A stretch of 64,000 nucleotides of DNA from Sistotremastrum niveocremeum HHB9708 (taxonomy: Eukaryota; Basidiomycota; Agaricomycetes; Sistotremastrales; Sistotremastraceae): assembly GCA_001630475.1 (NCBI GenBank), contig KV419422.1, forward strand, positions 186,001 through 250,000. Reading direction: 5' to 3'. Position numbers and translations under genes: made by a program. Below the pieces are notes generated by a model. That model was not told where the DNA came from. It searched no databases and saw only the letters and a program-made list of their open reading frames with translations. Shown one piece after another: positions 1 to 64,000 of this stretch. The first letter of the stretch is position 1. Every line of letters starts with the position of its first letter.

Positions 1-216
1 CTGGGCCGTTGAAAAACAGGTAAGCGATCCATTTGGTTCCACGTCGTGCGAACGCTCAAGCGAACGGCGTCCCTTTCAAATTTCAGATGCGAAGTGCGGA
101 CGAAGGTTCCACGATTCTCTATAACGTCAGCCTCTATCATCGCTGCATCCAACATCAACGCTGATTTATCTCCGTAGTGTGTTGCATGCGATTTCGGGTG
201 GCGAGTCAATAATTAG
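1..216 (+). CDS. RPA12: RNA polymerase I subunit RPA12 (A12.2), 3' end only
   Basis: This is the C-terminal end of a TFIIS-like zinc-ribbon subunit of RNA polymerase I, which supports RNA cleavage and termination of rRNA transcription in the nucleolus. Three exons read through in phase: 1-19, 87-125 and 178-216 (stop TAG). The predicted end contains QMRSADEGST, followed by Y-N-C-V-A-C and the last residues WRVNN. The RSADEG form of the acidic loop fits Pol I A12.2. The Pol III homologue usually has RSADEP, and RPB9 lacks RSADE. Two cysteines of the second zinc ribbon (C-x2-C) are visible; the first pair and the N-terminal ribbon lie outside the window. The stop is only 55 bases from the end of the convergent OST5 gene. 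The call rests on a short but highly diagnostic stretch. Confidence 0.8.
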
Positions 217-271
217 GCTCAGACGGAGGTCTCAGTCGATGCGTCGTCTTTCCGGAATATATTAGGATTGA

Positions 272-638
272 CTAGACGTTTACACCGGAACTGCAGAACA
301 GAGAGACGACGCCGAAACCGGCAAGGATGCTGGCTGCCGAGGCGACTGACACTTCCCGGATGGGAATGGTGTCTTTTGGTAATCTGCGAGGGAGGGAGAT
401 GAGTTTGTAATTTCCGGTGGATGTGATGCAGCATACGTCGTGAAGTAGAAACCGAGTATGAATGTGCCTAGCAGCAGAAAGAAAGCAAGATAGGGCAGTG
501 CCGTCGCCGGAACATAAGGAGAGAAAGCAGGCAATGTCCTGTGGAGTTCCTGTAAATGACGAATGAGTCGTGCTGGGTAAGAGAACTTGACGTGGAGAAC
601 ACGATACGCACTGCGATGTGTGAGTAGGATTCGGACAT
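272..638 (-). CDS. OST5: Oligosaccharyltransferase subunit OST5/TMEM258-like
   Basis: This small ER membrane protein belongs to the oligosaccharyltransferase complex, which transfers the lipid-linked glycan to Asn in secreted proteins. Three exons (638-612, 549-437, 383-272) join in phase to give 83 residues. The protein begins MSESYSHIAEL and has two hydrophobic segments, roughly residues 25-47 and 60-80. The second ends ILAGFGVVSLFCSSGVNV, closely matching the conserved end of TMEM258/Ost5 (G-F-G-V-x-x-L then a short polar tail). The introns are 62 and 53 bases with GT..AG ends. The 5' end faces YOP1 across about 300 bases, so the two probably share a divergent promoter region. The 83-residue length is normal for the family. 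Confidence 0.85.
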
Positions 639-939
639 GCTGACGTCGGTGACGACGACGTGGACCGCAGTGGAGAGCGTGTTTCTTGAGGGCCGGTCTG
701 GAGCGGTGTGACGGTACAGTGACGCAGGTCGTGGGACGCTCCTCAAATACCTCGATTACTACCATCACCTCCTGTTCCTATACCTGCCCCTTCCCTCCCT
801 CACGTACCTAACGTTTTCTTCCAAAAGACTCTAACGAGGTTCGTACAGCCCCTCTTTCTGCTGCACATTCTGGACGTCTTGTTCGAATCTGCATATCAAC
901 ATTTGTCACGCGACTGACTGCTTTTTTCTCACCAACCAG
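639..939. promoter_or_regulatory. Divergent intergenic region between OST5 and YOP1
   Basis: The start codons of OST5 (minus) and YOP1 (plus) face away from each other across this 301-base stretch, so it should hold both promoters and 5' leaders. Pyrimidine-rich tracts lie near 776-800 and just before the YOP1 ATG. I see no clear TATA box. Open frames on the minus strand here are accidental upstream extensions of OST5. Confidence 0.5.
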
Positions 940-1782
940 ATGTCCCAACCTCAAAGCACCGCTCAGAAGGTTCAGAACCACCCCGCTGTGGTTCAAGCCC
1001 AGAACACTGCGAACCAATATGTGAACCAGCTTGACAAGCATGTAAGCCTCGTGTTTCCTTTTACTCCCGTGTTTCAGTTTTTCGGAAGTTTAAATTTACT
1101 AATGACGTACCTCTTTTTCTAGCTGGGACAATATCCCGCTCTTATCGAGTTCGAGAAACGCACTCAGGTTCCCAAGACCTGGGCTGCCATTGGCACCGTC
1201 ATCCTGTTCAGCGTTCTTATCCTCATCAACCCCCTCGCATCCCCTATTTCCAACCTCGTCGGATTCGCTGCTCCCGCCTACCTCTCCTTCAGAGCTATTG
1301 AGAGCCCTGGTGTCCAGGATGACGTGCAATGGCTCTCTTACTGGAGCGTCTTCAGCTTCTTCAACTTGTTGGAAAGCTTCGCCCTTCGTCTGATCCTCTA
1401 CTATCTCCCTTTCTATTACCCTTTCAAGACTGTCTTCATCCTGTGGCTCCAGCTCCCTGCTTTCCGCGTAAGTCCACGTCCTTTATTATTATTGCACTGC
1501 GCCGCAATGGACTATGGCGACATGTTCTATGCTACGCCTTATCAACGCGCGTCATCAAGCGCACTTTGCCGTTTCGAGTAACCGTGTTGTGGCATGTTTG
1601 CTGACCATGCTTGCTTTTTCCAAATATAGGGAGCACAAACGCTTTACTTCGCTGTCCTGAAGCCTGTCATTGCCAACGCAGCAAAGCAAACTACTAGTGC
1701 GACTTCAACTTCGACTTCGACGGCCACGGCTGATGATCTCCGTTCTCGCGTGCACACTGCTACAGCTGACCCGACGTTGTAA
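940..1782 (+). CDS. YOP1: YOP1/REEP5-family ER tubule-shaping protein
   Basis: This TB2/DP1/HVA22-family protein bends ER membranes into tubules together with reticulons and affects Rab-dependent traffic. Exons 940-1041, 1123-1467 and 1630-1782 encode 199 residues. A short hydrophilic N-terminus (MSQPQSTAQKVQ) is followed by two hairpin hydrophobic regions, at about residues 50-90 and 100-148. These contain the hallmark E-S-P-G-x-Q-D-D-V-Q-W-L-S-Y-W segment and the YYLPFYYPFKTVFILWLQLP core. The tail is rich in Thr, Ser and Ala and ends ADPTL. Yeast Yop1 is about 180 residues, so the length is normal. The ATG lies just after a pyrimidine tract and keeps the usual N-terminus. Both introns have good GTAAG donors. 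Confidence 0.95.
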
Positions 1783-2411
1783 TCGCATCGCCGAACATAA
1801 TCAGCGCTCAGGAATGAGATTTGAGATGATAAGGGGTTTCGTAGTTTTGTAGAGCTGGCGGACTGTTCTTCCTCTTCGTCCCGACTTTGTCCGGGCCGTT
1901 ATCGAGATATTTGTGTGCCTGATTTCCAATAATGATTTTCTTCTTTGCTGCACGCGTCTGCTCGCTGTCCTCAGAAAATGATTCCTTGCAAGATTTCCAG
2001 TGTCCCTTATCTCGATCATTGAGCACGTCGTATATTATATCGTGGTCGAGCCGAGATGAAAATTTCGCGGCATCGGGACGTTTCGGTATCGGCTCAGTTG
2101 GAGTGCAGAGCTGAACCCTCAAATGCTCTATCTCGTCTTTATCTGCTGGCGTTGGACTCGTATCAGTTTATTGAACTTTGATCGGATATGGATCCCACCA
2201 ATGGTCAATTCGCATCGAAATTAATTGAGCGAGAAGAACGCATGGTCACTGTTATCACCCGACCAACCCGTCTTCTCTCAGATTACAGAGAACCTCAGAA
2301 CTCGCCGAGCAATAAACGCTTCGACTTCTTCTCTCCGCATATATAACCCCCAGCCAGAATGCACAATGTTCTCTAGGAGCCACTCCCCCCCATCGCTCTC
2401 TATCCTCAGCC
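1783..2411. other. Intergenic region after YOP1, before the UNC93-like gene
   Basis: This holds the YOP1 3' untranslated region and the promoter of the next gene. Open frames here are short and show no family signature. Only the TATA-like box near 2340 stands out. Confidence 0.5.
2340..2346 (+). promoter_or_regulatory. TATA box of the UNC93-like transporter gene
   Basis: A TATATAA sequence lies 66 bases upstream of the ATG at 2412, a usual spacing for a fungal core promoter. It fits a strongly or conditionally expressed gene. No other TATA-like element is this close. Confidence 0.5.
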
Positions 2412-4186
2412 ATGTCCGACGTCGAGAAACACAGTATCGATGAGCCCCATGCCTCCGAGCCCTACCAGCGTCCTCCTGGTCTCAAGGGTCTCTACTACCA
2501 TCCTTACTTCCAATGCTCTATGTTGGGTTTCGTCTGTTTCATGGGTCCCGGTCTGTTCAACGCTCTGAACGGTACGTTTCATTCGACTGCTGTGCTCATG
2601 TTTGTGTATTGACCATGTTATTACTAGGTCTCGGTGGTGGTGGCCAGGTCGACGCTACGACTAGTGCCAATGGTAATGTGGCCTTGTACTCCACCTTCGC
2701 CCTCATGGCGTTCTTCGCCGGGTATGTCGTCCTTATGATTGTTGGCTCCTATCATCCATTCATCGGCATCCCCTAGTTCCGTCAACAACAAGCTCGGTTC
2801 TCGTCTCACGCTCCTTCTCGGCGCCACTGGATATTCTCTCTACATCGGCGCATACCTTGCCCTCAACATTCACCCCCATGCCGGCGCCTTCCTCATCGCT
2901 GCAGGTGCCGTACTCGGTGTCTGTGCTGGTCTCCTCTGGTCCGCCCAGGGATCGCTCATGATGGCCTACCCCACCGAGCAGGAGAAGGGTCGCTTCGTCG
3001 CCATCTTCTGGAGTATCTTCAACTTGGGAGGTGTTGTCGGCGCCGCTGTCTCTTTGGGACAGAACTTCAACTCCAAGACCAACTCCGTCAGCAACGGTAC
3101 CTACATCGGTTTCCTCATCCTCACCCTCATCGGTGTCTCCATTCCTATGCTCATGGCCGACCCCCACAAGATGTACCGTACCGATGGTACCAAGGTGTCG
3201 GCTGCTCTTCGCAAGCACCCCAAATGGTCCACCGAGTTCTACTCCCTCTGGGTCGCCCTCCGCACCGACCCCTACATCCTCCTTCTCTTCCCCCTCTTCT
3301 TCGCTTCCAACTGGTTCTACACCTGGCAGTTCAACGACTACAACGGTGCCCTCTTCAACATCCGTACCCGTGCTCTTAACAGCTTCATCTACTGGACCTC
3401 CCAGATCTTCGGTTCCATCTTCATGGGATACATCCTCGATATTCACCGCTTCAACCGTCGCACCCGTGCCTTCGTCGGCTGGGGTGTCCTTGTCGCCATG
3501 GTTCTCATCGTTCACATTTGGGGATACGAATACCAGAAGTGAGCTAATATTTCCTTCCTTTACCACGCATCTTCTCATCTTCGTCTTCTCAGGAATTACA
3601 CTCGTGAATCTGTCTCTGTCGCCGAAGACCCCAACAAGATCGATTGGTCCGACCATGGATTCGCCGGCAAGATCTGGCTCTACATCTTCTGTGGTTTCCT
3701 CGACTCTATGTGGCAAACTGCTGCGTACTGGATGATGGGCGCGATGTCCAACGACCCTGAAAAACTCGCTCACTTCGCCGGCTTCTGTGAGTTAATTTCT
3801 CGGTCCGACAGACGCTAGACTAATACTATCTCCCCTTTAGACAAGTCCATTCAGTCCGCTGGTGCTGCTGGTTCATGGAGAGCCGATGCTGTCGGTCTTC
3901 CGTATGTGTCTGTGCTTCCATTCTGATATCATGCCGCTCATCTTTTCTTCAGTTATATGAACATCTTCGCTTCGACCTGGGCTCTCCTCCTCGGTGGTCT
4001 CGTCTGTGTGCTCCCTATGCTTCACTGGCGTGTCAAGGACACTACTTCTCTCGCTGACGAGACTCTGTACGTTCTGATTTCTCGGTCTTTTCCGCAGACG
4101 CTCATTTTCTCGGCTATAGTGTCCGCATGGACGACTCGGGCAAAATCCACGCCGTCGAGGAATTCGCTCCTGTCGAGAAGGCTTAA
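2412..4186 (+). CDS. UNC93-like/DUF895 major-facilitator membrane protein
   Basis: This is a polytopic membrane protein of the fungal UNC-93/DUF895 branch of the major facilitator superfamily; the substrate is unknown. Seven exons (2412-2571, 2628-2721, 2777-3538, 3593-3786, 3841-3901, 3953-4066, 4120-4186) join in phase to 483 residues. A short polar N-terminus leads into H-P-Y-F-Q-C-S-M-L-G-F, the typical start of the first membrane span. About 11-12 hydrophobic segments follow. The G-L-L-W-S-A-Q-G-S-L-M-M-A-Y-P segment and the F-F-A-S-N-W-F-Y-T-W-Q motif are characteristic of fungal UNC93-like proteins. The C-terminus is a short acidic tail ending PVEKA. A TATA box precedes the gene. Codon use is strongly C-ending, and the antisense strand is open over more than 300 codons as a side effect, suggesting high expression. 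Family membership is firm; transport function is inferred. Confidence 0.9.
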
Positions 4187-5116
4187 TTTCCCTTGCGCCC
4201 GTCTGCTCGTCGATGTGTCAGTTTCCTTTCGGTAGTAATTCTAGGGCCTCGTTGAGGTAGTATATGATGATCATGATTCACGAGCGGATAGTTCATATGC
4301 AGTTTAGTGTTCTTTATTTAATCGTGGCGAGGTTGTTGTGTGTCTTGTGTCTGACGTTTATGCGGACGCTGATGATGATAACGCGACGGTCTTAATTTAC
4401 GGAAAAAATTATCCTCCTTCTTTCTTCGGTAGATTTGATTTCTAGATCAAGGAGTGGTATACCCTTAGAGAAACGAACCTCGTTTCATTCCTTTCATGGT
4501 AGAGATAAGACTCATAATCTATAATTGTCAATTACATCTGTGTGCTATGGGTTCTTCCTTTATTTGGGCGGCCGCGATACGGGTTGTAGCATGCGGTAGA
4601 TTCGCCGATGATTTACCTTCGGCGTCTCCGGATGGATCAGGTTGTGATCGCATGACGTCGGCCCCGATTGTCTTATCTGCCGAACTGAGTCAGCGCCTTC
4701 ATTGGGAACCGAGTGGACAGCGGACTCTGTCAAAGTTGACCACGCGAAAACGGACAGCTAACAGAAGAGAAGATAGAAGAGGCGGAAAGATGTGCTGGCA
4801 AATCTTTTTGTCAACTTCTGAGATAAAGAAGAAGCGTTCCTAGCACGCGACAATGTTTTCAGGCTCAAGTGTCACAATGTCGACTCCGAGTCGCTTGATG
4901 AAAATTTTTAAGCCGCACAAAAGACACAGTCGAAAATTTGACGTTGAGCGGTGTATGAACTGATATAGGGATAGATATATTTCACTTGTAAGCCTCTAAT
5001 AATTTACAAGTCACCCCGCTGATGAAATGCGGCCCAATAAGATACTGAAGAGATATAATGTTAATGTGATAGATATTTGGGAGTCCTTGGTTGATCGATG
5101 GATAGGGCGAAGCCAT
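4187..5116. other. Intergenic region between two convergent genes
   Basis: The UNC93-like gene ends at the left and the peroxygenase ends at the right, so this 930-base stretch holds both 3' untranslated regions plus spacer. A plus-strand open frame at 4496-4843 has no recognisable motif and poor coding character. A minus-strand frame at 4653-4528 could encode 41 residues, but no upstream exon or family supports it. I see no repeat or RNA gene here. Confidence 0.4.
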
Positions 5117-6632
5117 TTATTGACCGGGCTTGCCAGAGGGAGGAACCTTGGTGTAGTCGACACCGAAGGGCTTGGCAAGCGCCTGGAGGAGGGTGTTGAC
5201 GTTGTCGCGGAGGAGACCTTCGGTTTGGACGAGGGAAGAGGACAAGCTCTGCATGATGTTGAGATGGACATCGGTGAAGATCTAGTGGGAAGGATGTCAG
5301 CCATGTTAGTGAGGCGAATTTCAGGAGTAGCTTACGGATCCGGTGTTGAGGGGAGCATCGGGGGTCCAGACACCCTTCTGGTTGGTTCCGGGGACGAGAG
5401 GGTGAGCGTTGAGGATGTTGGCGGCGGCGGTCTGGATGAAGGTGAAGTCACCAGGGGAAGAGCGACGGTGCCAGTTCTCGGGGAAGGTCTGGTTGCGGAA
5501 GAAGGATCCGAGAGTGTAGGTATCGATGATATTGTCGGTTCCGTTGGGGAAGAAGTTGACGACGAATGCAGCCTCATCGTAGGAGATGATCATGCGAGCA
5601 ATGCTGAACTCGAGCTGAGGATTGGTAATGTCAGTTTATGTTGGTGGGAGGGATTCATTGTGGGCTCACGTTGGGGTCGTTGGCCTGCTCTTGCAAGAAG
5701 CGGTGGTACTTGTACTCTTGCATGACTTTGACGGTGACAACGGAGGCATTGCCAGAGACGGGAGAGTCGTCACCGTAGCGACCGACGTAGGTCAAGAACT
5801 GCAAGTCGAATGAGCATCGGCTTTGTCAGGTGCGAATGTGAACAAACCTCGTCGTAAAGTTCGTTCTGGAAGTTCTTGTAGTCACCCTCACCGATGTCGA
5901 AGCGAGTCTGGGAGACATCACCCTCGAAGCGACCGTGCTTGCCGAGACCACCAGCGGTGGGACCATCGATCTGGCCTGGGAGAGGTGGGACTTCAGAGCT
6001 GGCGAACCCGATGGAGACCTTGTTGATGTAGGCATTGCCACGTCCGAGCTGATAAAAAATTAGATTCTGTATGATTGATTGGAAGGTGAGGGCTCACAAT
6101 GGCCAGAGCAGACAGGGCAGAGGCCAAGTCGTGCTCCATGTTGAAACCTTCACCGACAGCATAGATGAGCTGTTCGAAGGTAGCGATACCACTGGGAGTG
6201 CAAACATGTCAGAGAGAGGTCTGAATTGTGAAAGGAGAGCCTACTTGTGGGGGAGGTATCCGTGGTTAGCGAGGGTGTTGAGACCGGCTGTTGAAAGCTT
6301 AGTTTAGCCATTTCATTCGAAGGCTTGACTCACGGCAAGGTCCACGCTGGTCGTTGGGACCAGGAGCGACGAAAGGGTGTTGCGCATCTGGTTTGCGAGT
6401 GAGTTTTTAAAGTAAACAATGAAACTCGATAGAACATACCAGGAATCAGTTTGATACCAGTGTCAGATTGAACTGGGGGAACCACAATCTTCACATATTT
6501 CTGTCCTTGCCAGGTGGCTCCGCTGCCAGGCTTGCCGCCGATGATTGAATCGGGGGTAGTAGCAGGGAAAGCTGAGGCTGTCTGGAGCCAAGCGGCCGCT
6601 GCGAGCAGGAGAGTGGGAGTGATAGACAACAT
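5117..6632 (-). CDS. Secreted unspecific peroxygenase (heme-thiolate peroxidase)
   Basis: This extracellular heme-thiolate enzyme of the chloroperoxidase/unspecific peroxygenase family uses hydrogen peroxide to oxygenate C-H bonds and aromatics. Eight exons (6632-6440, 6387-6334, 6287-6245, 6191-6098, 6048-5848, 5798-5670, 5614-5336, 5281-5117) give exactly 385 residues. A signal peptide covers about residues 1-21 (MLSITPTLLLAAAA..., cut before FPATTPD). The proximal heme ligand is Cys82 in P-C-P. Glu170-Gly171-Asp172, followed by S-x-T-R, is the Mg-site motif. Arg245 and Glu252 (R-x6-E) match the catalytic Arg/acid-base Glu pair of long-type peroxygenases. N-linked glycosylation sites such as NGT and NQT are visible. 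The gene is complete and looks functional. A TATA box lies about 100 bases upstream. Substrate range cannot be read from sequence. Confidence 0.93.
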
Positions 6633-8171
6633 GCTGTTGGATGATTCGAGGGTAGAGAGAACTCGAGAGGCTGCTAGAGGCTTGGAGAGAGCTGTAGAGG
6701 ATGGTTCTACTACAGCGAAATATCGACTGGTTATATACCCAACGAAAGTCGCTACGAGGCCACCAAGAGGACTAGCGTGCGGCCAGAAGGGGATCCTATG
6801 TGACTTGTCATCGAGCTCGACAGTGACAGTGAAAATGTGAGCGAGGTACGCTGACTCGCTGAGCTAGCGCTGAGTCTGTAGGAGTGCCAAGAAAAAATTG
6901 AGTGCTAGCCGGCAACTTGACATCGCTTCCGAGAAGACGGTGATCGGTTTGAGGTGACCGCTCGGCTCGACTCTCACTATTTCGTGGGGTCGGATGATTA
7001 ATTTCCTTTTTGGGAGATCAAATAGCCGCCTTCAGCTTATGTACTTCGGGATGACTCAGGGCCCGAAACCCACTCTCCTCCCGCCGATCCCCCGGTTGGG
7101 CACGCCTGGTGGCTTAGTAGATAATCCAGATAGTCACAGCGTTCAATCCGGACCTGACATCGGATGTTTTATTGACAATCGCACCCACAGCTTGTCTGCC
7201 GTTGAATTGCAGCCACGGAAAAACTGGAAGACAACGCCACCATGTCCGAAGTTGAGTCCGACGCCTACGGGGGTCCTGCTTACTGGTGAGAACAGCGACG
7301 GTCCGGTCAGCTTTTCCCGTATGTGGTGCGGTGTAAGAAGCACTATGCTCTTTACTAAGGCCCAAGCGCGAAGGGTGGAAGAAGCTCATAAGCCCCGTCT
7401 GCCATATGTCGTGGGTGGCTCACGCTAGCACAAGCGATGTCAAAGGAGAGAAGACTTCTCAGAAGAAGGAGTACGACTCACTTCCAGCTTCGTGTCTACT
7501 ATGCATGGAGGCCGGAATGAAGAGATCTCCAAAAAAATCATCTTTCGCGTGCAGGCATTCAGCGACTCAAGTTCCAAGTTCCGTGTTTTCAGATCATATC
7601 AGACAAGCGAGACAGAATGAGCGCAGTCGTCAGCCGCTGCGAGTCGTCGTTACGGCAGGGTACGAGCGAGCACCCCTTATGGGGCACGTTATTCAGTTAA
7701 CGACGACTTAGCACGAGGGTCGACGCGGAGGGTGAATGTCTGACTGGTCTTGTGTTTTGATGCATCTAGATCTCGGTCAAGAATCGCTCCAATGAGAAAG
7801 CATGAGATTGCAATACGCGTATAGCCCGCCGCCACCGGCGCATGCACGACCAGAACTCGTAATGCCATGAGAAGTGGGGCGAAATTAGTTGGAGTGAAGT
7901 TCAGACGCAGTTCGCCAATGCAAGCGGACAATCACTGCTTCACTGGAAGATCTCTACGTTGGACGACAGGAATAGTACGTCGTATTTTTAGAGGAATTTA
8001 GCCTCAGCGAAGGTCATGGCGTTCCTGGCCGGCGTAGTTTAGTTCTTGCAGAAGAGAAGCCTCCGCCAAAGTGATCGATGGGGTTGAGTTTCCTTTCCAG
8101 GAACGCCTTAATTGAATCCTTCCGAACTCCGACATGACGCAATTCTCTCCCTCAAGGCCACGACGTGCTCA
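6633..8171. other. Long intergenic region upstream of the peroxygenase
   Basis: The peroxygenase (minus) and the CaaX protein gene (plus) diverge across this roughly 1.5-kb gap, which contains both promoters. Several open frames of 60-140 codons occur on both strands (for example 6994-7428 plus, 7689-7931 minus). None has a domain, a phase-consistent exon set or a convincing start. I see no tRNA or transposon. Long upstream regions are common for regulated secreted enzymes. Confidence 0.4.
6731..6737 (-). promoter_or_regulatory. TATA box of the peroxygenase gene
   Basis: On the minus strand the sequence reads TATATAA about 95 bases before the start codon at 6632. Position and sequence fit a core promoter of an inducible secreted enzyme. 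Confidence 0.5.
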
Positions 8172-9121
8172 ATGTCCAATAACAACATGACCGACGACAA
8201 ACGAGCTCCTACCGACTCGGAGGCTCGACATGATACAGTTCCTCCTCCGTCGGTCCCCTCAACTTCTGAGGCTAGACCCCAAACAGGTGCCAGTGCGAGC
8301 AGGCCTTCTGGCTTGCTTGATCGTGCATTCTCAAAGGACAATCGCCAAACCGCGCGTCGTTTTTTCTCTGCTTATGCAGAAACATGGATCGGACTCTCGC
8401 CTCTGTGGCTCATGGGCGAAGCGCTGACACCCGGTAAAAAAGTCGGATCGAAATTCAATAAGGGGAAAAGTAAATTGATCTCTTCGGCTGAAGAGATCAA
8501 GGCGTTGGTATCAACATCGAGTCATGACATCGTAGTCATCCTGGATGAGAAGTTGAAAGTAGGTCAGCAGGATCGAATTAGAGCTGCTGAAGTTATCAAA
8601 GCTGCTGGGTAAGTCGTACGGCAATCACCTTTCGCCGATTGATCGCTTAGTATTTTTGAAACACTAGAGAGAACGCTATTCTCGTGGTCACGAGCTCTCT
8701 CGAGAAATTCCAAACCCAGATCAAGTCCAACTCTGCCGTAGGCCCTCAGCTCAAAAAATCCGTAGCAGCCAACGGCCGCGATGTAGTTGTTGTGATGGAC
8801 AAGGCTCTGCGCCACCCCATCGTCATCACTGGTGTTACCAAATTTGCGAGGTCTAAAGGGATTCCTCACGCAGATGCTCTTCTCCGACTCGCTAGTCTTG
8901 GCCTTTCAAAGATCTTGACCGCTCTTCCCGATGAGGAATTGCCAGGCACAGAGGCAGCGATTCAAGAAGTTGATGCGGCGGAGCTTGAGCGCACCAGCTC
9001 GATTGAAGCAACGGAGGAGGCCGCACAGATTGGTAAAAGTGGTGAAGGCTCGGCCCCTAAAGTTGAAGATGGTGATCCATATGAGAAGATGAGAAAAGAG
9101 AACACATGCGTTCTCATGTGA
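8172..9121 (+). CDS. Orphan protein with C-terminal CaaX prenylation box
   Basis: I do not recognise this protein. Two exons (8172-8608 and 8668-9121) give 296 residues. The first 60 residues are polar and rich in Ser, Pro and Thr. The middle is mixed alpha/beta-like, with two similar hydrophobic strands: D-I-V-V-I-L-D-E-K-L near residue 120 and D-V-V-V-V-M-D-K-A-L near 180. Each is followed by a helix, which suggests a duplicated unit. The C-terminal 60 residues are acidic, ending with E-N-T-C-V-L-M. Cys-Val-Leu-Met is a good CaaX box, predicting lipid attachment and membrane anchoring. The first in-frame ATG is at 8172; the frame is open further upstream but without an ATG. It may be a lineage-specific membrane-associated protein. 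Function is unknown. Confidence 0.75.
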
Positions 9122-9339
9122 GATCGAGGCGGTCCAGGACGCAAGAGAAGGTGTCATATATTCACGACAAGAAACACGAATTTACGAACCATGGTACATA
9201 GTACATGAACAGTACATGCACATCATCCTGTATACGTAGTCAACACAACATGTAAAACCAAAGCAGTAGTCACAAAATTCATAGCAAATCGTAAGGTGGG
9301 TATATCGTATAGTGTTCGTATGTGCTGTATGTCAAGAAC

Positions 9340-11322
9340 CTAGAAGATGGTGGCGAAGACGTCTTCGGTGGGAGATCCAGCTCCGAGTCCTTTGGCGACA
9401 GGACCCATGCCGTTCTTACCAAACGTAAACCCAACCCAAACGCCTCGTCCAAACTGCTCGTCTTTTTCTTGCACCTTGGCGACATTCTTTTGTTTGGCTT
9501 GCACCTCGGCGTATTTAGCCATGTCCTCGGGAGAGGTGAAATCGTCATAGTAACCAGTGTCGATTTCGGAATCAAGAGCAGGAACGAATGGAGGCGCAAC
9601 GCCTCGCAAATCGCTCCATTTCACACGCATGAAGAAAGGATGTGATTTGACTTGGTCGAGGGTGGCGTATCGCATAGTGGAATGCGCGATAAGTCTGGTG
9701 ACCGCATCCCAAGCAACATCCGTCAGGTTGAAGATAAGATCTTCGGGCCTGTCATAATGGGGCCTGCGAAGAACTTTGGTCCAGTTCTTCAAATTAGCCC
9801 ATGTCTCTTCGGGAGTTCCACCGCTAAAGGGAGGGAAACCGGCCAGGAACTCAAAGAGGATGCATCCTAGTGACCAGAAGTCAACGGAGTAGGTGTATGG
9901 TTTACCACGGAGGACTTCCGGAGCCATGTAATCGGGTGAGCCGACGATCGAGTCTGCATATCGAGGGTCGGCGGCGCGAATCGAGCGGTACATTGATCGA
10001 CGCTCGAGGGTACTCCTCTGTACAATTTCGTAGTCTTTGGCTTTGTCAAGCTAGTTCACATACATCAAGGCCACATATAGATGTTTCGAACAAAATCACG
10101 CACCTTGACTTTGAGAGATTCAATACGCTTTGGGTTGAGTGCCCCAGTAGCGAGCCCGAAGTCTGTCAACTTCACATGGCCCGTCCCGTCGACGAGGAAG
10201 TTCTGATGGTACGAGTGAATATTGTGATTGCATGATGATGATGATGTCGGGGCATACCTCAGGCTTAAGATCGCGATGAATATAACCCAGTCGGTGAAGC
10301 TCATTGACACCGGCAAACATTTCGGAAATGTAGAATCGTGCATGTTCCTCCTTCAGCACGCCAGAGTTGTTCAGAAGAGTCCGGAAGTCTCCTCCGGGAA
10401 CATACTCCATCGCCAGGTACACGTGTTGCGGATCTTGGAACGCGTAGAGAAGCTGCACGAGCCATGGAGTTTTCGTTGCTGTCAGGATATCTCTCTCGAC
10501 GAGGACGTGGTGAACCTAATGGAATCAATAAGGATCATGTATGAGCAGAACGGCGTAATTTTACCTCGTTCATTTTAGACAGCGTCTTTTTCCTCATTTT
10601 CTTGAGTGCGCAGACTTCTCCAGTGTCTGATTTTCTCGCAAGGAAAACTTCGCCATAGCCACCTTGACCAACTTGAGCAATGATATGGAATTGGTCGACC
10701 TTGAGCTTGGTACGACGGCGTCGAAGAAGCACTCGTTCTCTACCGCAGTATGACTTGAATTCCTTCGTGTACTCTGATTGTGTCAACGCCCGCTCCTGGG
10801 TGTCTCGTTCGAAAAGTTCTTTTCGGTTTTTACGTGATGCCAGATACCCAAGTTGTTGGAAGTAGTAGTCTAGAAAATCTGTAGATCGAGCGTTAGGATC
10901 CGAGGTTAGACCTATAGAAGTTGAAAATACGAACATAGCTGAGCAACGGTTGCTTTTCTCTTCACCTCGCCTTTTTCAAGGATCTCCTTCTCCCAAAGCT
11001 TTAGTCCTGGTCCCGGCCCTTTCATCGTGACGTCGAATTTGGCCGTGTCCATGCGAAGATCGCCTGGAAATCCCCTCGCTGTGTTCATGTGGACATCGGG
11101 CAGTCCTGATATCTGAGGAAACCCTCTTGCGGTGTCCATACGAATGTCAATGTCCGCATTTTTCAAGTTTTCCTTTTCTCGAGTCCGACCCTCTTTGACA
11201 GGAGAGCTCGGGCGGGAAGTCGTTGGGCCTGGGGTGGAAGGCACGGCTTTTCGGGGTGAAGTTTGGAGAGGTTGAGGAGAGGAAATGTTGGAGAAAGCAA
11301 CTTGAGAGCGACTGGATATCAT
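9340..11322 (-). CDS. DBF2: Dbf2/Sid2-type NDR protein kinase
   Basis: This AGC-class Ser/Thr kinase of the NDR/LATS family acts at the end of the mitotic exit/septation network with a Mob1 partner. Five exons (11322-10935, 10878-10565, 10515-10258, 10202-10104, 10050-9340) join to 589 residues. The N-terminal 130 residues are disordered. A helical Mob-binding region (F-L-D-Y-Y-F-Q-Q-L-G) comes before the kinase domain at about residue 185. Visible motifs are the glycine loop G-Q-G-G-Y-G-E-V, the lysine in A-L-K-K, H-R-D-L-K-P-E and D-F-G. The activation segment is long, as in NDR kinases, and carries I-V-G-S-P-D-Y-M-A-P-E. The C-terminal extension has a hydrophobic motif, W-V-G-F-T-F, with the phospho-threonine. 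All key residues are present. An in-frame ATG at 11484 could add 54 residues, but 11322 gives a typical start. It diverges from UBR1. Confidence 0.93.
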
Positions 11323-12140
11323 GATAGCAAGAGAGAGGCTGCTGGACGCCTGGACAACGCGGTCGGGTCGAACAGGTTGAAGTTCAACCAGCGCGTGGCC
11401 GTCACGTGCTTTGTCTTTCCCTTTGTGGTTGTTCTCGACTGCTGCACGAAAAATCGTACAATGTTTGTGAGACGCAGATCGCACGGTTCCATACTATGAA
11501 TGTATATGATAGCAAGTTGGAAACCATCCAAGAGAAATGGATTCTACTACTATTTCAAGTCAATCGCGTATTACTCAGCCTCTCACGGAATGGGTACACT
11601 GAGGGTGGGCACGAATGGCAACTGTTGATGTGAACCTAGATCAGAATAAAGCTGGCGACAGCAGAGGTGGCTGAGAGGTTCATCTTTGCCTTAAAATTTG
11701 GGTTAAGTCGCGGATTAAAGAGAATGATGTTTTTCATCTCTCAGATCGTTTTCGGAGTGCCATGGCATCTCGAGCTCAAAGGTGGCCGCGAAGATTGGCG
11801 AATATGTGATGCATAGGCTGACGAATGAGCAGTCGAGGGGTACAATGACAATGCGGATAGATCAAGATTGTCAGTATTGAACCGACCAAGTAGTAGTGGC
11901 GGCTGCAGCAAGGCAGAAAGCTGGAAAGAGGGGACGTCGTCAGGAGCCAGATTGGGGTTCACCAACCTGATGGGGCATGTGGGAATGGGAAAAGCAGTGC
12001 TGAGGCTGCCAGGAGCGTTGATGGACCGACGTGACCTTGACCGCGAAGTGCAAGAAGAAGATGCCGGAGTTTACAACGATCGTCCTCGGTTAACCTCCTC
12101 CCACCTGAGGACACCTGCAGACCGTTCGACTGTTCATTCC
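11323..12140. promoter_or_regulatory. Shared upstream region of DBF2 and UBR1
   Basis: The two genes are transcribed away from this stretch of about 820 bases, so it contains both promoters. The UBR1 reading frame is open upstream to about 11868, but the residues there are low in family similarity and the first family-like start is at 12141. A stretch near 11660-11720 superficially recalls a tRNA D-arm but lacks a matching T-arm. Nothing else is evident. Confidence 0.4.
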
Positions 12141-15100
12141 ATGAGTTTTCTCTTCCAAAAATTGAACACGAGAGACAGACCAGGCGACGGTCTCTCGCGC
12201 CTCCGCTTCACCCTCGAAACCATCCCGACGTCGCGCAAACAGAACTTCACGGCAGCCACGCGAGCAGAGATATTGTCCGAACTTTACTCTGCATTCTGGG
12301 GCCAACATTCCTACCTATTCTTGCCTAACGCGAATGCATCATCACTATCACCTAACACTCTCCTGAGCGAGGCCCAGAAGAAGTTCGGGTTCGGTGGCAA
12401 CGGCAGAGATGAAGATCCCCCTGTACCAGGGCGAAGTTGTGGCAGGATCTTTCAGAAAGGCGAAAGTTGTTATAGATGCAAGTACGTATGTCAAGCGATC
12501 TTTCTTTCGTCAGCTCAAGTATGCTCTGCAGAGACTGTTCGCTGGACGACAGTTGCGTCATGTGCTCCCGATGTTTTCATGCCACAGATCACACTGGGCA
12601 CAATGTCTCGTTCTACCTCTCTCAACAACCTGGGGGATGCTGCGATTGCGGTGATTCAGAAGCGTGGCGGCACCCTGTTGGATGCCCGTACCATCCACCA
12701 GCAGATCCCAATGTTCAGCCCAGGGCGTCGACACGAACCCTAGAGAATTGGACGCCAAAAGTCTACAACCCTCATCGTGCTGCAATACCTCACGAGCTTC
12801 GCGACTCGATGTCGAGAACAATTGCCTATGCATTAGATTTTCTGTTGGACACCCTTGACTACTCCCCGGACGAGGCGAATACACCGAGGACAGAGAAGGA
12901 GGTTAGATTGCAACCCAGCGCAGACCCATTGATGGCTGATATGTATGCCGTTCTGTTGTGGAATGATGAGAAGCATTCGTTCGATGAGGTTATTCACATT
13001 GTCATGGACGCTACTGGCTGCGATTATGAGACGGCCTCAGCGCTGGCAAACAGCATCGATGAACAGGTGAGTCATAATTTATTTCGTCAAAAAGGAAAGA
13101 TGAATGACTTCCGGAACTTTGCAGGGGCGTGACGTCGTTGAGATGGACAAGAATGTTGGTCGACTCTTGCAGATCGCCCAACTGATTGCGCAGATCGATT
13201 TGGGGGTCACAATACGACGTGTTCACGACTATTTCCGAGAACAAATCGCGGCAGTCGTTATCGAATGGATTGTCGACCTAACCCAGAGTCGGGTAGGAAG
13301 TGACTATATCACAATCCGTGAATTGATCAGTAGCGAACTCCTGGCCCCGAGGAAGAAGGACAGTAGCTCTTTGACCACCAATCAAGAAGCCACGAAGGTG
13401 TACTCGGAAGTCAGGGATCCGGCGAGGCTGGATTGGATGTTTCTCTATCACACTCGATTATGGAAAAAACCACGATTGAGTCTCAAGCAAGTCTATGTGT
13501 CCGTTCTAACTCTGAGCCACGAGCATAAGCTCGCCGTTGGTGAGTCGTGATGTTCTGCTCCATCGATGGATCCGCCCTGATCGTAAATCCAGCTGTCCAC
13601 TTCGCGAATGTGTATCACCGCATCATCGACTCGTACCTCCTCATAGATCGAGAGGCGGAAACGTCCATCAAATACTTCGCCCTCCAACTCTTTACAGTTC
13701 CCTCAATTGCCCAACACATTGTTCGACAGCATAACATCATCTCTAGACTTCTCGCCATCATCACTGCGTTCTTCACGGATCAGATCGTCAATAAACGAGT
13801 CACTTATCCGCCCGTGCCTGGTCTCGAAGTCGACGTTGACAAATTCCCGTTCAAGTCGAAACGCTTTATGCCAGTCTTCTCGGATCTTCGATACATTTGC
13901 AGTAACGAGAGCGTACAACAGCTCATCGCAGACAATCATGATTACATTGCGAACTTCGTCAAGGTTTGTCAACTCTTCATGGGTATCAACCCGAACAAAC
14001 GTGCAGCTGCCAATCATGTCGAATACGAAACCGAGGCATGGATCAATGTGTTCAACGTCACGCTCTCTTTATCCCGAGTCGTGAAGGTTTATGGCGAAGC
14101 ATATTCACGTGCCTCGGCCAAAAATCTCATCACTACCATCTTGATGGTGATCAGCGAGATTTTCGCGGTATGCACTCTGGAGGTGGATAGGCTTGACAAG
14201 AGCAAATACCCAGAAATCCACTTCCATCGAGTCACATTTAATGGAACGTCTCACGATGTCATACAATTTGATGTGATGGATGGATGGGTCAGCTTCCACC
14301 ATGCCCTGCATTGGCTCTTGGCGGAGTTGTTCAAGCATACCCATCTCTTGACAAGAGAGATACTGGACCCGCTCATCGGGAATTTAACTCTTCATGAGGT
14401 CATCATGCAGAATACAGTTCGCGAAGCTATGCTCGTCTCAATAGAGTTTCCCATGCGCAGTAAGGGTCCCTCATTCTTGTTCATAATGACTCTTTCTAAC
14501 GTTTCTTAGTATTGACCGTGATCGCACAAATCCGAACTGGACTGTGGGTTCGGAATGGATTTGCCATCAGAGGCCAGCTCCTCCACTATCGCGACTTCAT
14601 GTTGCGCGAGCTTTGCTACGATCAAGATCTTTTCTTAGTCCAGACTGCTTTTGCTCTACTGGGTCCCAGCCGCGTCCTTGTTAGTCTCCTGGACCGATTC
14701 CAGCTGACAGATTGGTTCTCCGGAATCATGGAACACCAGTACTACGATTCTGTACAATCGGCATCAATGGTCGAAGAATTCTTCTACGTCCTCATCACTT
14801 GTCTCAGTGAGGACGGCAACGCTAAACGGCTGTCCGTCCCTGAAGTGATTCGCCGCGAAATCATACACGCACTAGCGGTCGGGGCATGCACATTCACGGA
14901 CCTGTTAAAGAGGATCGCTGAGCGTATGGTGGATGATGTGTGTTTCGAACGGGTCCTCTCGGAAGTTGCGGCGTTCAAGCCGCCCGAAGGAACGTCCGAT
15001 TCCGGACTCTACGAACTTAAGGACGAGCGTTTCGATGACGTCAATCCCTTTTTCTACCACTACACTCGAAATAAGAGAGAAGAAGTCGATGGTCTCCTAC

Positions 15101-17791
15101 GAGAACGGTTGAAAAAGCAGAGCGGGGATTCGGATCCTGTTATCGTGCCAAAGCCCTTGAACGTCCTTGACGGGCCCTTCGTCACTCTGCCAGATGCATT
15201 CCTCACTAGTGACCTCATGCAGATCATATTCTACGCCATCCACAACGTCGTCAATCTAACAGACTCGTCGGGCACCACCCCTGCTTCCACAGAAGCTATA
15301 GCTGATCAAGCCATGCATCTTATCATGCTTGGCCTAGTCGAACATGGAGAGGGTTTTTCAAAATTAGCTTGCGAAGCCATTTATCACGATGGCATGACCC
15401 TACTGACCCTTCTCTGCTCCTTGGAACATCACGCGAAATTCAAAACCTTTAAACCAAGGGTCAATTGGATCTTAGGCGAAATCTCAAAGCACCAGAGTGC
15501 AGCCGTGCAGGCCTCACGTCACGTCACAGACGATTCAAAATCACGCGCAGCGAAGGCCGAGGATGCGAAAAAGCGAGCGGCGAAGGCCCGTCAGAATGCC
15601 ATCATGAAGAATTTTGCTGCAGCTCAAGCCACATTCCTGGAAAATCTGTCCGACGACGAAAGCGACGAAATGGTAGCCGAAGAAGAACCATCCCGCATTT
15701 CTTACGGGTCCTGTATCGTCTGTCAAGAGGAATTGGACGGCGTAAAATCCTTCGGGCAGCTGGGATTCTTACAGCCTAGCAAACTACTTCGCCGTTTGCC
15801 TGATGACAGTTTCGAGCATCTCGCTGAAGTGCTGAATGCACCTGAATCACTTGATGTCACAGATCCGCCGAAACATAGCGGGACTTTTCCTCCACCTGCG
15901 GACGAGACATGGGATCATCGCCCTAATTTTGGCGGGTTCTCGCCTGACTACACTCGCATTGGAATCCACGCGTCAGTGTGTGGACACATGATGCACTTGG
16001 ATTGCTTTTCAGGTTATAGCATGTCTATCAGGCACCGGCACCGAGCCCAGGCTCAGCGAAACCCTCCGGAAAGTTTTGCACGAAAGGAGTACATATGTCC
16101 TCTCTGCAAGAGCCTTGGAAACGTGATCATCCCCGTTATGCCCGCTACTACGCAAAGCCCCATGCAGCAACCGTTCGCAGAATGGATTCGACAAACCGGA
16201 ATACACCTTCTTCGGTCGAATCCAGACAAGTTCATGGAATCGCTACAGTACAAGAACGGCTCCGGCGAATTCGTCTTCTGGGCAGCACAGGACAGCGGAT
16301 ACCAATATTATCCTAGATCTCCGGACGAGGCTGATCCCGGGGACCATCACAAGATGGCTGACACAGTGATGGTCATTGCTAAGAGCATGTCCTTACAGAC
16401 GGCGCATCTTCGAGAACGAGTTGAACCAGAGCCGCCCGAGCGTGGCGCTGGCGCTTATCTTCCTGACGATCTCCTGACGTACACCATCAGTGCAATCGAG
16501 GTGTCTCAAAGGGGTAGCAACACACAAGAATATTCCGTATTGGACGGGCTGTCTGAAAACTCATTTAGGATGATCAGGGGGCTTTTGTGCTGTCTATCCA
16601 AAGTGGCGTCTATTCCTTTCAAGGATAGGATTGACGAAGGTCGGACTGCCATTCGGCAGTCTATTTTGAAAAGGCTGCTTCCCGAATGGCAGAGGGAAAA
16701 CGCATATCAACACCCTTTGCTATCACGAGATCCATTCGCCATCCTTGTAGAAACAGCAGTCGTGGATCCGACGCTGTTGCGATATGTGGTCGTTTTGACA
16801 TACTACGCGGAACTGGCACGAGTAGTGGTGGGCTTGGTAGGCCAGCTGAGCGACCGACATCCAGATCGGGCATTGCCTAACACGCCTCCGAAATATCAGC
16901 ATATCTTCGGCGATGTGACCTCATTCTTTTTGGCGGTCGTCAGACACAATATTGATCTAGAACGTGCTACAAACAAAATCATCCAGGCATATGGAGCTGG
17001 TCGTTTGGAAAAGTTGATGTACACTCTAACGCTCCCTTTTCTGCGAAGGGCAGTGATCTTGATTCGAGCGGTCTGCCCGTCAGCGCTCAGGAGCCCCATC
17101 TCGCCTAATGCAAGTGAATACGAGCGTCTTTTGGATGTCCTCTCCATTCCACCTCCCAGTCAGATCACATCATATGAGCCACTACAGACAGCGCTCGGTG
17201 GATGGTCAGCGCATTATTGCATGTTCCTGAGCGTTGTGGATGCATTCCTTCCGCTCGAGTATCCCTGCGTGTACCGTCTGGCGTCCCTTCCTTTGATTCT
17301 CGACACCCTTTTTGGGCCTGATGACCAAGCCTTGTTTTGCAAACGCTGTCAGACCAGTCCGAGTGACTCAGCTATATGCTTGATTTGCGGAACTATTGTT
17401 TGTTTGCAAAGCCATTGCTGTCAAGAAAACGATGGTCGAGAGCGTGGCGAATGCAATATGCACACAAGAGAGTGAGAACCTTTCGACCATTTTTCTTCTT
17501 TCTGATTGATTGATCATGCGTCTTAGATGTGGAGGTGTTATTGGGCTATATTTCGCCGTTAAGCGCTGTGCAACGGTCTATCTATACGCAAATAATGGAT
17601 CATTCGCTCAAGCGCCTTATCTTGATGTTCACGGCGAAGTTGACTTGGGGATGAGACGAGGTCGACGACAGTTCTTGCATGCTGCGAGATATGAGGAGAT
17701 CAGCAAAACCTGGCTCTCCCACGGTATACCAACCCTTGTGGCCCGAAAACTTGAGAGTACAGTTGACAGTGGTGGATGGGAGACTTTGTGA
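12141..17791 (+). CDS. UBR1: UBR1-type N-degron E3 ubiquitin ligase
   Basis: This N-recognin binds destabilising N-terminal residues and, with a Rad6-type E2, ubiquitinates the substrate for the proteasome. Six exons (12141-12481, 12532-13066, 13125-13539, 13593-14459, 14510-17471, 17527-17791) give 1794 residues. The UBR box starts near residue 100 (C-G-R-I-F, C-Y-R-C-K) and runs to G-C-C-D-C-G-D and C-P-Y-H. A ClpS-like type-2 pocket follows, with A-V-L-L-W-N-D-E-K-H-S-F. A large helical scaffold leads to a RING-H2 finger (C-I-V-C, then C-G-H-M-M-H-L-D-C-F and C-P-L-C). The C-terminal autoinhibitory zinc domain ends with C-N-M-H-x3-C-G-G and L-D-V-H-G-E-V-D. Yeast UBR1 is about 1950 residues, so this is complete though slightly short. 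It converges on MSE1, whose stop is 120 bases away. Confidence 0.95.
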
Positions 17792-17914
17792 TGACGCTGA
17801 TAAGTTATATGTAGCACTTTCTCATTTATTTTCCTGGCAGGTTTCTCTGTATTTTTGGCGAATCGAGCATCATATCGCATCGTGCACATCCCATTTGTAG
17901 ACTATTGTAGAGCA

Positions 17915-20135
<2,221 letters not shown>

Positions 20136-20140
20136 TTACA

Positions 20141-23100
20141 CTAACGACCATTATTTCCAATGTCCAGCTTGAGTGATGCGCCAACAATATCGACTTCTCC
20201 CCATCTTGAAGACGACGCTCCCTCAGCGTGCTGTTTTCTGCTCTGAATGTAAAGCAGAGTGTTGCGGAAATGTCGTGTGATCATCTCCGGTGTTTGAACG
20301 CCTTCGACTAACCCTGAGGGTGCGCGAACAGAGGGGTGAACATCTGGCGAGGAGATATTGTCGATGCTTCCTGTAATCAGCTCGACCAAGCTGTTCACGA
20401 ATTTGGGGGTCACCTAAGGATTGGTCAGCTAACCAGAACAGACAGGGGGGACCCGGGGGAGAGATGGCTTACCGTGTTAGCTCCTCTATCCATATAGTAC
20501 AGGTACTGATCAAGTGCATCACAATATAATTGCACGGTGACAATTTCAGAGTTCGCAGAGTTCGCAATGCGCAAGGACTTTTGTAGACATTCCAACACTC
20601 GTTTGCTATCGGCATGTGGGAACTGCAAGCGATAAATATCAGTATGCGCGTAATCCAAGATATGGAATGGCGAAACCACTCACAGCTTTGACACCTTCCG
20701 CGCTTTCGCCTTTCCCAATCTCCGTCTCCGTAACAGGATCTTTATCAAAGGACTGCTGCCACCAAAGATGGCTGGCAAGTTGTACTGCGGTCGATTGATG
20801 AGGCTTTTTCAGCAGCCTTGACCCGTGCAATGCTGCTTTGGTTATCAAGGTGTCATAGTTGTCGGGACCAAATACTTTGGCGCCTTGTAATGTTCCGATA
20901 ATCAGAGTGATAGCCTGCAGTTGCCCGCGGCTCTCTGAGATACCCTCTTCGTAAACGGTGAAAGCTTGGACATAGAAGTCATAGGCAAAGTCTTCGAACT
21001 GACATTCGTCGGCGACTTGAGCCGCGAGAAGGAATAGTCGCAAAGCTATCGAGGGTGCTTCCACTTGGTAGGCCAGTATTGACGTCAACTCCCGGATGAA
21101 TTTCAGGATAGTAGCGACTTTGCCGTGCCAGTCATCCTCAAGGTCTTCTCGACCTTTGTAACGACGGGCCAATTTGATGGAGGCACTGATGAGCGAAGGG
21201 AACGTATAACGCATGCGATGGGCTCCGAGATCAAACTGCCGTCTGGCGGCTTGTAAGAGCTGTAATGGTTCCATGAGATCAGGATCTAGGAGGTCAAAGA
21301 CTATGGCGTACCTCATACTGCGTCTTGAGACTATCTGAACGGAACAAGTGAACCATCCTGGCTACCCAGCCTTGCTCCTCCGCCAGTTCCTCATAAGTAG
21401 CGGCTGGCTGTGGTGGTGGCCCACGTCTTGGTTCCTTGGGGTATGGTTGAGGTGCGAGATCAGAGCCCGAATCAGTTTGATCTTTGATCAAAACGTGGCA
21501 CAACTCCAGCACGCCATCTACATCCTCTGGCGTTTCGAATATCGTTTCGTTCTTTAATACAGAGGAGATGATGGCATGAGCGAGAGATCTTCGAGTCGAG
21601 AAGGGTTGTAGAGTGAGAAGAGGTACATATTGGGGAAGGGCGAGGAGAGTGAGGACAGATTGATAGTTGTTTATAGGCGCCAGAAGAAGTGAAGCGAGAT
21701 AACCATTAGTTTGCGGGTTGTGAAGGTCAGGACTTGACGCGCAATGTAAGTAGAATGTTGTACACTATCCAGAACAAAGACATACCTATCAGCAAATTCT
21801 TTGATTTTAGCCTGAGCGAAGCCCAAGATTTGGTCCACGTATTCAAGTCTGTCGGGATAGCAGCTGAGGGATAGATTAGTTAAGGATACGAGGAGAGCAG
21901 TGATATCTTGTATGGAGAGGTCGGGTCGAGCCTGCACGATAGGTATTAGACATAAAACTACAGAAAGATTGACCGTGTACCTTGATGAGCTCTACGACCT
22001 GATGCCAGAAAACTTCGAAAAGTTTCACGTCGTCGGGAATGCCCCTGAACTTTTTCGGAGTGGTTGATTCTTTCTCCTTGCCCTTGTCAGGAGTTTTTTC
22101 ACCATCAGTAGACAATTGTGATGAGACCACAGGAGTGGATGGGATGGACGTCGATCCGTTGATGCTAGCCGCAGCTCCTCCCCATTCTGAAGCGCCAGCC
22201 TGAACGGCGGAAGGAGAGCGTGGTTCACCATTTTGTTGGCGAGCAGCCTTCACGCGTTCGGCCAGTCGTTTAGCTGCGGCTTCCTCTTGCCGTTTCGTCT
22301 CCTCAGGGTTCTCATTCTCAGCTTCCCGGGCCGCGTACGCAGCCAGCCTATCAATGAGGGCGATCACGATCGACTTGATATTCACTTTGGGATGAAGTTG
22401 TGCAGTCGCTGTGAGGAAAGGACCAAGAGTGTGCAAGTGGAATTCATCAGTGAATACCTAATTAGATAGTCAGTTCATCAGTTTTGCTGACGAACTACAC
22501 GGAAATGACTTACTTGAATGACGACTTCCATAAGATATTCTTGAGCAATGACATCTTTGCAGTTAACCACCTGCTCGAGGACGCCGGGCAGAATAGTCTT
22601 CGTGTACATCTCCATGTCCACCCCGTCCAGCTGACTCAAGCGCACCAGGTTTGTGCCAACCAGAATTCTCAACTCACGACGCTCCAGTTCGCGGCGTTCC
22701 CGTTCTCTAGAGTGACCTTGATGTTGAAGCCGAACCCAGAGCTTGTTCATTTCGACGAAATTGAAGAGGACGAAGTTGATGGAATCTTGCAGGTTACCCT
22801 GAGGTCTAGAATCACAGGACAATGAGCAAATCATCCGATAGTGTCATAAGTTCTTCATACCCATCGGAATCTCCAACAGGTAGATGGTCCCGAGTCTGTC
22901 CGCTCAAATAATGCCGCAGAAACAGCCCACGAGTAGGATGTTGTACACCTCTCGACATTTCCATCATATCTTTCATAATTTCCTTGATAGGTGCTTCCGG
23001 AATTGACATGTAGACGGAGCCAACGGTGATCATAAGGTAAAGACGTGGAACAATATTGCCAGCATATTGGACCAATTCATAAAGATCAGCGAGATGATGT

Positions 23101-23492
23101 CGGCCCTGGGTATGTGCGTCATAGAGGTATGTCGACAAATGCCGGAGCGCATCAAAAACAGCCAAGTCTATCAAAACCGCACGTTTCAGTAATGAAAAAT
23201 GACCGCAGGGAGCACAATGGTAAGGGTTATGGTACGCACAGAGTTCATAATATTGCTTAGGTGTCAAAGACGAAGTACGCAGCTCAGCAAGCATCGTACT
23301 AGCACTTTTCAATGCATCCATAAGCTCGTCGGTTTCCTACCGCATCATTTGACAATTAGCACCAGTGACATCCATGTAATGCACAATACCCAATGCACGT
23401 ACGAGATAACGTTTCATCTGCGCGACCTGTATTTTGACCGTACTGAGAGCCTCGCTCAGTATTTTCGTCTCGTCCATGAGCTGGGCAGCCAT
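20141..23492 (-). CDS. VPS35: Retromer subunit VPS35
   Basis: This is the large alpha-solenoid core of retromer, which sorts cargo from endosomes back to the Golgi or plasma membrane. The first exon starts [12 protein letters not shown] and runs to 23405; a 57-base intron follows. The conserved N-terminal motif [10 protein letters not shown], which binds VPS26 and Rab7-type partners, is intact. So are the blocks [11 protein letters not shown] and L-W-V-R-L-Q-H-Q-G. The middle has a hydrophilic Lys/Glu/Ser-rich insertion (around 22030-22330), common in fungal VPS35. The C-terminal solenoid runs to the stop at 20141. About ten short introns interrupt it. Total length is near 930 residues, usual for fungi. 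It lies immediately downstream of VPS27 on the same strand. Confidence 0.93.
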
Positions 23493-23720
23493 GATTGACT
23501 ACTTCGCGGGGAAAATGGATGAATGAGAGTAGGATAGGACAGGGAAGGCTTCGATCGAATAGCGCAGCTCTCACAACCGTGACGGAAGCGGGTTCGGAGT
23601 TAGATCTCAACTTAACGCCGGGAACGATCGTGGCGGACTATTTTCGTTCATTCACGTTGCTCTTAACATTAATTACTATGAGACAGAGGTATACGGTACT
23701 ACAATATGCACAGTCAGTCA

Positions 23721-26152
23721 CTACAACTCAATCAACATCACTTCTTTTCTTTCGTTCTGCTCGACACCCGAAACCGATGGACCGTACGAAGGGTATGCTT
23801 GAGGTTGCGACGTCGGCGCAACAGGGAATACGGGTAATGAGACGTTCGGATTCGTAGGTAATGCGGAAGGAGGTAATGTCTGTTGATGTTGAGGGGGGAC
23901 CTGGTATGGAGAAGAAACGGTGGGTGGCGATTGAACGGGTTGGACGGTTTGCTGCTGAACGACGGGGGGAAGTGATTGAACCACATTGTCCTGCGGCGGT
24001 GATGCAGCTTGGTATTGGAAGGACTGAGCAGGCGGTTGTGAGGGTTGCTGGACGGGTTGTTGTTGGTAAAGTTGTGGCTGCGAAACGAGAGGAGGGGGTG
24101 ACTGAACGGCGGGAGGTGCGGGCTGAGCGTATGATGAGGGAGGAAGAGAGACCGGACCGTTGGTCATGGGTTGGTATTGGTACTGTTGAGAAGGTGACGC
24201 TGCGCGTTGTCCGAAAGTGACAGGTTTTGTCTCCAGAGGAGGTACAGGCTGCGGTCCAGGCGGCGCCTGATTCCACTGCGGCTGCTGCGAGACAGGTTGT
24301 GTCCATTGACTCTGCGGTTCTGAAGGAGCCTGAGAGGCTTGAGCAGGATAATTGTATGCCGCTGAAGGATCGCTGTAAGTTTGCTGGGGAGGAGCTTGTG
24401 CCCACTGCTGCTGCTGTTGGGCGGGATTAGCATATGCAAGGTTATAGCCAGGGTCTTGATAATATTGACTCTGCGAGCCATCGACGGTATGGTATCTCAT
24501 CGCGGGATACCGAGGATCGCCATACGACGTCGCTCCGGAATTCGACCCTATGCTCATATTCCGGCGATGAGCAAGCTGTTCACGTTGCCGTGTATCAAAT
24601 ATCCTGACGATCTCCGAAATGTTCTCGTTCATGTTCGTCAATAGCTCTATTACACTATATCAGCAAAATTCCTTGAAAGGCCACTGATAACTCACGTTCT
24701 CGTCTAACCGTATCATCCAAACTCATAGCCAACTTCGGTCTCAAGGGCAGAGTTTTGTTATACAATTCTTGTACAACTTCTCCGTTCCGGGCGCTGAATC
24801 CGCCTTGGTCTACCACACCTTGCATCGCTTGACTGAAATACAGAATCTGATCCGTCTCGTGAAGCTCCAAGTCGTACGAAGGCAAAACTCGAGCACTAGG
24901 TGAAGGAAGTGACCCGTACGACCCATAATCTCTCTCCTCGGAAGGAGTTGCGAGAGGTGCACTGGGTTTGGGAGCCTCAGCTTCTCGTAGCGAGGCCTCT
25001 ATCGCTGCACGGAGATCTGCATCTTCGTCTTCCGCCGTTCGCGCAGGTCTGGTTGAGCGGTCGATGATCGGTGGCTCTGATGCCACATAGGATGTGGATG
25101 TATATCCCGAGTTGCGTCTGCTTTCTTCAATGGAGAGTTGGATAGCGCGCTGTAAATCAGCATCTGCGTTGTCGTGACCTGATCTTCTCTTCAATGTGTT
25201 ACTTCGTCTCTCATCCCGACTGAAGGACTCATTAGCATCAACCTTGAAAGTGGGCCAATCTACCCACGGTTTATCCGCTTTATGCTTGTGTAGCTTAGCA
25301 TAACATCCTTCACACACTCTGACTTCCTGAGTAATACCATAATGCGGGAGTGGTAACATTTTCGATGAACATTTCTGATCGAAGACTTGTCCACAGTTGC
25401 GACAGTGATGTTTCCGGTTTGTGAACGAGAAAGGATCGCGACATCGTAGACAGACATCTGAATCTATCCAATCTGGAGCAGTCTGAGTATCGGTCATCGC
25501 AGATGAAACGGCCGTGATATCTTTCGGAGGGAAGTTGAATCCTAAACGAGTCGTCTAAGTTACGCAGCCTCGAAGAAATGGAAGATCATGGCGCACCTTC
25601 TTTCTGCAATGTCTTATAAACAGTCCCAACATAACTCAAATGTGGCTTCCCCTCAAACGACAACGCCCAGTTCTGAACGTGCAGTAATATTCTGTTCTTG
25701 ACGTCATGGTTGAGCGCGGGTTGCTTCAAGATCGAGACGAGATTATCCATGAATTCCCTCGACGAGATCTCGGTCAAGAATGCATCTCCTCCATTCTTCA
25801 CGCAAGTATCCGTCAACTACAAGCGCACTCAGCACGAAATTCAACCAGATCTGAAAGCCAACGCGACTCACATTCAGGGTCATGATCTGAACATTCGGAT
25901 TCTTGTGGTTCAATCGAGTCTTCAATGACTTCATGGCATCCTTGGGATTCACAGCCTTCGACCTGATTTGATCACATATCTCCAAGTTGGCAGCAATATC
26001 CTCCGCGCCAGACGGCAAAGTCTCCGAAGTAGCCTTGGCTGACGAACTGCGCATTAGCTTCTGTTCTCACCACAATTGGACGAATGATATTGGTACATAC
26101 TGATTTGCTCGTCAAATTGCGTTGAGCCCCAGAAATAACTTGTTAGTGACAT
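23721..26152 (-). CDS. VPS27: ESCRT-0 subunit VPS27 (Hrs-like)
   Basis: This protein binds ubiquitinated membrane cargo on endosomes and starts ESCRT sorting into multivesicular bodies. The start M-S-L-T-S-Y-F-W-G is followed by a VHS domain ([25 protein letters not shown]). A FYVE zinc finger carries [13 protein letters not shown] and C-E-G-C-Y and should bind PI3P. Two ubiquitin-interacting motifs follow ([13 protein letters not shown] and [13 protein letters not shown]), then a GAT-like coiled region. The last 300 residues are a Pro/Gln/Ser-rich tail. Domain order is as in yeast and animal homologues. Three or more introns are present; the first acceptor is best placed so that Q-I-T-K-A-T-S-E reads through. 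The stop at 23721 is 228 bases upstream of VPS35. Confidence 0.94.
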
Positions 26153-26176
26153 TTCGTCGTTCTGATGAAGGTTTGG

Positions 26177-26683
26177 TTACAACAGGACTGCGCCGTTGAC
26201 GAGGCTCGAGCGTCCCTTACGAGGCGGAGTTTGGATTTGTAATGCCTCCGGGTTCGCGCGTAAGGTCTCCTGTAATGTTCTCCTCACCTCTCGTTCCTTC
26301 TAGCACAACCTGCCAACATATTTTCGTGTCTACGCGGTGACTCACCTCCAAGGTGTCGACGCCCTCGGGATTCTTGAAAGTCTTGATGCCGAACGCTGGT
26401 TTTGAGGGTTAGACGGGCGCTTTCGCGATCTAATTTCATTCTTCCTGGAAGTCTGTCAGCATGCTTTGCTTATCTGCTCGAGGGCACTTGTAAGGCTGTT
26501 GCGAAGAGCACTGCCGCCATGCTGGATCCTACGTCATTCCAATACCCTCAGAAGCCACACGCGCATTACTGTCAGAACATTCTACGCCACCCGCCAGAAC
26601 GCGTTCTTCTTGCACGAAAAGCCATGCATAGTTCCAGGTTTTCTTACACGTTTCGTGGAGTTCCCGGCAATGATCTTTTGCAT
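26177..26683 (-). CDS. Tentative small four-exon gene, 70 residues
   Basis: I do not recognise this protein. Four exons (26683-26648, 26521-26488, 26395-26346, 26269-26177) join in phase to 70 residues plus stop, starting M-Q-K-I-I-A-G-N and ending L-V-N-G-A-V-L-L. The introns have GT..AG ends and CTAAC/CTGAC branch-like sequences close to their acceptors. The third exon reads F-G-I-K-T-F-K-N-P-E-G-V-D-T-L-E, continuing into E-T-L-R-A-N-P-E-A-L. The protein is small, basic and without a membrane span. Its stop lies only 24 bases before the VPS27 start, so the two transcripts would overlap. The exact phase across three introns argues for reality. The weak second donor and the absence of a known family argue against it. 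Confidence 0.4.
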
Positions 26684-27855
26684 GAGATTCCGTAAATACG
26701 GTCTCGTTCGCCGATTGGAGAAGTTTCAGGCCCAGAACTCAACCCGCCGCGGCGCAAAGTATATCTCGAGATATATGCGGCAAAGACATATTCTTATTGG
26801 TCCACCGAGACTGTTTGCCGGATTGGTGTTGTTCCCGTTGTCGACTGGGATGGCACCCTGACCGTGGTGGCGTGGAAGCGTTGAATGATTGTCGTAGTGG
26901 CTCGGTGTGAGAGCCAGGAACAAACGTGATCTACATTGCGTGTTTCGCACTCTGGTAAATCATTTCTTTGAATTGCTACTCTAAATCTTAGTGACGTCCC
27001 GATTGAATAGGCGCGTGATGACTGGCTGAATATCCCACCCATCGATCCGACGCTGTTCTTTGCATTGAAAGGCGAGTATATGCTGGTCATTGTGGAGCAG
27101 TCGGGCCGCCCCATCTGGAGATTGCTCGCTGGACGGTTGGGGATCTGGCGAGTGACAGGCGCAAAAGATCGCAGACTGCGGACAAGTCGAAAGTGCCGGC
27201 GCCGAAACGGGCAATGGCCCTGTGACCCTGAGATTGCCGAGAAGCCGAGCCGGTAACCGTTGAGTGCGACGCTAATTCTGGGCATTTGTGTACGCTACCA
27301 ACAGACGCCAGTCTCATTGGCAGATACGCAACGATATCGATGGAAGAAATGTCCAGATGGGCCTTGCGTTCCCCAGCCATATCGCCCGCCAACAGCGACC
27401 CAGACGTCGCTCCACCACTCAGACCTGGCCCGATCACCGCGGTGGCAGATAAGATCGATATATTCCGGGAAAAGGGCCGAGGTCAGGAACAGTGTAGAAA
27501 AGTGTAGTAGACAGCGCAAAAGTGTAGAAACGAGTGCAACAAGTGTTCAAAAAGTGCAGTAACGTTGTAATTGAACGTGACAACGGCGGAATTGGAGGAT
27601 AAACGCGGTTCTGTCAAGGCTATATTGAGTTTGGTTGTTCCGTGTTTGGCTGTTAGCGCTGCCGCCATCACCCACGTCTCCTTCTCTCCCAGCGACGACA
27701 CGCTCTGAGCTCTGCTCTGGCCGTCCCAGACGTTCCCCAACACCCTCTCCTCGTCGCTGCCCGCCCCCGCCGCCGCGCACATCTCACAAAAGGTCCGTTG
27801 CTGCTCTTTCTCGCTCCTGCCCTTCTTAGTCACACCGCTCTTCGTGCAGAGATTG
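26684..27855. other. Gene-poor region with unassigned open frames
   Basis: This 1.2-kb stretch lies between the tentative small gene and the Bni4-like gene. A minus-strand frame at 27437-27087 (116 codons, beginning M-I-G-P-G-L-S-G-G) and another at 27285-26794 are open. I cannot join them to a recognised protein. From 27486 to 27565 the sequence carries several imperfect copies of AAGTGTAG/AAGTGCAG. The last 150 bases are rich in C and T, as expected for a promoter and leader of the next gene. Confidence 0.35.
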
Positions 27856-30800
27856 ATGGCCACACTCGCTGCACCCAACTGGAAACCATCACCGGCCCCA
27901 GTCGAGTCCTCCTCATCTCACCCCCCAATAGACGTCTCTGTTCCAAGGCAAATCCAAATGTCCTCGCAAACCCCGACACAGCATCAGTCCCTGTCGTCGC
28001 GACAGCATTCTGCTTCCTCAAACAACTCCCAGCAGGCGCCCCAACCACAGGTCGACGTGGGCTACCACCATCCACCATACCCCCACTCTCAACAATCCCT
28101 TCCTGGCGCCGGTATACACCCTCAATGGTCTCCATCGCCCCAACCGGGACCATTTTATCCTAATTTTCCTTCGTATTTTACTCCTCATCAGCAATCACCT
28201 CTCCCTCATCACGGATATTACGATGCTGCTCAGCAGCAACAGCAACAGCAGTTTGCTCAATGGGCATATCAGCAGATGATGTTCAATTCTCAGCAGCAGC
28301 AGTCGCAACCACAACCACATCACCCCCAAATGGTCTCGCCAGACTTTAACCAGCGCACAAGAACCACTTCAAATGGTTCGAGCCACCCACCTCCTCATCC
28401 GCAGGAATATTTTCCTCAGCAACAACAACAACAACAATCGCAGTCATATGCTCCCCGTGGTACTCCTTCTACACAACAACACCAAGGTTTTCATCCCTAT
28501 CGCAGGAACACAGCACCTCGCCAACCTACTTCCAACCCTTCCTCCGACTCTCGTGCCTTTCCGAGCGTCGGATCATTCCAACCCCCCTATGCAAGGACAG
28601 ATGCCGCAGGCAGCTCTTCCTCCGTCAATTCGGCCAGTGGTTCCAGCAGGAGTTCTCATCAGCCGCATACCCCTTCACCTCAATCTTCAAACTATCCTCA
28701 AAATGGTCATCGGACCGTGACCAACACGTCCCGGCCTTCCGACAGACCACCTCCCCAAGCACAACAATCTTCATACACCCCAGGTCATTCTCGTTCAGAT
28801 TCATCTTCCACCGCCACTGCTACCGCATCCCGTCCTTCGGGCAGCCATACAAGAGTATCATCTACCTCTTCTAATGGATCTGCACGCAATGTAGCTGCCT
28901 CTGCCACCTCTTCATCGTCACCTGCCGCACAGGCTCTGCAGGGCATAAACACCCAATCAGCACCTCAGCGGCGGCCCGCAAAGCCTTCTCCCTTATCACA
29001 GGGATCTACCATGAGCACTGCTGATCGTCGCATGTCCCGTGATGATTCCGATATCTCTCTGGTCACATCCCCGGCCAGCGCTCTACCCCCTCATCTCACT
29101 TCCTCTCGTTCTTCGAATGGCCTCAAGGGTCGTTTGAAGAGAGCTCTTTCTTTGAGTACGAATCGAGAACTTGAGGGTAGCTCTGGCTCGAACTCTGCGC
29201 CGGAGAGAGAGAAGGCCGCCGAGAAAGCTCATCGGGTGCCATCTGCAACTGGGAAAACTGGTCCCACTCATACGCCGAAGTCTTCTGGGTCAGGCGAATC
29301 GACTTCTCCTCCACATACTCCCACTTCCGATGCTGTGACACCGCCTCCCGCATCCAAGCCTACTTCCGTTCGAGGGAAAGCTAAATCCCTCTTCAATGCC
29401 AAGTTCAACGCGTCCACGGATAACATATCGTTATCGTCCACTGTGTCTTCGGCCAGTGTGATGATCCGTAAACTGGGCAATATGGGCAAACTTGCGCGGC
29501 GAAATTCTCTCATGGGTATCACTTCGCTATTCAAGGATAAAAAGAGCAAGGATGGGAGCGATGCCAATGAGACAGGCGGCGGAAAGAAATCATCGACTAA
29601 GAAGAGTGAACGATCCGAGCCGAGCGTTACTCTTGCTACCGCTGAATTGGAACGCGGGTCGTTCGGTGACGATCTGAAAGGATTGAGTCCTGCGGCCAAG
29701 TTGGCTAGACAGCATACGCTTAGGAGTAATGCGGCGGATGCTGCTCGTGCTCGTGCTGCCCAGCAAGCTGCAGATCGAGAACGTGAGGCCCGCGAACAAC
29801 GTGAGAAGGAGGAGCAAGTTGAAGGAGCTCTTCCGCTTACGTGGGATCGTAATACAGCCAAGCGGGGTGGACCAGAGACACCGAGAAGATTGCAGAGACC
29901 ACCTGTCGTCACGCACGAAGGCGTTCGAGTCCTTGTGGAAGACGACGATGACGATTTTGCTGCTCAGCATCGGAGACAAGATAGCAGAGATCATGATAGT
30001 GGAAGTGATAGTGCCAGCGATGAGGTTCATGCGGAGTGGAACGCTCGACCTGTTGTCCAGTCTTTCGATCCTCATTCGAGAGTCCAGGATGATATTGACG
30101 AGGAGGATGAAGATGATATCGACGGGGACGAAGATGTTACCATCAAGTTTTCAAGGGTCGCATTGGACAACGATGAGCCTGAGGACCAGCATAATGAAGG
30201 AGATGAGTGGGATCAAGTTGATGAGAGTTCGGCTTGGGCGGTCGGGATTCGTCGTAGTATCGAACGGACACGGCGACCAAGCAAGGGCATCCTCAAAAGT
30301 CAGTTCTCTAATCTCATCCATGGCTTATCTTGCTTACTCACCTATTTAGCTCCTCCAGATTCGAAGTACGATCAGGACAAATTTCTTGATAACTCCTTCG
30401 GCCCCAATTCTGCTCGCGTACGGTCAAACTCGTACACCACTACCCCTGGTGAACTGAGCGCTCCCGGACCTCTTGCACGCATCCCTTCACCCGATCCCGA
30501 TCACATCGATGGCCTCCATAAAAGCTCTGAACACGCCGCCGCGTCATCTTCCTCGGCTTCCTTCATCCCTCCCTTCTCATTCGAACCTGAGCATACCCAT
30601 GTGCAGGTAGAAACCCCTGACCGTCAACCTTCCCCCAACCCACCCGATCGCTCTATCTTCGCGCACCCCAACCTCAATTCATCCGCGCCAGCTCTCACGT
30701 TATTCAATTCGTCGGTGACTGCTGCACCACCACTGACTCACCGATCGGCAACAACCCCAGCGAAAAGACTTGCCTTTGCTCAGAACTTGAGCATTTACGA

Positions 30801-31106
30801 CACGTTCCCTCCCTCGGTTTACGATCGACGAAGTGAGCCGGCCACCTGCAATCGTCTAACCCCAGCCCTTGCGCAACGCATCAAGGAGGAATTGAATTCC
30901 TACAAAATGGAAGAGATGGAGGTTCACGCGGCAAGTCGCATACAGTAAGTCCTTTTCATATCCCTCTTTCTTTTCTCCATCCCGCGTCCCTGTCGATGTT
31001 TCATCATCATTGAAATCCCCTTCTTTTGCTCTTTCCGGCACCCATTTCTTCGTTTGAACAAAACCACTGACTCCCTCGGTCTTCCAGCACCCAGTTTTTT
31101 GTATAA
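27856..31106 (+). CDS. Large disordered protein with Bni4/Afr1-like C-terminal motif
   Basis: The protein has 1018 residues and is mostly low complexity: Gln/Pro/Ser/His-rich with poly-Gln runs in the first 250 residues, then Ser/Pro-rich, then acidic (about residues 690-780). A short basic helix-like region (K-F-N-A-S-T-D-N-I-S-L-S) lies near residue 515. The extreme C-terminus is E-L-N-S-Y-K-M-E-E-M-E-V-H, then S-R-I-H-T-Q-F-F-V. From memory this resembles the C-terminal domain shared by yeast Bni4 and Afr1, which recruit the protein phosphatase Glc7 to bud-neck or polarity sites. Exons are 27856-30298, 30350-30944 and 31088-31106; the last exon has only 19 bases. The 51-base first intron is open in frame, so a version with 17 extra residues is possible. 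ATG 27856 is the first in-frame start. The family call is tentative. Confidence 0.75.
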
Positions 31107-31523
31107 GCAATTGACAACCGGACTTTTTTCATCCCATATTCTCATTTCATTAGTTTGTTTTCCATCTCCTGTCTTTGCACTTTCCGGCATTCCGTCCAGC
31201 ATACATAATCCACGAATGATTTCAACCCAAACCCATCAACCCTAACGACAAGACCAGAACCATCTGATCTTTCATCTCGCATACGCGATCGCATATCTCA
31301 CGTTAATCCAGACCGTCATCGAGCCATGTATTGCCCTTAGTACAGTCATCTTTATCCGTATCACATCCATCCTCTTCATATCAATCGAAAGACCGCTTTG
31401 TCTCTCATTCTTGCTGTGGGCATCGAGCAAACACCCTTTATACCCCAGTTGTTTCATCCTCTCTACACTGCGGTACGGCTGGTTTCCGTCACCCTTTAGT
31501 TAAGTATTAGTGTCAGGCGCAAA
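31107..31523. other. 3' flank of the Bni4-like gene
   Basis: This is pyrimidine-rich AT-moderate sequence, probably the 3' untranslated region and spacer before the inverted-repeat element. No coding or RNA feature is supported. Confidence 0.4.
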
Positions 31524-31760
31524 CTCTGTGCAGACGAACCAGGGGCCAAAAGCCCCAGGGGAAGCCCCACCAGGCATGGCACAAAGTCACGCCCCCTGGG
31601 GTTTTCGTACATGGCGCGGTGCCCAAAAACCCCAGCCACAGGGGCCAGAACCTGGGGCTTTAAGCAACCGAAAATGTCCGGAAAGCCCCAGGGATATATT
31701 ATAAGATTAGGGTGCCGTCATAGCAGAAACCCCAGCCAGTGGGGTTTTGTATCATTGTAG
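31524..31760 (+). repeat. Left inverted end of the 1.6-kb element
   Basis: This is a GC-rich block with several CCCCAG/CTGGGG copies in alternating orientation. Its outermost 30 bases pair with 33124-33153. Confidence 0.6.
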
Positions 31761-32934
31761 CGGTAGCTTTAGATACATTACAGAATGACTTTGACCTTAT
31801 CCCACTGGGCATTTCCAACATGGACTGAAGGGCATCACAAATTATATTACGGTCATACTGCCCGTCTCACACCCCTCGATGAATCCTACTTCGTCGTCTG
31901 CATGTCGACCCTCTATGCTGATCCTACAACTTCGACTTCCTCGTCGCCGCATTTGAATCGATCCCACCCGAAGCATCCCGTCGCTTTCTTCGCCATTGCT
32001 GTCTCATCGTTGAAGATTCTCGTGGGATACTCTTCTCTGCGTCGAAAGCTCTCAGTATTGAACCGTATTTGTGCGCATATATGGTACTCACAGAGCCGAC
32101 CACCATCATGAAGAACTCCGCGATGCCATCTCCAACTAGATCTTCTCATAAGTCTTCTTACAATGTTTTGCATCAATTATTCGCTTACGTGAATACGAAG
32201 AGGAGACTCGCCTCAATAGCTCGAGCTTTCACTTTGCCATCTTCATATCCCATCTATTACCCAAGCCTCAACTCGTCCATATCGGCCACTTTCTATCTTC
32301 GCGTCATGTTCCGGTGCATATTCCGGTGCTGGGCGACAGCGGTCTTGCTGCTACTAGTCGAGTCGCGTCTCGATCGCTGTTCACGAAGACCTGATGCAAG
32401 AGCGAGAGTGAAGTGAGTCCTGAGAAGGAGGAACATCCTCACCTTCTAAGCCTCCAATGATAATAATCGCCTTCAAATGAGCAGTGAGCAGTCGCGCGGT
32501 AAGCATGGGTGATCAGATGCATACCGCGTATTCCTGCTTGTCGCCTCTGGCATCCGTGATTTGTCTGGTTTCCGTTTGGGCGGTTTGGGGTGCATCAACG
32601 TCGATTTGATGATGGACCTATGTGACGCGGCCTATACAGGGTTTAGACAGTGTGGGTGAGGTGCGCATCGTCGTCGAGAGGAAGGAGCACAGGGAATAAG
32701 CGCCGGCGGACTCTGGCGCTTCGAACGATCGCGTCTGGCTGAGCGGAGTTTAGACTTGGCCGCAACTAATCTCCAAGTGTATATTTCCAAAGGTGCGTGT
32801 ATTGAATTTGGGAATCCACCAGAGCCTAAGAAATTGGTGGTTCTGAGCCATGTTTTCGCACACAAACTACATGTAGGAAGTTAATACAGTGGTAGCACTA
32901 TGTACATAAACTATGAGACTATATAAAAATGACG

Positions 32935-33153
32935 GGACGGAAAACCCCAGCTGGAGTGCACATCCCCTGGGGCTTTTCAATTGAGTCCTCAGGCTCGCAA
33001 TCGCCATGGCAAAAAACCCCAGCCAGTGGGATGTCGATGTCCCGCCAAATTTGTTCCGGAAATGGCAGTGACATCGAAGCACCGGCCATTGGGGCTTCTA
33101 TCCCCGAAGCCCCAGTTTCGGTTGCTTTCGGCCCCCGGATCGTCCGCACAGTG
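32935..33153 (-). repeat. Right inverted end of the 1.6-kb element
   Basis: This block mirrors the left end. Read on the minus strand it starts CACTGTGCGGACGATCC and continues with GCAACCGAAA, which also occurs in the left end near 31663, and with repeated CTGGGGTTTT. Confidence 0.6.
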
Positions 33154-33467
33154 AAATGCTCACTCTCTTGCATACTTTGGATTTACTCCCATATATGTGC
33201 ATCAACTTGAATCGTAACGGATCGCTTATCCAGGGCAAGATGCTTGCCCTGAAGCCCACACCATTGCAATATGTGTCGTCATTAAAAATGAGCCCCCCCT
33301 TTGAGTTTTCATTACCCAGGAAACAAGGGTGGCAAAATGTTATTGTTGTAATTAATCTACATAGTAATGCATGTGTGGTAGTTGCGTCAGAGTTCGCATA
33401 GAAGATAGAGTTGAGAGCAAGAGGCGATAAACAAGATGTACCCTCATGAATCCGAAAAGCGTAAGAC
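33154..33467. other. Spacer between the repeat element and the RPB1 stop
   Basis: This contains the presumed RPB1 3' untranslated region on the minus strand. The AT-rich patch at 33285-33370 could hold polyadenylation signals. No gene is supported. Confidence 0.35.
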
Positions 33468-36400
33468 TTAAGTCCAAGACGGTGAACTGTCGTACGTGTG
33501 GCCGCGCTGCGTGCCGTTAGTCTGATTACGAGCCGGGCTCCTAGGAGACCATGATTGCGGTGAGGTTGGGCCTTGAAAGAGCTCAGTCGATAAGCTCAAC
33601 GATGAGGAATGAAACGAGACGTACTATATGCGGGGGATGCAGGAGCTGCGGTGGTCTAGTTAGTATCATATGGCAGTGAGAGTAAAGTTATAGCGACTAA
33701 CAGTATGAAGGAGCTGAAAGCGACAAAGTCAGTATCACTATGAACAGGGAAACATGAATACTTACATGCAGGAGAATAAGCAGGAGATGTAGGAGCTGCA
33801 GGAGTGTTAGACAGAATCACCGAACTGGGCGACAACTTACAATATTTAGGAGAAGGCGACGTGGGAGAAGTGGGTGAGTATTTGGGAGAGGTGGGAGAAT
33901 GTTGCGCTGGGGCTAGGATAATCATTAGCGGACTACAATGCGTACGGCGATTGCTCTTACAAGCTGTGAGTTGAATGAAGTGAAATGGATGATAAGGTTA
34001 GCAAAAAGAATCGGAAAGGAAAGAGAGGAAGACTTGCTCGGTGAATCTGCACTGGCATTAGTAATGTTACGTGAATGCAGAGGGGTAAAGACATACAGCG
34101 AGGAGAAGTGGGACTAAAGGCGGGACTTGTAGGCGAATAACGAGGGGACGCAGGACTGAAGGACGGTGACTGCGGACTGTACCGTGGCGAAGTCGGCGAA
34201 AATGAAGGGGACGTCGGAGAGTATCTGGGCGACGTAGGCGAGAAAGATGGCGAAGTGGGAGAGTACCTAGGCGAAGTAGGAGAGTATGCGGGGGAAGTGA
34301 GGTTCAACGCTGGGGACGTCGGAGAGTAGGTAGGAGAGGTGGCGCCACCACCCCTTCGGTCGTAGTATGGCGAAGTTGCATACGGCGAGGTACCGAACGG
34401 CGACGTCGCCCCGAAAGGTGACTGAGCCATCCGAGGAGAACTAGGAGAATAGCCAGAAGGTGAACTCGGGCTGTACCCAGGGCCGCCAGGCGACATGCCG
34501 CCGGCACCCATGGGACTTTGACCGAAGCCAAGATATGGGAAGCTTGCTGGATCTTCGGTGCCGTTCGAAGCCAAAGGCGAGAATGAAGCTTGTCCTCCTG
34601 CAAATCCACTTTCTTGCCAGACAGGGGACATACTATCGTACGGAGTCATGGCAACCTGTGCGGGAGTCATTGCCCCGTCCGCTTGCGCGGCCATGAGGTT
34701 GTGGGCCGGCAGACGATGATCCACAATAACATCCTTGAGCATATCCATGTCCAGAGACACTTCAAATGCACCTGTCCCCATCGGTGCCATCTGCCCGAAG
34801 AGCACATTCTCTGCAACACCGTGACAGTCATCTTTTTCTCCGACAGCGGCTGCTTCAAGAAGAATCTCCACAGTTTCTTCGAAGGAACATCTCATCAATG
34901 CACCAGTGTCAGCACGATTGATACCGTGTCGAGTGATGGACATCAAGGTGCCTCTGTGGGTCATCAAGTCACAGAGGAGAGCCAAGTGACGGTAATTCAC
35001 GTATGAACCATCGAATTCAATGACGTTCCTCAACTCCTTCATGATGGCGGCGCGAGCCGCTTCGATACCGAGGACGTTGAAAATCTCCACGCACGAATTG
35101 GAATAAGTGCGTTTGAAGTCAACGCCGTCGACTGTCATGACCGTTTTCAAGTTGATGCCATTGGTCTCCAAGACCCACTCCTTCTCTTCCTCGGTGCGGG
35201 CTTTGGAAACAAGACTACCATCGGGCCCAATATGCACTCTATCTTGCCGTTGCATGAAGACTCTTTCGACGCCCGCGACTCCTCGAAGGCTGACCGAGTT
35301 GAGCATGGTATTCTCCAGCTGTCGGAGGAACACATCTTCCTCGACAGTCCCCAGATCGTCCTCGTCTTTATCCATTCCGGCGAGGACACGGCAACGAATG
35401 ATCAGCTTCTCTGAGTTGTCCTCACTCCACATTACGAAGAGATCTTTGGAAAAGCTCTCTGCAATTCTGGATGCGACGTATGGCATGGTGAGATTGCGAT
35501 CAATCATCTTGTTGCGGTCGAGCTCTAAACGGAGCAACCACGGTGACTGTAGGTGCATCTTGGATTCGATCTCTTCATCGGGAACGGCAAAGAATTCGGC
35601 GACGAACTCTTGGTCTTCTTCGATGACAGTGGTACCGGGGTCCGGGTCATAATAAATCTCAACCGCAGCGGTGACCGTCCGCAAGCTCGTGTACGCCAAA
35701 GAGGTCTGGACCTGCTTGGCCAGAGTCTGCGTTCTGGCGATTTCGGGCTCAAGATAGACGCTCAGTGAAGGGGTTTTGATGTTGGTGGCGACATTGATGA
35801 TCTCTTTAAGACGAGGGACACCTAGAGTGACGTTCTTACTGGCGACACCAGCATAATGGAACGTGTTGAGCGTCATCTGGGTGGCAGGTTCACCGATGGA
35901 CTGGGCAGCAAGTGTGCCGCACATTTCACCGGGGTTCGCCACGGACTGATTGAACTTGGCTTCCACCTCTCCGAGAACCCACTCGAAAGCCTCCTTGTTC
36001 AGATGGTAATCCTCGAGAACACATCGAGCAGCGAAGGTCGACCTGATGAGCATACGGAACAACAGCGTCGCGTTGTCCTGAGCTTGTCGCGTGAGGTCAT
36101 CGCTACCTCGGACAACGATCAGCCGCTCTTGCAGCTCGCGGACAGAGTCGATAATATATGCAGGTTCAAGATCGCTGGGTTTCCGGCGATCAATGTGGAA
36201 AATCTGCTGCGCATTATGGATGATCCTTTTGACGTTGACTGGCAATCGGAAGGACATTCGAGAATCGGAGTTCGGAAAGATGAATCCTCTGAGGAGGCGA
36301 CGGTCAGCCTGCAATTGGGCAAACTCTTCGTCCAGCTTTGACTGAAGTTCCAATGAGCTATCGTCGAGACCGACTTGCAACACTCCTGGGAGGAAGCCAC

Positions 36401-39400
36401 CGGAAGGATCGGTGACATCAACACGATATTTGTGATCGAAGGATTTATCGTTTAGATGGAAAGTGGGAATGTTCTGGTTTTCGATATAAGCACCGTCCAT
36501 GCCATCCTCGCCGTAGATGAATTGGATGAGATCTCCTAACGAGTTCCTGACGGTGCCATCATAGCAAACCATGACGTCTTCCAACGCCTTGACCAGACGC
36601 CTCTGGATATAACCCGTCTCAGCAGTTTTCACTGCGGTATCGATCAGACCTTCACGACCGGCCATGGCGTGGAAAAAGAATTCCTGAGGCGTGAGACCTC
36701 TGAGGTAGGAGTTCTCAACAAAACCTCGAGCCTCGGGACTGAAATCGTCCTTGGTGAAATGGGGCAGCGTCCGGTGTTTGAAGCCGAATGGAATCCGCTT
36801 GCCTTCCACACTTTGCTGCCCCACACACACGGACATCTGAGAGATGTTGATGAACGACCCTTTGGATCCTGCGACGACCATCTGCTTGACATTGTTGTCG
36901 TTCTTCAAACTCTTCTCAGCGTGGCGACCGGTATCGTCACGGACCAAGTTGAGTACACGCTCAACTTTCTTCTCAAACGATTCACGGATCGTCATACCAG
37001 GATCCTGTGCAATCTTATCTTGGTAGGCGTCTTCGATGAGAGTGTTGACCTGGCTTTTTGCTGCAGAGATTTTCGTGGTAATGGTTTCCATCGTCGCTCT
37101 ATCAGCGATCGTATCACCGATGCCAATACTGAAACCGTTGTGGAAAAGCCAGTAGTTGACGACTTTTTGGAGACCCGTAAATAAGCCACGAGTGACCTCG
37201 GGACCCTTTTCTCGGAAAGTCACATCAATCAGGCCACCATGTGTAGCACCGACTGTCTTCTTGTCGACCACGCCATATAGAATTTCACCATTTTCAATCA
37301 TCATGCCGTCGTCGGCAAGGGGGTTTGCCTTCAGACTCTCGGAGGCTCTCTCGATGTTGATACCTCGAGGGATACACATGCTCAAAATCTGCTTCCCGGT
37401 CCAGAGAGGCTTAGGTTTGAGGATCGTTGGGATGGGCACAATGCCATCCCAATCGGGTAACCAAAGCAGGATATTCTGGATAGCGTTCCAATCCAGAAAT
37501 GTATCGCGGAGGGTGAATTTGCGGATGCCACACAGCGTGTCCTGTACGATACCCATGACCGGCTTGTTAGCTTGCGGCGAAATAATCTGCGCGAGACGCT
37601 ATAAGTTTCTTGACAACGAAACAACGATCAGTTCACGAACCTGGCGAGGGACCCAAGCGATTTGACTGAGCTCAGCTCGAGTTTCTTCGCTTTGAGGGAC
37701 ACTGCGGAATGATTAGGCTCGGCCGAAGGAGGGATCTACTGAATGTAGTGTACGTACTGCATGTTCATTTCGTCGCCGTCGAAATCGGCATTATAGGGAG
37801 GAGTGCTGCTTCGGGTTAGATGTAACCTGCGAAACATTATCAGACTACTTACACAGAGAGATTAAGTCGGAAAGCTAGAAAGAGCTCAGTGAATGCGCAA
37901 TACGAGAAGAGAGATGGACGAACTGGAGTATGGCATCAATTTGACTCGATGGCTCATCATACTCATTTTGTGCAGACTAGGCTGTCGGTTGAACAGCACG
38001 TAACTAAGACGCCATGAGTTAGTCTCATTCTGCCGAATGAACTCAGACACGTACTCTCCGTCTTTCAGATGTCTCTCGACTATCCAACCATACTGCAAGA
38101 ATGCATCGGTTCGCTTGTTGTACCGGAGATCTATGCGCTCTCCAGTATCACGAACAACGTATCGTGCGCCAGGGTATGCCGTAGGACCATTGCGGACCAA
38201 CTCTTGCAGATACTGAATGTTGTAGGGAGTCACTGATGGAGGGTCAACTATGGATCAAAAAGGAAACAGAGATCCGAACCTCTCTCAGGATAAGTCAAGT
38301 TCATCGCGATGCTTTTAGGAACGCCGACTTCATCGAGATCGATGTTCGGATCGCCGGTAATGACGGTTCGTGCCGAGAAGTCAACACGTTTACCCATCAA
38401 GTTTCCACGCAGACGTCCTTCCTTGCCTTTCAGGCGAGATCGGATTGCTTTGACAGGCCGACCTGATTTCTGAAGTGCTTGGGGGATTCCGGCGATGTCG
38501 TTGTCCATGTACGTAGCCACGTGAAACTAAGAACGTAACAGATCCATTAGCAGCTCATTCAGCCTCCCATATGAGACCAAATTTACCTGAAGCAACTGTT
38601 CGAACTCATTGATGACGTGCGCTGGCGCTCCCTCTTGTTCACAACGACGAACGTTCGCAGATGCTTTGATGATGTCAAAGAGTTTATATGTCAAATCGTC
38701 TTCACTTCGCATGACACCTCCATCGACGGCGATACTGGGACGGACGGCAGGGGGAGGAACAGGCATGACAGTCAAGATCATCCAATCCGGTCTCGCGTAC
38801 TGTTCAGACAAGCCCAGGATCAAGAGGTCTCCCTCGGATATCTTTTTCAGAACATTGTACACTTCCGAAGGAGTGAACAACCGTTTCTCCGGCTGATTGA
38901 TCTTTTCCTGCTCAAGAACTGAGAAGGAGCGTTAGTAAAATGACTGCTTCGACTGACCTCGTCATCGTCCTTCGATCGCTTGTAGTTCAAGAACAGTTTC
39001 AAGCCTTCCTTACGGATGGTTGGCTGTGTGTGACCGCAACCACCATGTCCCTTTTTGGGTTCTTCCATAGGATCGGCGTCCTCTTCTTTAGGATCATCCG
39101 GTTCGCATGTCATCTTAGTTTTGCAATGACTCCAAACAGCAGCCATTCGTGCTTTGGGATCGCGAATATGGCGTATTTTATCGGAGAAGTTGGGGTCGGA
39201 CTTATAAAGGTTCAAGTGACAAGGGTGGCAGAGTTAGAGAATATGCGGAGGTCAAATCGTCAGTAAATGTACTAGACAACAGGAAAGGACGGTTGGATGT
39301 AACGAAACACGATTAAAAACAGGTCAAGGCCAAGAGTACGCGACGAGTCATTGCCATCAACTTGTGAAAATCTCCGTCAGAGAAATTCGCAAGTGCAGGC

Positions 39401-40172
39401 TATGTGTAGAATCTCTGGACGTCGCGCAACTCGTTCGGCCCCCCATTTCACCGTACGCCAGTGTGTCCAACCGGTACGCGCGAACGCAATAGTCAACGCG
39501 GCGATCAAGCGATCGAAGACGCGCGTCGACCTCGCAACGTAGGAAGGAATGGTCGTGAAACACGACGCCCCACACCGGTCATAGGTTTGGGGTTCCCGTA
39601 GATGGGAGAGCCCCCAGAAAATTGGATGGTGGGGAGCGAAACGAGAAAAAGAGCGTTATCGACTCACTTCGTCAGCCTTCAGCTTCCCACAATTCACACA
39701 GACACATTCTAATATTTTTTTGACCTTGACAAGGAAACCTGAAGATCACGTATCCGATGAGCACCGGCGGTCACGATGGCAAATGATCAAGTGTCCTCAC
39801 CAGCGTGGAAAACGGGACGAGCGAGCTCAATGTGGCCAAAATGGCCAGGGCATTCAGCCATCCCCTCCCCGCAAGTCTGACATTTGTAGTTTCGATCGAT
39901 AGTACCCATTCGAGGGTCCGCGAGTCCCCCTAGTTTCGGCTTGTGACCAGTTTCGTCCATCACCTCAGGATACTCGACTTTAGCCACCGAGTGAGCTTTC
40001 TGTATACGAAACGACATTATCAGTAACCGCGAGACAAGGGGACTAAAAACGAAATTGCGCGACGGAATACAAGAAAAACACGTACGATCTCTTCCGGGGA
40101 AAGGATACTGAACTGGACCTCCTTGACCTTTCGGATAGGAGCCGCAGAATACGCAAAAGAATGACCCAACAT
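33468..40172 (-). CDS. RPB1: RNA polymerase II largest subunit RPB1
   Basis: This is the catalytic subunit of RNA polymerase II. The first exon starts at 40172 (M-L-G-H-S-F-A-Y) with the clamp helix [14 protein letters not shown]. The clamp zinc site reads K-C-Q-T-C-G-E-G-M and C-P-G-H-F-G-H. The metal-A loop [12 protein letters not shown] is intact, although its last codon is split by an intron. Downstream lie V-I-T-G-D-P-N-I and the bridge/trigger region with T-L-N-T-F-H. The linker leads to a C-terminal domain from about 34480 downward, with degenerate heptads (Y-S-P-T-S-P-R alternating with F-S-P-T-S-P-S). The tail continues through exons 33912-33841, 33795-33766, 33713-33702, 33645-33625 and 33571-33468, ending D-S-S-P-S-W-T. 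Many short introns are present. A possible extra mini-exon between 33913 and 34096 is unresolved. Confidence 0.95.
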
Positions 40173-41542
40173 ATTCAGGAGCTGACAATATTAGTTGATG
40201 GTATGATTTTTGGAGCACAGATGTAACACGACGACGAGAAAAGGTCCGTAAGACGAGGAAAAAGAGAAGCCCGGTCTTTTATGGTTTTTTGAGAGGGTGG
40301 CAGAAGGAAAGAAACGAGAATAAGTCAGGAGGGAAAAAAGTCGCCCAAGTGATGCGCGTGTCCGGTGGCCCGCGAGGCTGTCTAAAGTCGCACGCAGGTG
40401 TCTCTAAGCTTATCCTTGCAGTACTGGCTGCACTGATGGCCTTACTCGAGAGTCGAATGGCAGAGTGTCCTGGACCGCAGACGGATGAGTCGTGGTCGGG
40501 AGCGACAGATGCTGACGAAGTCGGAGCTCGAACCGCCTCAATAACTTGTTCGTCACGTGGGCCACAGATGTGACCGTGACTACTCTCCTCTTCCGAGTCA
40601 GCGTTCTTGTTTTGTTTGCTCTGCAGGGGAGTGGGCTTACTCCAAGCTCCGTCAACTTGGAATCCTACTTGGATAATATTCCCTTCCACGTCTGACCCTC
40701 CAAGCCCTACGACATCCTCTCGGAGTTTCGTGCGGCCTACACACGGTGGAGGTTCGATCAAAGCCTGACCTCAAGGCGCCCTACGCACATTCTGGGCTCT
40801 TCTGTCATGTCCGAGTCATCGTACTATCAAAAGCGCACGTATTTACTTCTGCCAGTTCATCCCCCATTGACACACATCGACAATATCTGCATTCTGTGGA
40901 TTCAGCAACCTGCTGTAGCCCTGGCAATTATGATTTTTTGGCCTTCCTCGTCTAGCATCATATCTTTCCGCTACATTGTCGGCGTTCAGCATTGCCCTCG
41001 TGCATGGATCGGGCCCCCTTGTGGGAGCTGGCCGAGCAATGCCAGAACCCTCGGAACAGTTTACTTTGTCCCCACTATTCGGCTCGCCCATCTTTTGTCT
41101 GAAGAGGATGCTAGCAATTCGTCAGTCCCTCATCGACACTCCTTGTCCATTGCGACGTCTTGCGCTCGCGCATCGACGTTCGGATTGTCTCATTCCTGCC
41201 CACAACACAGCCTCGGTACCGATCTTACACCGCGAGGTCCGTCTTGCCCCATGTGGCGATTTCTTCCCGTAGCTCAGTACTCAGTGATGAGGTAATCGTG
41301 GCCAAAATTCTCAACAAATGGTTTTGAAAATGCCGAGAGAAGAGGCAGCAACATCTTCCGGTGGTTGATATGCGACACACGAAACGCTGCAACATCCCAG
41401 CTAAGCACCATGGACTGTTTTGCTTTAACAGGCTTCGAGTCTGTTCTTTTCGTTCCCTCCATTATTGAGCTCTTTCAGGTCATTGCGGTAAATAATAAAA
41501 TATTCTTACATTCCCTTCGTCCATCAACGAGCTGGGAACACC
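40173..41542. other. RPB1 upstream region with unassigned open frames
   Basis: The RPB1 promoter lies at the left, and the dihydroorotate dehydrogenase gene ends at the right. Open frames occur at 40761-40279 (minus, 160 codons, beginning M-I-E-P-P-P-C-V-G-R), 40807-41295 (plus, 162 codons, with one hydrophobic stretch near residue 40) and 41091-40843 (minus). They overlap on opposite strands and none has a family signature or clear splice pattern. At most one small gene may exist here, and I cannot say on which strand. Confidence 0.35.
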
Positions 41543-42703
41543 CTACCGCGCTGCATCATCTTTCGGTGCTCCCGCTTCCAATTTCTCAAAGACTGAGACT
41601 CCCTGGGATCCAAGAGCAGTTGCACAAGCAACAGCACTAGCACCGACTTGGAACATCCGTCTTGCAGAATCAGCATCGTGCACTCCACCAATACCGATGA
41701 TTTTAATGCCTCTCAAGGCAGGATCGGGATGCTTCTTTAGTTGTTCTGCAAACGAGTGGACGTTCCTTGAACGGTATGGTCAATTAAGAGTGACGGTAAG
41801 GGGATTGACGGATACACATACCCTAATGCTAGTGGATGAATTGACTGCCCCGCAAGTCCACCAAACTTGGGAGGAAGTGCAAAAGGGCTGCTTGCATTCG
41901 AAGCAGGCCGAGAAGGCATCGCCTGGTCGGTCAAGAAGATGCTATTCCCAAGGGTGTTTGTGCATGACAAAAATGCGATAGGGTTGACGGTCTTGTCAGA
42001 GCCTGACGGACAGTACGACAGCCGCGAAAGAGTTGCCAGGACGTCCGCGAATTGAGCCCCATATACATATGGTGGAAGCTTTATCCCGATTGTAAGCGTA
42101 GGATCCTGTTTGTACTGGACTGCGAGTGTTTCTAGGAGTGGAAACAGTAGCTTCTCGGGGCTATATGAGGGAGGTGGATGATCGGGAATGTTTGGACAAC
42201 TAGTGTTCAATTCGACAGCGATTCTTGAATGGTCCCCTTGGTGATCACCGATTGATTGGCGTAGTTCTTGAATGTCATCGACCATGGAAGACAATAATGT
42301 CGGAGAAGATGATGTTATGCTGACGATGAATGGTTTCTTGGATGCAGGATCCTTTGCCAGCATCTCTTTGATCCATAGGATATACTCCTTCAAGGGATGC
42401 GGAGAGTATCCATAGGAATTTAGGGACGACAAGTCATGGGACGCAAAGACAACCTAGTAATTCGGAAATTCCAGATCAGTGGTATTATTATACAGAATCA
42501 GTGGATTGGCGAATCACTTTATGTTTGACCGGATCCTCAGAGAAGCAGTCGATGTCAGGATGTTCACGTACTGCCGTCCTCGTCGTGACCGCGCCCGTGT
42601 GAATACAATTGTAAAGCTTCTCAAGGAGGAGCTTATCGGAAGCCCACGGGGAAGAAGAATTAAGAACAGGAGGAGAGATGACCAGACGATGGATGGAGAC
42701 CAT
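41543..42703 (-). CDS. URA1: Class 1A-like dihydroorotate dehydrogenase (URA1 type)
   Basis: This soluble flavoprotein fold oxidises dihydroorotate to orotate, the fourth step of pyrimidine synthesis, usually with fumarate as acceptor in the cytosol. Three exons (42703-42518, 42453-41822, 41765-41543) give exactly 346 residues. Visible blocks are G-A-V-T-T-R-T-A near residue 37, V-E-L-N-T-S-C-P-N-I, G-I-K-L-P-P-Y, a G-N-S-I-F-L segment, F-G-G-L-A-G-Q with H-P-L-A-L-G-N-V, and the phosphate-binding I-K-I-I-G-I-G-G-V. These match yeast Ura1 in order. No mitochondrial presequence or membrane helix is visible, unlike class 2 enzymes. Several loops diverge from Ura1, including an S-S-S-P-rich stretch near residue 100 and a long serine/proline segment before F-G-G, so exact activity is inferred. 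The upstream gap to TRS31 is short. Confidence 0.85.
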
Positions 42704-43378
42704 GGGAGCGCGGTCAGCATACGTGAGAGCTTCAGAGAATGTAGAGTTAAGCCAGATAAGATAAGGAGAGCTCGACTAGCCGACATTGATTTATTTATTT
42801 TGCTGTGAGGATGTCATCGAGGGTTCTGGAATTTCACTGCATCCAGCAAAGAAATACACATGCAATAGATAAAGAACTTGAGGCAGGATTTTCAAGGCCC
42901 TCCAGGTTGCTTTGGCTGAGACTCCAGAAGCACGGTGAGAGTATCCAATGACAAAATTCCACAAAATTCGAAAAAAGTCAGATTATCGCCAGTGACCTTC
43001 CACGTAGTCTTGGGACTGCAGATTTTAAGTTTCAGACCTTGTGTTCCAGACCAGTGTAGTCGAATGACAACGAACAGCACGTGGAACGGAGGGACAGAAA
43101 ATAAGGTTTTCCAAAAACAGCCACGCGCGTACATACGATCGCCAGGCACGCAGACTTTTGGAGACAGGGTTTAGTTTCAGCGAATATTATCCAGACGTCT
43201 TCAGGAACGAAAACCTTGTGGCGCTCCCCACCCAGTCCCCAGAGCTGTCCCCAGCATTGCGGAAAGGTCTCCCAATAATTAATTGGAAACGAAGCATAAT
43301 TAAAATCCATGCCATACTCATCAGTCATGGCAAATCTCCTTATTCCTACACGTAACGACCAAGGTGCCTGTACCGGTA
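42704..43378. other. Gap between TRS31 and the dihydroorotate dehydrogenase
   Basis: This holds the dehydrogenase promoter and the TRS31 3' end, both on the minus strand. A minus-strand frame starting at 43328 (M-T-D-E-Y-G-M-D-F-N) runs 98 codons, and a second frame ends at 42892. They could be two exons of a small gene, but no family is recognised and the start lies only 51 bases after the TRS31 stop. Confidence 0.3.
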
Positions 43379-44204
43379 CTAATTATTACCCAACGCAGAT
43401 TCCCTATCGATCACCGATTTCTCTAATTTGATCAATATGGTCGTCCGATTAGGAAAGTTCGAGGTCGGTGTCAGGTGAGCAGTAACGCGAGCCGGCTGTG
43501 AAGGCAGTGAGCATCCTACATAGCGCGATATGTGATCCACACTCACAAAGCCTAGACCATCTAGAACAGCTTCTACGATTCCCGCCGTGAGGGCTGAACA
43601 ACTCAAGGAACTGAGGTCGCGTGGTACACTAATACCTCTTGTGATAGGTGGATCATTATCAATGATCATGTCTTCGAACCAGGTCTTTGAGAACATAGAC
43701 GTGCAGGATCAGGCACAAGACTGACATTCGTCATCGTTTTCGACGCTTTTCTCAAGTGCATCGGCTGGTTTCCCAAATACAGCTCGCCAGAGTTGCGTGT
43801 GTATTATCATGAGTGCCGGTAGGAAACGGATTTCTCGTTTCGGGGCCTTCGATGTCGCCTCGGCACGCCAGGACATGAGTTCGAATGTGCGAGTTCCGAC
43901 ACGATATCCAAGTATATTGAGACTAGGAACAGCGGATCAATACCAGTGAAGACGTTATGATCTCTGAAAACTACCGGCGTTCCAGATCCGCGATACCATT
44001 CACTCGCTTTTGTGTGTATTGTATCATCTCGGAAAAGAGAAACGCGAACGCGCTCGCAGACACCTCTGACGTTCTGGTTTTGTTGAGGTTGCGGTCATAG
44101 ATGTTCGACTTGAGAAATGGACGTTGTTGAGGGGTTGTCGGGAGGGAATATCGCGTTGAATTAGCAGAGTCTGAGAGTACAGAGAATCTGGACGACGAAG
44201 CCAT
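43379..44204 (-). CDS. TRS31: TRAPP complex subunit TRS31 (TRAPPC5)
   Basis: This core subunit of the TRAPP tethering/Rab-GEF complex acts in ER-to-Golgi and intra-Golgi traffic. The start M-A-S-S-S-R-F-S is followed by a variable N-terminus. The TRAPP fold begins with N-I-Y-D-R-N-L-N-K-T-R-T-S-E-V and includes F-A-F-L-F-S-E-M-I-Q-Y. The second exon carries L-N-I-L-G-Y-R-V-G-T-R and W-R-A-V-F-G-K-P-A-D-A-L-E. The third has D-N-D-P-P-I-T-R, then C-S-A-L-T-A-G-I-V-E-A-V-L-D-G-L-G-F. The last continues P-A-R-V-T-A-H and ends with T-T-I-L-I-K-L and S-A-L-G-N-N. The order and spacing match Trs31/Bet3-clan proteins. Three introns keep the frame. It diverges from the BTB gene across 115 bases. Confidence 0.92.
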
Positions 44205-44319
44205 TGCGGCAGAGTCCGGCCGGCATCTTCAAAGAAATGGGCCAACGAATCTTGGCGTTGATTTTCCGAAAGTGACTAAGGTGGACATTCCAGAGAATGC
44301 GCTCTGATTGTCTCTTGCC

Positions 44320-46870
44320 ATGTCCCCAGCTTCACTAGGCAGCCTCCAGTCCCATCTCTATCTTTCATTCCTCAATGGCAGCACTGCAGACGTCGCGCTC
44401 CACGTCAGCGGCACTTGGGACGCGGTATATTACCTCCACCGAGTAGTGCTAATCCAAGCAGTGAGTCCATTCTGCTATGCGGGGTAGCTGATCTGACGAT
44501 CGATACAGGGTTTCTTCCAATCACTATTTACCTCGGGATTCTTGGAGTCTGGCGGGCCATCTTCGTCGTCCCCAAAGGAAGTCAAAGTACGGTTTCCAGA
44601 TTCGAATATCACTAGACCAGGTGTGCACTTGCGCTCTCAGAATATTTAACGCGTATCTTACTTATCTAATAGCATTCGAGTAAGCGTTGCTCGTGTCTCG
44701 ATGAGATTGCACAGAATGACATCTTGTCTCAGAATATGTATCGCCCGACTATACGGCGGTGGCCCGCCCCTGTTCGCGCCTCCAGCATTTATTCCGACCC
44801 ACAGTGTTCCACTCACTCCTGGGTTGTCCATGTCAAATCCATATGCTAAGATTCCTCCTGGTCACCAACTTGCGTCTCCCCGATTTCTGCTCTCACTTCT
44901 GGCAACATCGATTTACCTCTCCATACCGTCAACCACGAGTCACGCGATGTCTTTGATCCTCAATTCTGTGGGTCCGAGGACAGTGATCCGATACCTGAAC
45001 TTTGCGATTGGCCAGGGCATGGGTTCGCCCGACGAAGACGAGCCTCAATCTAGCTCTGCAACTGGCCTGGAGCAGGTCGCGCGACATGTTGTTGATAAAG
45101 CCGAATCTGTCAACGAGAGCTACTCTTTGCTTGATGAAAGCAATGTAGAACTTGAGGATGCGACCGAAGATGAACAGGCTCAGAAGATAGATCCTGCAGA
45201 GAGTCATTCATTCGATGAGCACGAGCACGGCATACATTATGGCCTTCTCTCCGACAAGATCGGCGAAGCTTGTGCAAGCTGGCTGGCTAGATGGGGGACT
45301 GACATGCTGGAGTATGAGGAGGAAGATCAAGCCGGATGGAGACCTTATGATACCAATGTAATCCGAGCAGCCGAGCGCCACCGTTCCAACTTTCCTCGAA
45401 TATGGAGGCGCGGCGGTCTGTCGGCTGCTTGGGTTCGAGCCCTTCTCTCTTCTGACGAATTTTGGATTAGAGGGGAATGGGAGAGATACCAAGTGGCACG
45501 GAGAATCGTCGAACTTCGACGAAAGGAGGGCGTGCTGGAGGAGGAAGAGAGGGAGTGGAGATCCCTCTTTGACTCTGCAATCTATTACTGCCATTTGGTA
45601 AGCCTATCATTACTAAAGAATCCATGTCGCAGATCTCTGAAATCAGAACTTTCAGCCTTTGGAGCAGCTGGTGTCCCTGTCGTCTGACATTTCCCCTTCG
45701 ACGAAAGATCCTTACGTGCCGCTGAGCACGATTCAGGCCGCCCACTGGACCCAATCGCTGTTGCGACATCACATTATGACGGGATCTTCAGCCTCGCAGA
45801 ATTTACCACCAGCGTCTCCTGGTTCACGAGATAAAGATCTCGGCATTGGTATTCTGTCGGCGAGCATTCTCTCAGGAATCACATCAGGCGATATCCCTAA
45901 AGATCGACCGTATTGGCTCGTCCCGAGTGACGCTTCCCGCAGGATCGGCGAGTCAACGCCTGCGACGAACAATACTTCATCGTTGAGTACGAGCATGTCA
46001 ATGGATCAACTATTCCAGCGGACTTTATCGTCTGGGCCTAAGACGATACAGCACCCAATCACGTCGGAGGCTAACTTCTTTGGCATTCACACTCCTTCGT
46101 ACGACGCTGAATCCTGCGTAGCTATGGATGCATCAGGAGCATCTCGCTGGTCACCCTATCCGCCTTTCCGATTTGGCGCTGAATTCTGGGATGTGGAATC
46201 ATTGAAGGAAAAGACACGACTGCACTCCCATACCGTCTGGTATGCCGGTAATCTGTTCAATGTATATGTGCAGGTTGTTCGGAAGAAGGGTGTGCAGCTT
46301 GGCATCTATCTTCATCGACAGAGCAGCGTTGATCCCATTCCACCCGCCTCCGCACCAGCACCTTTACTCTCTCCGCGGAACGAAAGAGGCCCTTCACCCG
46401 TGCGAGCGCCTTCCATCCCCATATCGACTTCAGCTCCTCGATTTGGATCACCCCCTTTGTCTTCACCTCTACCCCTCAGCCCACGACTTTTGACGCAGAC
46501 AATTTCGCTTCCGGTGGCAGGCACGCCCAGCCCTCGCAGCTCCACGCCAGGTGGAACACCTGTGACGTCCAGTTATATAACGGCACAGAATGCATGGTCT
46601 ATTCCCGCACTAGCTCCAGTCCACGCCCCATTGCAACCATTTAGAGATCCACGGTCTACCATTGCTGCTTTCTTTGCCATCTCGTGTCCTTCGGGGACTG
46701 GTTCCTCGCTGACACGATTCTCAAGCGCGCCAGACTCCTTCCCTATTGGCCAGAGCTGGGGATGGAAGAGCTCTACATTGAGGTCAGAGGAGTACCTAGA
46801 GACGGCAGACGGTCACGGCGCCCCAAGAGAGGTTAGCTTGAGGGCGACGATTATTCTTGGACTAGTGTAA
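44320..46870 (+). CDS. BTB/POZ-domain protein
   Basis: The N-terminal 110 residues form a BTB fold. N-G-S-T-A-D-V-A-L-H-V precedes L-H-R-V-V-L-I-Q-A-G-F-F-Q-S-L-F, and P-D-S-N-I-T-R-P-A-F-E-I-C-I-A-R-L-Y-G-G-G-P completes the dimer region. Exons 44320-44460, 44509-44620, 44673-44679, 44733-45597 and 45656-46870 join to 779 residues. The third exon has only 7 bases and is required to read A-F-E. A helical region follows, then an acidic linker (residues 240-300). The C-terminal half is Ser/Pro-rich with no known domain. BTB proteins commonly dimerise and serve as Cullin-3 substrate adaptors; that role is an inference here. The next gene encodes a cullin N-terminal domain. Confidence 0.88.
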
Positions 46871-47074
46871 ATTTTATTTCGCATACCCAGCCCCTATTCA
46901 GTCTTCTTAATATGTAATACTTACAGTACCCTTGATCTTGAGTTTGCGTGTCCATGTTGACGCTTGCGTTGAATTTGCAATTTGCATGTAGCTGAGTTGA
47001 GTTTGATTCCCAGAAAAAAACTCGTCGGCAACAATCAATCATATACCCGCGAGCCACTACACAGTGCCCTGCTC

Positions 47075-48235
47075 ATGGCCAATGCTGGCTCAAGCTCAGT
47101 GGAACACAATGGGGCTTCTGCTTCATCCACAACACCGTCTCCTATGCTCATGGCTGCGCCAATGACCGGAAGCGCAAATCCTGCAGCTTCACTTCACTCA
47201 TTATGGTCCTACATGACTCCCGCCCTCGACTACATCTTATGCTCGCCTTGTAACATCTCCTTACATGACCTCTCATTCAAAACTCCCGCGATTGACCCTG
47301 CATACCACATGGGTATTCACACCGCTGTCTACAACTACTACACGGGTACTCGAAAACATCGACACGACGAACCCCCTGATCAATCCACGCCAGATAATCC
47401 AAATGGGTTTCCGGCACTCATGGGATCAGAGCTCTATACACAGCTAGATCGCTACTTCGAGAGCGTCGTCAGAGACATCCTGCTTGGGGCGCCTCTTGAA
47501 GACTCCGAGCTGATCCCATACTACGTTACTGCATATACGCGCTATGCTGCGGGATTGCAGGCTATCCATCGCTTGCTAAATTATGTCAATCGACATTATG
47601 TGCGGCGCGAGGTGGATGATGATCGGGGATGGTTGAGGTTGGCAGACTTGGGACCGTTAGCAGAGGAAGAAGTGATCTCTACGACAAAGATCTCCAGGAA
47701 CGGACGGTCAATAACACACTTGAATACCCTGGTGGCGGCAGGAAATCAAGAAGAAGCGAGGCAGCAGGTGGTTCGTAGATTGCGAGGGCTGAGGATGAAA
47801 GAGCTGAAGAAATGGGGCTACGTCGAGGGCGATGGTGCCGAGAAATTGGCGCAGGCCGAGCAGTCTGCTGAAGCTGCCAGCACTCTCGACAGAGTGGTTC
47901 CTATACAATCCTTGGCCTACCGACGCTGGAGACTGGACTGCATCGAACCGTTGCTCACTATTCCAGACGAGGGTCAGAAACCATCGACGTCCGGTGGTCG
48001 CACTCGTGGGGGGCGGCGGTCCACCAAATCCCCGCCTCCCACCAAATCGCCTCCTAATGCGATTCCCAAAGGACGCCTGGCAAGGGCTTGCAAGATGTTC
48101 TTTGAAACTGGGACCTTGCCGATGGATGACAAGTTGAGGTCAGTGCAGTGTATTAGAGATTCATTTTTGGTTTGTGGCGTTCGACGAGATGTGGCTCTGC
48201 TGAAGAGATTAGAAAAGTATTTAGCGTCACCTTAA
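47075..48235 (+). CDS. Stand-alone cullin N-terminal-domain protein
   Basis: A single-exon gene encodes 386 residues. After about 35 low-complexity residues it reads L-W-S-Y-M-T-P-A-L-D-Y-I-L, then M-G-I-H-T-A-V-Y-N-Y-Y. It continues L-Y-T-Q-L-D-R-Y-F and L-I-P-Y-Y-V-T-A-Y-T-R-Y, then L-L-N-Y-V-N-R-H-Y-V-R-R-E. These are the first and second cullin-repeat landmarks of Cdc53/CUL1. The protein ends soon after; the 4-helix bundle, RING-partner site and neddylation winged helix (normally to about residue 750) are absent. A basic Arg/Lys/Pro-rich linker lies at about residues 310-335, before a short helical tail. It could bind adaptors without recruiting an E2, acting as a competitor or scaffold; that is inference. 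The ATG at 47075 is the first in frame. Confidence 0.8.
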   Translation: MANAGSSSVEHNGASASSTTPSPMLMAAPMTGSANPAASLHSLWSYMTPALDYILCSPCNISLHDLSFKTPAIDPAYHMGIHTAVYNYYTGTRKHRHDEPPDQSTPDNPNGFPALMGSELYTQLDRYFESVVRDILLGAPLEDSELIPYYVTAYTRYAAGLQAIHRLLNYVNRHYVRREVDDDRGWLRLADLGPLAEEEVISTTKISRNGRSITHLNTLVAAGNQEEARQQVVRRLRGLRMKELKKWGYVEGDGAEKLAQAEQSAEAASTLDRVVPIQSLAYRRWRLDCIEPLLTIPDEGQKPSTSGGRTRGGRRSTKSPPPTKSPPNAIPKGRLARACKMFFETGTLPMDDKLRSVQCIRDSFLVCGVRRDVALLKRLEKYLASP

Positions 48236-48466
48236 TTTATCAACATTATTTCGTGGACCCAATTTCTTTCAAGGTTTGAACGTTGAGGAACGGAAATGCC
48301 TTATGCGGAACATGACGGCTACGCAGTGATCAGAACGAGACTTCCACGGCCAGATATTCTATACCTCAATCACTAATTCAGCCGCGAGCGAATACTCGGC
48401 TTTGCTCCTTCTCTGAGGTTCGCAGCTGGACTGTCGCACTCAATTGGATTCCGAAACTTTCTCGCA
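48236..48466. other. Short gap before the UVRAG gene
   Basis: About 230 bases hold the cullin-like 3' end and the UVRAG promoter. No motif stands out. Confidence 0.3.
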
Positions 48467-51400
48467 ATGACTTCAGCTGGCGAGGAGCGTACATTAGACT
48501 CGCTGGTCCCTGTGAGTGATAGTCGAACACATGTTCAGAGCATTGCTGATAGCGGCTCATAAAGCGCCGCATAAGACACATTACTGGTATACAAATCCGG
48601 AATCTGACTCGTTTTCCTGCTCGGGATGCAGTTGCTTCCGTGTTGGCCGCACCGTCTGATGTTCACACCATTTCCGACGACATAGACCTTACTCTATCGC
48701 GAAGGAGAACCAGAAAGATATCAGTGACTTCAACCTCTACACTCAAACTGGGCGCAGAAGATCCAGATGTTTCCGACGGTCTTCGAGGTCACCGACGCAA
48801 TCTTTCGCGAGGAAGTTATGGCAGTGGCAAAGCTCCAAGTTCAGGACCAGGTGTTGCTGGTCCAAGTACCGTTCCACTTCCCCGTACTCGCCCACGGACC
48901 ACCTCGCAAGCCTCCTTGAGGCAGGTCAATGTCTTCAACATCCCAACTTCCGCTCCAATTCCAAATCCTGCGGCACTCGGCGCATCATTTCCTGCATGGG
49001 ATGTTCGTCTCTCAGAAAGTGACCTGGAGAAGATTTTCGCATCTCGCCTCGTCGAAACCTATATCACCCTTTCTCATTCCCCAGAATCAATGGACGACCT
49101 CGCTTCTGCATCCCCGACAGAACCCATGCTCATGTCACCGCCTAAGAGAGGTAAATTGAAGAGAGCGACTTCCTCCTTATCAACCCAACAGTCTTCTCGC
49201 GAATCCTCACCTGCTGCTCTCCGTAACACATCCTCCAGAGATACACCAACACCCAGGAGCCCCCGTTTGCGCGGCGGAAAGTTGCAAACATCACCTCGCC
49301 ATATTCCCCATTCGAAATTATCCAATGAATCAGGAACGGAATCCAGTCATGGCGGTGGTGGGACGCCCAAGTCTTCGGAAACGCCCAAACCGTTCTACGT
49401 TTCACCTGTGCACCGTCCCTCAACAAATCCCAAGTTTTGGCACATGGACCACCATTCAGATTTCGACCCGTCTGCAGACAAGTCTTCGAGTCGAGTAACT
49501 CTCAAATTATGGGGTCGAGTTCCTGTGGATCGTGGAAGATCCACTCTAGGCGTTGACTCCAAAGGAAAGGGAAAAGAGACCTTGCACAGTGGTCCTGAGA
49601 CTCCTCATGAATGGAGAATTATGGAAGAGTGGGATATTGATCTCCAAGAACTTATTCCTCTTGACCAGGAGGCACGTGTTTGTCATTTCTTAGAGCCACT
49701 TCCCAAATTCATTGTATTTCAGATGACATTAGAACCCTGGAACCTACCGCCAAACTCGCTCGTCATGTCGTTGTCGTCGGACAACAAGCTTCTCTATCTT
49801 CCCTCTCACAACAAGATACCGCAACCTCCCTCTCCCTTTTCGGGTGGCAATACATCAGACCCAGAAGTGGCTGAGAGCCGTGCAAAGCGTAAGGCTTTGC
49901 GAGAAAAAACCGAAAAGGAAGCAGTGCAAAAAAGCTTACGGGAGACTCGTATGAAAACGAGCGCCAGTTGGCAAGAACTGGTATCATTAACATCCGTACA
50001 GTCTTCCATTGCTGATGTGAGAGAAAGTACGAGACATATCCTGGCCGACTGTGAGGTCTTACTGGGTCCAAATTCGTCATTTGCAAAGGTTAGTCTCGTG
50101 GTACATTGCTGACGTTGGTCTAATTGAAGCCGTATCTTTGTAGCGTCGAAATCTATCTGCCCTCGAACAAATTGTCTCTACGGCCACCAAAGATGCACAG
50201 ACATCGCAGGATAATAGATCACAGTGTGCGTACATTACAAACCAAGTAGCGCATGTCTGATGCGCGTTCTCTGCAGTAGAGTCTCTTGTCCTTGAGAAAC
50301 GGAGAGCCCTGGAAGCGCGCCGCATTGCAATGAGAAGTGCGTATGACATACACAAGCAGGATCTTAGAGCGTATCGCAAGGACGGAGATGTATGTATGGA
50401 AGAGAGGTAGCAAACTTTTTCGCGCTAAGAAACGCTAGCGCTCACTCATTAAATCAGGTCGAAGAATCACGATCTCCAAGGGAAACTGGCACCAACACGG
50501 ATTACATTGCTATCTACCTTATCCTCCATCTTCCCTATAGAGATCGTGTCACCTTCTGATCTCCTTTTTGGGATCGTTTCAGTGCCGCTGCCTATTCCTC
50601 AGACTCCTAAAGATCCTGCACCTCCCTTGTCCATGCATGCATTTCCTGAGATCAATGAGGAGACGATAGCAGCCGCCCTTGGTTACGTGGCCCAATTGGT
50701 CCAATTGACCGCAGCATACATGGGAAATGCATTGGTATATCCCGTCACCTGCATTGGGAGTCGAAGCGTGATAAAAGACCCGATATCGACAATGATGGGA
50801 CCACGGAAGTACGTCTGAGTATTCACTCTTCCGCCCTGGATATTTATCTTGAATATACAGATTTCCGCTGTATTCGAAGGGAGTCGACACATATAGATTC
50901 GAATATGCTGTATTCCTACTGAACAAGGATATAGAGATGGTATGATGTCATCGTTACCCTCTGCAGAAGACGACTAAAGCGCATCTTAGTTGATGTCTGA
51001 TCGTGATCTCCGAGCCCTAGATCTTCGACATACACTTCCCAATCTCAAGAACCTGTTGTTGACGTTGACCAATGGTGAAGGAGCCAAACTAGAGTATGCC
51101 GTTCCATCTTCGATTTTGTGCCCGCTGTCCTCACAATGACTCTACAGGAGACCACGGCGCAGCCTCCTCACGTCTTCGTCACTGGAATCCTTGAAGACCC
51201 TCAACCCGACGGTGGAGACATCGACATCGCTAGCAACGCATGTTCAGTCGGCAGACGAATCGTCCACTCCACGACAAGAGAATGTTAAACCGAAAGCATT
51301 TTTCGAGTCATGGAGGATCATGCGGCCCCGTCCCCATACCGCCACAAATCGGAACGCCACTGTAGAGAACACTAACGGAGATGCTCACCCAGAGAGCCCG

Positions 51401-51628
51401 CCTCCGGCGACGAACGGGGGCCTCCCTGACGCTCGTGGCGATATCCCAAATGGCGAAGTCGTTACCCAGAACGGCATAAACATCGCCCACAGAAGATCTG
51501 GGAGAAGTTCGCCCTCGCAGGCCGAAATAGGCAAGGCAGGCACGAAGGAGAAACATGGGGCCGTCGGGCTTAATGTTGATGTAGTTTCTCCTCGTCCGAT
51601 CGTAACAGAGACGGAAGGTGCTGTTTGA
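48467..51628 (+). CDS. UVRAG: UVRAG/Vps38-type subunit of PI3-kinase complex II
   Basis: This partner of Vps34-Vps15-Vps30/Beclin directs PI3P synthesis to endosomes. Eight exons (48467-48511, 48565-50088, 50144-50225, 50277-50406, 50458-50808, 50861-50939, 50990-51093, 51148-51628) give 931 residues. The N-terminus has R-R-I-R-H-I-T-G-I-Q-I-R-N-L-T, typical of UVRAG. A long Ser-rich insert splits a C2-like region (V-T-L-K-L-W-G-R-V-P, W-D-I-D-L-Q-E-L-I-P-L). A coiled coil spans about residues 430-560. The conserved C-terminal domain reads L-G-Y-V-A-Q-L-V-Q-L and A-Y-M-G-N-A-L-V-Y-P, then P-L-Y-S-K-G and F-L-L-N-K-D-I-E. The last 180 residues are disordered. Retromer VPS35 and VPS27 in this window act on the same PI3P-marked endosome. 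Confidence 0.88.
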
Positions 51629-52681
51629 TAGAACTCGGTATTGTTGCTATCTTCGTATTTGTCTGCAGATCCGTAGTTGAAGAACGCAAGGGTTTGTGAA
51701 ATTCATCTATTATCTAGACTGCGTCCCGGTCGCGTGTAGCCTGCCCGGATATAGGGCGGGTGCGGGTCTTGTTGATCACCATCATGATATCATCGTGTTC
51801 AACTCTCAGAATCAGAATGAAGGGTGACTCGCCTTGCACTTGCTCATCGACGACCATCAAAGATTTATCTTGGTCAATCTGATGTTTCGACTTTGGACAC
51901 GCTTAAGCAATAAATCCGACCAGATCCCTGAAAAATTGCTACCTGTAGGGACCATACACATGGAACTCAGTCCCGGTCGCGGTGGACGTGGGAGTACAAC
52001 TTGCCTTTCACACACCTTCACTAGTGTCGATCTTCCAACTTTATGATGGTCGTGATCATGAACTTCCCCAAGCAGGAACAATGGACCGACACGCTACAAC
52101 TCTACTCAATAGCCTACGTCAACGCAGCTGGTACGACATCGCAGCTGGCTTGACAATCGCATAGTGAACTGTCCCCTGGACCCATGGATGTCGTCGACTG
52201 AATCTTGCTGATCACTGGCAGCTGGCGTTTATGTTCTTGATCTCGGCGACGTCACTGGGTACAGGGTACTATACTGCCGCACGGTGACAGCACAATAGTT
52301 GCTCACCATAACCACGCCTGAGCGGGGTGAGCTCGCAGCTGCTTGCCAGGGATAGAGGGTAAGATGGGTTGGCTACGTCATGACGGATGCAAATTTCTGG
52401 AAACAACCCTGTTATCTCCGGCTAGCTCAGCGGCGCTAAATTGCCCGAAGCGTCTAATTTACCCAGGCACGGGCTCGAAGTTGCCTGATCGAGTCTCCGA
52501 TCAAGCAACCCGACGTCGGACCGAACCGCATTGTTTTCAGATTTCTGAGTCGCCGCTTCTAGTTCGACTTACCACCACCAGACATCCCCATCCATGCACG
52601 ACCAATCCAAGTTCTTCTTTCCCTCTACATGACGTTCCGATTCCTCTTATAGAGTTCTTTCAATCTCTTCATCTGCAGACC
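51629..52681. other. Intergenic region before the SLC33A1 pair
   Basis: About 1 kb contains the UVRAG 3' end and the promoter of the first transporter. Open frames are short and unconvincing; the in-frame extension upstream of 52682 lacks family similarity. A stretch at 52420-52510 resembles a tRNA D-arm but does not complete a cloverleaf. Confidence 0.35.
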
Positions 52682-55055
52682 ATGACCTCCGTCCATTATA
52701 CTCGGACACATTATGCTCCAGAGCAAATAATCGAGCTCGAAATTGCCCGGAACGTTTCTGACAGCAGACCGAGTCATGACCTCTTTGAAAACGAGGGCGG
52801 ATTCATACCCGGAGAAGAGAGAGAACATCTCCTCCGTCAAACCTTTGATGAAGAGAAAGGTGTTGCACGCAACAAAACTGAAGAGCCTACGTCATATCCT
52901 CCTTTGTCCCGAAAGTCGAAACAAAACATAGCTCTCTTGATTGTTCTGTGTAAGTCGACCTCCGCCATCCAGGATCGCTCGGTCGAGCTTATATTTTTGT
53001 TGGTCCCCCTGTCAGATCTCGTTCAAGGTGTTCCGGTACGGATTTCACTTCGACCTTGACCGCGTTACATTCATACGCACACCATAGATGGGACTAGCTA
53101 TGGGTAGGAACAGCGAAGATTTCAAAGGTTGACTTCACTGATACCGAACAGGATCTATGCCATTTATCCTCAAAACAAACCTCTCTTTCTCTCAACTCGC
53201 CTTCTTCTCACTCTCAACCTATCCTTATTCTTTAAAACTATTATGGGCGCCTTTCGTGGATTCGATGTACCTGCCGAAACTGGGGAGACGGAAATCGTGG
53301 ATTATTCCATCACAGCTACAACTGGGCGCAATGATGTTCTGGCTGTCATTGCATACCGACTATATTTATGGACACGTATGTATTCGGAATCTAGGAGGCA
53401 CTTTCCCCCATTTATTGAGCCATCTACAGCCTGAGAACCACCTTGTTGCTATCACAGTATTCTTTACAGTCCTGGTACTTCTGGCTGCCACACAAGGTTC
53501 GTCTTATTCGCAGTTTATCGTACCTTGGCACTAACTAGCCACAGATATTGCAGTTGATGGTAGCATGCATCTTCTCTGCGTGTCGTTTTCACTCTAATGC
53601 TTATTTACTAGGTTGGACTTTGACGCTACTACCGAAAGAACATCTATCATATGCTTCAACTTGTCAGATGATTGGTCTGACGACTGGATTTTTCTCTTCT
53701 TTCACTGTATTCTTTGCCTTCAACAGCCCGGAATTCGTGTCAGTGATTGAAACGTCTTTCAATTTTCTCCAACCGCTGAATCGCATATAGTAAGATGTTG
53801 CATCTACCGATATTGACTTTGAGTGCATATCTACGGTTCTGGGCTTTTGTTTGTTGGAGCATAACTGTCTTCCTCCTATTCAAGAATGAGGTATGTGTAT
53901 TACCGATCAAAGACTTCGGCAGTGTCTAAGAATATGTAGGAGGAAACGCATTCGAGTGAAGAAGTACTCAGTCTGAGTAAAGTATATTCAATGATGTGGC
54001 GAATAATACGGCTGAAAAGTAGGCATCACTATTTCCTGATAATAATGTGAGCTCACCTATACCTAGACGTCATGTCACTGTGTGCAATTCATCTCGTAGC
54101 TGGAGCACCTTTCATAGCTAGCGGCACGCTCACGACTCTAAAACTATATGAAAAAGGATTGAAACAGGAGCAACTTTCATTCTTGGTCTTGGCCGACTAT
54201 GTGGTTCATTTATTCGCTGGGTATCTAGCCGGAAGATGGGGGAAAGGAAGCAAACCCTTGAAACCGTGGATTTACGCCTTTTGTGCGCGTCTGGGTCTCT
54301 GTTTGACCAGCATTGGAGTGGTTGCTCTCTTTCATGGACCTTCGCCGTCAATTGCCATCCTCGGTATCGTCGCGGTAAATTTCCTAGCTACGCAATTTGT
54401 TGGGTGAGTCTATCAAACTCCCTCCAAACTGGTCCTCAATCCGTGTCCAGAGCGATACAGAGCGTCGGTATGGGTGCCTTTCAAACAAAGATTGCCGACC
54501 CACTGATCGGGGGAACCTACATGACTGTAAGTTACGTTTATCGCAATCGAGATCAATTTTCTCAACGACTTCAGCTACTGAATACCGCCGGTAATTTCGG
54601 AGGAACCTGGCCTAAATATTTCGTTATGAGAGGTGAATCTCAACAAGTTTCTGGTCAGTCAAAGGCTGATCTTTCCAAAGGCATGGATTTCTTTACCAGA
54701 GCGACTTGCCATGTCACAGAGTTGGGGCCCAGTGAAAGTCAGTTACGATAATCCAGACATCTCGAACCTGACTAAATCAACTCCCACAGCCTCCCAAATC
54801 GTTTCTGACTTCTCGAAACAAAAATGCACAGATGTGGGCGGAACATATATTATCCAGCACGACGGGTACTATGTTGTATCCGCCATATCTATGGTGCTGG
54901 GGCTTTTGATTTTTGTCCTGTTCATAAACGGGGCCGTGCGGAAACTGCAAGGTTCGTGTTCAATCTTGCGTGCATCAATCGCTGGCAGCTCAGAGCAATC
55001 ATTCCATATAGGTCTTCCGACCTCGGCTTGGAGGCTGAGTGCAACTGGAAAATAA
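52682..55055 (+). CDS. Acetyl-CoA transporter (SLC33A1 family), copy 1
   Basis: This multi-pass ER membrane protein of the acetyl-CoA transporter family supplies acetyl-CoA for lumenal acetylation. The polar N-terminus (M-T-S-V-H-Y-T-R-T-H-Y) runs about 80 residues before the first span. The signature L-V-Q-G-V-P-M-G-L-A-M-G-S-M-P-F is followed by F-S-L-S-T-Y-P-Y-S-L-K-L-L-W-A-P and G-R-R-K-S-W. The second signature is D-I-A-V-D-G-W-T-L-T-L-L. About ten short introns keep these blocks in phase; the last exon encodes G-L-P-T-S-A-W-R and ends T-G-K at 55055. Twelve hydrophobic segments are expected. The neighbouring gene is a paralog in the same direction. Confidence 0.85.
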
Positions 55056-55463
55056 GCTTGCTAATGGTTGTCAACATTGGCATGACTTGATGGGAATGTC
55101 GGCTGGACTGCGCTTGCCCTGACGCTCTGAAGACTTACTAATGGTACTGATCGCAGTGATCGTAGTGCCAAGCCGCCTTCCATAGCATACATTCATAATA
55201 CCTGATATAAATTTTTATTCTTGATACCTGTATTCTTGTGGAAGGGTCCGTAAGACGCCAAATTATAATGAGCATTGATCGGTTGGGTGACCGCAGAAAG
55301 CTCAACACACTGAACACAGGATTCAGCATCATGAGCCCGGGATGATCACGGGATGTTCCGACAACTTTCTGAAAGAACACGTCTCTGAATTCTCGAGCTC
55401 AGATTGCCACTCCTTTGTCTGTCTTACTGCTCGCTGTTCCGCCTGCATCAGTGTCACTCCTTC
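55056..55463. other. Spacer between the tandem transporter genes
   Basis: About 400 bases between a stop and the next start, presumably 3' untranslated region plus promoter. No conserved element is visible, and no remnant of a third copy. Confidence 0.35.
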
Positions 55464-57843
55464 ATGAGCGACCCAACACCTCCCACCCCTTCTACGCGCA
55501 AACGTGTCAGAGCCATTACCCCAAATACGGAGATGGATGCATATGCAATTCGGGAATCAGGCAGCACTTCAGTAGAGAATGTGCATATCCCTCCTAGAAC
55601 GCCCAAATCACCTCGCGCATCCTATGGAGGGCCTCGTGAAGACTCTGGAGAAGAGGAAGTGCAGATGAGATTATTGGTGGGCAACGGTTCAACAGAGGAA
55701 GAGAGCAATGTAGCGGGTCTACATGAAAAGAATAGAGCGAATCGTCCTTTCTCAGCAAAGGATAAGCATGCCATTGCGCTGCTTGTTGTACTATGTACGT
55801 GTCTGGTCGTTCTCACCACAACGTGGCGCTAACTCAAGTCCCAACAGACTTAATACAGGGCGTTCCGGTATGTACTGTGTTAATGCACCCTTACGCCTGT
55901 GCTGACGTTTCCTGAAGATTGGACTTGCAATGGGTGCGCATGCTGTTTTTGGACGAACTCTCCGGCATTGATTTCACGTTCAGGGTCCATGCCATTCCTT
56001 CTCAAAACTAGTCTTTCCTATTCTCAACTCGGGGTCTTCACTCTTTCAAGCTATCCTTATTCTCTCAAATTACTTTGGTCACCCATAGTCGACTCAATTT
56101 TTTCTCCTAAACTCGGCCGACGCAAATCCTGGATTGTACCTATACAACTAATCATCGGGTCTATGATGTTATGGCTCTCGATGAGGTCCGACTACATCTT
56201 CGATCACGTATGTTCCATCACTTGTTGAAAGTCTTTATGGCGATGACAGCAGCGCGTAGCCTGAAAACAAAGTCACAGAACTGACCCTTCTGTTTGTGTC
56301 ATTAGTGTTCATGTCTGCGACCCAAGGTTTGTTTTCGGTATTTCTCACTGTTGCATTGCCTTTGACGTTTAATTCTCCGACAGACATCGCTGTGGACGGA
56401 TGGGCGTTGACCCTGCTTTCTGAAGACAACTTGTCCTATGCTTCAACTTGTCAAACGATAGGATTGAACACGGGCTTCTTTTCGTCCTTCACAATGTTTC
56501 TAGCATTCAGCAGCCCAGAGTTTGCGTGAGTTCTGATCATCGCCAAGTCGATGTTTTCTAAAATCTTCGATTCCGTAGTAACATGCTCGGTATTCCTCCT
56601 CTGACATTGAGCGTCTATCTTAAATTTTGGTCCCTTGTGTGCTACTCTGTCACCGTCTGGCTCTTGTTCTTCAAAACTGAGGTGAATATTAATTTCTCTG
56701 GTTCATTTCGCGCGTCCGTTCATCTTTGATCCAGGATCCCGTTGCATCTGACGATCCTGACTTGGGCGTGATGAAGGTCTATCGCATCATATGGAGCATT
56801 GTCAAGCTGAAGCGTTGGTTGATCCCCCCTCTGCTCCTGTCATTTGCTCATTATTGGGCTTAGATGTTATGTCTTTGTGCGGAATGTATCTGGTCGCAAA
56901 GATCGGCTTCATTGCCAACGACTCGGTCTCTAGCTTAAAATTGATAGAGAAAGGGCTTAAGACCGAGCAATATTCGACCATAGTCACCACGGACTTTTTC
57001 GTCCAGTTGTTTGCCGGCTATTATGCTGCACGTTGGGGTATAGGTGATAAACCTCTTCGGCCCTGGCTCTACGCCTTCTGGCTTCGGTTGTTCTTCTCGC
57101 TGTCCACAATGGCTATTGTATATGTCTTCCCAGTTCCCCCACCGTCGTTCGCTTTCGTCTGTCTCGTCGGATTGAATTACATAGGCACTCAATTCGCTGC
57201 GTATGCTTTACACTCGGTTTCTTGCTCGAGGATGTTGACCCTTCCTCAGGACTATCCAATTTGTTGGAATCTCCGCCTTCCATACCAGGATATCGGATCC
57301 TCTCATCGGTGGCACTTACATGACGGTAGGCTCCTTACTACCACGGCCGATTTCTCGGCTCAAAGCACTCTAGCTCTTGAACACAGCAAGCAATCTTGGT
57401 GGCACATGGCCAAAGATTTTTGTCATGAAGGGTTTGTTGTCCTCTTAATTTCTGTACTCTTACTGAGAGAAAGTATCAAGGAGTGGACTACTTCACTCAG
57501 GCTACATGTCGTATTAAGGACGAGCTTCTAGTGGAAGGTATGCAGCCTGTACCACTCACTAACATCGAAATTAAGTCCTGCGAATAGCTAACGAATGTGT
57601 CACTGAACCCGGTCGCGAAGCATGCGAGGCTCTCGGAGGAGTGTGCATCACAGAACGTGATGGATACTACGTTGTCACAATCCTGACTACCCTGTTAGCA
57701 GCTCTCATCCTTGTCTTCTACGTTCGTGGGACGGCAAATAGGCTTCAAGGTAGGTTTCAATAGTCCACACGATGAAATCTATAAAACTGACTATTTGAGT
57801 AGCCCTTCCCACGTCGAAATGGAGAGTTCATCTTAATCAATAA
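55464..57843 (+). CDS. Acetyl-CoA transporter (SLC33A1 family), copy 2
   Basis: This is a second acetyl-CoA transporter. The N-terminus (M-S-D-P-T-P-P-T-P-S) differs from copy 1 and is acidic, about 110 residues. The blocks L-I-Q-G-V-P-I-G-L-A-M-G-S-M-P-F, L-S-S-Y-P-Y-S-L-K-L-L-W-S-P, G-R-R-K-S-W-I-V-P and D-I-A-V-D-G-W-A-L-T-L-L are all present, at the same introns as in copy 1. The S-Y-A-S-T-C-Q-x-I-G-L stretch is nearly identical between copies. The C-terminus carries A-L-P-T-S-K-W-R, aligned with G-L-P-T-S-A-W-R of copy 1. Tandem position and shared splice sites show duplication; divergence outside the core suggests it is not recent. Confidence 0.85.
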
Positions 57844-58077
57844 GAGAACACTACCTTGTACTGATTTTTGATGATCATTATCTTATCCGTTGCATCTATA
57901 ATCTTAGAAATACTGAAGTGTCGAGATCATGGGTATTAGCCGGCCCTGAAGCAAACGCGTCAATTCTATAACGGGTTTTATGTACAACGCTTTGGTCTAG
58001 CAAGATCACTCTTGAGTCTTGAATTCAAAGAAGGCGTTCATATCAATTTAGCACTCACCCTTTCTCTTAAATATACA

Positions 58078-61000
58078 ATGGCCTCAGCTCTACACTTTGG
58101 TCCTGAATGGATGCGCTCCAAGCAGCCTACGCAGGCACGTTCACAGAACGCACCTTCTCCACCGCCTGCAGCTGTGCAAACGGGTGGAACGTCGTATTCC
58201 TCAATATTAAATCCTACACCCCCTCCACCCCCTACGGAAAATCGTGACTCGGCCCACCCTTTCAAATATTCAAAGGAGGAAATCATTCAGGTGTGGAAAC
58301 ACGGCGGTGGCAGAAACGGCCTGGGACTGGAGGTAGAAAGATGGGAAGGGGTGGTTCGTGAGGTGGCAGGAGAGCCAATTTGTTTAAGAGACCTAGGGGA
58401 AGTGGAGAAAAAGGTATGCTCGTGTTTTTATCTAGAATTTCTCGTCCCAACTGATTCGTCTCCTAGCTCTTCGCCACTTCCATAAACTCTGAGCTGCGTC
58501 GCAGACAGTCGCACGACGTCCTGCCATCCCTGGCTTCTCCATTGGAACGGCCCAAACTTCCCCATTCTACCTCAAGTCAAATGAGTCCTATGCGAGAACG
58601 TTTCGGCTCCTTCTCAGGTAGAAAGAGAAAAGAAGATGGAAGTGGTATGTAGAGACTTCCTCGTTTTTGGTAGTTCTCTAACCATTCTCCAGATGTCGGA
58701 CCTCCTGTCGTCCCTCGAAAACATTCGTTGTCTATAGCATCGCCCATTGGTGGCCCTCAATCACCGCGAGAGGGATCGTTCAACTCTCCGAGAACGCGTC
58801 TAGGGGGTCCAAACGGGCCGTCTGACAATGCACTGAATGGTATTGAACAGTGGGGGCTGAAGCGGCGGAATAGTGATGCATCGAGCAAGCCACTCAATGT
58901 GACCAATCCCCGACCTGCAGTCACCGATCAGGAGGCCACCGACAAGCATCAGCTCAACACTTTTATTGAAGAAGAAAGGGAGCTGGCTACTGAACCCGTG
59001 CAAGATGCTTCGGAGCCTGGGGCTCCCGACCCCGCAAACCAAGTCCATTCCTCGATGCAGTCCTTGAGTTTGGATCCGCGTCCTGCGAACACTCAAAGCC
59101 AATTGACTTCGCCCTCTGCTGTGGGCCCCCCTCCGGGCCTCGGCGAGGACTTGTCCCAAGTACAATGGTCCTATATAGACCCGTCCAACAATGTACAAGG
59201 TGAATTTCTCGAACATATTTCATCGCCTTTTCCTTTCGATGTGACTCTTCTGTTCCGGATTTCACTGGTATTGTCTTTGGGACTCTGACTGACGGTTTTC
59301 TTTCTGTGCAGGGCCGTTCAGCGCAGACTTAATGCAGAGTTGGCACGATCAACACTATTTTACCCCCGATCTATTGATGAAGCGGACCTATCTTGATCAA
59401 GAATGGACACCGTTGGGACAGTTGAGTCTTCGCGCAACGGGGCCGAAACTTTTCCTGAGTCATTTCGTATCGCCTCCACCTCCTGGATTTCCAATGGCCC
59501 TCTCCGATAACGCAGGTCCCTTTATCAGCGCCCTTGGAAATAATAACCAGCCCGATACATCAAATCATATGCAAAACTATCCTACGACGTTGCCTTACCA
59601 AAACTCTATAAATTATAATGCGCGTAATCTTGGCGGCAACTATCTCAATATTTCGGATAGATCAGATTCGCCTGCTTCGTCGTTTGGAATCGGGTTTGGT
59701 CAAGGAGTTGCTGCGTCACCTGACCTATCCTATGTCAGTCGAACCTCTGGAAATGGTTTCGATGCCATCGGATCGCGTTTCCCAGGCACACGGATTGAGT
59801 CGCCCATTGCCTATGGGCAGCATAGCCTCGGAATAGCGACATCCTCCCCTCATTTACAATATACCCAGCGTGCAGGATCTTTACTGCAAGACTCCCCTGC
59901 CTCTGCACGCTACGACCAGCAACAATACGACTACAATGGCCAGCCTACAACCTCTCCATGGCCGGATCACACCCCGTCCATGACTGATCTTACCTCCAAA
60001 ACTAACAATGATCACATTGGATCTTTCTCCCAAGGAACTAACGGCAACCACGTTGTCTCCAACGGGCTCAACGGATCTCAAGGCTTCGTCCAAGAGCCTT
60101 TCGGCAGCTCGCCTTCGACATCACTCTCTGGATCTAGCTTTGGAGCCATTGGCAACAACGTTCGTGACGTGCGCTCGCTTCCAGAAGAGCTACCTATCCA
60201 ACAAAGCTCTCAGGAGAACCTCAATCCCCCACTCAGTGAACGGCAAACAAATGGCACTTCACAGGTATCGGAGGTGAGCTACATTGTTTCGGACGCTGCT
60301 GTGATTTTAACGTAGGCGCGTAGTCTGTCTCACTACCTCCAGCACAACCATCCTCAAGTCCGTGGGTATCTTCCGAGGTTTCTCGATTGCAACAGCAGTT
60401 CGAGCAGCCTCTTGCTAGTCTCGCCGCTTCTCGCCCTGAGGTTCCCAAGGCTCAGAGCCCCGCCTCGACTTCGGCTCCTATTTGGCCTTTGACCGCCAGC
60501 TCTCGCAAACCTGTCAAAGAGGCTGCGTCACCTTGGGTCGCGGCGACTCGAGGAGTTGACGAAAGCGCATGGGCCTCTATTCCAGGCGAACCAGATGCAA
60601 CGTCATCTAGTGTGGAGTCCCAATCGAAGGTGGTTCCTGATCAGAGCGCGGATAATGCACCTTCGTATAGTGCCCCATCCGTCGTGGATAAGCGTAACAA
60701 GGCTGAGACCCCACAACGTGGTCCTGAAGTCGCGCCAGTTGCTCCTCCCTCTAAGCCAACCTTACCATCCGTGGATGTGAGTGGTTTGAAGCGTCCGACT
60801 GTGAATCAAGCAACGCTATCTCCAGCCGTGACATCTGTCCTCGAGCAGTCACCCGAGCCTTCATCTGCGACATCTACCAAGGCTAAACCCGCTTGGTCCG
60901 CTCTATCTGAGGCAGCAAGCAAACGTCCCAAGGAGCCTTCTACTCTTCGCGAGATTCAAGAAGCTGAGGCTAAGAAAGTGGAAGCTCGAAAGGCCGCAGA

Positions 61001-62080
61001 GCGCGAGAAGGAGCGAGCACTCAGAGCCGCCCAGACTAGCCAGCCAGAAGAAACTTTCTCGGCCTCTTGGGGACTTCCTACATCTCAAGCTGGTGCCGCT
61101 CGAGGCGCTGCTAAAGAGAAGGAGTCTCCTGTGGCGCCTGCTACTCCTGGAACGCCGGTCGTAGGTTGGACCAACGCGATCAAGGCGCAGTCAGGGAAGA
61201 AGACCATGAAAGAGATCCAGGAAGAGGAAGAACGTCAGAAGAAGGCGGCAAAAGAGAAAGAGACCGTAGCGGCGACGGCTAAGAGGGCGTATGCGGAATC
61301 CGCTACCAAGGTAAGAAAATCTACCAGTATATGACCGCGGTCTGATCATGAATAGATCGTCCCCTCCGCTGCTGCGTCGGGAGGTGTTTGGTCGACTGTC
61401 GGACCCGCCGGCAAACCATCACCCATTCCTAGTCCTGCCGTACGACAGCCCCCTCCGAGCACATTGACTACTTCTACATCAGTCCCTTCTGCTAGACCTG
61501 CTAGCAATGGTCCCAGTACAACCGTTCGCTCTACTTCAGCCACCGTGGTGCGACAAAGTGCAACCCCGAAAGCTCAAGACGATACGCCAGTCCTTCCTTC
61601 GGCATCTTTCCTCGCATGGCTTAAGGACGCGTTGAAGGGATTGAGCACTGGTGTGAATGGTAAATACGTATTCGTGTTGGTCGTGTCGTCGTTGCTGATC
61701 CTCTTTTCTAGTGGACGAATTCATTCAGATGTTGCTGAGCTTCCCCATCGATCCTTCCCCTGCAACTGTGGAACTCATTCAAGAACAAGCGTATGCGAAT
61801 AGTACAACACTTGATGGCCGCCGCTTCGCCGCTGACTTCATTGCCCGTCGGAAAGCTGATGCAGCCGCTGTTCGGGGGAAGACCCCTGGCCAAGGACAAA
61901 GCAGTGGATCTAAGCATACTTCGCTTGCGGATGGTTCGTGATCCTAAATCATCTATTTTAAGAACTGGATACATTTTTCATCTAGTGGTCAAAACGCAAC
62001 CGAAACCAGTTCAGTCAGAGTGGGCATACAAAGTCGTCACGGGCAAGAAGAACAATCGCAAAGGCTCCAAAGCTACTTGA
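58078..62080 (+). CDS. GYF-domain protein (Smy2/GIGYF-like)
   Basis: The GYF domain binds proline-rich peptides and links mRNA silencing, translation control and COPII traffic. The N-terminal region (M-A-S-A-L-H-F-G-P-E-W-M-R) includes F-K-Y-S-K-E-E-I-I-Q-V-W-K and a Pro-rich stretch. The GYF motif itself spans an intron: W-S-Y-I-D-P-S-N-N-V-Q, then G-P-F-S-A-D-L-M-Q-S-W, Y-F, and L-L-M-K-R-T-Y. The remainder is mostly disordered, with a Lys/Glu-rich coiled coil (I-Q-E-A-E-A-K-K-V-E) near 60960-61040 and a second near 61220. A small helical segment, D-E-F-I-Q-M-L-L-S-F-P-I-D-P, lies near the end. The last exon ends G-S-K-A-T at 62080. Several introns cut the gene. It converges on the GH16 gene; stops are about 170 bases apart. 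Confidence 0.88.
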
Positions 62081-62248
62081 TCCAACTTCTCGTACACGGA
62101 TCCAGAACAGATGTCATATTGGAGTCGACAGCGTTCTATAATCTCCCCAAGTCTCATCCACTCATCCATAATCCAAACTATATGTTATATATGTTAATGA
62201 TACATTTACTGTAATGATCTCAGTGTCATGTCATGCGAGTCATGCAAT

Positions 62249-63947
62249 TCATGAGGTAGGCTGATATATGTTGACACTCTTGACCTCCCAATCTGGCAAT
62301 GATTATCTGAGCATGAAATTCCGACGAGGAAGGAAGTACTCACAAGCTACTTGGAAAGCAGATCCGCTTGCGCGAACGAAGGATTCGCAGTCTGCGAAGC
62401 CAGTCCTTTGTGCACAACTTTGCTCCTGTCCGGGAATTCCAGCGTCGTTCCAGACGTTTCCAGCCCATTCACCGCTGAAAAAAAAGCATTGTCAGTTGTT
62501 ATTGAATGCTCGAAGGGGAAAGGCAATTACCAGAGAGTTGTGTCAAAAATGGCACTGTGATCCTCGAAAAATGTATAAGGCGGACATTGAGCAGCGGGCC
62601 ACTTCGCAGCAGGGAGCGGCCAAGAAGCCGGATTGGGTTGACCAGAAGTGATATCACCAGGAATACCATTTCTTGGGAAGAAATAAACCGCGATGCCTGT
62701 ATTATCCCAAAGCACTGTTACTCGCGTAAGCGTGGCTCACTCTCATTAGCACGAAAACACTCACTGGCGTAGACGCCGCCTCCGTTACTATTGAACGGGG
62801 CGCCATAAGAAACGTTGCTCGGGTTCCTCATGCCACATCCTTGATTATTTGTGTCGACCACTGCACAGTCCATCTCCCCCACAAGCTGTGCCGTTGATTG
62901 AGATGAATAAGAAGGAGCTATTGAACAACCTGGCCTGGTGTGGACTGTGGATTGGTTCTCGATATAGTCGTTAACACCTTCGACGATGTCGATCTCGCCA
63001 TTTTGTGGCCAAGTACCAGGGCCATTGGACCAGAATGCGCTAGGTTGAATGTCAGTCTTGGGAATCTGTAATGCCACGCCAATGACTCACGGCCATGTTC
63101 CACAACCAGTTGGCATATGGACCGCATCCATAATGACAAGACCTCCGTTGAATGAGGCTTGAGATGTGATGCGAACGGCGTTACGAGTATTGGCTACGGT
63201 AGGTGTTGTTTCGATTCCCATAACAAAGTTTCCAGCGCCGTTGACATAAGCCAGGCCGGCATTTTTCTACGCATAAGTCAGATAGATTAGTGAATGTGGT
63301 GGGGATAGAACGTACCGCGTCATCTGCGCTAAGGAAGTTGACTATGCCTTCCGTAGGGTCTGCTCCAGTCTGGAAGCTCCAACCGTTGAAAAAGTCATTA
63401 CCAGTCTGAAACGAGATCAGCAACAGAAGATCATCGTTGCACGAGTGGCATAGCTCACATAACCATTGACAAGAGTGAAGGGAGGAGGACCGCTGGATGG
63501 GGTTGCCGAAGCTTGGCTCGACGAACTGGAGGACGAAGAAGACGACTTGGTGCTCTGTGACGATGCACTCTTCGAGCTAGTCGCACTGGTCGAGTGGCCG
63601 CTCTGCGTTTCAGAGCTCGAGGAGCCCGTAACATTTGAAAAGCCTCCCGACCCCACACCTCCAGAGCCTGAAACAGACTGGACCGACTGTTGGACTCTAC
63701 ACCTAGCGCCAACCGGTTGTGCACGTTTCTTCAAATGTGGGGGAGCTGGGGAACCGAGACCTTCAATTGCCATCCTTACGTCTCGTGCGAGTACGTGTGC
63801 GGCATGTGCGCGGGCTATCAGAGCATGTTTCGTATGATGGACCGCTCGAGTGAGGAAGTGGTGGTTGTTCGATGTTGAGGTGGCTGACACTGCCGGAGTG
63901 ATGGCGAGGAGCAAAGGGAGAGCATTTGAGAGTGAAAGAATATGCAT
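62249..63947 (-). CDS. Secreted GH16 endo-1,3(4)-beta-glucanase (laminarinase type)
   Basis: This glycoside hydrolase family 16 enzyme cleaves beta-1,3/1,4-glucans of cell walls or plant material. The start M-H-I-L-S-L-S-N-A-L-P-L opens a signal peptide of about 22 residues. A basic pro-like segment and a Ser-rich linker (about residues 115-155) precede the catalytic domain. Conserved stretches are F-F-N-G-W-S-F and M-P-T-G-C-G-T-W-P-A-F-W. The catalytic G-E-I-D-I-V-E-G-V-N-D has nucleophile and acid/base Glu flanking Asp. C-G-E-W-A-G-N-V-W follows toward the end, and Y-W-E-V-K-S-V is near the stop at 62249. This matches the Lam16A-like branch. Several short introns are present. The Ser-rich linker is unusual at this position and may be O-glycosylated or help cell-wall retention. 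Confidence 0.9.
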
Positions 63948-64000
63948 TGTAAGTGAGAACGATGGGACCAGCCAGTGAAGTGAGTTGGAAGTGAGTTAGA

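Follow-up and report, generated by a model that had tools for sequence, protein, structure and literature searches.

In Phanerochaete chrysosporium, P450 genes are reported to contain exons as small as 6 bp, encoding 2–10 residues, together with frequent small introns of 45–55 bp, and in the available text of that study the authors propose that such microexons promote alternative splicing (PMC1184071). A read-supported exon of 1 nt is described, in the accessible part of another report, for Fusarium CYP621A, with 20 orthologous genes (PMC12940212). The locus analyzed here resembles the Phanerochaete P450 genes in that it belongs to an agaricomycete and combines tiny exons with frequent small introns, and differs from what the accessible text describes in that those genes form an enzyme family whose shortest exon measures 6 bp, whereas here the exons lie in a polymerase tail and the shortest one is predicted to be 3 nt long (PMC1184071). 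Among the literature matches listed, none described microexons in RPB1 in its title or at the start of its abstract.

The window comprises the whole stretch of 64,000 nucleotides analyzed, which runs from 186001 to 250000 on its contig (G000:C29), and positions of the locus are given in its coordinates. On the minus strand, a 1,213-codon open reading frame (ORF) at 33957-37598 matched Schizosaccharomyces pombe Rpb1 with E=0 over 1,163 ORF residues and Rpb1 in PDB, also with E=0. Pfam Rpb1 domains 3–7 scored above their cut-offs, in line with membership of the catalytic-domain families, and the C-terminal repeat PF05001 was detected at 6.2e-22 in the spliced linker plus tail, in line with heptad-repeat membership. 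Judged by these matches, the locus is the 3′ end of the gene for the largest subunit of RNA polymerase II (RPB1), in an intron-dense genome. The full model, whose start codon was our pick from the ORF list, has 19 exons that join into 5,283 in-frame nt with one stop, encodes 1,760 aa and contains 18 matches to the pattern [YF]SP[TSAQ]SPx, six of which lie past the first tail intron. Eleven introns are located in the 5′ part and seven in the last 629 nt, with an exon of 3,490 nt between them. No relatives of the RPB1 segment were found in the bacterial/archaeal or viral contig collections scanned. The genome (34.7 Mb) also gave at least 151 matches to DUF6535 and at least 25 to STE3 receptors, the latter on two contigs; both families are typical of agaricomycetes.

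The exons and introns of the tail, in the order of transcription, are the following:

34097..37586, minus strand: RPB1 exon 12, 3,490 nt, covering a large portion of the catalytic part plus full tail heptads 1–12; ends in phase 1.
34047..34096, minus strand: tail intron 1, 50 nt, GT-AG (GTATGT...TACTAAT...GTGCAG), donor 7.6 and acceptor 6.6 bits; contains a TACTAAT branch site.
34038..34046, minus strand: predicted hidden microexon of 9 nt (ATTCACCGA), coding for the greater part of Tyr, for Ser and Pro, and for the first Thr base.
33964..34037, minus strand: tail intron 2, 74 nt, GC-AG (GCAAGT...CTAAC...CACAG), donor 2.0 and acceptor 7.1 bits.
33961..33963, minus strand: predicted hidden microexon of 3 nt (CTT), finishing Thr4 and beginning Ser5.
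33913..33960, minus strand: tail intron 3, 48 nt, GT-AG (GTAAGA...CTAAT...CCTAG); a multiple of three and stop-free in frame.
33841..33912, minus strand: tail exon of 72 nt encoding 24 residues, placed by spliced alignment.
33796..33840, minus strand: tail intron 4, 45 nt; a multiple of three and stop-free in frame.
33766..33795, minus strand: tail exon of 30 nt encoding 10 residues, placed by spliced alignment.
33714..33765, minus strand: tail intron 5, 52 nt.
33702..33713, minus strand: tail microexon of 12 nt encoding SPSY, placed by spliced alignment.
33646..33701, minus strand: tail intron 6, 56 nt.
33625..33645, minus strand: tail microexon of 21 nt encoding SPASPAY, the sole tail exon of one heptad.
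33572..33624, minus strand: tail intron 7, 53 nt, with the weak acceptor TTCAAG.
33468..33571, minus strand: last exon, 104 nt, with 34 residues followed by the stop TAA.

In this model, coding for the last 83 residues of RPB1 is spread over six small exons (9, 3, 72, 30, 12 and 21 nt) and the final 104-nt exon. All seven tail introns are in phase 1 and 45–74 nt long, and each of the six internal exons is divisible by three in length and has the same phase at both ends, which is the length property of a cassette exon; the predicted exons of 9, 3, 12 and 21 nt are within the microexon size range (about 27 nt or less). The five exons of 72, 30, 12, 21 and 104 nt that the initial annotation had listed were all recovered, on the minus strand at 33912-33468, and the first four are frame-neutral as it had stated, being multiples of three all entered in phase 1. 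Its term "heptad-sized" fits the 21-nt exon but not the others. With regard to its claim that the introns fall mostly in Ser codons, the codons split are, in order, Tyr, Thr, Ser, Ser, Ser, Ser and Ser, so that it holds for five of the seven and not for Tyr before the 9-nt exon or Thr before the 3-nt exon.

The gap at 33913-34096 had been suspected of hiding one further exon, and hidden coding sequence is indeed predicted there, but in the form of two exons. Read as a single 184-nt intron, the gap yields the protein SPTSPR-SPAQH, which is four residues short of one heptad, and adding both hidden exons rebuilds that heptad: the predicted spliced sequence is TCGCT-ATTCACCGA-CTT-CCCCAGCG, with ATTCACCGACTT placed between exon 12 and the 72-nt exon. 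The model was obtained by spliced alignment with a heptad profile built from upstream-exon heptads only and with splice matrices from this genome, exon choice being left free. At all three intron costs tried, the alignment returned exactly the eight-exon tail model, and it added no extra exons in the other four tail introns. Together, the two hidden exons gained 26.1 bits over the single 184-nt intron. In controls that covered the region only as far as the end of the 72-nt exon, no control sequence reached this gain: 3,000 dinucleotide shuffles peaked at 12.7 bits, 3,000 genomic inserts at 10.5 and another 100,000 shuffles at 22.7. Smaller spurious gains were frequent, some gain being observed in 342 of the 3,000 shuffles and 189 of the 3,000 inserts, and a 3-nt exon was picked among them in 31 shuffles and 28 inserts. 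Blocking the 3-nt exon alone cost 13.3 bits, a gain matched by 9 of 20,000 shuffles. As a sequence model, the exon pair is thus well supported, with the 3-nt exon by itself less secure, and most likely the 184-nt gap holds two exons, at 34046-34038 and 33963-33961.

Splice signals were compared with 78 reference introns taken from protein-guided spliced alignments in this genome. An attempt to harvest introns from 264 kb independently of homology gave 13 ORF pairs and 8 introns, which were too few and too noisy, and protein-guided alignment was used in its place. The splice matrices were derived from 63 of the 78, after omission of 11 obtained when alpha-like tubulins were aligned with a beta-tubulin guide and of four longer than 70 nt; length and donor statistics refer to all 78, artefacts included. 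Reference introns had a median length of 53 nt and a 95th percentile of 89 nt (n=78), and the tail introns (45–74 nt) are close to this usual size. Two of the tail signals are weak: at 2.0 bits, the GC donor of intron 2 is outscored by each of the 63 reference donors, and at 0.8 bits, the AAG acceptor of intron 7 is outscored by each of the 63 reference acceptors. The donor was GT in 78 of 78 reference introns and GC in none, a count made with an aligner that penalized GC. A branch-like motif of the CTRAB type is present in every tail intron, 11–34 nt from its 3′ end.

Two further features were observed in and near the gene. In the 5′ half of RPB1 there is an apparent intron of 467 nt (window 39667-39201), very long for this genome, which may hold more exons or another feature; a 21-nt exon that had appeared there, flanked by apparent introns of 307 and 139 nt, proved to be a guide artefact, and the corrected guide gave the one 467-nt intron. 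Downstream, a repeat element some 1.63 kb long (window 31524-33154) ends 314 nt from the RPB1 stop codon. Inspected by eye, the element has ends that repeat each other in inverted orientation, and further inverted pairs lie inside it. There are five near full-length copies in the genome, itself included, and since two of the others are 99% identical, the element has probably been active recently.

Tiny exons were also predicted elsewhere in the genome by protein-guided alignment: one of 6 nt (TTGCCG) in the actin gene (L027, 874-879) and one of 10 nt in a second actin-like gene. Furthermore, a divergent beta-tubulin-like gene (L032, G000:C19:262300-265300, minus strand) appears to contain 24 introns, and three of its predicted exons measure 9, 12 and 12 nt. 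Across six genes with 60 internal exons, 14 measured 30 nt or less and 6 measured 12 nt or less, the latter count including a doubtful 2-nt exon that may be an alignment error; the alpha-like tubulin run was left out of these exon counts and of the phase counts given below. On these predictions, the RPB1 tail is a dense microexon cluster in a genome tolerant of predicted microexons, and because tiny exons are present in other genes of the same genome, the tail exons are probably always included.

Phase 1 was found in 7 of 7 tail introns against 20 of 66 elsewhere, with a chance of about 2e-4, or 3e-3 for any one phase, if introns are independent; introns within one repeat are not, and the phase excess is therefore a lead only. 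Tandem duplication of an exon-plus-intron unit, a claim about origin that is compatible with constitutive splicing of the array, would account for the shared phase. Three exons (30, 12 and 21 nt) begin alike, with CTCCTNCAT, and the alignment of introns 4 and 5 beats 99% of background intron pairs. Nevertheless, intron similarity within the tail was not significant when tested against random seven-intron sets, with p=0.11 for the best triple (introns 4, 5 and 6) and p=0.08 for all 21 pairs, and intron duplication was rejected on this ground; we regard an origin of the array by tandem duplication as unlikely.

The reading that we favor, with a probability of about 0.72, is that of a constitutively spliced microexon array. 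That short introns are recognized as units across the intron (intron definition) is an established idea, and the usual short size of the tail introns suggests recognition of this kind. Most likely, each short intron would be read as a unit, and the introns flanking each exon would be removed one by one, so that even the 3- and 9-nt exons would be retained; the normal mRNA would then carry every tail exon and specify a single invariant tail with 18 full heptads. We infer that removal of all tail introns is constitutive, and that the shared phase stems from introns gained or retained in a Ser-codon-rich repeat and not from selection for skipping. The seven phase-1 introns are left partly unexplained by this reading. 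It is also challenged by the weak GC donor, a type absent from the 78 reference introns, by the weak AAG acceptor, and by the apparent 467-nt intron, whose length makes an intron of 184 nt conceivable. Such a single intron, exon-free inside, as in the model of the initial annotation, has acceptable end signals, keeps the frame and would dispense with the weak GC donor, and the gene does have its apparent 467-nt intron elsewhere. It is nonetheless improbable: it scores 26 bits worse, with no shuffle in 100,000 reproducing the difference, it leaves the tail without four residues of a heptad, and its 184 nt exceed the 95th percentile (89 nt) of the reference introns.

Constitutive splicing also has to be weighed against regulated events, beginning with the proposal that tail length varies because symmetric microexons are left out under certain conditions. 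The six internal exons would permit this by length and phase, and the weak GC donor and AAG acceptor could be taken in the same sense, as could the regulated microexon reported, as far as the accessible text goes, in Trichoderma Xlr2 (PMC11121469). However, among ten exon skips that we modelled, nine damaged the heptads and only removal of the 30- and 12-nt exons as a pair (42 nt, exactly two heptads) kept them clean. Single skipping of the 9-, 3-, 72-, 30- or 12-nt exon breaks heptad spacing, and without the 21-nt exon T meets GC, so that YCPTSPQ results, with Cys at the Ser2 site, since the Ser codon finished by the next exon is split A|GC. The short introns, in suggesting intron definition, likewise speak against skipping. 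In the available text on Schizophyllum commune, skipping accounts by transcripts for 1% of coding events and retention, the commonest type, for 43%, whereas splice junctions analyzed in the same study give 1,527 skipping events and 7,851 alternative sites within coding regions (PMC5034255). The 1,527 junction events indicate that skipping is not negligible in mushrooms, and on account of this count we favor constitutive splicing slightly less and skipping slightly more. On balance, variable tail length through skipping finds no support in the sequence, and skipping as a regulated event seems rather unlikely. If anything in the tail varies, retention is likelier than skipping. If intron 3 or 4 (33960-33913 and 33840-33796, respectively) were retained, the protein would gain 16 or 15 foreign residues without loss of frame; retained intron 5, 6 or 7 would bring an early stop and truncate the tail, and retained intron 1 or 2 would shift the frame. 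For Coprinopsis cinerea, the portion of the source available gives retention and alternative 5′/3′ sites as the major types (PMC10532568), and in Cryptococcus, according to the accessible text, an inhibitor of CDK7, which acts on phosphorylation of the polymerase tail, increased intron retention (PMC12691695). Set against this, introns that are multiples of three and stop-free number 2 of 7 in the tail and 5 of 66 in the reference, which is no clear excess, and a regulated role for retention appears quite improbable. Less probable still is that the RPB1 tail forms a built-in splicing sensor, with feedback between polymerase tail length and splicing capacity. The idea starts from the role of the tail in recruiting the splicing machinery and from the seven short introns that interrupt its own end, where a GC donor and an AAG acceptor form weak points; if it were true, lower splicing efficiency would give a shorter or altered polymerase tail, or loss of the mRNA.

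Taken as a whole, the interpretation of the initial annotation is partly supported: its observation of small tail exons is confirmed at the level of gene prediction and extended by two predicted exons, and what emerges from the model is a striking gene structure, not a shown length switch. If the constitutive array is right, an essential core protein of a mushroom relies on the exact joining of exons of 3 and 9 nt, and the RPB1 tail would offer a clean natural test of how the spliceosome handles consecutive tiny exons. Automatic annotation may well omit such exons, with the consequence that residues would be missing in comparative studies of polymerase tails.

Like the canonical RPB1 C-terminal domain of yeast and fission yeast, the tail described here carries YSPTSPx heptads, PF05001 and Rpb1 domains; unlike the yeast tail, its end is split by seven predicted introns, and its heptads show more variation than the consensus in yeast. 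The accessible text on the Phanerochaete P450 genes describes no microexon array inside a heptad repeat of the kind predicted for RPB1 (PMC1184071). With Xlr2 of Trichoderma virens, this locus shares a microexon in a fungal gene acting in transcription; there, according to the part of the report available, inclusion is glucose-dependent, whereas the RPB1 tail exons would probably be included constitutively (PMC11121469). As in Fusarium CYP621A, on the available text of that work, an ultra-small exon is predicted here inside an intron more than twice the normal length, where it would rebuild a conserved motif, and the same search logic applies; in that gene, however, 1 nt restores the frame, whereas in the RPB1 tail the predicted 9 + 3 nt restore a heptad and leave the frame unchanged (PMC12940212).
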